DNA from: Medicago truncatula
Taxonomy: Eukaryota; Streptophyta; Magnoliopsida; Fabales; Fabaceae
Assembly (NCBI RefSeq): GCF_003473485.1
Contig: NC_053044.1
Location: forward strand, 52,988,091-53,052,090
DNA length: 64,000 bases
Reading direction: 5' to 3'
A program made the position numbers and the translations under genes. The notes under the pieces are model-generated. The model had not been told where the DNA came from. It saw nothing but the letters and a program-made list of their open reading frames with translations, and did not search any database. Positions 1 through 64,000 of this stretch are shown in pieces (the stretch's first letter is position 1; every line of letters starts with the position of its first letter).

Positions 1-2231
1 AAAGAATATCTATGAATAATATTATTTCAATAGATATGTCCAGCCATTTAAATCACTCACCCACAGGATTATATACATACTAAGATACTTCATTCTCAAT
101 CTCCAATTCTTCATGCCTAAAAGCAATTAAAACTTGGTATACCGTCCACTTTCTCTCTGTCTAGACCATTAGAAGATCAAGTGAATGTTCGGCTTGCCGG
201 TGATATTGACATAGTCACGGTGAGCCTCCCCAATTTTGACAAAAGCTACATTTTGGAGAATCAACACGTTATTGCCGTGATTTGTCCAAACTCACCATCC
301 ATCTAAACATGCACTAAATCCCTTTTGATAATCTATAATCTAAATGCTTTATAGAATGTTAAGATCTTTTTCTCCCAAACATATCCTTAATTTACAAGAT
401 TCAAAAGAGAGAACAAAAAAAAAATTAAGTTATATCACTAACCACTTTTTCTGCAATCACATGTTTAGGCCGTACAAGTTTAGAAATGAATATTTACAAC
501 CAAAATAAATTAGACTGAAAAGTGAAAACTACATGCCATTGGCCGTTTTTTTCCTAAAGTCTCTGACACAATTGTACTGATGTATCATAATTTTCAAGCT
601 GAGTTAAAAGCAAATGGTTGTGAAGCTTTAGAAGTACTAGTAGCAAAATGAATGAAATAACGGTTTCAGAGCATAAAAAGTATATGGTCTACATTTATCA
701 AAGTTAAACAAGCATAGGTCATAGGTGCCACGAAGTCTACAATATCATAAAGAAGAAATTGACATAAAGGAGGAGATGAAACAGGTAGCTGCTTATCAAT
801 AAATACTCCCATGCATCATGGAGAAAAGTAATACATACTGGTGTTGCCATCAATGAGATTAGACTTTTTATCAGTACATTGTCCCTAAATATAGGAGTTC
901 GTCGACTAAATCAAGAGAATTAAGAAGGTTGATATTGGTATGAAATTTATTGACAACTTGTATTGTTTTAGTTTACTCTTTTAAAAGATAATAATGTTTC
1001 CATCAAAATATTTATTACAAGTTGCAGAAAAATATCTAAGTATATTGGTAAAAAAATGATTAATAGAGTTAAAAATTTGAAAGTAAGAATTTCAATAGGG
1101 TCTTATATTTAGGACGGATGTAGTATAATGAGGTGAAGAGCCTTTTTTTGTGTGTGTGAAAATCATGCTACAGTATGTCCTAACATCCTTCATTTATGAT
1201 CGTGGAAATGATACAAGGTCATCTCAACAATGTCTTTCTCTATGTACTTTTGTGGGGAACTAGTACAATTTTTGGAAAAATTAATTGATTTGTACAAATT
1301 TCGTTGATGGCTATACATAATACATCAGCCTGTATGAAGTTTTCACTCTGAACTGTGAACTGTTATTATATCAGTCAACGGGAAGGAGTGAGTTTTATTC
1401 AAAAAGAGCAGTAGTTACCAATTAATGTAGGTTTTCACTCTAAGCTGTTGGCACACACATAGACAAAGTACATCTTAACATACAAAAAAGTTCAAACTAA
1501 AGTCATTTCATAAAGGAAGCAAAAGCAAAAATTTAAATCGAACGGTGAAATTACCTGTTATGTGACTCAGATTGTTTTGCCATTAAGCTAAACCGGTCCA
1601 CTTTAAGCACAAACATGAGTCATGAAAATATCACATTTATTATATCAAGAGTGGTAGCTATTAACTCTTCAAGATGAGGTATAGCTGAATTACAATGGAG
1701 ATATCATATCCAAGTTCACAAAAATACCATTTTCATTTCATATATACATTAAAGCAATATAACTGAATTACAATAAAACTTTAATTATCCTTCAAAAAAA
1801 AAATACAACTTCAATTAATGGAGGTCTTACGGACTTGTTGAGGGGATGGAAAAAACTCGGCTGTTGAAAGTCTTGATACTTATTGGGGAATAGGGATAGA
1901 ACTTGGTTCGAAAGATTTGACCTTTGTAAATTGCAAGGTAGTTGTATGCAACTAGGCTACAAGGTAACTTTAATAAACTTATTTTACATACTGAAAATTT
2001 CTCAACATTATACTTTCTACAATCTATATAATCACAAGCACAACAGTCAACAGGGCCAGATTACAATTAAAAGCACTAATTACTATATGATGCAGTCTCA
2101 AAAACAAATGAGGGTTTTGTGAGTCAAAATATAAAAAACTCGTTACAACCAAAGTAGCTTAACTAAATGCCAAAAGGAAAACTATTGACGGTGGCAGAGC
2201 GGCCTTGTGCCCATGATCAAGCACAAAACAA
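1..2231. other. Intergenic, no gene seen
   Basis: AT-rich DNA downstream of the RDR6 gene. No open frame here resembles a known protein. It holds a MITE at 877-1120 and a short dispersed repeat near 195-330 that recurs at about 41885-42000. The stretch nearest 2231 must contain the RDR6 3' untranslated region, but no poly(A) site can be fixed. Confidence 0.6.
877..1120. mobile_element. Stowaway-type MITE
   Basis: The left end reads CATTGTCCCTAAATATAGG and the right end is a complementary CTTATATTTAGGACGGATG. The ends form imperfect terminal inverted repeats flanked by TA on both sides (875-876 and 1121-1122), the target duplication expected of Stowaway/mariner MITEs. Its 244 bp closely match the 246 bp of the related copy at 9491-9736. 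There is no coding capacity. Confidence 0.65.
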
Positions 2232-5200
2232 CTATAACCTTTCAGATAGATACTTCGCCAGAGAATCAACTTGCTTGGTTGAGTCAAAATCTTTAACTCT
2301 CCGATGCCTTGTCTTTGTGCAAGCAAGGTAATCAACTGCAATCCATGGAAAACTCAACATCACCATATTCCCCAAACTATCTGCACTCTGATTATCTGAG
2401 GATTTAAGCTGCAAATCAAGGGATTTCTTCACCCATTTAGGATGATATGTCACCTGATACCAGGCCGAAGCTTTTTGTTCATACAACAAATTTTTTTCTT
2501 TATCGCTTAATTCTCCAACATCTGACTTCAGTTTCTCAAAAATTTGCCTAAATTCTTTTTTCAGTGCACTGTACGAGTGCTTCAGCCTCTCCTTAAGTTC
2601 CCCTTGCTTCCTACTGTTGTATTTTGGCATGGACCAGATCTGTCCAGTGACAACTTCTTCTTCTGTTTTCACTTTGTATTGACCCAGTAATCCACTTAAC
2701 TGGCCATCATAAGAGCACCTTTGCTCCCATGCATCAGCAATGAATTCAGAAGATCCTGGAACCTCAAGATCTGTATCATAAAGTATATCACTTGACACAC
2801 AGTTGAATTCAGGAGCATCAATATCTTTATCATACGCATCTTTAATCCTCCGGTAAAGTCTCCCCAGGATTTTTTTGGACTTGTATGATTGATGGTGCTC
2901 TTTCCCCATAAAATCAGGGTACAGTTTCGGTTTCAGATTTGAGGGCATGGTGACAAGCTTACCGGTCTTCGGAAAATCAACTGCGGTAGCTGCTAACTCA
3001 GCTAAGTGTACGCAGTTCTCATCCAAGGCACCGTAGTCACTGGAATCAGCATGTACCACATGTGCATTGCAAATTGAACCCAACTGCTCATTCACCATGT
3101 TTCTGACAAAAAAATCTATGATGTCCTGCAGCGTGGACGACAAAACAACTTAATACAGCTGACTCATTTTCACAACACATACTCGACAAGAAAATTCACT
3201 ACTGAAGTTTGGTACATCAAGACAAGTTAAAAAAACAATGTGCTACAGAGTATATACAAAAACATGAGCAACATAACACAGTCGCAACATTTAACTCAGA
3301 TGTTATAATTGTGTGTGTAGAAACAGTTCCTAATACAATCAAGTTAATGCGCAGAATTAGAAACAGTTCCTAGCATACTCAAATTGTATGCTCAATCAAA
3401 AGAAATGTTTGGCAAGTCCTTGTAGTAAACATATTGCTAATCAAAGTCATAATGCTATGAATAATTCATGCGAAAATCAACAGTCCTATATTGTTATTAC
3501 CCATTTACATTCATATACAAAGCATATAGGCATTAAGTATGGAGCTACATAGATGACATTCAAAAAGCACACACCTGGACAGTGACTTGCCGTGTTTGAA
3601 GCCGGCTTTCTTGAGCCGCATACTCCATAGGTGGCCAGCTCCTCTTACTTGGTGGAATGAGATTTCCATCCCAAGTGACAAAATAAAGATCCCCGTCAAG
3701 GTCACTTCCAGAAGCTTCATCTGTATGGGGTCTTTCGCCCTTTTGAGGGAAAACAACACAGTCATATAAATGATGCAAATCCGGGACATCGACTGCCTCC
3801 AAAACTCTCACATCTCCAGGGTGAAGACATGGATTTTTGGCTATAACCACTATACCTTTAACCACGTGCACGGTTTTGGTCTCTGAAAATCTTGAGCCGT
3901 GCTTTGAGAAACAATTTTCAAGAGAAGGAGTAGACACTTGAACAAAGCATTGCCCTTGTTCAAGCACACCCAACTCATCTAAGACGCCCATCAACCATCT
4001 GCCTGATGAAACAAAAATCCTAGACTTTTCTCTAAGGCCCCAAAGTTGTGCAGCACGTATAGAGTTTAGCATGCCTCTAAGATGAGGTTCTGTTTTGGGA
4101 CTGAAGCCACAACTTAACATTATTGCTGCAGCGTTTCCATGCTCGGCACAAGACTTGGTTAGAACATCATAGGCCACGTCTCGATCAACCAGCATTTGAT
4201 TTAAACTTGAAATCATTCCCTCCTGCATTTTCCAGAATATTTCATCAGGCACATCCAGAGCTGAAAGCAATGTTATAATCTGCCTGTTAAGAAAACCAGG
4301 TTGAAACCTAGTCCAGGCACAGATCTCCAAGGTAGTATGAGTGGATTGAAACTTGTTCATGCTGGGTCTCAAAGAAAGCTTGATTCCATCCCCTTTAGCG
4401 GGCCAGCAGGCTACAACCCCTTTAAAACCAGCATACCTGATCTGGTAAGCCGAGGGTGCCTTGTCCAATTTCAATTTTTCAGCAACTTCAACTGCAAGAT
4501 CCGTAGTGATAATACCAATGCCATCAGAGAAAACATAATTATTCCTCTCCACATCAGGGAGCATCGAGTTAACTTCATTCGCAGGAACTTCTACTGATGC
4601 ATATGTGGATGAGAAGCATTGCCCCATCCTAGCCGCACACTTTGCAACATTCTTCTGATTAAACCTACCCATCCAATTTCTTATATCATCACAAGTTATG
4701 TCCTTGTCCTCAGCAAAAAACCAAGCAGAACGATCTCTAAGTTGATTGGATGAAAAAGCTAAAAATGAATATTTTCGGCCACAAAAGTAAAACCCGTCAT
4801 CCAGGATTGTCTTCACCCTTTTATATATTCTCGTCTTCTGTTGGAAGGAGTTTGATGTGATTTCCTTCACAATGGGAGCAACATAATAGTTAAGAGCATA
4901 ATTATTAAGTGTTTGCTGTCCTTCATCCATAAAGGTGACTCTCAAGAATCGGTCTGAAACTTCTCTAAATCTTCTGAGGACTCTATTGGACAATTCAACT
5001 TCTGGTGATATACAATAGGCTTTTGTTGGGGTAACAACTAGCCTTCTAACCTCCATAACATCATCGGACTGCTTGGAGATCTGATAAAATTTTGGATTTC
5101 TGAGCAACCATTTTTGGACTGCTTCTAGTCTCTTAGCTGCATCAAACACTGGGTGCTTGTAAGTACATATGTGCTTCAGAGCAGCCACGTTGACATCCTT

Positions 5201-6292
5201 AGGTTGGTTTTTCAGCAATTCAAAAAACTTGTTTGATAAACTATACTGATTGAATATTCCTCTGTGTACAATTGCATTAATCAAGAACATTATATCAAAA
5301 GAAATGTCCTTCTGAGAATCTATGTAGAAGAAAGCATCTGACATGGGAACCCCAAAATCAGGTTCATTTTGTATCTTAGGTGGCCGTTTAAGCGGAATCC
5401 GTGGCACTCTTTGGCGTCTCAAATATTCCAAGGCCTTGTTCAATTTGGCACCATGACGTGGTGGGATTGATATTCTATAATAATTGCATCGTCCAATGGC
5501 TCCACTGGGGGTAAAGTCTGTGGTCCTGATCCAAGGATCATCGTCGTCTAACAAATCAATTGTGACCGATTCATCAATGTCGTCATCGGCAGTTCTGTAC
5601 CAAACCAACGGTGACGAAGCTAGGCGTAATAAAACAACAAGATGCGAAGTATCATCATATCTTTGGATCTCCTCTATGTCTCTAATCAAGAATCCCACCT
5701 TAAAATCACATTTTATCACTGCTTGTTTACCTATTCCTTTGAATGAGAATGCAGTATCCCTATTGAAACAAATCTTGCATATTTTGTCAAAAGGGTCCAC
5801 TAGAAAGTTTACCCCTTTATCGCACCCTCTCCAAGCAACAGTAAAATCCGCCGGGCTAACCAAAGTCCCAATTTCAACGATTACATCCGACATCTTAAAA
5901 GGAGCTTCAGTTCGCCTCCTTTGGTTCAGGAAGTTTGGATTTTGTGGCCCACTGATGACCTTTAACACCTTACCATTCAAAATTAGGTCACAGCGACCTG
6001 CAGCATTGAGGGCCTCAGTTGCAGAATCCGGCAAAGTAAAATGCACAAAGGCATGAGGTGCCACCTTCTTATAGTCATCCGTAATTTCTATCTGTTTTGT
6101 ATCAGTCATAGTAAATTCTGGATATGACTCCGGAGGAGTACAAGAAGTCTTCAGCCGACATCTATCAACATATCCGATCTTGGATTCCAAGTATGACACC
6201 AAATCAGAAGCTTTGACATCAGAGTCAAATCCACCGATGCTGACTTGAGTAGTAGTAAGCACTGAATCTTTTACACTTCCTTCTAAATCCAT
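2232..6292 (-). CDS. RDR6: RNA-dependent RNA polymerase 6 (RDR6/SGS2/SDE1)
   Basis: RDR6 copies single-stranded RNA into double-stranded RNA for trans-acting siRNAs, virus-triggered silencing and transgene silencing, acting with SGS3 and DCL4 in cytoplasmic bodies. There are two coding exons: 6292-3575 and 3125-2232. The intron has a CAG/GTGTGT donor and a CTGCAG acceptor and is in phase 0, giving ...TVQ|DIIDFF, a junction that matches Arabidopsis RDR6 from memory. The product is 1203 residues; Arabidopsis RDR6 has about 1196. The catalytic motif DLDGD lies at residues 864-868, just before the intron. The N-terminal part (TQVSIGGF, then RCRLKTS) is the RRM-like head typical of RDR6. The start is the ATG at 6292. 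The 16 upstream in-frame codons are excluded because an AG acceptor (TTTACAG) lies between them and this ATG, showing an intron in the 5' leader. No stop or frameshift is seen, so the gene looks functional. Confidence 0.96.
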
Positions 6293-6299
6293 GTTACCA

Positions 6300-7090
6300 A
6301 AAGTCTGTAAATTCAAAATCACACAAATTGAGATTTCCACTATAAACCATACTTAATATAAAACAAAAAATTAGGTATTGGAAAGGGAATATTTCCATCT
6401 TGTAAAGAAAATTCAACAAATCAGTCATCAAACATTCTAAAATTGACAAAGAATATTGAGATAAAGAGACACAGGGATATGAAAATTTCAGCAAATTAAT
6501 TTTAGTCTCAAGAAAACCCTAGAAATGAAAATAATGTACCCGAGACAATCCCGGCGAGTTCTAACTATACAGAAACAAATTGATACCAAGAAAGGGGAAC
6601 ACAAAAAACATGTCTAAAACAAAGTTGAGTCATTGCAGTTAATTTAGCTAATTTTCTTTTGATGTTCTTTCATTTGAACAATATTTTATACATTGTTAGG
6701 GTTATTCATCGTAATAAACATAATGATAGGTAAGAAATAACAAACAAAATTTACAGAATCTAGAAACAATTTGACAGAGACAAGAAAGAAACCTAGCGTT
6801 TTCTTGGCGAAATCAAAGACTGATAACCTGCATAATACATTAATGAAAAAATATAGTAAAATAGCCAAAATTGAAAACAGAAGAAAGTAGCAAATTTAAC
6901 ACCCCCTTACCAATTCTCAGAAAGAAAGAAAAAAAGCTCCGTTAAAAAAAATGTAATTGTAGAAAGTGATTTAAGGAAGGAAGTGGAATTGGAAGTTGGG
7001 AGCGAAGTGTAAAGTTTGTTTCGGATTCTGTTATCTTCTCTTCTTCACTTCACACGCGGTTTGAGTGAGTGAGTGAGTGAGTGAGTGGAG
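6300..7090 (-). other. RDR6 5' leader intron and promoter-proximal region
   Basis: Read on the minus strand, a TTTACAG acceptor lies about 12 bases before the RDR6 start codon, so the leader is spliced. The upstream leader exon probably lies near 6830-7020, where pyrimidine-rich leader-like sequence occurs; its edges are not certain. A (GAGT)n microsatellite of about six units lies at 7061-7087, at the presumed promoter edge. Confidence 0.5.
7061..7087. repeat. (GAGT)n microsatellite
   Basis: About six perfect tandem GAGT units, just upstream of the presumed RDR6 transcription start. Confidence 0.9.
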
Positions 7091-7944
7091 TATGAGTGTC
7101 AATTTTAGTGTGACTTTCAATGTAAGGTGAGAATGTAGTATGTACTTCCTTTTCTTCATAATTATACTTATACACTTAACCTTTCATCTATTGTTTATTT
7201 CCTTTAAAAAAAACTCTATTTTTATAGGTCTTTTTTTAGGGAATTTAATATAGATATTTTAAAAATTAAAAATTTCAAAATTATTTTAAGGCAAATAATT
7301 GTTTTTCTACCCAAAAAAATGAATATTTATTTTGATTAGCTTTTCTTGAAAGTTATATGTGTTTTTAACTACTATCAAATGAGTTACATGCTTTTTTCTA
7401 GAACAAAACTTAATGTCCGTTTCACAAATTTATTTTTGTTGTTCCTCTCATAAAGAGATGGTTTTTAATTATTTTTTAAAATAAGTATAAAAAAGTTGTC
7501 TTTTAAAAATAAAAATAAACATCTTTGTGAGAGAAACAACAAAAATATCATGTGTAGGACTATGTATAAGTTTTGTACTTCTTTTATTTTATTTTAGAAT
7601 AAAAAGGGCTGAAATTCAAAAATCAAAATATTTCTTTTCAATCGGAACAATTGAATCACAAATTGTAATCTATATTTTATGCATTGGTTACATAAATTTT
7701 TAAAATGTTTTTATTTAAAGATCTTAAAGAGTGTCTGAGACACTCGTTAACATTTTCTCTTAGTATTTTCTACAAATTAGTTGTGATTATAGGAGACTTC
7801 CCCGCGATGATCCTAACTATTCATTCTTTTGGCAAGTTATGACCAAATCTAATATTAGGCTGCCTTCGATTTTGGAACTCAACCCAAAAATGTTTTAATA
7901 ATTGGGGTTACCCTGTGTCTTTTTCTTTCTTTTACAGGATTATG

Positions 7945-8870
7945 GTCATAGTTTTAAAATTCGGACCGGTTCAAATGGGAACCAGTGGAGTACAGTTCGA
8001 AGTGTTTATTGGATCAGCTATGTTGCGTTAAACCGGTGAGAATCGACCAAACCCGATAAAAATCAATGACCTAACGGTTTTTCTAATTGGCTGAATCAGT
8101 GCTTCAATTTAACCACGTTTCTAGTTTTTTTTTCGAAAAATAAAAAACAAAACCTATTAATTGACATGAAAGGGAGTCAAACACGCGACCAACAATTAAA
8201 GCAAAGGCATAAGATTTAACCAATAGAATATAAAGCAGTTTTGTGATTAATTCAACTTTTTATATTATATTCAAATGCATAAACAAACTTTTTTCACTTT
8301 GTATTTTATTATTCACGTTTTTTTTTATCTATTACTATTGTTTTTTGGAAGCCAGTACACTATTCATGTATGCTTCGATTCTCTTTTGACTAAACGTATT
8401 TTTTTGGTTACTTTTGACTAAACGTATATGCTTCGAGTTGTTCATTTATTTTGGTCAAAAGAAGTTGTAATTTATTTTATTTTTGATAAAAATAAAATAA
8501 TAAAGCATTCCACCATAACAGCACAACCTCCAGATCATTGCTCATATTAAAATTAAAATATATTTTTAATATTTATTTAAATATGGTATGATTTTGTAAA
8601 GCTATAAAAATGCACATTATTATGATTAATTTTGATGAGTTTAACAATTGGTAGATTTTATGAGTTTTTTATTCATCGAGTTAGGTGATCTAGTTTAATC
8701 TGATTCATCACAATTTAATATATGTGTAGACCTAGACCGAGTTTTACAATCGAGTTATTTTGTTTAATCTGATTCAGTTATGTGTTTCAACCAATAACCT
8801 AGTGGTTGAATCAATGACCGAGTAACTTTACCGAATCATTTATATGTCTGGTTTTTAAAACTATGATTGA
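7945..8870. mobile_element. Non-autonomous DNA element with TCATAGTTTTAAAA ends
   Basis: A TCATAGTTTTAAAATTCGG end at about 7947 is mirrored by a TTTTTAAAACTATGA end at about 8866. Both are followed inward by diverged sequence of the same kind (accgg/gaatc-rich). The segment is about 920 bp and has no reading frame. This inverted-end pattern is common in plant repeats, but no clean target duplication was found, so the superfamily is open. Confidence 0.4.
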
Positions 8871-9274
8871 GATACCACTATAATATTCCGATTAATTCTA
8901 TGTATTTTTTTATATTTCCCTCGTAAGTTATGAGTAAATACATGTCATGATTTTTTAAAAAGAAGTATCAAGTATATAATATATAAGGAGAATGTTAATT
9001 AGTGTCCTAAGGACATTGGTTAAGCATTCAAAACGAGTAAATTTTCATGAAAAAAGTGTGTAATAATTACTTAATATAAAATGATATCTTATATTTTAAA
9101 GATAAAATTTCTATTTGTAAATTCATTAACCAATGTCCTTATAACACTTATTAGCAAGAACCATAATATAAACTTAAGTTTACCATTAATTTGAATTTGC
9201 AATACATTTTGTGTGCATTAAAAACTAGTTCCCACTTTGTGTTCTAGTTTATATACAAAATATTATGCACATAA

Positions 9275-9452
9275 ACCAATTTGTTTGGGCTTTAGTGGCA
9301 AGGAGCTCCTTCCAAGGACGTATCCCGGGAATATCGGGTTCGATTCTCATGGGGAACAACGTTTGGTCAGTGTGCATGCCTCTACGCACGAGCCGAATTA
9401 GTCGCCCACCTTTAGTGGGTCGGAAACTGGTACGAAAGCAAAAAAAAAAAAA
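9275..9452 (+). mobile_element. tRNA-derived SINE with 15-bp target duplication
   Basis: The element has an internal B-box-like GGTTCGATTCTC, ends in a run of about 13 A, and is flanked by identical 15-bp direct repeats ATATTATGCACATAA (9260-9274 and 9453-9467). Target duplication, polymerase III promoter box and A tail together identify a SINE. The perfect duplications suggest a fairly recent insertion. Confidence 0.85.
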
Positions 9453-9490
9453 ATATTATGCACATAATATAATAATATAAACTTAAACTA

Positions 9491-9736
9491 CTACTTCCGT
9501 CCCTAATTATAAGACCCTTTTGAGAAAATTTGTTGTCCCTTTTTATAAGACTCTTTTGCTATTTCCAACTACATTAATTATTTCTTTACATACATGCCCC
9601 TGTTTATCATACATCTTTTTTTTCAATTAGCAATAAATAACATGTTGAAAACATAAACCAACTCTCGTTACAAACATATATCCACTATCTTAATTCCCGT
9701 TATTTTTTCAAAAGGGGCCTATAATTAGGGACGGAG
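9491..9736. mobile_element. Stowaway-type MITE, left member of an inverted pair
   Basis: It begins CTACTTCCGTCCCTAATTAT after a TA and ends ATAATTAGGGACGGAG, a near-perfect inverted terminal repeat. It abuts an inverted relative at 9737, and together they make an imperfect palindrome of about 0.5 kb centred on ACGGAGCTCCGT. Confidence 0.75.
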
Positions 9737-9992
9737 CTCCGTCCCTAATTATAGGGCCCTTTAGAAAAAATAACGGGAATTAAGAAAATTGATAGTGATA
9801 ATAAATTTGTTGGTAATTACTATTGGTTTTACAATTTTATCCTTAAGAGAGAGAGTTAATTTATGTTTTTAATATAGTATTTAATGTTGATTGAAGAAAA
9901 ATATACAAAATAAATAGGGGTATGATGGTGAAAAATTAATTAATGCACTTGAAAATAACAAAGGGGTCTTATATTTAATCCATTTTGTGTTT
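9737..9992. mobile_element. Stowaway-type MITE, right member of an inverted pair
   Basis: It starts CTCCGTCCCTAATTATAGGG exactly where the left copy ends. Its interior is a diverged reverse complement of the left copy's interior. The far end (GGGGTCTTATATTTAAT) is degraded, so the right boundary is approximate. Confidence 0.6.
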
Positions 9993-10114
9993 TTGTATTG
10001 AACAGAGAAATATACGATACACTCCCAGTTCCCACTTTGTTGAGTTACATTTAACGATTCTCTTTCTTTTATTTCCCCTTCGATTGGTCCAAAATGAATA
10101 CATATGGTGCCATT

Positions 10115-10122
10115 GCATATTC
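10115..10122. promoter_or_regulatory. P1BS (PHR1-binding) site, distal
   Basis: GCATATTC fits the palindromic P1BS consensus GNATATNC bound by PHR1-type MYB-CC factors. It lies 427 bp before the SPX start codon. SPX genes are classic PHR1 targets induced by phosphate starvation. Confidence 0.55.
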
Positions 10123-10311
10123 TATTACTTATTCAAGATTTTTCAAATTCTGACTGCGTCAAAATAAAAAAAATCAATAATTGTGATTATTATATTTTTT
10201 AGATAATATGAGTCCAAATATAGCTTCTCGACAATTCACTACGTTGCATCCTATGACCGTGGAATTATCCAAAAGCACCATGGAATGGCACTAGGTTGCC
10301 CAAGGTCAAGA

Positions 10312-10319
10312 GAATATTC
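10312..10319. promoter_or_regulatory. P1BS (PHR1-binding) site, proximal
   Basis: GAATATTC is a perfectly palindromic match to GNATATNC. It lies about 75 bp upstream of the likely TATA box, a good position for activating the SPX gene under low phosphate. Confidence 0.65.
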
Positions 10320-10386
10320 TATATCTAACAAGACAAGAAAAGTAACACATAAAATAGAATTATACTGTTATATACCCGCACTGTAT

Positions 10387-10396
10387 TTTTATATAG
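10387..10396 (+). promoter_or_regulatory. Probable TATA box of the SPX gene
   Basis: TTTTATATAG lies about 155 bp before the start codon and downstream of the proximal P1BS. Transcription would then start near 10420, leaving a leader of about 130 nt. Confidence 0.5.
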
Positions 10397-10548
10397 GAAA
10401 AAACCGGCCTAACCAATGCAAATGTTGAACATAGAACATAATTTAATACTAATTCATCAGTTTAAATACACTTGACTCATCTTCATTTGAACACTCCCTT
10501 TGATCACTCCCTTGTGCAAAAAAGTGAGCAAAGGATCTTAACATTGTC

Positions 10549-11655
10549 ATGAAGTTCTGGAAGATCTTGAAGAGCCAAATCGAGCAGACCCTGCCCGAAT
10601 GGCGCGACCAGTTCTTGTCCTACAAAAACTTGAAGAAACAGTTGAAGGCTATGTGTCCCAAAGATGCTCACACCCCTCCCATATGGGATGCTCACCAGGT
10701 CAGCCACTTCCTTTGCCTATTGGAGGTTGAGATTGACAAGTTCAACACTTTCTTTGTTAACAAGGAAGAAGAATACATCATCAAATGGAAGGTAACATAA
10801 ACATAGGTAGCCTTATTTTTAAATCCGTCGTATGCCTCAATATGTATTGGTCCAGCCTTGACATATGTTGTATGTTTCGTAATTTTCTTTATGCAGGAGT
10901 TGCAAGACAGAGTTGACAGGGTCATGGATTATTCAGATTTGGAGTTGATGTCATTATGGAGGGAAATAGTTGACTTCCATGGGGAGATGGTTTTGTTGGA
11001 GAACTATAGTGCACTTAACTACACAGGCATGATCTAAATTCTAATCTAAGATCTGATATAGTTATATATTCATGAATAATGTAACTGTTGACTTGTGTGT
11101 GTTTTTAATTCATTTGAAAAGAGAAATTTATTAGATTATATATCATGAATGTTTATGCAGGTTTAGTGAAGATAATAAAGAAACACGATAAGCGAACTGG
11201 TGGACTACTTCGCTTGCCGTTTATCCAAGAGGTTCTGAACCAGCCCTTTTTCGAAACTGATGTGCTTAACAACCTTGTTAAGGAGTGTGAGGTGCTACTG
11301 AACATTCTTTTTACCAACAATGATAGCCCTTCTTGCCCTTGCACATCAACTAGTGAGGAAAATGAAGAAAATAAAGAGAAGCTGATGCAGGTTCCTGAAG
11401 AAATTGCTGAAATTGAAAATATGGAGAATGTGCTCATCAAGCTAACTTTATCAGCATTGCGTACCTTGGAAGAAATTCGCGGTCAAAGCTCAACAGTAAG
11501 CATTTTCTATTTAGTCTTTGTAATTTTGAAAGGTGATACAACTGGTACATGTATGAGTTTTGCTCATGTATGCGGAATTTTTGCAGAAGCAAGGGGTAAA
11601 AACTAAAACGTCAGGTGAAGCTTGTGGAGACAAGGAAAAGGTAGCACATTCATAG
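10549..11655 (+). CDS. SPX domain-containing protein (SPX1/2/3 class)
   Basis: Stand-alone SPX proteins bind inositol pyrophosphates when phosphate is plentiful and then hold PHR1-type MYB factors off their promoters. The four coding exons are 10549-10791, 10897-11026, 11161-11495 and 11587-11655, encoding 258 residues, the usual size for SPX1-3. The N-terminus ([19 protein letters not shown]) and the block [15 protein letters not shown] are SPX signatures. Y25, K29 and the lysines around 128-135 lie where the inositol-pyrophosphate pocket is formed. No EXS, MFS or RING domain follows, which excludes PHO1, SPX-MFS and NLA proteins. Intron 2 uses a GC donor (ACACAG|GCATGA). Two P1BS sites upstream suggest the usual feedback loop, with PHR1 switching on its own inhibitor. 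The last exon encodes a short Lys/Gly-rich tail that is not conserved in my memory, so the exact C-terminus is less sure. Confidence 0.92.
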
Positions 11656-12054
11656 AATGGATCCTGAAGCTACTCGTCTTAGTCAAAATAATCTGAACCG
11701 TCTTTAAGAGATATCTTACTATTAGCATCAATTATGGCTGGTGAATTGTGATCACCTGAATATTTATTTATACTGTTCTAGATGAATAACTAAATAAGTA
11801 GTGTATAGAAAGAAATCAAGACTGTTTTGCCATTCAATGAAGTATGTAATAATGGATTAATATTTGATATACATTAGAGCATCTATGTTTCCTTGAGCAT
11901 CATATGATAGTGTCCTGCATCTTTTTTTTTAGCAACCACTATGGCTACAAGTGAACTGAGATAACTAAACACAAAGTTTAAAGAGTGAAAAGTATTTGAA
12001 CCAAAACAATTAATATATACTGAACTTGTTCGCTATCGTTGGATCTGTCCCTCC

Positions 12055-13034
12055 TTACTGATCATATGTGCTCAAGAAGCCACCAATAAATCCAGCTCCA
12101 TTGCAATTCCCACATAACATCTCCTTCCTGCCTCTGAAGTAAAAAGAAGATGAACAATAATATGAAAATAAATGGTTTTTTTAACACTTCTGCCAAAACT
12201 TCCTTCTTCCCTTTTGGAGCTAGAAAAAATTGAGCTAGAAAAAATTGACACGAATACTTATATGATTGTTGGGAGGAACTAATAGAAACAACTCATAACA
12301 TTTCTATAAGTTGTTTTCAGCATATTTCAATAAGCTCTCCATGATAGCTTATGGAAACAGCTGATAGATAGCTTAGACGAAAACACTTGACTTTATTTTA
12401 TCTTTTGTTATAAAAATATCTTACACATAAGCACTTAAGTAGGTTGTTTATCCAAACAAGGCCTAATCGGAAGGGGGCATGGCTTAATATTCATTATGTT
12501 CCTCAATAATGTTAGAAGACTCAATATTCAAAAGTTTGCATTTACAAAGCTAGATTAACAATTAGGTTTTCTTTTCTGTATCAGATCGTAGAATGCACAT
12601 AAAATAAAACAATACTCGTATAAAATAGAATGATTTTACTAATTAGGTACCCGCAAAGCCAACAGGATGCACCAGCTTTAAACAGTCCATCAAAAATATC
12701 AACAGAGTTCACTCCGCTACCTTTGCATTGAGAACAGACAATAGCTCCTGTTAATTGCACAAAATATATTTTCACCTTCAAGAACCGCTAATACAATACA
12801 AGAAGCACTGTTGTTCAATATCAACAATTTACACATTCATAGTGAAAAAAACAAAAGTAAATTAAAATTGAATAGTTAGTTACTAGCTAACCACATGACA
12901 TCTTACCATTTCCATCACAATCAGCACAAATGACACTATTTGGTTTTGTGTTTTGCTGGTTGTCATTTGTAGCCTACATAAATAAATAATCAAAAGCTTA
13001 ATAATACAAACATTGCTAACTATTTTTCATGGAA

Positions 13035-13089
<55 letters not shown>

Positions 13090-13283
13090 GGTCATAAATG
13101 TACCTTTGCAGTGACAAGGCAATACTTCTCTGTGGGAGGGCCTTGGAACCCATAATTGACCCTGAAATGTTTTCGGTTCGTATTTGTATGGCTTGTTATG
13201 TTCAGACCTGAACATTCAGAAGTTTGAACACAGAAAATTTTAGTACCAAGACATGAAGGGGTTAGGCACAGAGCAGAAACCAT
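12055..13283 (-). CDS. Plastid-type DnaJ-like zinc-finger (BSD2-like) protein
   Basis: The four coding exons are 13283-13104, 12973-12907, 12747-12651 and 12133-12055, and all introns are GT-AG. The product is 140 residues. It carries the DnaJ cysteine-rich zinc-finger repeats without a J domain: CADCDGNG (76-83), CSQCKGSG (87-94), CWLCGGRK (111-118) and CGNCNGAG (122-129). The Ser/Thr-rich, acid-poor N-terminus looks like a chloroplast transit peptide. Related plant proteins act as small chaperone-like or thiol-exchange factors in plastids; BSD2 itself aids Rubisco assembly. The exact substrate here is unknown. The closest remembered Arabidopsis relatives are DnaJ/Hsp40 cysteine-rich superfamily proteins. 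Intron 1 contains a long AT microsatellite and intron 3 a MITE, yet the frame is intact throughout. Confidence 0.88.
12240..12470. mobile_element. MITE with TGTTTGGATAA-type end in intron 3 of the DnaJ-like gene
   Basis: This intronic stretch ends TTTATCCAAACAAGGCCT and shares its interior (ataagttgttttcag, actttattttatcttttg) with 52515-52785, and more distantly with 22599-22827. These three copies define one family. The left end is degraded here. Confidence 0.55.
13036..13087. repeat. (AT)n microsatellite
   Basis: About 25 AT units in intron 1 of the DnaJ-like zinc-finger gene. Arrays of this kind are usually length-variable. Confidence 0.95.
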
Positions 13284-14685
13284 TGGAAAATTAAAAGGAT
13301 AAAGAGATATTTTGTTGGTAATGGACGTTGGACACTACCGTTAAGAGATATTATTGTAGTTCAGATAAGATATTTTTCGACTAAACCACCGTATGCATAT
13401 TTGTAAATCATTCTCAAATTAATCATTGACTCTATTAATATTTTAAAAAAAATTATGTCTTTGTTAAAAGTTTTTCGATTAACTCTCGTTATGTGTCAAA
13501 GGCTAATTGAGAAAATTTTGACTAACACATTAACTAGTTTGAAATATTAATATAATCATGGACTAATTTGAGAGTGATGTACAAAGACAGAGACCAAATT
13601 AATAGTTTACTCAATATTTTTCTTTTCAGATAAGAATAAAATTATTGTAAGAGTGTTAGGGATACTCTATTTCAACAATCACTTGCATATTCCACTTATT
13701 TATCGAGTTAAATCTATACGAAACATATTGTTAAAGTATCGGTATTATATTGATTTTACTCAATGATAAAAATAAAAAAAAAAACTTAAAATACAATTCA
13801 TCCACTTGTGATCGAGATTGTGTAACTTAATTATTGTATCGAGTTTTGGGATTCACTATCCACCAATCTTTAAAAAAAAATGTATATATTTTTTTCTGAC
13901 ATCAAATGCTCATATATTAAAGCAACGCTATAAGATTATATTCTTCAATTAAAAAAACAATCTCAAAGTAAAACAAACGTAACTAAACAATGAGCAGAAA
14001 TATAAGCAAGTTTCTCGCATGATTAATTAGAAAGGAAACTACGAATATGATAACAATAATTTTTTTTAGTTAACGATCATTGATTATCTCAAAATAGGAT
14101 TAGAAGGTTTTGTTTTGATGGTAGCAGGGTTTAAACCCCGAATTTATTTTGGTGGTGGCCTAGGGTTTGAAGATAAGAATTTTTTTATTATATATCGTGA
14201 ATGATTACTTTTTGGTGAAATTGTAAGCTTATAAAAAAATAAGTAACATTGCTAAAAAATAAATAAAGGGTTAAATACGTTTTTATGTTCTTAAAAATAT
14301 AGCAAATTTTGATTTTGGTCTCTAAAAAATAAATACATGATGATTTTATCATCATAAAAAAAAATTGTTTTGCTTTTTTATCTCTAATGGCCAATTTATG
14401 TTCAAAATTATCATTCTTTTATGTTCAAAATGTGTTCATGTTATGTTTCGAATTAACCACTCAATGGCTAACTGCGTATATATAAAAAAAAATGTACGGT
14501 ATGGAAGGTGAAATTCTAAAAAAAATTAAAATACTAAAGCTTTGCCATAATTTTTTCGAATTTATTATGTAAGGATGTATTATTTGATTATTAGTTTCTA
14601 AGAAATATTGTTTAAAAAAAATGTGGATAAATGAAATGTAGCTAGAGTAATACATTAAAATCTCCAATAATAATGTGTTTATCAA

Positions 14686-14860
14686 CAGATAGCTTTTAGT
14701 TACGGTTATCATGATTGGTGGAAACATCATATTTTATGTATGGGTGGGTGTCCACTAGTTCTGTTTGTTTTTTGTTGGTGCTTTCTTCATTTTAGCATAG
14801 TCTTTGTAAATAATGTTGGGTGATTCACTCTTTGCACACCTTGTGCGGGGTGCTTCATCT

Positions 14861-14896
<36 letters not shown>

Positions 14897-14916
14897 TTTT
14901 AGTTTGTTAAAAAAAA
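14686..14916 (+). mobile_element. 5'-truncated LINE-like insertion with target duplication
   Basis: A 231-bp segment ending in an AT microsatellite and poly(A), flanked by the 14-bp direct repeat AATGTGTTTATCAA at 14672-14685 and 14917-14930. The text before the tail (CTTTGCACACCTTGTGCGG) resembles plant L1 3' ends. There is no coding sequence. Confidence 0.6.
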
Positions 14917-15500
14917 AATGTGTTTATCAAAACTTTCTCTTGATTTGAGTGTAGCCGTTAATCTTTTCCATGATTCATCAAAATTTAAATTATTTTAGAA
15001 TAAAAATTAACAAAACTTTCAAATGAATGAAATACTGTTATAATATTTTTTGTGAATACTTTTTATTATTATCATGTATTTGAAATGCTAATTATTTATT
15101 GTTATGATAATTTTATTAATATAATAATATGAAAAATAAAGTAGGACATTCAATAATATATATTCTTTCAAAAAAAATATGTGTGTACGTATAAAAAAAA
15201 GAACATTGGTTAATTAAAAGGAAGGACATTAAACATTGTTAATTATTTATAAAACAGCAAGTAGATGTTTTAAAAATAAATATCTTTATTGACCAAAAAT
15301 TTAATATATAACATTCTAATGCTGATAGTTTACAAAATTACACACTTTAGTTTTGTAAAAAAAAATGTATACACTTTAGTAAATGTTTTTCTTTTTCATC
15401 TTTTAAGTAGTACTTTATTCATACTTGTTAACATTTTCGCATATATAACCACTCTTTTATTTTCATTTCAATTAAGGGTCAACAACTAAATTTATCTTTG

Positions 15501-15577
15501 TTTCGGTATACCTTGTGCTGAAAGGGCTATCTTAGCAGTGTTATTATATTCTATTTTTGCTTGTTCAAAAAAAAAAA
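15501..15577 (+). mobile_element. Very short poly(A)-tailed retroposed insertion
   Basis: A 77-bp segment ending TTGTTC plus a poly(A) run, between 17-bp direct repeats that differ at one base (15484-15500 and 15578-15594, AACTAAATTTA...CTTTG). Probably a severely 5'-truncated LINE 3' end. Confidence 0.55.
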
Positions 15578-16170
15578 AACTAAATTTACCTTTGCAGTTA
15601 ATCCCACATTTTTAGTTTATTGAAACATGATCGGAATGTCTCTCTAGTTTTAGATTTGAAAATCTTTAAGGAGGTTTTGGTCTAGTGCTCCACCTCTTGT
15701 TCTGTGTTTTGTTTCCTTTCTTTTGTTTAATGTATTTTGGGTAGTTATAGCTTCTTGCTATTCTGCTAGTTTAAAAAAAATATTGAGTGTTATTTGTATA
15801 TTTTACATAGTTTAAATGAATTTAAAATGTAAATAATATTCAATAATTTTTTTATCAACCATTGAGTGTAATATACTTAAGAGTGATATGATGCATAGTC
15901 GATTATATGCGCATAATATTAATTTAAAAATATAATAATTATAATAAAAAAAAAAAATGTTAAGTTAAAAAATAATAAATTAATACTTATTTTATGACAT
16001 TTTTCTTTTTCTAATTCAATAATTATTATATTTTGAATGTTTACTTTGCTAGTATTCTATGTGCTTTGAAATTTACCAAATATGCACAAAAAATTGTGTT
16101 TTTATACCACTGATTGGTTTTTATTTTCCTCATAAACCAAACTTTGTTTGCATTTGCATTTCTTAAAATT

Positions 16171-17028
16171 ATGGCTCCTATTTCCTTTGAACAGTTGTGT
16201 CTGTTTCACGAAATGGATCGTGAAATTTTCTCATGTCTGGTCATCCATTGGGCCTATAACCCATCACAGTCTCTTTTGATCATGGCCTTGTGGCTTTGGC
16301 TAGAAAACATTGGTTATGTGAGTATAATTTCAAAATTGGTTGGTCTTCATCCTACTATAATCAATGATGTGGCTCAAGAAGCTGTATCTTGCCTGATGTG
16401 TTTGGAGCAAGAAGAATGCCCCATCCCAGATGATGGTGGTTTGCTTCGAACCACAACTGTAGTGGAAAGAAAGATATCTCTCCAAGTTTTCAAGCAAAAC
16501 AGGTTCACTATCATAGATGGTATAAAAAATGTTTTAAATAAAACATGTTCTATAATTTTCAATGATATTTTACTGCAAGTTTTGGGTAAAAATTGTGCTA
16601 GTAGATTACTACTACCTCACCCTTATAGACCCATTATTGTTCCTGGCTTCCCTCATCCAGTATTTGGTGAATTCAACATACCACCAACAAATTTTAAGGT
16701 ACTTGATTTAACTAGTTTTGAGATATGGACTAATACGAGGTTATTTGATGATGTGTTGGATATAGATAAAACTGTATTCTTAACATTTTCAAGAGGCTTC
16801 CCTGTTACAAAAGGAGAAGTGGTGTATTTTTTTACAAATAATTTTGGGGTCGACAGTATAAAGACTATTCGTATGGGGAATGCAAAATCAAGTCATCAAG
16901 TTATGTATGCAATTATGGTCTTGAACTATGTGGAAACACTTGATAGAATTTTGAATGGGGGACGTATTGCAAAGTATTGGGTCAATGGAAAGCAATTATG
17001 GGCTCGCAAGTATGAGCGGCGAGAATAA
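16171..17028 (+). CDS. Plant-specific RRM-like RNA-binding family protein, intronless
   Basis: An intact single-exon frame of 285 residues from the first true ATG (16171, with A at -3). The upstream open codons have no ATG and are excluded. The N-terminal half (LWLWLENIGYVSIISK, then AQEAVSCLMCLE) is a helical module I remember from a plant-only family. The C-terminal half resembles an RRM: a beta-strand TVFLTFSRGFPV like RNP2, a helix GEVVYFFTNNFG, and a closing NGKQLWARKYERR. Such proteins are annotated as RNA-binding, but no target or pathway is established to my knowledge. It lies alone between repeat-rich stretches. The lack of introns could reflect an old retrocopy or the family's normal structure. 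Confidence 0.7.
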   Translation: MAPISFEQLCLFHEMDREIFSCLVIHWAYNPSQSLLIMALWLWLENIGYVSIISKLVGLHPTIINDVAQEAVSCLMCLEQEECPIPDDGGLLRTTTVVERKISLQVFKQNRFTIIDGIKNVLNKTCSIIFNDILLQVLGKNCASRLLLPHPYRPIIVPGFPHPVFGEFNIPPTNFKVLDLTSFEIWTNTRLFDDVLDIDKTVFLTFSRGFPVTKGEVVYFFTNNFGVDSIKTIRMGNAKSSHQVMYAIMVLNYVETLDRILNGGRIAKYWVNGKQLWARKYERRE

Positions 17029-18951
17029 ATTTTCTTACATCCAAGAAGAAAAATAAAGAGAGAATTACAATTCAAAAGGGAAAGTTATAGGTAGAACTAA
17101 AACACACATTATTTTCCTTGTTTTCTTGATTTGTCTGGTCAAATCATTTTTGTACTTTTGTGCGTGCTACATTAAAGTAATAAAGTAATCAAGTTCTCTC
17201 TATTTTTAAATGATGCAAAAAACAATCCGATGGTGTTGAATGATGTAGATTAATTACTTATTTACATGTCATTAGTTTATGAAGTTGAAGCTTTTAGGGA
17301 TGTTTCTTGCAATTCCACGAGCATCAATCATTTTAAATCATCAAATTGTGTGCCACGTTATTTAGAATATGTTACATCATGTTTTTTGAGTCTAAAAATT
17401 TGATAAAGAGGCCAAAATTTATGTGTTTTAAAATGGGGAATCAGTTCCGTGAACATGTAAAAATAGAATGACCAAAATTGATTAAGTGTGTTAAATAATA
17501 CTCCTTCCGTTTTAAAATATAAGTAAAATTTACTCTTTATGTTCATTCATTTAATGATGTTACATCATTAAATGAATGAACCTAAAAAATATTCAAGGAA
17601 TCCTATATGTGAACGACAAATTCTTAAGAGGGTCTTCTTTTATAATTTTCAATATGTGTTCCTCCACTTAAGGTATCATCGGAGCCGTTTTCGGTAGACT
17701 CGATTCTCATGGGTAATGTCTGGACCTTTTAAATAAGTGATTAGAAGTTTTTAAAAGTCTATCGTGTGAATGGAAAAAATATATTACAAGAATTCATTTT
17801 TTTTTACGGTAACAAAATGATATTCATTCATTCAAATCATAAAATTACATCATTCAACACTGCTAAAAACGTAAAGGATGAATCTGCGAACAAACTTACA
17901 GCATCCAAGTTAATAGCATATAACGGCATAATGCCTACAAAAATATATGATAAAACTAAAGTCACCGGAATATCCATGGCCTCCGGATCTGCAACGTTGA
18001 TGCTCAAATCTTTGATTGAATAATCGATCTTTCAATGTGAATAAAATGAACACCGCAAGAAAACGAGAAATCAAACAACGCCGCACAAGACGACGAACAA
18101 CAAACCACCACATTTAGATGATGAAATCACAAAGAAAAAACCTAGATTAATGTGAAATTCACTTATTTAGATTGAAATAGAGAAAAAATGATGAAGAGGG
18201 GTGATTTCAGGTCAAGAATTGACCCAAAACCACCCATCAATGAAGAAACGGAAGAGAAAAACCTAAAGAGAGAAAACCTAGAGAGAATTCATACGTCTTA
18301 TATGCTTTAAATTCTTCGATAATGATTATTTATTATTGAGAATTATTTAATATTAAACAACTGATGATAGTCGCGCATCACATGTATATTTAGTAAAATC
18401 TTGTAAAAAAAAATGTATATTTAGTAAAAGTAAAAGTCAAATGTTTACCTTATTATAAAATACGTCTTTTTATTTATTGTGTTCAATATATATATAAATG
18501 TAAAAGTCAACTCTGGTTTTAGTTCGCCTAGAATGTCTTTTTAATTTTTAGTTATGCAAAAGTTTTCAATCACCACTTATAATTATTACTTTTATTATTA
18601 CTTTTAAGTCAACTTATGAATATCATTCAAAATTTTGATTTTTCTCGCATACATGTTTAGAATATTATAAGAATCTCTTCCGAAAAGAATTTGAGATTGT
18701 TAACAAAACATGAATTAAATATAAATGTTTATGCTTTTGGCGCTTAAAATTTCATATTTAATTCATGCTTTGTTAAAAATTCAATATTTTAGAGATATTC
18801 TTGTAATAATCTAAACATTCGTCCAAAAATATGAAGGATGGACATAGTATGACTTAAAAGCCAAGACAAAAAATATGGACGGAAAAAAATAGGAACGAAA
18901 AGTTGAAGATTTTTTTTAGGAAGCAATAACACATTAAACTCATGCATATGA
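17029..18951. other. Intergenic, repeat remnants
   Basis: No gene recognised. It includes a Stowaway end at 17501 (CTCCTTCCGTTTTAAAATAT) with an internal palindrome ATTCATTTAATGATGT, a SINE-like fragment near 17672-17725, and a dispersed-looking segment at about 17795-18300 with broken frames that match nothing I know. Confidence 0.45.
17501..17592. mobile_element. Stowaway-type MITE, right end lost
   Basis: After TA at 17499-17500 comes CTCCTTCCGTTTTAAAATAT, the typical Stowaway terminal repeat. A palindromic core follows, but the complementary right terminus is missing. Confidence 0.55.
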
Positions 18952-20277
18952 TGTTGGAACAAAATGTGTTTAACATTATCCTTTAAGAGTTTTGATGATA
19001 ACAGGGTATTAAAAATTGTCAATTGAATATGCTAATATTTGTTCAAGTGTACATGACCATAGACAAAAATTTGACATCTTAAATAAGTTCTGGAAGAACA
19101 ACAGGAGAGCAAATGAATCAACAAAAAGGAAGCTTGAAGCGTCTGAAGTAGAAGTGCTCCTGAAGATAAGTGCTCCTGAGGTAAAAGTGCTCCTTAAGTG
19201 ATGACGTCATTAGAAGCATCTCATCAGAAGTAAGATCACCAGAAGCCGAAGTTCATCAGGAGATGCAAGACTTAAAGTTTCAAAGGCTGTTTAATAGATT
19301 TAACATCGTCTAAGCATTGCAGAAGATTGAAAGAGTGAAGCAGTGACTATTTTGAAAGGATTTGAAGGCATTGGATGTTTGTTCTTCAGAGAGCGTTGAC
19401 AAAGTACAATTGTACGAAGTGTACAACCACTACCTCCACTACTCTATTTTTGTCTCTGCTACAAGACAGGAAAAACAACTTTGTCTGCAACGATGTTCCT
19501 TCACAATGGGAATGAATTTGAAATTGATCCTTCATAGGACAATAACCATATCAGGCAAAAGATCATTGGTGATTGATCAAAGCGTCAAACGACTCTATTT
19601 TGATGTGTTGACAATTCACAACGTCTCTTTCACACCCCTATATAAAGGAGTGAAGACTTAGAGAATGACAATGCATGAAAAAGGACTCAACAACAATTTT
19701 CAAGTGTCAAAACTCTGCTGAATTTGTTCTGCATTCAAAAGTTCACTTAGAATTTCTTATCAACTTTCATATCTTAGGAATTCTAGAGTCTTAAGAGTAT
19801 GTATCTGATTTGTATTGTGAACACCGCTGATTGTAAATCAAGTGTTCAACCTCAAACATTTTTCTGTGTAATTCTGTTTGAATTAGAAGTCTCTTGCAGT
19901 TGTGCTTGAGCATTAGAAGTCTCTTGATTGTGTTCAAGAGCATAGGAAGTCTCTTGCAGTTGTGCTTGAGCATTTGAAGTCTTTTGCTAGTTTTAGCAGT
20001 GAACAATTGATCAGATATTACGTAGTGAACTCTCCTTGGAAGTGCAAGGGGGACATGACTGACTTCCGGTTTGTGGAAGGAACCTGTATAATTGCTTTGT
20101 GTCTTTCCTCTGTGTGTGTGTGTGTGTGTGTGTGTGTTTTTGTCTGTTGCATCTAGTCCTGAACATCACTTCAGAAGTAGAACTCTATCTGCTTCTGATC
20201 AATGTTTTCAGCTTAGGAGAAAAAGAAGAAAAAACCAACACAATTCAACCCCCCTTCGTGTGTTTTTCTCACCTTCA
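18952..20277 (+). mobile_element. Solo LTR of a Ty1/copia SIRE/Maximus-like retrotransposon (fossil)
   Basis: A segment of about 1.33 kb starting TGTTGGAACAAAATG, a characteristic 5' end of SIRE/Maximus LTRs. It finishes with the C-rich stretch CAATTCAACCCCCCTTCGTG that these LTRs carry near their 3' end. Inside are short GAAGTCTCTTG-containing direct repeats (about 19885-19985) and a GT microsatellite near 20112-20137. No internal coding region, primer-binding site or second LTR is present, so it is a solo LTR left by recombination. Flanking 5-mers TATGA and TATAC match only partly, and the 3' border is approximate. Confidence 0.7.
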
Positions 20278-21640
20278 TATACACGTGGAGGGGAGGGGGT
20301 CTTACACACGAGGTGATCATATTTTATGTGTATCATGTGCTTTTGTGATTCAAATGTTAGTTTATCACATTGTGGGCGTTTAACTCATTCCACGAGACCC
20401 AACTCACTTTAGTTCATTTGAATATACTGTAGATAGATGTACAATTTGAATATACTGTAAATAAATATACATTGTCAATGTAAAAATGTTTTGCTTATTC
20501 ATTCAATAAGATATTGACATGCCGTTTAATAAAATATGACAAGTTATAGTTGCTGAACCATGTGTTTTTTTTACGAGGGACAACTAAAATAGACTATGAC
20601 ATTTATAAAAGTAGGTATTTTAAACTTTCGTAAGTCACAGTTTTATTAAAAAAAATCCCCCAAATATTCTATGATACACAAGACATTGTTTCCCTTTAAA
20701 AATATGTATTTACATTTGATGAGAACGACAAACAACCAAAATTTAGGGTCAGAAAAATCCTATATACTAAATGAAGGTTAATCAAATGGAAAAACTTCGA
20801 ATGCGAGACAGCTGAGTCTTTCTCAAGTCCATAAAGGTTAACAAAGTTTGTGGAAGTGACAAAAATAGTCAAATTTAAGTGAAACTTGACAATTTGGTGT
20901 TTTACTCGTGTTCCGTGTTTACAATGCCACTAACTGAAACAACTTTCTATAGAGAGATATGTTCCAATGTAATAATGCATGCATGGATAGAGGAAACAAA
21001 AAACACCATGAAGTATGGAAGATCAAACCAAACTTGAGGCACCTGTATTCCCTACAACATAAAGAATCATGCTTACCCGCAAAATAGTCGGGCAAGGCAT
21101 AAATTTGTCGGCCTCAATATTTTAGACAATATAACTAATGTTGCCGACAAACACCACACTTGTAAATTTCTTTGAATATAATTAATCAAACTAGTTACTC
21201 TTCATAATTTATCCCTTTATCTTTCTGCTTTGACTTTTATTTATGAATTATCTTACTCAAACAAACTAATCAAATTGTTTATGAATTTTAAACAAGTCGA
21301 ACTCAAATTAAAAAGGGGATTCATATCAATTTGAGTAATTTTTTTTTGAAGAAACTAAATTAATACATTAAATTGACATTGGAGAGAATCAAATCTAAAA
21401 TTTTGAAGAGCAACACACTCACCGATCCCAAACCAATATGACTCGAGTAAAAATTATCTTATTTGACTAATTTTAATATTTAAAACATATAAAAACATGG
21501 CGGTGGTGGTGGCATAATATAAATTGCTTTCTATCCATTTGCCAATTATCAATTTTTTGTCATCGTTGTTCACTCACTTCACCCACCGGCATCGTATCGC
21601 GGAGGTTTTTATTCCCCCAAAATTCTTTTTCGTCTAACAA
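20278..21640. other. Intergenic upstream of UAP56
   Basis: No open frame with recognisable similarity. The last 100 bases form the UAP56 promoter and leader. Confidence 0.5.
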
Positions 21641-21667
21641 ATTTTACCTTGCAGTCTCTCTCTCTCG

Positions 21668-21676
21668 AAACCCTAA
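21668..21676 (+). promoter_or_regulatory. telo-box in the UAP56 leader
   Basis: AAACCCTAA within a CT-rich leader. Telo-boxes are typical of plant housekeeping and translation-related genes. The non-coding first exon ends TTTCGCAG|GTACTC at about 21725, and the leader intron ends TTGCAG at 21848. Confidence 0.5.
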
Positions 21677-21851
21677 CCCTAATTCCTCAATTCACAACCT
21701 TCCTTTCACTCTTTCATTTCGCAGGTACTCTCACCCCTTATTCTAAAACCCTAGAATACTCTCTATCTCCAAATCTCTATTAATTTTAGGGTTAATTAAT
21801 TTGCTTGATTGAATGATTAATTAATTCAATTAACACCATTAATTGCAGATA

Positions 21852-24800
21852 ATGGGAGAACCAAAGGACGAAACTTACGAGGAAGAGCTTCTTGATTACG
21901 AGGAAGAAGAAGACAAAGCTCCCGATACCAACGGAGCTAAAGTCAACGGTGAAGCTACCAAGAAGTAAGTTGTTCTTATTTCACGCGACTGATTATACTT
22001 AGTATCAATTTCGAGTTTATGACATAGATCCATGATGTTTTTTCTATGTAGTTAATGTGTCTTTGTTCTTTTTTATGTCAGGGGCTATGTTGGAATTCAC
22101 AGTTCAGGATTTAGAGACTTTCTTCTCAAACCAGAGCTTCTTCGGGCTATCGTTGATTCGGGTTTTGAACATCCTTCTGAAGGCAAATTTTCCAATCTTT
22201 ATTTATTATATATGTATTCAGTTTAACTGTACTTTTTTGCAATTTTGGATCCTTGAGTGTTTCTAGTTTAAAATCTGTGTTACATAGATTAATCAACTCT
22301 GATCCTTTCATATGGAGTAATTTCTACCTAATATCCTTAATTTCATTGGAGGTTTTTGATAAATGCGGGATATGAAATTATTTTTTGAATTTGATCAAGT
22401 TACAAGTTTTGATAAAATTTTAATCGTAATATTAGCCGATGCGACTTGGGTTTGAAGATGGACTAAATTGTGAATTGTTAAATTTCTTAAAAGAATAGGG
22501 TAGCAGTGGAGGGATTTAATTTTAAAATTGGAGGACTAAAGTCATTCAAAATTTGCTGAAGGATCGAATTAGCACCTCACATATAGTGGATGGACCAAGG
22601 GCCTGTTTGGATAAATAAGCTTATTTGCAGCTAATAATGATGTTAGATTGTTTTTGTATATCGCTTTGAGTTGTTTTTATAGGCTATACTGGAGGACTTG
22701 AGGAAATAAGTTGAAAAAAGCTTATGAAAATTGTCATAAGCTGTTTTCATAAATTCTCTGAAAGACTAAGAGTCTCACAAAACTTATGCCACTTGATAAG
22801 CTCAGATAAGCCAATCCAAATAGGCCCTAAGAGTATGATGAAGTCTTGTTCAATCTCATTTTAGGCTCTGCAGATAATGGGATTGTTACTGTCTTCAAGC
22901 CTGACTGTTTTATTCATTCATTCTTTCCTTTATAATATTATGTTGAATTACTCTGGTTTAATCTTCTAAATACTACTTTTTCACTCCCTCTACTCCTTTT
23001 CTCTTTCTTTTTTCCTTTGCGAAATTTTGGTACAAGTGGCTTTTAACTACACATCTTGCAATCCCGACTGTTTTTTCATTCATTCATCCTTTATAATTTT
23101 TGTTTAATGTTATGTTGTATATTCATATGTAACTAAAATCACTTTTTTTTTAATACTTAACAGGTAATACATCTATCACAATACTGTTCTGGAGAACTAA
23201 CATGCTTTGGTAACGCTATCAAATTAAAAGCGTCAGAAATGGTTTATTTTACTTACCGTTGGTTCCTTCGGGCCTTTTTTCTTTGCTTCATCATCAGTGC
23301 AACATGAGTGCATACCTCAAGCAATTCTAGGAATGGATGTAATTTGTCAAGCTAAATCTGGAATGGGAAAGACTGCTGTCTTTGTTCTCTCGACTTTGCA
23401 GCAGATTGATCCTGTTCCAGGCCAAGTTTCTGCACTTGTTCTGTGTCACACAAGAGAACTAGCTTACCAGGTATTTATTGGGGCATCAGTATAAGAAAAT
23501 TATGGAATTTGTTACACTAGAATCTTATTTATGACGTGCAACCTTTTCCTTTCAGATATGCCACGAGTTTGAGAGGTTTAGTACCTACTTACCCGATCTG
23601 AAGGTTGCTGTCTTTTATGGTGGGGTCAATATCAAAGTTCACAAGGATCTATTGAAAAATGAGTGCCCTCAAATTGTTGTTGGAACGCCTGGAAGAATAC
23701 TAGCATTGGCTAGGGAGAAGAATCTTTCATTGAAGAATGTTCGTCATTTTGTTTTAGATGAGTGTGATAAGATGCTCGAATCACTGGGTATGTGCTGAAT
23801 AGTCCTTCTGTTTAGTTTAAATATTACCATTGGTCTTCTCTTATTTTCCATGTGGTTTTTATTGTTCCTATGATGCTTTTTTTGTAGACATGAGGAAAGA
23901 CGTTCAAGACATTTTCAAGTTGACTCCCCACGATAAGCAAGTTATGATGTTTTCAGCAACACTCAGCAAGGAAATCCGCCCAGTCTGCAAAAAATTTATG
24001 CAAGATGTAATTTCTCATGGCCAGTACTACTTGATTAGAAGTCTCTTTTTCATACTTCCTACATTCCCTGAGGTTTTTAGTTGTTTGAATGCTGTGGTTT
24101 CATCAATCTTTACTTCTGATAGGGTTTCTGTTTATGTACTGCTTTTCATTTGTCCAATTTTACTAAACAACCTGCTGATGAGTTGGAGTGGGGTTGGCAC
24201 TGGATTGGAGTAGAAGATGTGGATGGGATTTTTAGTAATGCTCCTGACTGTGGGGTTATGTACTTTTGTCGGTCTGTTGTTGTTCATGTTGGAAGTTTGT
24301 TTTCTCTCTAATATTTGCTAGTGTTGGGTATGGGCTTTTCATTGTGTTGGGTGTTCTTTTTCTTTGAAGAGGGGGGGTGATGGGTGGGTGGGTTGGTTGG
24401 GTTGAGATATTTTGGGTTTGTTCCTGTCATTTTTCTTTGGGTGCAAGTATCCAATGTCCGTGGCACTTGTCGGTGACAAAAAAAGTTTCTGCAAGGAGAC
24501 AAAACACGTGGACAAGAACTGTGGTTCAAGGGATCTGCATCCATCATTCATTTCGTTGTGGATTCCATTAGCTTGAGGACGGACCCTAACTTGATTTACT
24601 GTCAAATTTGTTCCTTTCAGCCTATGGAAATTTATGTTGATGATGAAGCCAAGTTAACCCTTCATGGACTGGTGCAGGTAGGCTTTTTTCAAGTTTGCTT
24701 ATTTTTTAATAAAACTTTCCCCTCTTAAAATGTCTTTTTCTGTATTCCTTACCTTCTTGTCTGTCGTGACAGCACTACATCAAATTGAAAGAGGAAGAGA

Positions 24801-26962
24801 AAAACCGCAAGTTGAATGATCTTCTTGATGCCCTAGACTTCAACCAAGTTGTTATCTTTGTGAAAAGTGTTAGTAGAGCCGCTGAGCTGGACAGACTACT
24901 TATAGAGTGCAATTTTCCTTCTATATGCATTCACTCTGGCATGTCCCAAGAAGAAAGGTTTGTTTTATGTTAGCGGATGCTGGGAATCATTTTCTTTCAT
25001 TTTTCTATTCTATTGGACTTTTTTTTTTGCTGTGTACTTTTTCGAACGATTTTGGGGATTTTGTGTGGATGTCACAGAAATGTGTTAAGGCAAAATACAT
25101 CTTTTGGTCCTTTTAAGTTTGACAAAAATACCGGGTTAGTCCTTTTAAGTTTTTTAAGTTTCTAATAGGTCCTTTAAATTTTTTGAAGTTTCAAATAGGT
25201 CTAAGTTTTTTTAAGTTTCAAATAGGTCCTTTAAGTTTTTAATTTAATGCACATATTTGAAGTTTTTTAAGTTTCAAATTGATCCTTAAAAGGGTAATAA
25301 GGACCTATTTGAAACTTGAAAAACCTAAAGGACTACCCTGGTACTTTTGTCAAACTAAAAGGACTAAAAGAGGTATTTGACCAGTAGCTCTCTATAATGG
25401 TGCCGAAAGGAGGTGTATAATTTACCTCTTGTCTAAGCATTTTCAGAGCTTGTTAATTGTATATATTTAAAAACGAAATAGCATACTTGTGTTAGCTTTG
25501 TGAATATATGAGATTTATTCAATGCTATTATGACATCACTGAGGAATGATGGCTTTGAATGTTCTAGTGAATTAGCAAAGACCACTTTTGATTTGAAAGA
25601 ACAAATTCAGATCTATAATTTTTTTTAACTCTTTGAATGACAGACAATGGAAGTTCAGGGAAAAAGTGCGGCTGTTGGTAGCTATACGTTAATTGTCTAT
25701 TGACAACTCTGTTGCAGTGGGTTTATTATATTGATTTGATGTTTTGTCATTGTCTCTTTTACCCCAGTTTTGTTGTTATTCTATTAGAGTGAAATGGTCG
25801 TGTGAACAATTGATATTTGTGTATAATCTTATTATTTTATTTGTAGGTTGAAGCGTTATAGAGGTTTCAAGGAGGGGCATTCTAGGATTCTTGTTGCTAC
25901 AGATTTGGTTGGTAGAGGGATTGACATTGAACGTGTCAATATTGTTATAAACTATGACATGCCTGATTCTGCAGACACTTACTTGCACAGGGTATAAATA
26001 AACATGATCTGTCTTTATTTTGATATTTCGTTTATTTACTTTCACTAAATTTTGGTTTAGGGTAGTCTGACTCTTTTGGAAGGATACTTTACAGGTTGGC
26101 CGAGCTGGAAGATTTGGAACCAAAGGCCTTGCAATTACATTTGTTTCGTGTTCTTCTGATGTTGATGTTCTCAACAATGTAAGGGATTAACTTTGTTGTC
26201 ATTATTTTGTTGTCCATTAGCATTTCTAATTATGTTTGTTGCGATTTGCAGGTTCAGTCAAGGTTTGAAATAGATATAAAGCAGCTTCCTGAGCAGATTG
26301 ATACCTCTACCTACAGTAAGTGCTTTTTCATTCATTGATATTAATTCCTGTAATGATTTGTTTGTAGAACGAAATTGGAATTATAGTTAGGAATTTATTT
26401 TCAATTTTTCTTGGGTTTTTCTTTTTGTTAGTTCATTTAGTCCATTTGCTAATTTTGAACGATCGTTTTTTATCAATGCATTAAAAAAAGCAAGACTTGT
26501 GCTTTCCTAAAATTGATAGAGTATCCCTTTCTGCAACCTAATTTTTATATTTATGATTGGAGTTGAACTGGATTACTAGCCGTTGTCTTTCCAAATGCTC
26601 GTTTTCTTAGCTGAACATTATGTTTCATGATGTTATGGAAATACAATTTTTTTCGTTGTATGTGGGGAGTTAAGAAATACTGATAATTTTTCATGCCCTT
26701 CAAAATTTTACATTTTTTTTATAAATAACTGAATAGTATATTTGAACAATTTAATTGCACTTTTATCCCCTAAAAAATAAGAACATATTTTTGTGGTTGG
26801 CAAATTTTTTTTAATGAGAAAATCTGACCCGAGAAGCAAGAGTAACCGAGGACCAAGTTGCATAATTAGTTTGATGTGCTATTTTGTTAAGTCTAGATAT
26901 CTTCTGCATTCTAATATTAGTCTCTTCTGACTTGGTTTCAACCATGTGCAGTGCCATCATAG
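21852..26962 (+). CDS. UAP56: DEAD-box RNA helicase UAP56 (Sub2 orthologue)
   Basis: UAP56 is the ATP-dependent RNA helicase of the TREX complex, acting in spliceosome assembly and nuclear mRNA export. The eleven coding exons are 21852-21964, 22082-22182, 23298-23470, 23556-23787, 23888-24006, 24621-24677, 24773-24957, 25847-25991, 26095-26178, 26252-26315 and 26952-26962. They encode 427 residues, the same length as the Arabidopsis proteins. Visible motifs are the acidic N-terminus, Walker A AKSGMGKT (90-97), DECD (197-200, the UAP56 variant of DEAD), SAT (229-231) and HRVGRAGR (374-381). The last exon encodes only the final three residues plus part of a split codon (TY|MPS). Intron 2 has a GC donor (GAAG|GCAAAT). 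A non-coding leader exon precedes a 5' intron. Introns 2 and 7 carry MITEs, but no frame is disturbed. Confidence 0.96.
22599..22827. mobile_element. MITE with GGGCCTGTTTGGAT ends in UAP56 intron 2
   Basis: The left end GGGCCTGTTTGGATAA and right end ATCCAAATAGGCCC are inverted repeats around a 229-bp segment. Interior words (ctgttttcataa, ataagctcag) are shared with the intronic copies at 12240-12470 and 52515-52785. Confidence 0.65.
25087..25383. mobile_element. Long-terminal-inverted-repeat MITE in UAP56 intron 7
   Basis: The first 70 bases (AAGGCAAAATACATCTTTTG... and TTTGACAAAAATACC) are mirrored by the last 70 (GGTACTTTTGTCAAAC ... AAAGAGGTATTTGACC). About 300 bp in total, nearly all terminal inverted repeat, and able to fold into a long hairpin in the pre-mRNA. 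Confidence 0.65.
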
Positions 26963-27841
26963 TGGATATTGCTTTGGGGCAACACTTGGGCTGTTTGGAC
27001 GGAATGAGTACCCTCATCAACTGAATTTGTGGCAGAGTTTTTTTTGAAAAGGGCAACTTTTTGATTTGACCATGCTGATGCCAGGCCTAGGCTACTTTAC
27101 CGTTGATCGGTGTTAGACATTCTGTATGATGGCGTATGTGTTGCCTTAATTGTGTTGTACTTTGTTTTTATGACTGTGTTTGATTTAAGTATGTGACGGT
27201 AATACTGTGGTTGAACTGAATACACTCTTATAATTTACGTTAATAGGTCGAAACAGAATAGCGTACTGGTTTTGTTGCTCATGTCTTTGGTGTTTTTACT
27301 GAGAGCAACTTTACCTTTTTCTCACATTTCTATCAAATCATACATGATTTTGGATGGAAAAAAGTTGTTCTGAAGTGTACTTTTGGATAGCTCAAAAACT
27401 GTTTTTTCTGGAAGTTATTTTCAAATTGATTTTGCAGGTGGAGAAAGTTCCTTCCATGTGTAGGCTTACCTGTTGCTTTACCTATTATCCACGGATTTCT
27501 AAATAGTTTAATACGTTATTTTCTTTGTATTCTGTGTCTGCATTTTAAGCACATAATATTTCGGTATAAAACGTGCATTTAAGGCCTTTATAGTTAAAAC
27601 AAGAAGTCTTACAAAAAAATTATATGCCTAAAACGCAGACTCTTGATTACATGTTTTATACTAAAATGTGTTATTAAGAGCAGGAACTATATTTGTGCTG
27701 TTCCACAAATTGAAACTAAAGTTGATTGCATGACAGCTAACGAACTCACGAGTATTTACCAAAGGTCACTTATTAAAGAAGTGTTAGGAATGTTCTATTC
27801 TCAACACTCACTGTCATGTTATTTTTAAAGCTTGAGACATA
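26963..27841. other. UAP56 3' region and intergenic DNA
   Basis: This holds the UAP56 3' untranslated region. No further gene is seen before the MITE at 27842. Confidence 0.5.
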
Positions 27842-27950
27842 CTCTTCGTTTTTAAATATAAGCAAATTTTACTTTTTAGATTTATTCAATTAATGTTGTA
27901 TGTGGTCTATATTATGAACCACGTAAACCTAAAGTAAAATTTTACTTATA
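27842..27950. mobile_element. Stowaway MITE, left part split by the Helitron
   Basis: It starts CTCTTCGTTTTTAAATATAA after TA and breaks off at ...TTTTACTTATA. Its missing right terminus, TTTGGAAACGGAGGGAG followed by TA, is found 3.85 kb away at 31798-31814. The Helitron therefore inserted into an existing MITE of about 126 bp. Confidence 0.75.
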
Positions 27951-28116
27951 CTAGACCATTGACCCGTGCTAACGCACGTGTCATTTAAAAAAGATAATAT
28001 TCACTTAAAAATAAGACACCGTAGTTCGCGTGAATCTAAAAATTGTCATGAATCAAAGCAAAATGTCAATACCAAAGACTTTGTTATTGTTCCATAATTC
28101 TAGTACGTAGTTCTTG

Positions 28117-28897
28117 TTACTTTAAAATAACATATAATTTTGAAAGGGAAATTGAAGTTCGTTGACATGCAAATAGTTTCAATAAGTAAGAAAATGAACA
28201 GTACACAAAAAAGTCATACACATTACGGAAAACTTCTCTGTAGACCACATTTGATGCAACATCGATATCATCGTCGTCGTCGTTATTAATCAATATTTTT
28301 AAACCACCCCTTGAAGTAACCCGTGATATTGCGACGTACAATTGTCCATGTGAAAAAATAGGAGACGGTAGGTAGACACCAACATGTTCTAGCGACTGAC
28401 CCTGACTCTTGTTAATAGTCATTGCAAATGAGACAGATATCGAAAATTGCCTTTGTTTAAATTTGAAAGGAATTCTATTATCAGATGGTGTTAGCGATAA
28501 CCTTGAAATAAACACCTTCTCACCGATATTAGAACCAGATATTACCCGTCCTTCGAGCTGATATGTACCCCCTTCTTCAACCATGGACCTGAACTTTGCC
28601 ACCAAATCTTTTCTAGCTGTGGCGTGAATACGTCCACCCTATTGACGAAAACAACAACATTAAACAGCTGGTTAAATTACATAACTAAAAAACAACGATG
28701 ACATTAGTTTAATTTTAAAGCTAAGAGTACAAACATGCAGAAACCTTTTCATCGACCAGTAACATGTTCATGAAAATTATGCTAGTGGGGACCTTCTTCT
28801 CTCGAATCAACCAAATGTGAGCAACTCGCACACACATCTTGAGATTCTTTCTTCCTCTAGAAACAGCTGAGATTGGAGTGTATTTGGCAGACATCAT
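28117..28897 (-). CDS. RPA-type OB-fold fused to Helitron helicase C-terminus
   Basis: The two exons are 28897-28745 and 28638-28117, with a GT-AG intron in phase 0. The frame is open for 224 residues. Exon 1 ([20 protein letters not shown], then VRVAHIWLI) and the start of exon 2 ([16 protein letters not shown] ... GGTYQLEG) match the N-terminal OB-fold of plant RPA70-like proteins, the kind that plant Helitrons carry. From [13 protein letters not shown] onward it is the C-terminal end of a PIF1-like Helitron helicase: [28 protein letters not shown] and [19 protein letters not shown] (motifs V and VI). The join lies at about residues 82-84. Helicase motifs I-IV are missing, so no ATPase activity is expected. 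A single-stranded-DNA-binding product is possible if it is expressed. Two adjacent ATGs (28897, 28894) could both start it. Confidence 0.72.
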
Positions 28898-29054
28898 TGG
28901 CTTGTTTTTTCCTTTCCAAGAAAGAGGATGCTTATTTAGATTGAGATGGTTTGGCTAATAGGTTATGATATATTTATAGGAAAAAGGTGCAATACGTGTT
29001 AGTAGGATATGTCGGTTGAGCAATAAATAGTATTAGTTATCAGGATAAGCACAA

Positions 29055-29320
29055 AAAAGTGGAACAAAATTAGGAAGTGGCCAACATTTTAGGATAAAGA
29101 TTAATATGAATAAAATGAAATTAATATTGTTGATGAGGCACTTTGTTTTACTTAAGAATTGGCATGTAAATAGGGAAGGGGCGCAGAACAAAGGGATGTA
29201 GTTGAAGTGGAATAAAATTATGCTCAACATTTTTGGATAAAGATTAATATGAATAAAATGAAATTAATATTTTTGATGGGACATTTTTTTTGACTTAAGA
29301 ATTACCATAGTTGACTCACC
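29055..29320. repeat. Two-copy tandem duplication, about 143 bp
   Basis: The block containing AAGTGGAACAAAATTA and GGATAAAGATTAATATGAAT (29058-29165) recurs 143 bp on (29204-29305). The copies have diverged slightly. It lies between the OB-fold/helicase frame and the 79-85-bp array inside the Helitron. Confidence 0.6.
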
Positions 29321-30080
29321 AAAACATATTTTAGAGATGTGGATTAAATCTCTTAGTTACTTGAATGAGAGAAATTAGGATTAGGATTTTAATTTGTTTC
29401 CACCCAAAACATATTTTAGAGATGTGGATGAAATCTTTAGTAGTTACTTGAATGAGATGAATTAGGATTTTTAGTTTATTTCCACCTAAAACATATTTTA
29501 GAGATGTGGATGAAATCCCCTAATTATTTGAATGAGAGAAATAAGGATTTTAGTTTGTTTGCACCAAAAAGTTACTTTAGAGATGTGGATGAAATCTCTT
29601 AGTTACTTGAATGAGAGAAATTAGGATTAGGAATTTAGTTTGTTTCCACCCAAAACATATTTTAGAGATGTGGATGAAATCCCCTACTTATTTGAATGAG
29701 AGAAATAAGAATTTTAGTTTGTTTCCACCAAAAAGTTACTTTAGAGATGTGGATGAAATCTCTTGGTTACTTGAATGAGAGAAATTAGGATTAGGATTTT
29801 AGTTTGTTTCCACCTAAAAAATATTTTAGAGATGTGGATGAAATCTTTAGTAGTTACTTGAATGAGAGGAATTAGGATTTTTAGTTTGTTTCCACCCAAA
29901 ACATATTTTAGAGATGTGGATGAAATCCCGTAATTATTTGAATGAGAGAAATAAGAATTTTAATTTGTTTCCACCAAAAAGTTACTTAAGAGATGTGGAT
30001 GAAATTTCTTAGTTACTTGAATGAGAGAAATTAGGATTAGGATTTTAGTTTGATTCCACCCAAAACATATTTTAGAGATT
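29321..30080. repeat. Tandem array of 79/82/85-bp units with higher-order pattern
   Basis: The anchor AGAGATG recurs at 29333, 29418, 29500, 29579, 29664, 29743, 29828, 29910, 29989 and 30074. The spacings are 85, 82, 79, 85, 79, 85, 82, 79, 85. Each unit carries GATGTGGATGAAATC, TTGAATGAGAGAAAT and TTTGTTTCCACC. Length classes follow sequence classes: the 85-bp unit has TTAGGATTAGGATTTTAG, while the 79-bp unit starts from the AAAAGTTACTTTAG variant. The order A-B-C-A-C-A-B-C-A shows a duplicated 246-bp block. Confidence 0.92.
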
Positions 30081-30398
30081 AGGATTAGTAATTGTTAGTA
30101 ATAATGTTACTAAAAGTGTCACCAAAAGGTAGTAATTGTTACTAATAATGTTACTAAAAGCTATGCTACTAAAATGCTTCAATAACACAGCAATGCTACT
30201 AAATATAGTTTGAGGAGCACAAACACAAATATATAAATCAAAAACCAAAGCAAGCAAGGCTAAATTATTTATGAAATTCAAGGGACATTTGCTAAATTCA
30301 AAGACAAAAAAATAGATGCTTCCAAAACTCTAAGAAACTAAAACTTAAAATTCAAAGTGGAAAGGTGTTGCACAATTTATCTAAACATGGACTAATTG

Positions 30399-31348
30399 TT
30401 AGATGGTATCATGTGACCCAACCATCGGAGCACCCCCTCTGATCTTCACACCTTCACGGAGCCTGCGAGCTTCCACAAACCTATTCCAATGCCGTCCTAT
30501 CTTGAAGTGTTCATAAGGAAAAGTTGCAAAAGTTAGCTCACACACCCATAAGTTACCGCAATTGTCGATAATATTCACAGTTGTCTTGAGTGTATCTAGC
30601 ATCTGTGGAACATTGCCGGTGTAAAGTAGAATCTGCAAAATTAGAAATCCATGTAAGTTATATCAACTAAACGGAAAAAGAATAAAAGAAGTTAAGGTGG
30701 ACACGAAAAGTGTATCATACCATGCAACCTTTAGTAACATCATACTCAGTTAATTTTTTTTTCGAAATCAAGAACCATGTCAGTGATACTGTGACGATAA
30801 GCGAGAAGAGATGTTATTGGGGGGAGATGGTCATCGAAAGTTGCTTGCAAATTCATCTTGTCAAGAAGGAAATGCATAGGGGGATCAAAAACCGGGTAGG
30901 GGATACTCTTGTGAAACCTATCAGACAACTGTATATCAAACTGTCCGTCACCAACAAAAACCAAGGTAATTCAGGCACCAAGATCGATTGTGTAAAAGTC
31001 ACGAATCGCTTTCCATCCCTTTGTGAGAAAAAATGCTCCGTTTACTTTGTCGACCAATGCTTCAAACTTGTTGGACTTAAGATCAGTCAATATTGCATAG
31101 CACCCAATTTGATCTCCAAAATCACCGCCAAACATGTTTGGCAAGCATACTGCACCCTAAAAAAATAACAAACAAAAACATCACAAACGTTGATAAAATA
31201 GAATGCAAATAATTAAGAATACGTATATTTCGCAAAAAACACATACAACATCAATGTCATATTCAACGATATATGATCTGTATTTCAGTCTCAGCTTGTT
31301 GATTGCTTTGTCAAGATCGGAAAGAGGGTTTTTCACCAACGTATAGAC
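30399..31348 (-). pseudogene. Decayed protein gene with two B3-like DNA-binding domains
   Basis: Translated on the minus strand, 31348 onward reads VYTLVKNPLSDLDKAINKL. After a GT-AG intron it continues with NMFGGDFGDQ, FEALVDKVNGAFFLTKGW, IRDFYTIDLGA, then FDIQLSDRF, a B3-type fold. A second domain follows after another intron: TTVNIIDNCGNLWVCEL, HFKIGRHWNRFVEARRL, REGVKIRGGAP, ending at 30399. A TGA at 30973-30971 replaces the Trp expected after LGA. A run of nine A (minus strand, 30762-30754) shifts the frame before the second domain. No exon coding in frame with 31348 could be found upstream, although an ATG exon-like stretch starts at 31510. It lies wholly inside the Helitron, so it is either a captured host gene or standard cargo of this Helitron family. 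The B3 assignment rests on pattern memory. Confidence 0.55.
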
Positions 31349-31797
31349 CTACAAAAGATTAAAAGGGATTGAAAGAATGATTTATATTTTACAACATCGA
31401 GGAATAAGAGCAAAAGTCTATATATTTAGTATAAACCAGAGTGGAATGAAGATATGGTTATCAGTGAGGCAGTGGTATGATAGCAAAGTTTGAATGTTTC
31501 TGGAAGCCATGTTGATTAAGAAATTTCAGTTTAAGGAGAAATGTATGGTTTTAGAAAGAGATTTCCGTTTAGGAGAAAGGATTAAAATATATTGGTGAGG
31601 GTTTGGAGGAGGGGAGTTAGGAGATATGGTTTATGGAAATCAATTAGATAGGTTTTAGGAGGAGTGAAGTTAGGAAATCATGGTTAGGGTTTGGAGGAGG
31701 GAAATTAGGAAATATGGTTAGGTTTTGAAGGAGGGAAAAGTTGCTAAAATATTAGGTTAAAATTAGGGCAACAAAGCTTTGTTTAGGAATAAGAAGA

Positions 31798-31814
31798 TTT
31801 GGAAACGGAGGGAG
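31798..31814. mobile_element. Stowaway MITE, right terminus
   Basis: TTTGGAAACGGAGGGAG followed by TA is the continuation of the MITE interrupted at 27950. Confidence 0.75.
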
Positions 31815-31816
31815 TA

Positions 31817-34800
31817 ATATAATAACTTTCAAGTTTGAGTTTCTTCTGAATAAGTCTTTGAATTTGAATAAGTTAATGTGATGAATTTTGTTCATGTTTA
31901 CGTCGGCAAATGAAAGCAAATTGTCAGAACAAACAAGACGAGCAAGATAAATGCAATTTCTTCATGTTTTAAAAAAAAGCAGAAAATAAAAATTGCATGA
32001 AAACTCCATCACTGCAAATTTCACTCCTTACACTCTTTCTTTCAACATGATAATTTTAGTCTGCCCGTTGTATATGATTTATGTTCTCTATATATTTTAG
32101 TCTGAATATTATTTAATGCTTTGCCGTTGATGTAGTGTGTCATAATTGATCTTTTAATTGGTCAGACTCTGGCAAGATTGTTTATTTAAGGGATATGGTT
32201 TAGATTATGTATAGGTGTTTTCGCTCGAGAGATCGAGGGTAGATTTATATCATGTATAACTTTTTGAGCACAATCCATAGAGATGATCAACTATTTTTCT
32301 AATATGCATTAGAAGTCAGTTGTCTCTTTGTTATTTCGCGTCATTAATCTTGGTTTGGAGACGTACGTTGAGAAAATGATGAATATATATACGAGGCATA
32401 AACAATACACAATTAATTAGGAGGAAGCTACTTAGATTCAAACCATAAAAACCTTTAATAATACCTTGTTTAGAAATTTTTTGGTATAAACTCAAATTAA
32501 CTAAGTTCGGTCTTTGTGGATACAATATTTTATTTGTTTGATAAAAACCGACATATTTACCATCGTGTTGGAAAAATACAAAATCAATGTTTTTCCTTTT
32601 ATCAAGATAGTAGCTCCGACAAAGAAAGTAGAAGTCTTTTATAGTTTTTTCTAAGGGTGTCTCGTGCATTATTCACTTTCTGTGTCAATACAGGATCACC
32701 GTGTCGCGAGGGGTTTCCCTTCAATTTTGGTGTCTTACAGGAGGGATAGATAACATGGTGCTTCTAAGCTCTCCTTTAGAGGGGGCTCTGGTTAAGTTCA
32801 TTGAAACGGTTCAACCATATAGTCAATGTTCTTCATTAATTTTAATGATTGGTCACCATCTATTCTCTTGAAAGTCAGGCTAATCAACTTCTCTCCGGTT
32901 TAACTTTCTTCCTCTCCAAAACCAACTTGTAGGGACATAAATTATATTTAACCCTATTATTTAATATTTCTTGAACTTTTTGTAAGCATTTTCATATTTA
33001 TATGGCAAAAATAAAATCACCAAGGAAAAATGATTTGTGTATGTTCGTCGCCCCCAATTTAATATACATCACATAAATAATATAAACACATATATGAATT
33101 GGCTTACATTTATTAGAGCATGATAACAAACTTGTGTTTTTTTTATTATGAGTGGTTTGACCTATTTGATAATGGAACCAAAATTGATCCAAAGTACAAA
33201 TTTTTTTGACATACGATTAGACAAAAGGTATAATTTGGTTGACTCGTTCATTATGGCACACAATGCCAGACAAATGTACTAAGCACCTTATCTTTCATAC
33301 CGACGACGCATACAGGAATGATGTATTGCCATCAAGACAAAACAAATTTTTAGATGAAGAAGCAACATAACAAGATAATGGAATGTCACATGTTTTTGAA
33401 GTAATTGATGTTGAACCAATAACAAATTTGGTTGACCAAGAAGTTTATGGTCGACAAGTTGATGTTCGTATATCCTCCTCTTCCTCCTCCTCCTCCTCTT
33501 TTTGACAGTACCCGTGAGATCTCAATTTGGTGTGCATGCACACGTATGCGTAGAAGGGTTTTGGTTGGACAATGAGAGTAAAGAGGAAGAAAAATGATAG
33601 GAGGTGTTTGTGAGTATTTATAAGAGTGGAATAGGGAAGTCTCTCGCTCAATAAAATAACACAACTTAGTTTTTTTTTTTTAGAGAGAAACACAACTTTG
33701 TTATTATGCTGTAGATAGATCATCGGTTAATTTGCACACCCCTACTCATAGTGGACTTTTTTTGTGGCTTTTAAGAATCAACGATGGAATGAGATTGTAT
33801 TTTGTTTTTTCTTTCAAAGTACCATACACACTTAAAACTAGTGTTTTCACTTTCCCACCAACAGACAACAACTCCCTCCTCTTTCTGATTTTTGTTGTCC
33901 TTTTCTAGATAAGATTTTCGATTGTTGAAAATTGAAATCCATCGGTGGCTGGGTTATCCTCCAAGTTAGGCAATTATTGGAGCCTAATACTCATGATATT
34001 ACCCTCCAACAGCACTTTAGAAAGCTCTTTAATCATTCTTTATATACATCATTAATAGACAAAAATTTAATTATCATGTAGTGATGATGGAATAAAAGTG
34101 TACATATATGATTGATCGATCACCAAGTAAGTATTTTCTCAAGCGTGTAGAAAGAAACTTTACATGATTACATCTATCAAAAGAACAAAAAAAACTTTAC
34201 AATATATAGGATCACACTTGATTTTAATAGGTGTGTTATTTGAATAATTATTTGCATGACAACTTACGAATCAACTATAAATTTATAATGAAAAATAGAT
34301 CTTAACAAATAAACCAAAATAATAGAGAAAAAGTAAAAATATGATGTAAATATTAAAAATAAAGTTATCATAAAAATTGTCACAAAATGCTTATACAAAT
34401 ATTATTCCTCTAATTTTTATCTCCCCTTGCAGTCATTCGTTTTCTTTCACATACATTTCTTTACTTCATCTCCTATTCTTTCTTCTTTCTCTTTTTTCAT
34501 TTTTTGCTGAGACAAATGATATTTCATGAAATTATTTATATTCGATTAAGTATCTATAATTTTTGACCAAAATATAGTTCGAAAATGTTGTCCTTGAAAT
34601 GAAGTAGAAAAGAGGAAGCTTATAAAATTTGAAATACCAGTGTTTATAACCTACAAAAATTGTCCTTTATCAAAAAATTGTCACTCTAAAATATAATGAG
34701 AGTATAAAGCTTACAACAATCTTATCTTTCATACTTCCATTGTATCTTTACTCCCTCTCTCTCTCTCTATCTCTCTCTCATTATCGTTTTTATTCCAAAA

Positions 34801-35867
34801 AAAAAGAGAGAAGAAACCGGTTGTCTCAAAAGTTTTTTTTTTGAAATATGGTTGTATCAAAAATTGTTACCAAATAGTTATATAAATAACATTAATCATT
34901 CTTCCTTAAAAAGAAAACATTAATTATTCTCTAACCCTAAATATCTCACGCCCATCGATCACGAATTTACTTGATTGTTAGAATATTTGTATCTACATCA
35001 CCCCTTCTAAAGAGTTGACGTCATCCTCCGTCGTCCTTATAAGAAAAATAAAATCAATTAAAATAAAAAATAGAAGATTCAATGTTACCTTGAATGAAGG
35101 GCACAAATATGCTGCTGCATTTGGGCAAGTTAGGACTTAGGAGTGAACCAAAGAATCTGTATTCTATGGTACGGTGTCAACATCAAAGACGAGTATATAG
35201 TCTATGGCCTTTTATGCAACACAAACCCCACACAGAGAATAGGTCATTCATCCTCACCTAACACACACGGAACAGAAAAGTAAACAATGTTATCGGCGGA
35301 AGAAAATGGAATAAGTGGTGTTGGAAATTATTAGTGTTGTCAATACAAACAATAGTAGCTTGGAGGTACTCTTGGAGTTCAAATATTATACAATGATGTT
35401 TTGTTTAATTATTTTGTCTTAATCATCATTATTATTTCTAAGAAAATGGACACCGATAATGAAAATTATATCAATTAGTAAATAAAGTATGTTCAAATAT
35501 TGTTTTAGTTCAAATTCGAATTTGATTCTCTTAAATGAATGATTTCGTAGCTCATTTACCACTTGAATTTAATCACCCAATTATTTTATTGGTTGAAATT
35601 GAGAGGTTAATGTGGCCCAATTTGGTTGATCCCAACATTTGCGCCAATAACTCGAAGTGGCAAGCACATTTCAAGTTATTACCATCTCTGTTTTGTAGCA
35701 TTTAAATGAAGAGAAAAATTAGCAGTCAAACTTACGACATGTCTAAGCACCGATTGAGTTAATTTCTTTGTGCGCATTTGTCAGTTGTCACCCTCCTTGG
35801 CTCCATGCCTGGTTAAGTCGTATGAATGAATGGTTTACTTGTTGAAGTGTAACCAACACATTTTTCA
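31817..35867. other. Gene-poor intergenic stretch
   Basis: About 4 kb with no convincing gene. The longest frame (112 codons, minus strand, 32331-32669) matches nothing I recognise. There is a CTC/TCC-type microsatellite at about 33475-33502. MITE-like ends containing (a)ttgtcacaaaatgctta recur near 34370-34420 and 34860-34910. Confidence 0.5.
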
Positions 35868-35880
35868 ATTGCATTATACT

Positions 35881-35973
35881 TTTTTTTTTGTGGTGGCCGG
35901 ATTTTGAACTTCAAACCTTATATATATTATGCATTGTTTCTTTCTGCTAATTGAGTTAAGCTTACGAAGATTG
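35881..35973 (-). mobile_element. SINE (short copy), minus strand, with 13-bp target duplication
   Basis: Read on the minus strand it has AGCTTAACTCAATTAGCAG, GGTTTGAAGTTC (B box region) and a poly(A) tail. This is the same family as 43028-43163 and 59570-59709. The direct repeats ATTGCATTATACT flank it at 35868-35880 and 35974-35986. Confidence 0.75.
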
Positions 35974-36359
35974 ATTGCATTATACTGACCCAATATCTAA
36001 AGTTAGGTGCCAGTCAAAAAATGTATAAGAAGTTTGGTGAACTACTGAACTATCAAATTTAACATCAACAAAATGGAGACAAAATCACACATAAAGAGGG
36101 AACAAGTCATGGTCTTCCTATTAATATTACAATTTTACTCCTCAATTTACAAAATCGGTTTTTTAGTCTTTTTTTTTATTTTTTTTTATAATCACTGGAA
36201 TGTTTCATCCCCTCAATTTTTTTGGCGACCACGGTGGTAGCTCTGAAGTTTACTATGGGTGCAAATCCTCTCCATTTCCTAAGAAATTGAGATCTTCAAG
36301 TTGGTTGAGTATGAGTTTGACACATGGTACATTAAAACTCCAATGACTGAGATTTACTG

Positions 36360-37465
36360 AAGGAAAAAAATCAGAAAACATGGATGGGAATAGTGAATAC
36401 GAAGAGAGAGAATACACTTTCTCCATCTCTCACAATTGTCTCTCCGATTAACGACCTCCGTCACTTACGTCGTCACCGCATCTCAAAGTAAAGCCCTCCG
36501 CCACTGCCGCCGTCGTGCCTCTTCGCAAACCTACCCTTTCTAGAAGCCAACACCATATGTTACTGCGACAACCCAAATCTGCCCTTTCTCGTTCATGTTT
36601 TCTAGAAGACAACAAAGACATGAAGGTTTTCCCTTGGCATTCTAATTCTTCAATTTTGACAGATACCTTTGCATACATACATGTTCAATTGTTCATATCA
36701 ATTTAGAGGAACTCACTTTGTATTTTATTTTACTGGCTTATTCTTTTTGCAGATTTTGCTAGTGATGATATTCATAATTTGAGCAAGACTTTGGTTGCTG
36801 TTACATGTAATGCTGCTACATATATGATAATATATCATAGTGGGGAGGGTTAGTGAGCCAAGTCCATAAGCAATGATGAAGCTCAAGGGTTAAAATGTTG
36901 TTTATTTTTCTGTATTGCGGACTGTTTTTATGTCCTGCTGTTGTATTGTTGTCCTAAAGGAATAATCCTTAGAGGAGCCCAACATTGTATTGAATTGTAT
37001 TGTCATCTGTGTTTTAGATTTTGGGGCTTCTGGTTTTGTACTCATTGCAAGTGCTGCGGTTTTGGTTGGTGTCTGCCATCAGTAGGGGGCGGTTGGTGCT
37101 ATTTGCTCCTGCTGTCAGTTGGTGTTAGCAGCTGCCAGCAGCTATCTGTGGCGCGGTTCTGCGCGGTTTGTTGTGCAAGGGGGCTGGTTTTGATGCAGCT
37201 GTATGCGTAGGGGGCCATTTCTCTTGTTCGGATGTTCATTTTTCGGCTGTTTTGGTTCAGTGAATACCTTTGCATCATTCTCTAGTGTTAGGCGGCAGGG
37301 TTTTATTTTGGTAGTTGCTTTAGGGAGTGTTGTTTCAGGGGTTTGTGTCGGGTGTTCCACCTATATACGGCACCCTTGTTTGTATTGGTTTGTTTCTTTT
37401 CGCTTGCGCGGTTGGTTTTTGTGCGGCTTGCACCCATCCGTCGTCAATAAAATTAGCATATCAAA
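36360..37465. other. GC-richer island of unknown nature
   Basis: Noticeably richer in G and C than its surroundings, especially 37040-37440 (CGGTTGGTGCTATTTGCTCC, GCGCGGTTCTGCGCGG). Several overlapping frames of 60-137 codons occur without recognisable domains. An AATAAA near 37447 and the text GCTTGCACCC before it recall a transcript or LINE 3' end. It could be a degraded retroelement or a retrocopied transcript. Confidence 0.35.
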
Positions 37466-37608
37466 TGTAATGTTTGGATTTTCGTGTAATGAATTGGCTT
37501 TGTACTGTTATCAAATATACCATATTCATATTATTTTTTTCAAGTGTAACTATAGCAGAACCTTTTCTATTTCACATTATAGCAAAATGGTACATATAGT
37601 TGGAAATG

Positions 37609-37665
37609 AAAAGTAGCCAAAATAAGAGTTGTCATCAAATTATAAGATAAAAGTAGCCAAAATAA
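37609..37665. repeat. 17-bp direct repeat, 40 bp apart
   Basis: AAAAGTAGCCAAAATAA occurs at 37609-37625 and 37649-37665, next to the broken 3' end of the FRS pseudogene. Confidence 0.8.
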
Positions 37666-37693
37666 ACTAGTAAAGCCTCCCATCCACTCAAAA

Positions 37694-39224
37694 CAAACAA
37701 CACTGTTTTTTAAATCAACATTAAAACTCTCACTTAATTGAGTAGATCTCATACCTGCAATGAAAGTCTTTTGCACATAAGCCCATGTCCATTTTTCCTT
37801 GAATCGAAAAATAGTATGGAGCCATGAGTCTTTAGAAACATTATGCTCAACTAGTAAAGTCTCCCATCCACTCAAAAATTCTTCTTCCTTTTCGTGTAGA
37901 TCAATGCACGCTTTAAAATCTGAGCAGAATTGTGAGCTTCGTTGATATAGATGATTCACATGCCTTAGGGCATTTTCCCTTATATGCCAAGTGCACAATC
38001 CATGAAATGTTTCTGGCATGACTAAAGAAAGAGCCTTAGCCATTGCTGCATCTTGATCTGTTAGAATGGTTTTAGGCTTTTTCCCACCCATTGCTTTGAG
38101 AAAGGTTTCAAATAACCATTGAAAAGAAGGGATTGTTTCATCAAATAACAATGATGCCCCATAAACAATTGTTTGTCTGTGGCTATTAAGGCCAACAAAT
38201 ACTCCCAACGGACGATAATTCTTATTTGTCTTGAATGTGGTGTCAAAAGTGACAGCATCACCAAAGTACCCATAATCATTTATCATTTGTGCATCCGCCC
38301 AAAATATGTTTGTTATTTGCTCTTCAACATCCATCTGAAACTCATAAAAGAATGAAGGATTTTCACTTTGCTTTTTGAAATGTATTAGTAACGCACCTAC
38401 TTCACCATACCTTAGCGAGTTGTTCCTTTTAGTGCGAAGCAAATTTTTATGGTCTTGTCTTGTATAACCAACAATGTTTATTCCACCAGCTTGTTTTGAC
38501 ACAAATTCATGAAAATCTTTTGGTTTCAATCCAGATTCATCGGCCAATACAATTTGGGATATGCTTGTGACTCAGATATGTGTCAATGAGAGCGAATCAT
38601 ATAAACATACTCAGCTGGCAGAAGAAGGTGATTATGTCCCGCTACAAAGTCAATAACCTTGTATTTTCCAATCTTCCGATCAAGTGAAATAACCATACGT
38701 GCTAAACATCATGTTCTAGTTTCTGCTCGAGCATCTTTTGTCAAGTAATCACGTTTGTCAGCACCGCGTCTACCCTCTTTGGAGCACACAAATTTTCTTG
38801 AAGTAAGAACTCCATCTTTTTTGCTTTTATTTGCATATTCTCGACGGATACCAAAACCACATTTCTTACTATACTCATTATAAAATTCATATGTGAAGGC
38901 CTCAGACTCAAACTCCATTTCCAAGTGTGGTACATTACTAACATTATTCTCTTGCACAATATCATTCACCAATTTTTCTACACCTTCAACCATTGGATTG
39001 GATGTAATATTCACATTCTCTAGAAAATGGAAAAAATAATATAAAGTCGACATGTTAATATTCATAGACATTTTATATTAATTTTATATTGTCCAAATAC
39101 TTTCAAAATATTCATGTTCTACGTGTGTGTATTCATCGACAAAGAACAAAGTCTTACCGGTGCCCAGAGGTGGTGATGAATGGTGAAGATTTGCATCATG
39201 TTCTACGTGTGTCGTTTCTACCAT
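37694..39224 (-). pseudogene. FAR1-RELATED SEQUENCE (FRS) pseudogene, 3'-truncated
   Basis: FRS/FHY3 proteins are transcription factors derived from a MULE transposase. Exon 1 (39224-39158, MVETTHVEHDANLHH) splices to 39019 onward, which holds the FAR1 zinc-binding domain (FYNEYSKKCGFGIRREYA ... SRKFVCSKEG). A stop follows RAETRT at 38709. Another stop (TGA at 38585-38583) sits in the MIRSH segment, and a frameshift lies between it and 38555. From 38555 the MULE transposase domain is open: VTFDTTFKTNKNYRPLG, ILTDQDAAMAKAL, FHGLCTWHIRENALRHVNHL and STQLSESFNVDLKN. Similarity stops abruptly after LKNSV, so the C-terminal SWIM zinc finger is missing. Remaining similarity to intact family members looks high, so the damage is probably not old. 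Confidence 0.85.
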
Positions 39225-39299
39225 TGGAGTAAGCTTCAGGTCTGCAACACAGTGGAACAAGGACGACGGAAATTCAGAATCGACGTAGCACGTCGGAGG

Positions 39300-40110
39300 C
39301 GAGATGAGTGAAGCAGCGTCACAAAAGTGAAACCAAACGATGATGGTAAGTCACAGTAATGAGGAGAAGGAGGTTGAGAACACCATAGTATTGGTTCAAA
39401 CCATAGAGAGGTGAAGGAAGTGAAACGACGAAGGAAGTGAAACCGTTTTCTTCGTATTCTCTTCTAATTTTCTGATTTTTTTTTTTAATTTTACTATATT
39501 TTTTAATTGTTTGGGTGACTATGGCCACCTTCTCTTCTAGAGAATCTCAGCCTATAATTTGAACTATTTTATTTTTACAACAGTAATTTGCACCATTATT
39601 CGCCACAATGGTAATGACTTTTGGATATAATCGATTTTGCAGAATTAATTTACTAAAAATCAATTTTTGTACAAAAGAAACAAAAAAAAAAAAACACTTA
39701 AAAATCAACGATATAAGAGTCGTATGAATGATTTGATCGTTTGCGTGAAATAAAAAAGTTGAAAGTCATAAAAAAGACATTAGAAAAAAACAATTATTTA
39801 TAAAAATAACATTTTTCTTTAAGAAAACATTACTCAATTAAGCAACTATAGAAAAAAAATGTTAATTATTTATAATAATACTATATAATAAACAATAATT
39901 TTTTGACCGGATATAATACACAATAATTGATAAAGATAACATACTTTTAAATTACATTGACCAATAAATAAATAATGTGAAATAAAGCCAAATGTGTCCC
40001 TTAAGGGATGACTGTACTAGTTTGAATGAATAGTATTTAATTTTTGTCAAAAAAATTAAAATATAATTTAATTTATAGAGTTGTTTTGCTTCTCAATTCG
40101 CAAAAATATT
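39300..40110. other. Intergenic, promoter side of the transporter gene
   Basis: AT-rich with no gene seen. It ends in the pyrimidine-rich leader of the transporter gene. Confidence 0.5.
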
Positions 40111-40128
40111 TAATCAGTTATATATATA

Positions 40129-40195
40129 ACTCTCTCTCTCTCTCTCTAATCTGAGACTCTTTCTTTTTCTTCTTCTTCTTCTTCTTCTTCCTCTT
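40129..40195. repeat. CT and TTC microsatellites in a 5' leader
   Basis: A (CT)n run at about 40129-40147 and a (TTC)n run at about 40164-40195, just before the transporter ATG at 40218. Pyrimidine tracts of this kind are frequent in plant core promoters and leaders. Confidence 0.85.
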
Positions 40196-40217
40196 CTGAG
40201 TTTAACAAACAACAACA

Positions 40218-41267
40218 ATGGGGAAAGGTGGATCTGTAAGCGATGGAGTAATGAAGAAGATCTTATTATCCTACACATACGTAGCGATATGGATCTTCTT
40301 ATCATTCACTGTTATCGTTTACAACAAATACATCTTAGACAAAAAGATGTACAATTGGCCATTCCCAATTTCCCTAACAATGATCCACATGTCTTTCTGT
40401 GCAACCCTAGCTATTCTTCTCGTTCGTGTCTTCAAATTCGTTGAACCCGTTTCAATGTCTCGCGAAGTTTATTTCTCTTCCGTTGTTCCAATCGGAGCAC
40501 TCTATTCTCTTTCTCTCTGGTTATCAAATTCCGCTTACATTTATCTCTCTGTTTCTTTTATTCAAATGCTTAAAGCTCTTATGCCTGTCGCTGTTTATTC
40601 CATCGGCGTTGGTCTCAGAAAAGAATCTTATAAAAATGATACCATGTTTAACATGCTTTCCATTTCAATGGGTGTTGCTGTTGCTGCTTATGGTGAAGCT
40701 AGATTTGATACATGGGGGGTTATTTTACAGCTTGGTGCTGTTGCTTTCGAAGCTACCAGATTGGTTATGATTCAAATCTTGCTTACATCCAAAGGGATTT
40801 CATTGAATCCAATTACGTCCTTGTATTATGTTGCACCTTGTTGTTTGGTTTTCTTGTCTGTTCCTTGGATCCTTGTGGAATATCCAATTTTGAAAGAGAA
40901 TTCAAGTTTTCATTTTGATTTTGTCATTTTTGGGACTAATTCTTTGTGTGCATTTGCTTTGAATCTTGCTGTTTTTCTTCTTGTTGGGAAAACATCTGCT
41001 TTGACAATGAATGTTGCTGGTGTTGTTAAAGATTGGCTTTTGATTGCTTTTTCATGGAGTGTGATTAAGGATACTGTTACACCCATTAATTTGTTTGGGT
41101 ATGGTCTTGCTTTCTTGGGTGTGGCTTATTATAATCATTCAAAGTTGCAGGCACTTAAGGCTAAAGAAGCACAGAAGAAGGTTACACAAGCTGATGAAGA
41201 AACTGGAAGGTTGCTTGAGGATAGAGAAGGTGATGGATCAGGGAAGAGAAATGATCAGCAGAATTGA
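40218..41267 (+). CDS. Nucleotide-sugar/triose-phosphate-type transporter (At4g32390/At2g25520 class)
   Basis: An intact intronless frame of 349 residues, closely resembling Arabidopsis putative sugar-phosphate/phosphate translocators of about 347-350 residues. It starts [20 protein letters not shown], has about ten hydrophobic segments, and carries blocks typical of the TPT/NST superfamily: [60 protein letters not shown] and [13 protein letters not shown]. The tail is charged (KAKEAQKK, then [13 protein letters not shown]). These carriers sit in Golgi or other endomembranes and exchange sugar nucleotides or sugar phosphates. The substrate of this subclass is not settled. The start is firm because the ATG follows a pyrimidine-rich leader and AACAACA. 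Confidence 0.93.
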
Positions 41268-43027
41268 TTTTCATTCAATTGCATTTACCTTTTAATTCAA
41301 GAATCTCAAAAAGAAAAGACAAAAAAGATTATGCAACAAAAGAATAAGTTATTATAAGGAAGAGGATCAATTGGTGTTTAGATCTGAAGGTAGTAACAAC
41401 AAGGAACTTGAATCCTCTGAGAAAATAGCCAAGATTTGGTATTTTTTTTTTGTTTTTTCCTATAGTATTATTAGGGTTTGAGATTTGCATTTTGATGCTG
41501 GTAGAGCCAATAATATGTTATTACTAGAGTGAAGTGTCTCAAATCCTTTATTTATGATTAATTTTTTTTTTTTAAATTTCCTTTTCCAGTGCTTAGTTTT
41601 ATGTTATGTTGTTGGTAGGGACTATCAGTATTTTGAGTTTAAATGCTTATTTATTCATAGTACTAGTACATGTCTATTATATGTCTGTCTATACTTGCAT
41701 ATTCTGGTCTGTTATATGATGTTGAAAAGCGATTAAAAAGATTTAGTGAGGAATAATATAGTAATTGGATGCTATGGTTTAACTCTGATGAGTTTATATT
41801 GAATACATGGTTTCTTAGCCAAGATGTTGCGGAATTACTCTGCTTCTGTTCTGTGTTCATTGTCTGCTTATGTTCTCGAGTGCATATTTGAATCAACGGT
41901 AAATTTTGATAAAAACTACATTTTAGAGATTCAACAAAACCATAATGGCATTGTGATTTCGCCAAACGTTACACCAACTCAAACATGTAGCATTATGTTC
42001 TATGGTTCCATACATAGTTCTAGACCCTTAATGATGTATATTTCTTTTACCTGCATCCAAAGCCGGTGACTAGTGCAGAAGTCTCTTGGCTCAAACATAG
42101 CCATATAAAATTATTTCATTGTTCTCATTTGGCTATTATCAAGAAATATGATTAATATGTTTTTGAACTTTTTACCATACTTCAAGAAGCTGACATTGAT
42201 ATCAGACCATTTTGGTTTTATGACTATTATGAAGTTGCACCTAATTTGTTCTGCATTTGTCTAATATGTACACTTTACTCTTATCACTATTCTATTTCCT
42301 CATATTATGAAACAATTGCCGCATCATAAGATAGAATTGATGAGGACATGACACGTCCACTAACATTTCCTTCTCAAAGAACATCTGTTCCCTTTCTAGC
42401 TGCAAATCTACTCAATAGATTGTCCGACAAAGCTGAGAAAGAGAGTGAAGACTACTTACTTTCTGTGCTAAATGGTGATTGAACTCAGAACTATCACATA
42501 CTATCATGCTGTGTGATCTAGAAAAGTTTGTTCTGTCTTATTGCTCATAAAACTTATCATCTATTTGGAAATTAAACCATAGCATAGCAGTATAATTTAA
42601 AATCACACTTGTACTTTTTGTCCTTCCTGTGTATGTGAATCAGCAGCAACCGGCAATTTTAAAATAGAGTGGTACCACTTGTTTTAACCAACTGATCAAC
42701 ACGTGTAATTGAAAGTATTCATATTTTTTGTCTGTATTAATTTGAGTTGCAGCTGGTAGCAGGCATAGTTTTGTTTGTATCGACATGTAAGATGAGGGGA
42801 TATACTATTCTAAGGTCTTCCTCTCTTCACTATTTTAGAGAAATGATATTTGTACAATGACAATCTTTTGACAACTTTTTCTCATACTCTTATTATCATT
42901 TTATTCTTTCTTTTTATTTTTATCTATTGTTTTTTACCAATAAAAAAAAAAGTTGTCATAGAAGTTGTTACAAATAGATGTATAAATATCACTACTCCTC
43001 TTTTATTATATAAGAAAAGAAAAAATG
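41268..43027. other. Transporter 3' region and intergenic DNA
   Basis: No gene seen. The segment 41885-42000 is a diverged copy of the repeat at about 195-330. A MITE-like pair of inverted ends lies at about 42841-43010 (ATGATATTTGTACAATGACA / complementary GTTACAAATAGATGTATAAATATCA). Confidence 0.5.
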
Positions 43028-43163
43028 TGTTCCTGTGAACTTAACTTAGATGGTAGGGACATTGCATAATTTATGCAGCGGTCGGGGTTTAAACCCCAGA
43101 CACCCCACTTCTCCATATTTAATTGTGTGAGCTCTAGCGCCTTTAGCTACTAGGCTACTAGAC
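43028..43163 (+). mobile_element. SINE, same family as 59570-59709
   Basis: It shares TAGGGACATTGCAT, GGGGTTTAAACCCC (B-box region), ACCCCACTT and GGCTAC..GAC with the copy at 59570-59709, and ends in poly(A). The short flanking repeat is AAAAAATG. Confidence 0.75.
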
Positions 43164-44119
43164 AAAAAAAATGCTAACTCATGTCCAAAACATTTAGTGT
43201 GAATATGTCTATCGGTCTATGAAGGGTAAGACCCATCAATAAATTCATTTCAGCCGTACCCATATATGATTGCACCTGTTCTTCTAGCATGTTATGCAGT
43301 ACACTCTATTTGTAGTATGGTGTTGATTTTTTTAGTGTGAGTAATAAACCATGACCATAAGTATCAGGTGGTAGCTCTATTATTAGGTACTAAAAGTTAT
43401 TAGTTCATGAACTACCTTATCATGTAATTTTCTTTTTACAAAAACTCATGATGATGTTTTTTGTTAGTCTATTTCTTTTAAATAATTTTGGTTACTCAGC
43501 AAATCATAGAATCCTATTTAGTTCAACAAATTAATAACACCAGTGTCATATCTTTCCAAAACAAAAAATAAAATAAAATACTAGTGGTCATATTTTAACT
43601 TGATTATTTGCATTTAGAAGGGTTATGGACACTCTATTTTTCATATTTTTTCTAACACATACTCTCTTACTAAAAAGAGTGTTAAAAAGAGATTTTTCCT
43701 CACATTTCTCATTTACATTTCCTGCATCTTGTTGGGTAGCAACTAACAACCATTCACTTGGCTTATTTATTTTTTTGTGATGCTTTTTGAAAGCCTAAGC
43801 TTGCGCCGCGGGCTTTGACTTTTCTCGTAATGCTCAATAGATTTACCTTAGCATATAGATCTACAGTGAGAGTTTTCAAATGACTTTTGCTACCAAAAAT
43901 AACTTCATTCATTTGAAAATTACAAACCTAATTTATCTTGCCCATCACTCTATTTATGACTTTTTACGGAAAAAGTTAAAGTAAGTAGGGATATTTTGGT
44001 TAAAAAGTGTATAATTAAATTTGACGAAGACGAATAAAAATGTACAAAAAAAGTGCTAAGCAAATCCTATATTTAGAAACGAGTGTAATATTATTATTCC
44101 ATCCATCTCACAATAATCG

Positions 44120-44750
44120 ACTTTGAAACATGTGTGGTACAAAAGTCTATCAAACACGATGCTCAAGGTGTGTTTCCACCAAGACTTAATGCAACCAACA
44201 TCACACTCATTTCAACAAGAGTCTATGCGAAATTGGTGTCCTATTGCACCGTGCAATGTACTGTACAAAGTGGTGGCCAAAGTTATCACAAACTGGTTAA
44301 AACTCGTTCTTGACAAATGTATGTTAGATAACCAGTCAACGTTTGTTTCCGAAAGATCTATTCTTGATAATGTTATGACAACCATCGAAATTGTCCACTA
44401 TATGAAGACCAAGACGAAAGGGAAAAATTATGTCTCACTCTCAAGTTATATATTAGCAAAGCATATGATCACATTGATTGAGATTAACTTAGAGATATCA
44501 TGATCAAGATGGGCTTTTTGGAGCAATGAGTTAAATGGATCGTACTATGTGTGGAAACCGTTGATTAGTCATTATTTGTCAACGGTGGTGCAGCATGACA
44601 TGTTGTCCTAGGCAGTTGTCTTCGTAAAGGTGAACCACTCTCACCATACTTGTTTATTTCATGTGTGGAAGGATTGCCAACTCTGATCAAGAAAGCAGAG
44701 AGACAAGGAGATTTACACAGTGTTAGAATTTCTACAAATGAGCTGATTGA
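44120..44750 (+). mobile_element. LINE (L1-type) reverse-transcriptase fragment
   Basis: Pieces of a plant L1 ORF2 reverse transcriptase are readable in more than one frame: PPRLNATNITLI, then PIAPCNVLYKVVAKVITNWL, KCMLDNQSTFVSERSILDN, HYMKTKTKGKNY, and further on the DNA for the GDPLSPYLF-like block (near 44625-44660). The frame changes at least twice and both ends of the element are lost, so it is a dead fragment. Confidence 0.8.
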
Positions 44751-45345
44751 CAACTCTAATATTTTTTATTTTTTTGATAATTTAAAATAAAAATAAAAAT
44801 TACACATGTGGCTGAATTGTATTTTATTTTGTTAGGGGACTAAAATCGCAACTTTCTGATACTTAAGGGGTCAAAACTGCTATTAAGCATAAAATAAAAC
44901 ACTATAAAGTTCTTAAAATATGAGTTGAAAGACCATTTACAATATAGTCCTCTATTAGGTGCTTAATTGAGTCATATACTAAATAAGTCATGAGTCATAT
45001 TAATAATTTTAAACATCATCTCAGCAAAGTTAAAAATTATTAAATGAATCCTATTAATAACTCAATGTTATTGTATGTCAATAAAGTTTATTAATTTTTT
45101 ATACAATTTAATAAACTTGTCTCGTACAAATTGAAGAGAGAGTGCTTTCGTAACCACCTCTCTCTCCACCGTTGTGGATGCTCTAAGGTATACTAGCATC
45201 TCTTGCCCATTTGAAGAGATAAATTCTGAATTTTTATATCGTATGAGGTCAATTAATTAAATTCTTGCATGACTTAATAACTATCAACACGTGCCTCTAA
45301 CTACATAATATAACTATATGTTTTAAATATAAGCAGTATGGCAGC

Positions 45346-45905
45346 TAGGCATGGCAATGGGGCGGAGTGGGGACGGGTTTTACCTTCCCCGTCCCCATAC
45401 CTGATTCTCATGTACTTACCCGTTACCCTACTCATATCTAACGGGGATGAGAAATTGAATTTCATCCCCGTCCCCGAAGGGTTCGGGTATCCACGCCCCA
45501 TCCCCGTCCCCGCATTAAATAATTTTTTTAATAAAAAATAGAAGTGTTTTTGCATCCCTTAGAGCAACGTTGTAATACATTATCCAACAATAAGCTCACT
45601 TTCACATTTGTTAGACAAAATGATTTAGTTGATCCTTTAAATATCAATGGTAGTTTTTATTAACATGACAATCATCAAACAAAATAACATAACATATCAA
45701 TATAAAGTAATTTTTTACATTTGGGACGGGTTTGAGTATGGGTTCGAGGTGGGTACCTATATACTCGTTACCCGTCCCATACCCGTGTTTTGAGATCGGG
45801 GAAAACCCATACCCATACCCAAACCCAGTCAAAACGGGGAAAACCCGTCAAATTGGATTTGGTTCGGGCGGATAACCACGGGTATGGGTTTTGTTGTCAT
45901 GCCTA
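45346..45905. mobile_element. hAT-type non-autonomous element with 8-bp target duplication
   Basis: A 560-bp segment with inverted ends TAGGCATGGCAA and TTGTCATGCCTA, flanked by the perfect 8-bp direct repeat ATGGCAGC (45338-45345 and 45906-45913). Eight-base duplications are the hAT hallmark. The interior is full of CCCGTCCCC and ACCCATACCC motifs with no coding capacity. Confidence 0.85.
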
Positions 45906-45913
45906 ATGGCAGC

Positions 45914-47001
45914 CCTTCTAAGTTGATGAGTTCTCCAACCACTTTCTCCTCGTGTGCTAATTGGCGTTCTTAATATATAAATATTCTCAATTTATTATGC
46001 CTGCTAGATGATCAAATTAGTGGTGGATGTATGATGTGATATGTATCCATACACCATATTATTGCATATTGAACTGAAGTTTACATTTAAGTAATTAATA
46101 TCCACTCGGCACTCCTCATAGTGAATATATAATAATTGGTCAAAACCTTTTTAAAAATGGGGTTGATTGAGTGGAGAGGTTTAAGCCTTATCGTGTGTGA
46201 CCACTCATAGATTAATTCATGGTCAAAATTCATTATCTTGAGTAATATTTCTGTTTTCCTCGTAAAGCTTTAATGAATCAAATCCGGCAACTGGCAAGTG
46301 ATCTATGATTGTGTGCAAAAGCTATTAAACCCTGGTTTGACTTGATCGTGAGGGCTTGAGAACTAAGAATGTGCTTCTTTTTAGATCTTAGGTTTAAACT
46401 CTGCAGGTGTCAACAATTTTTATGTTGGGTCAGTCCATATAGAGCTCAGCATTCAATTGGGTCCTCGCTAGTGGATATGACTTAGGAGATTGATTTTCAA
46501 ATTAGTCGGTTTTTGAGCTGAATACAGAGTTTTTTATTTGAAAAAAAAAAGAACATTATACGCAATTTGATGTTAATCAATTCAATATATTCATCAAAAC
46601 GTACACTTAATTGGTTCACCAGTTTTAGATTCTTGTTGCTTATGTTCAATTCCATTTTCAAATATTGTAACAACTGTTGTTAATTATTGCTAATTTGCCA
46701 TAGGCAATGCATGGATGTTTTACATAAAGCTTCTACTAGGAGAAGCAAAATCTTTCTCACTATTAAACAACAACAATGTATATACTACAAGCTCTATATT
46801 TATATATCGTGTATTAATTCAATCATTTCCATATATTTGTGTTACACATTAATGACCTTTGCAGTAATTTCTACAAAATTCAGCAATGACCACTCGATGG
46901 AATATCATATCCTGTATGAACAAGATTAGGTTAATTAGACCATAAGGTTGAATAATCGTAAAAAAAGAAGAATTAATAGTTATTAATATATATGTATAAA
47001 C
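45914..47001. other. Intergenic with a possible degraded SINE
   Basis: No gene. The stretch 46330-46550 has a SINE-like layout (AGGTTTAAACTCTG, then AGTCGGTTTTTGAGC, then a poly(A) run), but its target duplication was not found. Confidence 0.4.
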
Positions 47002-47504
47002 TTACTGAATGTATTCAACATTGATATTTGCATTAGGGAAACGTGAGATAGCTGCAAATGCTTCAGTTGACATGTGGAAAGTGTGGGGGCATGAGGATTT
47101 TGTACAAGTAATAGAATCAACAACTTTAACATCAATACTGCTACCACCTTTGCATGGCTTGTTGATTCCACTCACACACCTTACTCTGTATCTCCTTCCA
47201 CATGCTGCCCCGTTATCCCACAACCCTTCATTCACTGCCACAAATATATTTCCTGGTGGAAACTGCTGTCTCCTATTCCCATCACAAGCTGTAGCTGCAC
47301 AATCAAACATTGTTCTATAATATGATATATCATATATATATATATATATATATATACTTAGGAGTAAGAAATATTGAATGAATAAATGGTCTACTCACGT
47401 ATATATGGAGGACCATAAGAAGAAGCAGTACCAACATCTGCAAGAATAATGCTCATTTGTTTGAACAATAGGCTTGAAATTATTACAAGCATAAATGACC
47501 TCAT
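47002..47504 (-). CDS. EG45-like / plant natriuretic peptide-like secreted protein
   Basis: Two coding exons, 47504-47399 and 47294-47002, with the junction TAC|GTGAGT...GTGCAG|CT in phase 1. The product is 132 residues, matching the roughly 130 of plant natriuretic peptides. MRSFMLVIISSLLFK... is a signal peptide, so the ATG at 47504 is preferred over an in-frame ATG 26 codons upstream. The mature part is an expansin-like double-psi barrel: ADVGTASSYGPPYIPTACDG, then FPPGNIFVAVNEGLWDNGAA, CGRRYRVRC, DVKVVDSITC and FHMSTEAFAAIS. It lacks the expansin C-terminal domain. Such proteins go to the apoplast and are linked to water and ion homeostasis and stress responses. The intron contains a TA microsatellite (about 47325-47356). 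Confidence 0.9.
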
Positions 47505-50328
47505 TATTTGTTTTTGAGCTATGATACGCAAACTATGATTTTTTGCTTGATGGTACATCCAATGCTGCGCGCACACTCTCAATTTATATCTCTTACTGTA
47601 TTAATTTTCATGTTTATCACGACAATGTATATGTTTTTTTAAGATTTAATTGAAAGTTTAAACTAATCGTTACTTTTAGGAATGGAAATCACGTCATGTG
47701 GTTATCAAGTTCACTATTAAAATTAATAATTTCATTTTAAAAACTTGTCGATGAACTTTGTGGAATTTTAACATCCCTTCATTTGACTCTGCCAAGTAAG
47801 TAGTAATCCAAATTTTTGTAGGATATTATAAATTAAGCTAATACTTCCTGAAGAGCACATATATATTTAGTTTCCAATGTGAAATAAGAGTGCGGCGCTG
47901 CACGAGTTTGAAAGGGATTTTGTAGCTTATAAATAAACAAACAAAAGAAATGACCCACCAGGATCTTAATGGAATATGAGAAAGCATGCAAGATCCTGTT
48001 CATGCGTGAGCTCCATTATCGACGGCTAATTAGTGGTATTCTTTTTAGCCAATATTCAATGTATTGTAAAGTTTTTAATCAAGGATTTGAGCTGAGTGAA
48101 AGTGAGTTTTGATTTTAATTTGTGAGTCTGCGCCTGTTTGTTGATTTCAATTTCAGTTTTTCCTTGTCTTTGTAGTTAGTGTTGAGTTTGATTGTCAATT
48201 CTTAAATAAAGAAGGAGGTTAAAAAATAATAGCTATTGAAGAAATCTCACATCATTTAGTGTGATGAAGCAAGGGGAAGACCAATGTTAGATATAAAGAC
48301 CTAAGTTCTTTGTTTTTAGATGCATTAGTCAGTAGCACTTTAACTTATATCTAACTTAGTTTAAATATTTGCTTTGTGATTGTGATAGTGTGGTTGTACC
48401 GGAGCATTGGAGTGAGAGTGAGAGAAGTCTTTGTGTCGTAAAAAATTTCACATAGTAAAATTCTTTGGTTTTATAGACAACGGTCATGATTTTTCACCGA
48501 TTTTAGAATTTTTCACATTATATTCTTATGTTGTGATTATGCTCATTTTTCTTCTTCAGCCCTGTTACTTACTAACCATCAAAGCTTCACAAGGTGTGAG
48601 AACTTCTCTAATATGTCACGCAACTCAATGCTAAGAGCATCTATGATGATAGTAAATTTAAAAAGTCGTTAAATGAGTTCCATGTATACAATAAGACTCA
48701 TCAATATATTTTTTTATAATGAAAGTACTTATTGAGGATTCAATGATTTCAATGGTGGGAAATTAAAAAGAGTCGTTAAATAAGTCTACTGATGTGTTAT
48801 GTGTATTTAGAAAGAAAGAAAAAAATTGAAAAAAATCACATGAATTTGAGATGGCGAGATTTCTTATTTTGATAACAATACCCGTTAGCTATTGATGAAA
48901 TAGAGTTGTTGTTATACAGTTGTACTGATATGTACCTATTTTTCTTCTTCTTTCAATTGGGGTTCTTGATAGATTGAGGTAGTTGTTAAGTAAAAGATTT
49001 TCATTAAAGAAGCTCTTGCTAACGAGGATTGTCGGGACACTCTTTAAGGATTCTAAAATAAAAAAAATTCCACAACAAAGTCAAATGTTTTAATTATCAA
49101 TGTATTAATTATTACACAAAATTTTATAAAAAAATTACTACCATTTAAAGGTCTTACAAAGTCCCTCAAAATAATGTTAATTAATGTCACTTAGGAGTTA
49201 GGACACTCTTTAAGATGGATTGCACTTGTGTGACATTAATGTCAGATGATATTGGTCAATTCAATTGTGACACGTGATAATACAATTTTTTTAAACATAA
49301 AAGATTGTAAGAGAGAAAAAATAGTTGAATTGATTTATATTTCACTATTAAATTAGTCAATATTGTATAACATTCTCGCCTTAATGATACACAAATGAAG
49401 TCCGATTAAGATTTGTTATGAAAATTTGTCCAATGAATACATTGAAATTGTCAAATGATCGGTATGGAAGAGGAGAAAAAGGCAAGAATGTTGGGAACTG
49501 CATGTACTCCCTCCGTCTCAAATTATAAGTAAAAAAAAAAACTCATTTTTTCTGTCCCAAATTATAAGCAAAAAAGACCAACTTTTATCATATTTAATTA
49601 TGTTTTTTCAAAAAATTATCTTTTCCAAAGAAAAATTAAATGTAAAGTGCATTCAATTTGCTCTGTTTTTCATTTTCTCTGTAATCATCTATCAATGAAA
49701 GTTGTTTTTACATAAAACTTATTTCAAAGATGACACAAAAACTATATTACAAACTATTATGTTTTAGTTTTTTTAATAAGTGATTTTTAAAATGCAATCT
49801 CCTTCATGAAAATGTGGGGATTTAGTTCAAGTCAAACACGAATATATGAAACACATGTCGGCACGTGCTTGGTTGAACTTAGCTTCGAGTTCACTTTGAT
49901 TTTCTTACAATGTCAATCACCCAAACATAAAGTTTTTTTGTAAGAATTGTATCAATTTTTTTTGTTTGTTGAAGAAATAGAATTGAATCAAATCCTTGCC
50001 TTAAGAAAACAGTATCAAATTCTAATTCTAATTTTTATTTAACAAACTTCTCAAAAAAAAAAAAAAAATTAATAAATTAATTACTAATTAAGGGATTAAA
50101 AAAAATGAAAAAGAAGGTATGGATTCGGTGGCACAGCAAACACTACACAAAAAGGGAGCAAATACCTCCTCCTCCTCCTCCGCACACAAAAAACAAACCT
50201 TAGCATTCAATTAATTTCATTTCATTCCATCTTAGTCTTATAATGAATACTTTCACCTAGTCACTTTGTGCTGAGAAAAGGAGCATACCTTTATCATACA
50301 TAACCATTCAAAACCTCTTTTTCTGTTC
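47505..50328. other. Intergenic between EG45-like and BT1 genes
   Basis: No gene recognised. A Stowaway-like end occurs at about 49508 (CTCCCTCCGTCTCAAATTAT) with an internal second CTGTCCCAAATTATAAG, which looks like a degraded MITE. The last 170 bases are the BT1 promoter and leader, including a TCC microsatellite near 50165-50180. Confidence 0.5.
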
Positions 50329-53300
50329 ATGGGTAGGAACAAAATCCAACTTTTTGATGACAAAAGAGATGTGTTTTTCTCTGTTTCTAATTTATTTTCT
50401 CAATCTCATGAGTATTACTATTATCCTTGTGGTTTGTTTGCTAGTGTTGGTCAAGTCGGAATAGGTTTTGGTGTTCCACAACCAAACCCTTCTGATTCTA
50501 ATTCCCCTGAAAATGTTGATGACCCTAAATTTCCTTTCAGTGAATTATACGTTAAGTATATTCAATCACTGTTGAAATTCGAGCCTAATGGTGTTACAGG
50601 GAAGGGGGAAGGTGAAGAAGTTGTTAAGGTGAAGAATAAAAATGGTGGGTTTAAGCTCAAGATTAAGATAAGGAATCCTTCTATTAGGAGGTTGTGTAGT
50701 GGAGCAATAGCTGGTGCAATTTCTAGAACCACTGTGGCACCTTTGGAGACTATTAGGACTCATTTGATGGTGGGAAGTAGTGGTCATTCTACTGCTGAGG
50801 TTTTCCAGGATATTATGAAAACTGATGGATGGAAGGGTTTGTTTAGGGGAAATCTTGTTAATGTCATTCGGGTTGCTCCTAGCAAGGCCATTGAGGTAAT
50901 GCATCGTATGCTTTTGTTTTATTTATCCCTTAATGATAGCATTTGATACTTGGTTGTTTTCAATGGTGTTTTGATAATGTTGCTGGATTACATGATTAAA
51001 GATCTGTCCACCATATCGAAAGTCTATGATATACTAACTGCAATTTTGATTAGGGATTATTAATTGGGTAGGGAAGCCATGATATCATATTTTCCAAGAT
51101 TTCAAGGACAGTCACAGCTAGCTTTATATCCCAAATATTCTTATCGTTTTAGAACTTTTTAGAATTGCCAAAATGGATTTAATGCACCAATGCTCGGTAT
51201 AATTTCTGTATTGGGACAAAATTGTGGAGTTAAGCAGGTTTTGCTAGGAACATGTGTGCAATGATATCCACCCTTGTGATCTATCTAGAGCCATGGACAA
51301 ATTGTCATGCTATTTAGAGGAGCAAATAGAACTTTAGATTGGCTAGCTCAGTTCTCTGACTCAAAGGTACTAACTACTAACCAACGGGACTGTCAAATTC
51401 GGCTTGAAGAATTGGCGGGAATAGCTTCTCCGACTTGAGTTTCTGTTTCATTTTCTGGGTCTTTGAACCCTTTCAATGTTGACAAAAAAAAAAAAAAACA
51501 AGTTCTTTTATTAAGAAAGACAAATTGAGTTTTTGAGCATTTGCTGATTTACTATGATATGCAACTGCAAAAGCCATCATTTGCTGATTTTCCTTCAAAC
51601 CTGATTCTGGTATATTGTTTTATAATTCTGTATTAATGGGTTCATTTACGGAGACAACCTCTCTACTTATGTTGGAAGCCCCTTGCACTAGATTACCCTT
51701 CAGCTGTTTTCATCAATAGATCTACTCATTGACAATTTGTGCAATTATTTATTTCATGTCATTGTCTTCTTTCAACTGTTTACTATAATAGTAGTGAGTT
51801 AGTTAGGTCATGTTATACATTTAAATAAAATATAGGGTGGATGCACCTTAGCTGTATGTGTTAGTGACACACTAGCTTTAGATGATATTTTGCATATTTT
51901 GGCCATGGTCCTTCCTCTTTGAATGCTCTCCGTGACAGATAGTTGGTTTTATTGCTTTGAGAATTCAATTACTTCTTAAGTTTTATTTCCATGCCTTACA
52001 TTTCCCTGGCCCTCTTTTAATTCTTTAGTGGTTTTAGGGCTTAAGTTTCTTAGATTTATATTGCTAGAGAACTTTCATATGATAGTGTTTTGTTCTTGTT
52101 TCTTGTTTTTTAGGTGGGGGTCTTAAATATATAAATGGCCCATCAGGTAAGTCAATGAGCAAGTATGTCTCTTTTAGTCTGTGCTTCAAATTTTCTGCAC
52201 GTTAACTTGCTAATTAAATTTATAATAGTCAGCCAATGAGAAAAGCATTAATTATCTACTCTGGCAATAATAAATGAATTTGTAGTCTACATCGTAGTTA
52301 TTCTTTATCTCAATTTACTTTCGCCTATTTCTACAGCTATTTGCTTATGATACGGTAAACAAGAACCTATCCGCAAAGCCTGGAGAGCAGTCCAAACTCT
52401 CAGTTCCTGCATCGTTGATTGCAGGTGCCTGTGCTGGAGTCAGTTCAACTATATGCACGTATCCGCTTGAACTACTCAAGACTAGACTAACTATCCAGGT
52501 ATGTATATATAATGAATCTGTTTGGATTGACTTATTTGAACCTATCTGCTGACATAACTTGTGAGACTTTATGGAAGAGTTTCAAGAAACAGTTTATGAC
52601 ATATCCATAAGTTGTTTTCAGTTTATTTCTTTAATCTCTCCAAGATAGCTTATATGAAAACAGTTTGACTTTATTTTATCTTTTGTTATAGAAATAGCTT
52701 ATAGTAAGCACTTATATGGTACTTTAAAATAAAGTATTTATGCTAGAAGCGCTTAATTAAACTGTTTATCCAAACAAGGCCTATATACATAAGTTTGCTT
52801 TTCCATATTAATGTTTTAGCATCGTATTTGAAAATAGAAGGTGAAACTTAAGCTTGACTAGTGATATTGCAGAGAGGTGTTTACAATGGTCTCCTTGACG
52901 CTTTCGTGAAAATAATTAAAGAAGAGGGCCCTGCAGAACTTTACAGAGGCCTGACACCTAGTCTTATTGGAGTTATTCCATATTCGGCTACCAATTACTT
53001 TGCCTACGACACTCTGCGGAAAGCATACCGGAAAATTTTCAAACAAGAGAAGATCGGCAACTTTGAAACCCTTTTGATTGGTTCAGCGGCTGGTGCTATT
53101 TCAAGTACTGCAACTTTTCCACTTGAGGTGGCTCGCAAGCATATGCAAGTTGGAGCTCTCAGTGGAAGACAGGTCTACAAAAATGTGGTTCATGCCCTTG
53201 TTAGCATACTAGAACAAGAAGGGATCCAGGGTCTATATAGAGGGCTTGGACCTAGTTGCATGAAGTTAGTGCCAGCCGCTGGAATCTCTTTCATGTGTTA

Positions 53301-53346
53301 CGAAGCATGCAAGAAGATATTGATAGATAATGACGAGGAGGAATAG
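50329..53346 (+). CDS. BT1: BRITTLE1-type adenine nucleotide carrier (SHS1/BT1)
   Basis: A mitochondrial-carrier-family protein of the BT1 group, which moves adenine nucleotides across plastid and/or mitochondrial membranes. The three coding exons are 50329-50895, 52337-52498 and 52873-53346, encoding 400 residues; Arabidopsis SHS1/BT1 has about 392. The long N-terminus with VGQVGIGFGVPQPNP is typical of BT1. Three carrier repeats carry the signature P-x-[DE]-x-x-[KR]: PLETIR, PLELLK and PLEVAR. Each is followed by a segment such as GWKGLFRGN, GPAELYRGL or GIQGLYRGL. The tail is acidic (IDNDEEE). It sits between the TPT transporter and CESA1, as in Arabidopsis chromosome 4. Intron 1 (1.4 kb) has a poly(A)-ended retroposed-looking segment near 51230-51500, and intron 2 contains a MITE. 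Confidence 0.94.
52515..52785. mobile_element. MITE with CTGTTTGGAT ends in BT1 intron 2
   Basis: It begins CTGTTTGGATTGACTTATTT and ends TTTATCCAAACAAGGCCT. The interior (ataagttgttttcag, gactttattttatcttttgtt) is shared with the intronic copy at 12240-12470. Confidence 0.6.
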
Positions 53347-54620
53347 GCTGAGTCAATTGTTTTTGTTTCCACCAATGCCAAGTTGCGGAACTGCTGCATA
53401 CTTTTTTGATACATTCGTCATTTGGTTAACTTATTTTTGGTTTCTCTTGTTTTACTGGATTTTTTTTCAACCCCTCTGAGAATGGAATGTTGGTTTTTTG
53501 TTTATTTATGTTGCTGCCAGGCTTTTCATTGTGTCTTGGCTATACATCTTCAAGTTCAAAATCTACTTTGTAATCCTGTTCTTTTTGGAAATTGACGGTA
53601 GACTACTCACCAATCATATTTTATGAAGTTGATTTTTGTTGAGCAAGGTATTTCCAATTTTTCTCTCTAGATTATTGTACAAGTTCATAAATACACATGA
53701 GAAGATAGATTTAAGTATGAAATTTGTTGTTAAGAGCCCGACGTTGCCCACAGGGCACCCAAAATATCAAAAACGCACCTTTTATACTGTTCAGAAGTTA
53801 TTTCCGATCCCTTTTGAAGATATCTTCTGCTCATTAATTTTCGCAAGTTATGTCCTGATCTGTCGTGTGTGTGTGTGTGTGTGTTTTGACACAGATTTGG
53901 TAACTAAGAAAAGGTAAAAAACTGTTCAAAGAGTGGTTTTGTCGTTGGAGTAATTCTCTCACAAATTGTGTCTTTTTTCTGATAATCATCAACACAATTG
54001 TTTCAATATTCTTTTCATATCTGTATTTACTAGCAAATTTTTTGCAAGTGTTCTGCTGTTTGTTAAAAAAAATTGTGAAAGCTTCTAAAGAAACAGTTTT
54101 TTCTTTGAATAAATACATTTAGAAACAAGATTTATTTACAGTATTATAGGTGTCTTTTTCCACTAAAAACAAGATAAAAATTGATATTTAAATGACAAAG
54201 GAGTCCATGATAAGGTTCTGAAAGATGAGAAAGAGACATTCATGCAAATTAAAACATTAATCTTTGTCACCAACACAACTCTGATCATCAAGACATTATA
54301 TCAAAATGTTCATCACATGCGAGACAACACTAGCTCACAATAGAAAAAACCACCAATCATCACAATGCACCTTGTTTGCTTTAACTATATTCTTGTCATA
54401 AACAAATTTTACATTACGTGGACAAAAGAATTTAAACTTGTAAATAAATAAACAATAGAAACAAGAATGCTATGCAGGTTTATAACTTAATCCCCGTCCT
54501 ATTTTTCATGCATTAATAGGACAAACTCCATGCTGAATTCTTGTTTATATACACTAGAGCAACCTTGATGTCTCTAAATCAAAAAGGAGATAATAAAACA
54601 AAATGAATCTTCAAGATAAA
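53347..54620. other. BT1-CESA1 tail-to-tail spacer
   Basis: The convergent genes BT1 (+) and CESA1 (-) leave 1.27 kb for their 3' ends. A TG microsatellite lies at 53864-53884. No other gene is seen. Confidence 0.6.
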
Positions 54621-57600
54621 CTAGCAGTTGATACCACACTGACTATTGGATGATGATTTGTTGGGATCAGAGATGAAGGGGTCAATCCTCACCCACAACA
54701 AAGAGAATATAGAAGCAAGGAGAACGGCCCAGACAATAACAATAGTTGGTGTGCGATTCGATTTCCCCAAAAGACCCTTCAAGAAAGGGTATAAATGAGC
54801 AATGACCCATATAGCAAAGAAGAGCTTTCCAAATAGTGGACCCCAAGATTGGTAACCACTGTTTATGGCAAAAGACACACCAGCCACAATACCTATCAAA
54901 TTCACAATAAGTACTGTTGTAGGAGGGATAAGAAGTGATGTCCATTTGAACACGTATAGCTCGGCAAAGTCCCCGTCTTCGTCATTTGCCTTTGATGTAA
55001 CGGTAAAATTTGTGTCAATCCCTGCAAGCACTTTGAGAAGCCCTTGGAACACGGCGAAAAGATGTGCAGATGTTCCACCGATAACCCAAAACTGCTCGTT
55101 TCTCCACCAGTCTTCTATACCAACACCACTCCACCTAAGCTCCAGAATTGAAGTAGTGAAAATGGAGGTAAAGAGGAGAATAAACCACATGCTTGCAAAG
55201 TTACTTATCTGCATAAGATTAACAAAATGTCAAGATCCAGAATCAGTAGTTAGAAGGTTAACAGCCAGAAATGAGAGAAGAAATCATTTACCTCGGGAAT
55301 AATAAATTTGTTTGTGAGAAGACAAAATGCAGGAAGCACACAGTACGCAAGCAATGGGATTGAGGTAAAGGGGTAGATAATTGTGTTGATATAAGCCAGC
55401 CTCATGAGAGGCCTCATCCTTCCATTGTAGCCATACCATAAAGGACAATGCCTGCTAAGGAAGATCTCTATTGAACCCAAGGCCCACCGAAGCACCTGAT
55501 TGAGACGGTCTGAAAGATTGATGGGAGCAGAACCCTTAAATGCTGGACGAGGTGGCATGCAATAGACGGAAATCCAACCACGTGCATGCATCTTAAACCC
55601 AGTCAGGATATCTTCAGTCACAGAACCATAGATCCATCCAATCTGGGGAAGTCAGAAAATGTTGATTAATAGCTAAACAAGCTACTCATCAGTTTAACGT
55701 AGAGTTTAATTTTGATACATTGTGGGTGTTAAAAAGTTTTATGCTGTCAGCAAATCAGAACCAATATCTAGGAGACTTTAGAAGTAGTTAAGATTAGAGT
55801 CAAAAAAATCTAATGATCTGATGATTTTGATTGATTGAACGTGTCAATATTCTCTAGACAGACAGTGTATATGAATTGAATAATTTCTTTATACCAAAGG
55901 ACGAGAATTAAAAAACACAACGTAAATACACATGCTCACCTCTTTGCCCCATTCTGTCTTGTCTTCATAACCACAGCTGATAACATGGATTGCTTCCTTA
56001 AGAAGAGTTGTAGAATTGGTTGAAGGTGGAAGGCCACCTTGCTCCATGAATGTGGCAGCAATAAAAACTGGAGACTGTCCGAAACGCTTCTCCAAGCTCT
56101 TCTGAGACATTAGTAGTGACCTTTCATCATCATAACCTGCCAAAAGACATTGTGATATCATTTTTTTAGACAAATCTAAGGATGTCTACAACCAGGTTAC
56201 AGCAAACAACTTTCTTGCATGAAGTAAACATTTTAAATTCTGAACACATGAAAAACCGTATATGAGGGAGTTAAATGAGATATGTTTTCATAAAAGCTTA
56301 CCTTCGACACCCTCCTCTATATCCTCCATATTAAATATAGGAATGGTGGATTCAGTTCTTTTAACTCCCCTCTTCTTGTCACCGTACTTCTTATTCCCAC
56401 CCTTTCCTTTCTTTCTAGAACCCCAACAACTCTTAACAATAATGTTAGGTTCGAGATCTTCCTCAGTCAAAACAGGATCATAACCATACAAAGCTTGCCT
56501 ATTGAAACAGCAACCAGTTCCCACATAGACAGGGCCCTGAATACCATCCTGGCCTTTCAAGTTGATCTGGCAGATGAAGTTTTTCAAGTTTAGCGAAAGC
56601 AGTTGGAGTGTAATGCAAGGAAATAAAATATTTCTTTCTTTTGAAAGGGCCAAAAGAAAATAATTTTTTAATTACAAATTGGCAATATTACAAAAGAATA
56701 ATGAAGACCTACATCGAAGAAGACAATATTGCGATTGGCATATCGATCGTGCAAATCAATGCCATCAAATCTCTGCGGAAATTGAACATAGCATGTCTTC
56801 TTTCCGTAAGCAGGATCCATCATGAAACACATAGCCTCCTTAAGAGCTTTGCTATTATTGAAATAATGATCACAATCGACATTCAAAAGATATGCACCGT
56901 TGGTCAAGACAGCAGAAACTCGAATCTACATCACACAAGATAAACCAAGGTTAGATATGTTCGAAACCTATCTTTCTGATAAATAAAAAGCACAGCCATC
57001 GTTTGATCGACTAGCACAATCATTCACATCCTAAAGAAGCTTTAGAAATTTGTTAAACATTGCCTATAATTGTACTGTGTTGACTCACAGCACCACTTGG
57101 CAGGTTATTTTTCATATAAATTCAGCTTTCTGACATAATCTTTCAATGAGAACAAAACAAAACACGGGACAGGACACAGCCATTAAAAGGAAAATAAACC
57201 AGACAACGCCATGGAACACATAATATAAGAAGTTTCAATAGGACAAACCAAAGCATTCATAGCTCCAGCCTTCTTGTGATGTTGGAAGCCTGGTCGCTTT
57301 TCACGAGACACATAAACAAGCCTGGGAAGTTCATTGCCATCTGTATCAAGCCCTCCACTATGACCTAAAAACACCTGCATACCACAAAATAATATAACTA
57401 AACTGAAAATAACAATAATGGTGGCGGTTCTGCGGATTGTGGAGAAAATCGTAATACCTGAATCATTCCAGGATGATCCCTGGGATTATTTCCAGGCCAA
57501 GGAGTTCCATCCTGCATTGTCCAACCTTCCTCTGGCATCTTCTGAGCTTTGGCCACATAGGCATTGATCCTTACTTTGAATTCTTCATATTGTCTCTGTT

Positions 57601-60600
57601 AAGCACAAATATCCATATTTAATATTTCTACATGTCTAGAAATAAATATTGAACTGGAAATGGAAACATGATGCTTCAAAAACAACCTTCATTGCTCGTC
57701 GCTCCTTAACAAAAGAGGGTTGAACCTTGTCCTTTAAGTAATCAATCTTCTGAAGAAAATAAAATTCAGGTGCTCTTGGCTCAATACTGTGTTTTTTGCA
57801 AAAGGGCACCCACATCTTTGCAAACTCGGCTGTTTCAGATAAGGCTTCAAAACTCAACATAGCTGAACCATCATCAGATACATAGCAAGAAACCTTGTCG
57901 ACAGGGTAATCAACGGCAAGTATAGACAAAACAGTGTTTGCAGTTACAATAGGTGGCTCTTTGAGAGGGTCCACTGTACTGACAAATACGTCAACAGGAG
58001 CCAACTGTGATGGCTCTCCATCACGATCATATCTACACAAGACAAACTAAGATTAGTGGAACAGAAAATGTCGCATCATGGCTAAACCAAGCCAAGTCCA
58101 ACAGTAAAGGAAACATAGCAATCCAAACCTTATGGCAAGCCTCTCCAGATAAGTCTCACGGTTAATGGGAGACCATTTTGGAAACTGATCCAAAATCCAG
58201 GAAAATGCAAACCAAATCTCACAGATAACTGAAGTCAACCACAGTGGGTAAGCATCTTTTACCGGGTGAGTTACACGATATTGCAAGAAGAAACCAAGAA
58301 CTATCAGCCGGAACACGATGACAACACGATAAGGGGTCAGCTGAGATGAAGAAATAGGTACAATCCGACTCATAGGTTGTCGAGCATCATCAACCCTGTC
58401 AAAAACAGAAACAAAGGGCCATTTTAACTTGAAATGAAATTCAATCCGAGTAAATATTTAAAGTAAACTCAACAGAAATTTCGTAAGCACAACACCCAAA
58501 ACAAGTCATAATGAGAAACATACATAACATTAGGTTTGCTAAAATTCAAACATAACACAACCAAAAGTCCACCCAAAAAAAAAATACTCCAAGCCTACAC
58601 TCTAGATAAAATCCCTAACATCTTCAACCCTTTCCTCCCATAACATTAACATCTCCATCTTCATTAATCTCCTCCATCCAACTTTCTCCATCATCTACAG
58701 GTACAGCTGAGGATGCCCTACTACCACCTCAGTATGCAAATAGATGACCAGAGTCACATCATGACCCAAAAAATGTCCCTTTTGGTTAAAAAATCCCATT
58801 CTCAATCTGATCTTATTAATTGTGATTTCAAATGTGATCCAACTCTTGAAGAGGTAACAAGATCAATACACTCTATTGCTTAGATAGCAGTCTTGACAAC
58901 CATGAGAAGGAGGATAAAAATTGCTTTGAACACTTTCCGTAGAAAAATAAATTGAGCCTCTAGCATAAACAAACAATGAATGCTCTCTGATACCTCACAC
59001 ATATGATTAGCTGTTCATTAAACATCAAGCCAAACAGAATAAGTGGCTTACATTTGAAGTTCTTCTCCATTAGAACCAGTCCCTTCAATATCTCCTCCTC
59101 CGCTTTTCCCATCAGCATATCTACCGGTCATCTGTACCATATTTTTCTCGTGCTTCAGCTTCCAACCTTCAACCCTTTCCTTCCAGTCAACGTTTCCCAA
59201 ACCATATGAGTTTAAGTCCTTTGATGGATCCACAATTCTCACCGGAACTGTAATATCAAATATACAGTCAATTGTAAAATCACAATAATCTAACAACTAA
59301 ATAGCACAAATTCAAGTTACACTATACCTGGTTGCCTTGGATCGATATAGGGAAGTGAGTGAGCTTTCTCAGATGGGCCCAAAGGACCAGAAGTAGTTCG
59401 GACAGATTGATTATCAGGTGTAGGGATCTCGCCAGACATCTGTCAATACTAATTGTCAGTGAAAGATAAATAAAAAATGTATGCACAATTTCATGTAATG
59501 CACAGTAAAATATACTCCTAGACAGGAACATAAAAAACATGAAATACATAGAATAAAGAAAAAGTTCATATGCCCCTGGGAGCTTAGCTGAATTGGTAGG
59601 GACATTGCATTATATATGCAAGGATTGGGGTTTGAACCTTGGATACCCCACTTGTTCACCTTAAGAGGTGAATTTCTAGTTACTCGGCTACTTGACCAAA
59701 AAAAAAAAAAAAAAGTTCATCTTAACACTTTTTTATGGTTGTTATTCACTACATCTCAAGGATATAAAAAATAAAGACAATATGCAGACAAAATCTAAAG
59801 TAAGATTCAGAAATGTAAACATGTTTAGAAAGCCTAAAACAGTTAATAGAATCAAAGGATTACAGTTTGGCCATTGGTGAGAAGAGGAGGTTGCTGATAT
59901 TCGCGTCTAGAAGATGAAGCTGATCTGTCTGAATCATCCCACTGTCTCCTTGACTTATTATTATTATTATTTCCTTGTCGATAATTGAACTCGTTCTCGA
60001 TATCATCAACATCGTCTTCTTCATCGTCTCCATCCACTCTAGGACTCCCTGATCCAGATTCATCATTTAAAATCAAAATCAAGACACATAATAATAGATC
60101 AGACACATTAAAAGTAACTAACAAACTAATTAACCAACCTCTGAGCCTTTTGTATCTAGTTTTGCATTGAGGACAAGATTTATTGCCTTCTTTTCGCTCA
60201 TATTCATAACAATCTCGACAAACAGGGTAACCACATTCATTACAAGCCACAAACACATCACCGGTGGGTGTTGTTCCAACATCCTCACCACATATATGAC
60301 AGACTTGTCCATTCAAATTCTTCAATGGTTTCGGCTGTAAGATATCATAAACAATTTTACATTAAAATTATAAACTTATATATTATGATATCTGAATTAT
60401 AACATGAATCAATCAATTTCTGATAAAAAAAAAAAAAAAAAAGTTGAAGATAAAATTGATAGCAATCTCGAACCAACCAGATCTGATCTAAAGTTGTAAG
60501 TAAGAAAAAATCAGTAGAATGAAATGAGAAAGTAAGAAACTAACCCCGCTGTCGGCAGAATCGTGACGAATACGAACAAGCTCGTTACGATTGTGGGAGC

Positions 60601-60628
60601 CAGCAACCATGCCGGAAGAGGCTTCCAT
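54621..60628 (-). CDS. CESA1: Cellulose synthase catalytic subunit, CESA1 (primary wall)
   Basis: It makes beta-1,4-glucan from UDP-glucose in the plasma-membrane rosette, with CESA3 and CESA6-class partners. The 14 coding exons are 60628-60545, 60334-60139, 60048-59864, 59439-59328, 59247-59052, 58395-58129, 58032-57687, 57595-57458, 57374-57249, 56925-56713, 56566-56302, 56136-55940, 55642-55292 and 55208-54621. All are GT-AG, and they sum to 1087 residues; Arabidopsis CESA1 has about 1081. A RING-type zinc finger C40-C85 is followed by an acidic variable region, two transmembrane helices, the glycosyltransferase-2 core with DD (400-401), DCD (567-569), TED (784-786) and QVLRW (824-828), then six C-terminal helices. 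[18 protein letters not shown] is the CESA1-class N-terminus. The C-terminus ends QCGINC, unlike Arabidopsis CESA1 as remembered. Intron 3 holds a SINE. No disruption is seen. Confidence 0.97.
59570..59709 (+). mobile_element. SINE with target duplication in CESA1 intron 3
   Basis: A tRNA-like start GGGAGCTTAGCTGAATTGG, a B-box region GGGGTTTGAACC and a poly(A) tail of about 17. It is flanked by 11-bp direct repeats AAAAAGTTCAT (59559-59569 and 59710-59720). It lies antisense to CESA1. Confidence 0.85.
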
Positions 60629-61970
60629 GTTGTGACAGAGAGTGATGCAGATCAATAGAGTTCAGTACAGTACTCGATCTGCGTTCAGATATATAGGAAA
60701 AGCATTAAAATCTTCGCCCACTCAACACGCAATATTTTTCGTACTTTCCTATCTCATTTCACAAAAACAACACACACTCTCTGATAACAACGAGTGTTTG
60801 TGTTCTGTTTTATTGTTATTATTGTTTTACCGGTTGGACTTGTTTTCTCGGTTCGAGTTACGAGCTGTTTAAGATCTATTTTCCCCGGTTCAGCTCACTG
60901 TATATTGACTTATTAAGAGAATCACCAATTACATGACTACACGTGTCGATTGTTTTGAGTGAGAAACGACGGCTTGTGATAATTAGCATGACGAATATTT
61001 ACTGAGGTGGCACCAGCTGTCTGAATTAATACCGGTTGTTTCCGGTTTTCTTTTCTCTGGCTGTCGGTGCCTATCGGTTTAGTTGAGATGTACTTTATCA
61101 CAATCAAATTACATATTTGCCCTGTTATTACATGCTTATCATATCTCATCATATTATATATAATGCTCTCAACTATCATAATCTTTCGTAATTAATTATT
61201 TTCTTTTTTCTGTGCTAAAATAACCATTTTCCTTTTTTTTATCTTCTTAATTTTGCTTTGTTTATTACCTTTGTTGTGTTGTATTTGTGATTGTTGTCTT
61301 TTCTGTGCGAAAGTAACTATTTTCCTTGTTTATTACTCAGGATGCTTTCATATAAACGCATATTGAGTCAATTATGAATCTTATTTTACGGTTCCACATT
61401 CAACACTTGGAACTATTATGAGTGATTATTTAATCCAGCAGTGATTCTTTGCACTCAAATTTTCCTCGTTTACGACAACGATCACAATAAATGCTTAGAG
61501 AGAACCAAAAAAAGAAAATTGCTATTAGCCTACGACAATAGATGCTTACAAATTGACAGCCAATTTTTCTAAATCCACATTTTGTCCTTTTCGGGCTATA
61601 ATTAAAAAGGAAATGATGGGTTGATTTTTTATTATAAATAAATATTTTGATTTTGATACAAGCAACGATGAGAATACCGCGGACACAGCCTTTTGCATGG
61701 AAACATCTTTTGCCAATTTGCAACATTGCGTAAAGCTTAAAAATAAATACGAGAACATTTGGTGTTTGACATTATAGCGGACTCTTTTTTGAGGGAATTT
61801 GATAATTGGTGTTGTAATCAACTTAATAATCACCATCAGCGGTACTTCAACTTCCTTATATAACTCACCCTCAAAGCGTGATCAATGCTGGTGAAACATT
61901 TTTTTTCATACAACTGAAAAGATTTCTCATATAGCTTGCATCATTAAAAACAACTAAGAAAATAAAATCT
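60629..61970. other. CESA1 upstream region and OCP3 3' flank
   Basis: The first few hundred bases are the CESA1 leader and promoter (minus strand). No gene was recognised in the remainder. Confidence 0.5.
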
Positions 61971-63398
61971 TCAACTTGTTTCATTAGCAGACTGCTGGTA
62001 AGGAAGACGATGTTCTGGAACCCCCTCCTCGGCACGTTTGTCTTCAAACCACTTGATAACAGTTCTCCGCGGAATGTTTGAAACATGCACAATATTACTA
62101 ATCATTGCATTCTGCATTGTAATTCAAGGCAGACAGGTAAGGATGTTGAAGTTAACAAGTTGTGAAATAAGGAGAATTGCAGAATTATCATATACCAAGA
62201 CACATGCTTGTCACTTTTAATGCTATAATATGCAGCGATGGATGCATATAATGTTTATTAACTTTCAATATAATATAGGCACAAAGAGGCTTTGTCTAAC
62301 ATGGACAAGCAAAATAGTCTTACATCATGCACACGTGTCATTTCCATCATTAGATTAAAAAGTCACATCATATTTCGTTTAATTTAATAGTGAGATTTAT
62401 TGGTTCAATGGTGGAAATTAGCTTACGCATGATACAAGACTTGGTCTCATTTGTGCACTATAGAATTGGCCGCACAAAGAAGCGTATAACATAATGGTTG
62501 ACATCATGGGAGGAGTTTATCTTAATTACATAATAACTGTAAATCGGATATTGACCAATTATGTACAGTTATATATATAATCAAGATTAACAACTCTTAT
62601 ATCTCATGCTCTCAACCGATACTAAATATATCACATGTCCCCTTACATGACATTTACCCCATTTAGTTTCAAGTCGTCCACTATATGACACTTAGCTTGA
62701 GGACCGAGAACGAGAGCAATTGATTAACATGTATTGCCAGTCTTGGATTTGTTGTCTCAAAGTATAAGTGCAGTAGACTAGCGTGATATTAAGCATGAAC
62801 ATAACAAATAATCATGAAACACAGTGAAAAGCATACATGATGATACAACTAGGCATCTTAATTGTTTTGCATAAAACCAGAATACTAATGCAAGCATCAT
62901 TTACTTTAAGTTTCTCAAACATAACTTCTGATTTAAGAGGGAATTGCTGCCGGACTAGAAAAATGGAGTATATTAAATAAAACAAGTAGTTAAATAAGCC
63001 GATGAAGATTTTACTAGTTATGTATGGATGATTTAGCACCATAAAACTTGTGATATTGAAGTATGGCAAGTTTAACTTACAGTGGGCCGCTTTGATCTCA
63101 TGTAAACTCTCTCCAGCGTGTCAAGTTGAGCCTTTTTCAATCTCTTTCGAGAAGACCAATTCTGTTGCATGTCATGAATAGGTAAGTTAGACTTCTTCGG
63201 TCCAGATTCTGCATGAGCATGATCTGCACTTGTTTCTTTATAAAAAGAATCTCCGGGCGTAGTTTCAGGTGATACTGCTGATGGTTTAGGTTCATCAGGA
63301 ATCGATAGGCTCAGCATCAGAAGACTCGGGGGAGGGTTACGAAGCAAATCAAGAACAAGAGCTCTATCAAGACAGAGCTCGGCAGCAAGAGCTTTTAT
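61971..63398 (-). CDS. OCP3: OCP3-type homeodomain protein, 3' exons only
   Basis: Two exons are visible, 63398-63081 and 62111-61971, joined by a GT-AG intron in phase 0 (...SKRPT|NAMISNI). Upstream exons should lie beyond the right edge, since exon 63398 begins directly at a TTGCAG acceptor. The visible product is 152 residues: IKALAAELCLDRALVLDLLR, a Ser/Pro-rich linker, and then a homeodomain-like segment SSRKRLKKAQLDTLERVY ... IPRRTVIKWFEDKRAEEGV, whose recognition helix has the WFEDKRA form of OCP3. Arabidopsis OCP3 modulates jasmonate-dependent defence and drought responses and is reported to act partly in chloroplast RNA editing. The frame is intact. Confidence 0.88.
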
Positions 63399-63540
63399 CT
63401 GCAACAAATTGGAAAGACGGAACTGAGAAATGAGTCTGGAAGTTAACATTAGGGATTTTCTCCACTCTTTAATATATTAACTAATATATTTGCCTTTAAT
63501 CAGGACCCCGACCTGGTTAATCAATCAACTTTACTTTTTC

Positions 63541-63688
63541 TTGTCCCCGAAGGAGTAGTGTAGTGGTTTGGATAGGAACGCCAAAGAAGTTCTATGCAGG
63601 AGGTGTAGGGTTCAATCCCTCCTACTAGCATTCCTGTTTTCCCGAACTAACTAAACTAACTAACTACTAACACTCATCTGTTTAAAAA
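63541..63688 (+). mobile_element. tRNA-derived SINE with 18-bp target duplication, in an OCP3 intron
   Basis: It has A-box-like TAGTGTAGTGGTTTGG and B-box-like GGGTTCAATCCC. The flanking direct repeats of 18 bp differ at one base (63523-63540 and 63689-63706, AATCAA.TTTACTTTTTC). It is a different family from the copies at 43028 and 59570. Confidence 0.8.
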
Positions 63689-63706
63689 AATCAAATTTAC
63701 TTTTTC

Positions 63707-64000
63707 CTTCTCCTTATCAATGAATCAGGTCATAGGAAGCTTCATTCTATCAACTACGACAAAAGGCCAAGTCAAGGAAGCAAATCAGAATGTGTTTCAT
63801 ATTACTAACAGTATTTCGAATAAAAAGTTTAAGCGAACGGTTTCCTTTTTTTTAACAAACATTTTGGTTTCTTAATCACGTGTCTTGTATGGTGTTACTC
63901 AAATGCAGATCATACAGGTATTTGAAGTAGGTGAGAAACAATAGCACTTAACCTCTTCATACCATAACTAAGTAATCCTATTCCTATCATCTGATACACT
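63707..64000. other. Right edge, presumed OCP3 intron
   Basis: No exon of OCP3 or another gene could be recognised here on either strand. Confidence 0.4.

Follow-up and report, generated by a model that had tools for sequence, protein, structure and literature searches.

In the part of the rice Mothra report drawn on here (PMC4683698), autonomous, RPA-only and non-autonomous Helitrons occur side by side, and the elements without RepHel include a deletion derivative and have an autonomous sister family as their proposed mobiliser. The DHH_Mothra mother element and its derivatives, as they appear in that same part (PMC4683698), resemble the element studied here in being without RepHel yet keeping an RPA-like gene; whereas the mother element has an RPA gene, however, the RPA sequence here is cut and continues in frame into a helicase remnant. 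For maize Helitron circles, the cited portion of the account reports microhomology at deletion junctions, with one junction lacking any (PMC10095026). Plant Helitrons with RPA and RepHel in one element have the same genes, and other lineages in this genome also carry them in cis, whereas our element has only RPA and helicase remnants and no Rep match. The helicase to which the tail traces back aligns in its native form with the Helraiser transposase (7lcc; query residues 11-382, E 3e-77), whereas the window element retains only the last 111 helicase codons. An in-frame RPA-helicase join was named in none of the paper titles found by a literature search, which was judged largely by titles.

The chimeric frame lies within the window, i.e. 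the whole 64,000-nucleotide stretch of Medicago truncatula DNA that was analysed, and comprises 224 codons (51 + 173) on the minus strand, with its ATG at 28897 and its stop ending at 28117. These coordinates and those of the predicted GT-AG intron (Table 1) are as the first-pass annotation had placed them. Across the copies described below, the splice donor is intact in 16 of 17 and the acceptor in all 17. The helicase-derived part presumably carries motifs V-VI. In the window copy, the final 33 residues (28218-28120) are read-through beyond the native helicase stop; all 16 remaining family members still have its TAG.

Table 1 Features of the chimeric frame and of the element that carries it.
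Feature	Position in window	Strand	Basis
Whole non-autonomous Helitron, 3,847 bp	27951..31797	-	End of homology among copies; terminal contexts
3' terminal hairpin CGTGC-GTTA-GCACG, 14 bases from end	27965..27978	-	By reading, not program-folded
Exon 1, RPA-like N-terminus, 51 codons	28745..28897	-	PF02721 match; 17-copy alignment
Predicted intron, GT-AG	28639..28744	-	Sequence, and same intron in unjoined RPA gene of L059
Exon 2 overall, stop included	28117..28638	-	Frame reading
Exon 2, RPA-derived part	28559..28638	-	Matches unjoined RPA genes, e.g. L059, L082
Join, GCTCGAA in window	28552..28558	-	Three-way comparison
Exon 2, helicase-derived part, 111 codons	28219..28551	-	Continuous with full helicase frames L025, L098
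Private read-through and new stop	28117..28218	-	Native stop TAG changed to TAT in window copy
Candidate TATA-like TATAAATA, 74-81 bases upstream of ATG	28971..28978	-	By reading sequence
Remains of B3-like gene; ORFs 30399-30662, 30746-30970, 30971-31156	30399..31156	-	PF02362; relatives elsewhere

PF02721 (DUF223) is a plant RPA-type domain. The spliced chimera matched it over residues 5-76 (E 1.1e-6; 29.3 bits, cut-off 24.6), and its helicase part matched PF02689 (29.6 bits, cut-off 27), with UvrD_C_2 remaining below cut-off. Together with the unjoined relatives of both halves, these matches confirmed the annotated chimera of an RPA OB-fold and a Helitron helicase tail. Searching Pfam with the raw single frames returned Herpes_Helicase (PF02689) and, weakly, Hepatitis_core; because the complete gene encodes a PIF1-type helicase, the PF02689 label was taken as a resemblance among helicases. 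The RPA domain of the chimera is truncated, covering profile positions 1-69 of 104 as compared to 1-103 in the native gene. Likewise, neither the PIF1 ATPase (PF05970) nor the 2B (PF21530) domain, both present in the full helicase L098, matched the chimera at E values of 1 or less.

Homology between copies of the surrounding DNA ends at 27950 and 31798, delimiting the element. Its 5' end begins with TC at 31797 (TCTTCTTATT...), preceded by a host A (31798), and its 3' end reads ...GGTCTAG, the CTAG finishing at 27951 and being followed by a host T (27950). As expected of a Helitron, the insertion is thus between host A and T, with 5' TC and 3' CTRR ends, and a short hairpin, identified by reading, stands just ahead of the 3' end. 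The exact 19-base 3' end recurs in 12 of the 16 other loci of the family, with T following in 14 of 14 occurrences. None of the 126 genome matches to PF14214 (150 of 154 candidates scored) lies at the element's place on contig C3, i.e. no Rep was found in it. Tandem repeats of ~82 bp at 29317-30100 produced a ladder of shifted matches among the copies and bring to mind the blocks of tandem repeats mentioned in the abstract of the Mothra report (PMC4683698).

The genome searched comprised 430 Mb in 42 contigs. The join of the window copy (family A) was found at 17 or more places, spread over six contigs of chromosome size (C1, C2, C3, C4, C7 and C8), a lower bound with 40 of 427 candidates scored, and the neighbouring bases differ between places. 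Other copies with the same fusion point, for which the first-pass annotation had proposed to search, therefore exist, and the join is not unique to the window, which on the annotation's own terms speaks in its favour. A 35-base join pattern with at most three mismatches retrieved 15 places, as compared to 0 for a control pattern; the two family A copies outside this pattern search, L009 and L024, carry indels at the pattern. Mean divergence among the 17 copies is 2.6%.

A sister family, B, has its 5' half in common with family A, and in it RPA exon 1 is joined at TTGG to an earlier helicase point. Pattern searching placed this join at 14 sites, and the helicase is out of frame in all 11 distinct copies compared (14 locus rows, including three duplicates). 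Out-of-frame family B is about as widespread as in-frame family A, at 14 versus 15 places in similar pattern searches. Joins A and B sit on one shared 5' backbone, each at 3-7 nt of shared sequence. In other Helitron lineages, L096 (C4:5735300-5737000) and L097 (C3:32638200-32640300) have RPA near helicase without Rep between them, and in L096, read without splicing, the helicase is outside the RPA frame.

Both source genes exist in unjoined form. In L059, a related element, the unjoined RPA gene contains ...GTYQLENAIVGF and ...GTYQLENAIVGFNE...; L025 is a related element with an unjoined helicase gene. Placing the RPA (CAGCTTGAAAATGC), helicase (GTGCTCGAAGGACGG) and window (CAGCTCGAAGGACGG) sequences side by side put the join within GCT(C/T)GAA (28558-28552), where RPA has GCTTGAA and helicase GCTCGAA, sharing 3 nt exactly or 7 nt with one mismatch. 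The in-frame fusion point of the earlier annotation was upheld, while its sharp junction between G and R gave way to this short shared stretch. At least 44 unjoined RPA hits, L059 included, exceed 90% amino acid identity over nearly the whole query; these relatives may have a counterpart in the Mothra mother element, which is RPA-only. Five unjoined RPA hits are identical across the query, three of them within 81 kb on C5, which points to recent spread or local duplication. On the helicase side, L098 (637-2322, minus strand) has an open 561-amino-acid frame with PIF1 and 2B domains; no Rep match lies near it among the PF14214 matches listed, and L098 is perhaps a helicase-only element.

In other Helitron lineages, the three genes follow the order RPA, Rep, helicase in cis. 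Among the matches listed, RPA hits had Rep within 15 kb downstream on the same strand in 22 cases, upstream in 0 and on the opposite strand in 3, and helicase lay within 15 kb downstream of Rep in 26 cases and upstream in 2. For RPA and helicase, the listed matches had the helicase downstream in 17 cases, with hit starts a median of 9,140 bp apart, upstream in 2 and on the opposite strand in 3. At least 12 RPA-Rep-helicase rows were obtained, two having Rep and helicase in common, with an RPA-helicase span of 8.7 to 18 kb. The count took in 112 of 150 RPA, 95 of 126 Rep and 149 of 150 helicase rows, the omitted RPA rows being 14 family A fusions, the 21 weakest and 3 fragments. Given this order, loss of the middle stretch would explain the chimera, in support of the deletion between two genes that had been suggested as its origin. 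Among the matches listed for the three genes, none represented a close element combining RPA, Rep and helicase; the nearest three-gene element among them, at C1:41.75 Mb, is 72-76% alike.

Upstream of the chimeric frame, the element contains the remains of a B3-like gene. PF02362 matched only ORF 30971-31156, below cut-off (E 0.029), and searching the PDB with the B3-like ORF gave no notable match. Among the matches listed, at least 11 of 54 other-lineage RPA loci have a B3-like relative on the same strand, 1.6-4.6 kb upstream, with 0 downstream and 0 opposite; five of these 11 loci also have Rep downstream. This count covered 54 of 65 other-lineage RPA rows and the best 150 of 312 B3-like matches. 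The B3-like gene is possibly a regular component of Helitrons, with the genes arranged as B3-like, RPA, Rep, helicase. None of the paper titles listed by a literature search paired Helitrons with a B3 domain.

The first-pass annotation had taken the integrity of the frame as a hint of selection. Complete frames with start and splice sites kept were present in 7 of 17 copies (window, L010, L012, L013, L014, L015 and L020), L023 stays in frame despite a 45-bp deletion, and nine frames are broken (L009, L011, L016, L017, L018, L019, L021, L022 and L024). As divergence of the copies is only 2.6%, many frames can be open simply from youth. A stop after codon 23 is found in L021 and L024 and also, at a CpG site, in L016, where it perhaps represents a second event. 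L021 and L024 are 0.2% apart and, besides the premature stop, have in common 14 variants absent from every other copy; their flanks are unlike except for one 34-bp, 82% match. Being near-identical, with the same premature stop in unlike surroundings, they most likely reflect copying of an element whose frame was already broken. With nine broken frames, a copied stop-bearing element and an out-of-frame family B that is about as widespread, the hint of selection is not supported.

Next, changes across the 17 copies were counted against the commonest base per column, with a neutral expectation derived from the mutation spectrum of the complete alignment, which takes in the exons; the count omits a single stop-codon change, that of the window copy. 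The 72 nonsynonymous, 25 synonymous and 3 stop changes compare with expected values of 70.0, 25.5 and 4.5. For all changes together omega was 1.05 (CI 0.66-1.72), i.e. not below 1 as in a selected gene, and an omega of 0.5 had a P of 0.0006. This comparison of substitutions across copies, which the first-pass annotation had put forward as a check and whose neutral outcome it had named as grounds for refutation, thus fits neutrality for all changes together. Changes confined to one copy gave an omega of 1.16. Those in two or more copies (18 nonsynonymous, 8 synonymous, 2 stop), which partly derive from source elements, gave 0.82 (CI 0.34-2.17), a value that leaves room for what may have been moderate constraint in the source lineage. 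The density of variable sites was 0.175 per site in exons versus 0.162 in non-coding parts, and of the exonic indels 3 were in frame and 7 frame-shifting.

Pooled pairwise dN/dS in family A was 0.87 overall (136 pairs), with 0.92 in the RPA part and 0.85 in the helicase part. As controls, native helicase tails from 18 loci gave a pooled value of 0.27 on 56 usable pairs out of 153 (median 0.11, 47 pairs). The value was 0.33 for the seven closest helicases and 0.51 for native RPA pieces, again from 18 loci, on 83 pairs out of 153 (median 0.38, 53 pairs). The helicase control separates well from family A and the RPA control less so; since native RPA is itself only mildly constrained, the RPA half is the weaker test. 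Family A pairs with Ks >0.05, a filter favouring pairs rich in synonymous changes, had low median dN/dS values of 0.28 in the RPA part (20 of 136) and 0.49 in the helicase part (37 of 136), which count against the neutral reading. Eight same-family native RPA copies yielded a ratio of 7.8 (pS 0.004, pN 0.034); the loci were chosen from a list ranked by protein identity, which biases the sample, and this ratio was therefore not used for inference and remains without explanation.

We consider it probable (roughly 85%) that the chimeric frame is passenger DNA that arose by an in-frame deletion in a non-autonomous Helitron and was multiplied by copying. An ancestor element would have had the gene order RPA, Rep, helicase and lost the stretch from RPA exon 2 to the helicase C-terminus, ~9 kb if other lineages are a guide to its size. 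The break would have been sealed at the short shared sequence, bringing RPA and helicase into one frame by chance (1 in 3). Having retained both Helitron ends, the 3.85-kb product could then have been copied to at least 17 sites with Rep-helicase acting in trans, the frame being a passenger that youth has left intact in some copies. Three-gene elements exist in the genome as possible partners for mobilisation, even if the nearest among the matches listed is the one at 72-76% likeness. How the join formed is a separate matter, on which template switching between separate RPA and helicase elements, rather than deletion within one, is a less likely but serious alternative; it concerns the origin only, leads to the same passenger outcome and overlaps with the deletion explanation. 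It would fit the distribution of close relatives, which have RPA and helicase in different elements: on one side stand the numerous unjoined RPA hits, L059 among them, and on the other L025 and L098, whose helicase frames have no RPA hit beside them among the matches listed. Two joins on one 5' backbone, both at a few shared nucleotides, would suit it as well. Other lineages, however, hold RPA and helicase in cis in the right order, so that one deletion suffices.

That the chimera is a working protein maintained by selection, e.g. the single-stranded-DNA-binding decoy or transposition regulator envisaged at first, or specifically a repressor of transposition, is in our judgement very improbable. 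The whole frame with its start and splice sites in 7 of 17 copies, the TATA-like sequence ahead of the ATG and shared variants compatible with moderate constraint speak for such a role, but pooled substitutions and indels fit neutrality and a copy with a premature stop was itself copied. Moreover, with the RPA profile cut short and matches to the PIF1 ATPase and 2B domains lacking, both halves are incomplete as domains, so that single-stranded-DNA binding or motor activity is unlikely. We hold it just as doubtful that the chimera was translated in the source element, aiding the spread of family A as a dominant-negative form or cofactor, and that selection was relaxed after insertion, hence the neutral look of the copies. 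An assembly or chance artefact, with two unrelated fragments happening to be open, can be set aside almost entirely: it is already refuted by the existence of copies, the same join recurring on chromosome-size contigs beside differing bases while the control pattern found nothing.

On the favoured passenger reading, the locus illustrates how little an open chimeric frame in a transposon says about function: a deletion between two genes has about a one-in-three chance of leaving them in frame, and the product is then multiplied by copying. The window element also adds a legume case to the gradual, stepwise loss of autonomy that has been put forward for rice Mothra (PMC4683698), and is one more example of that kind.
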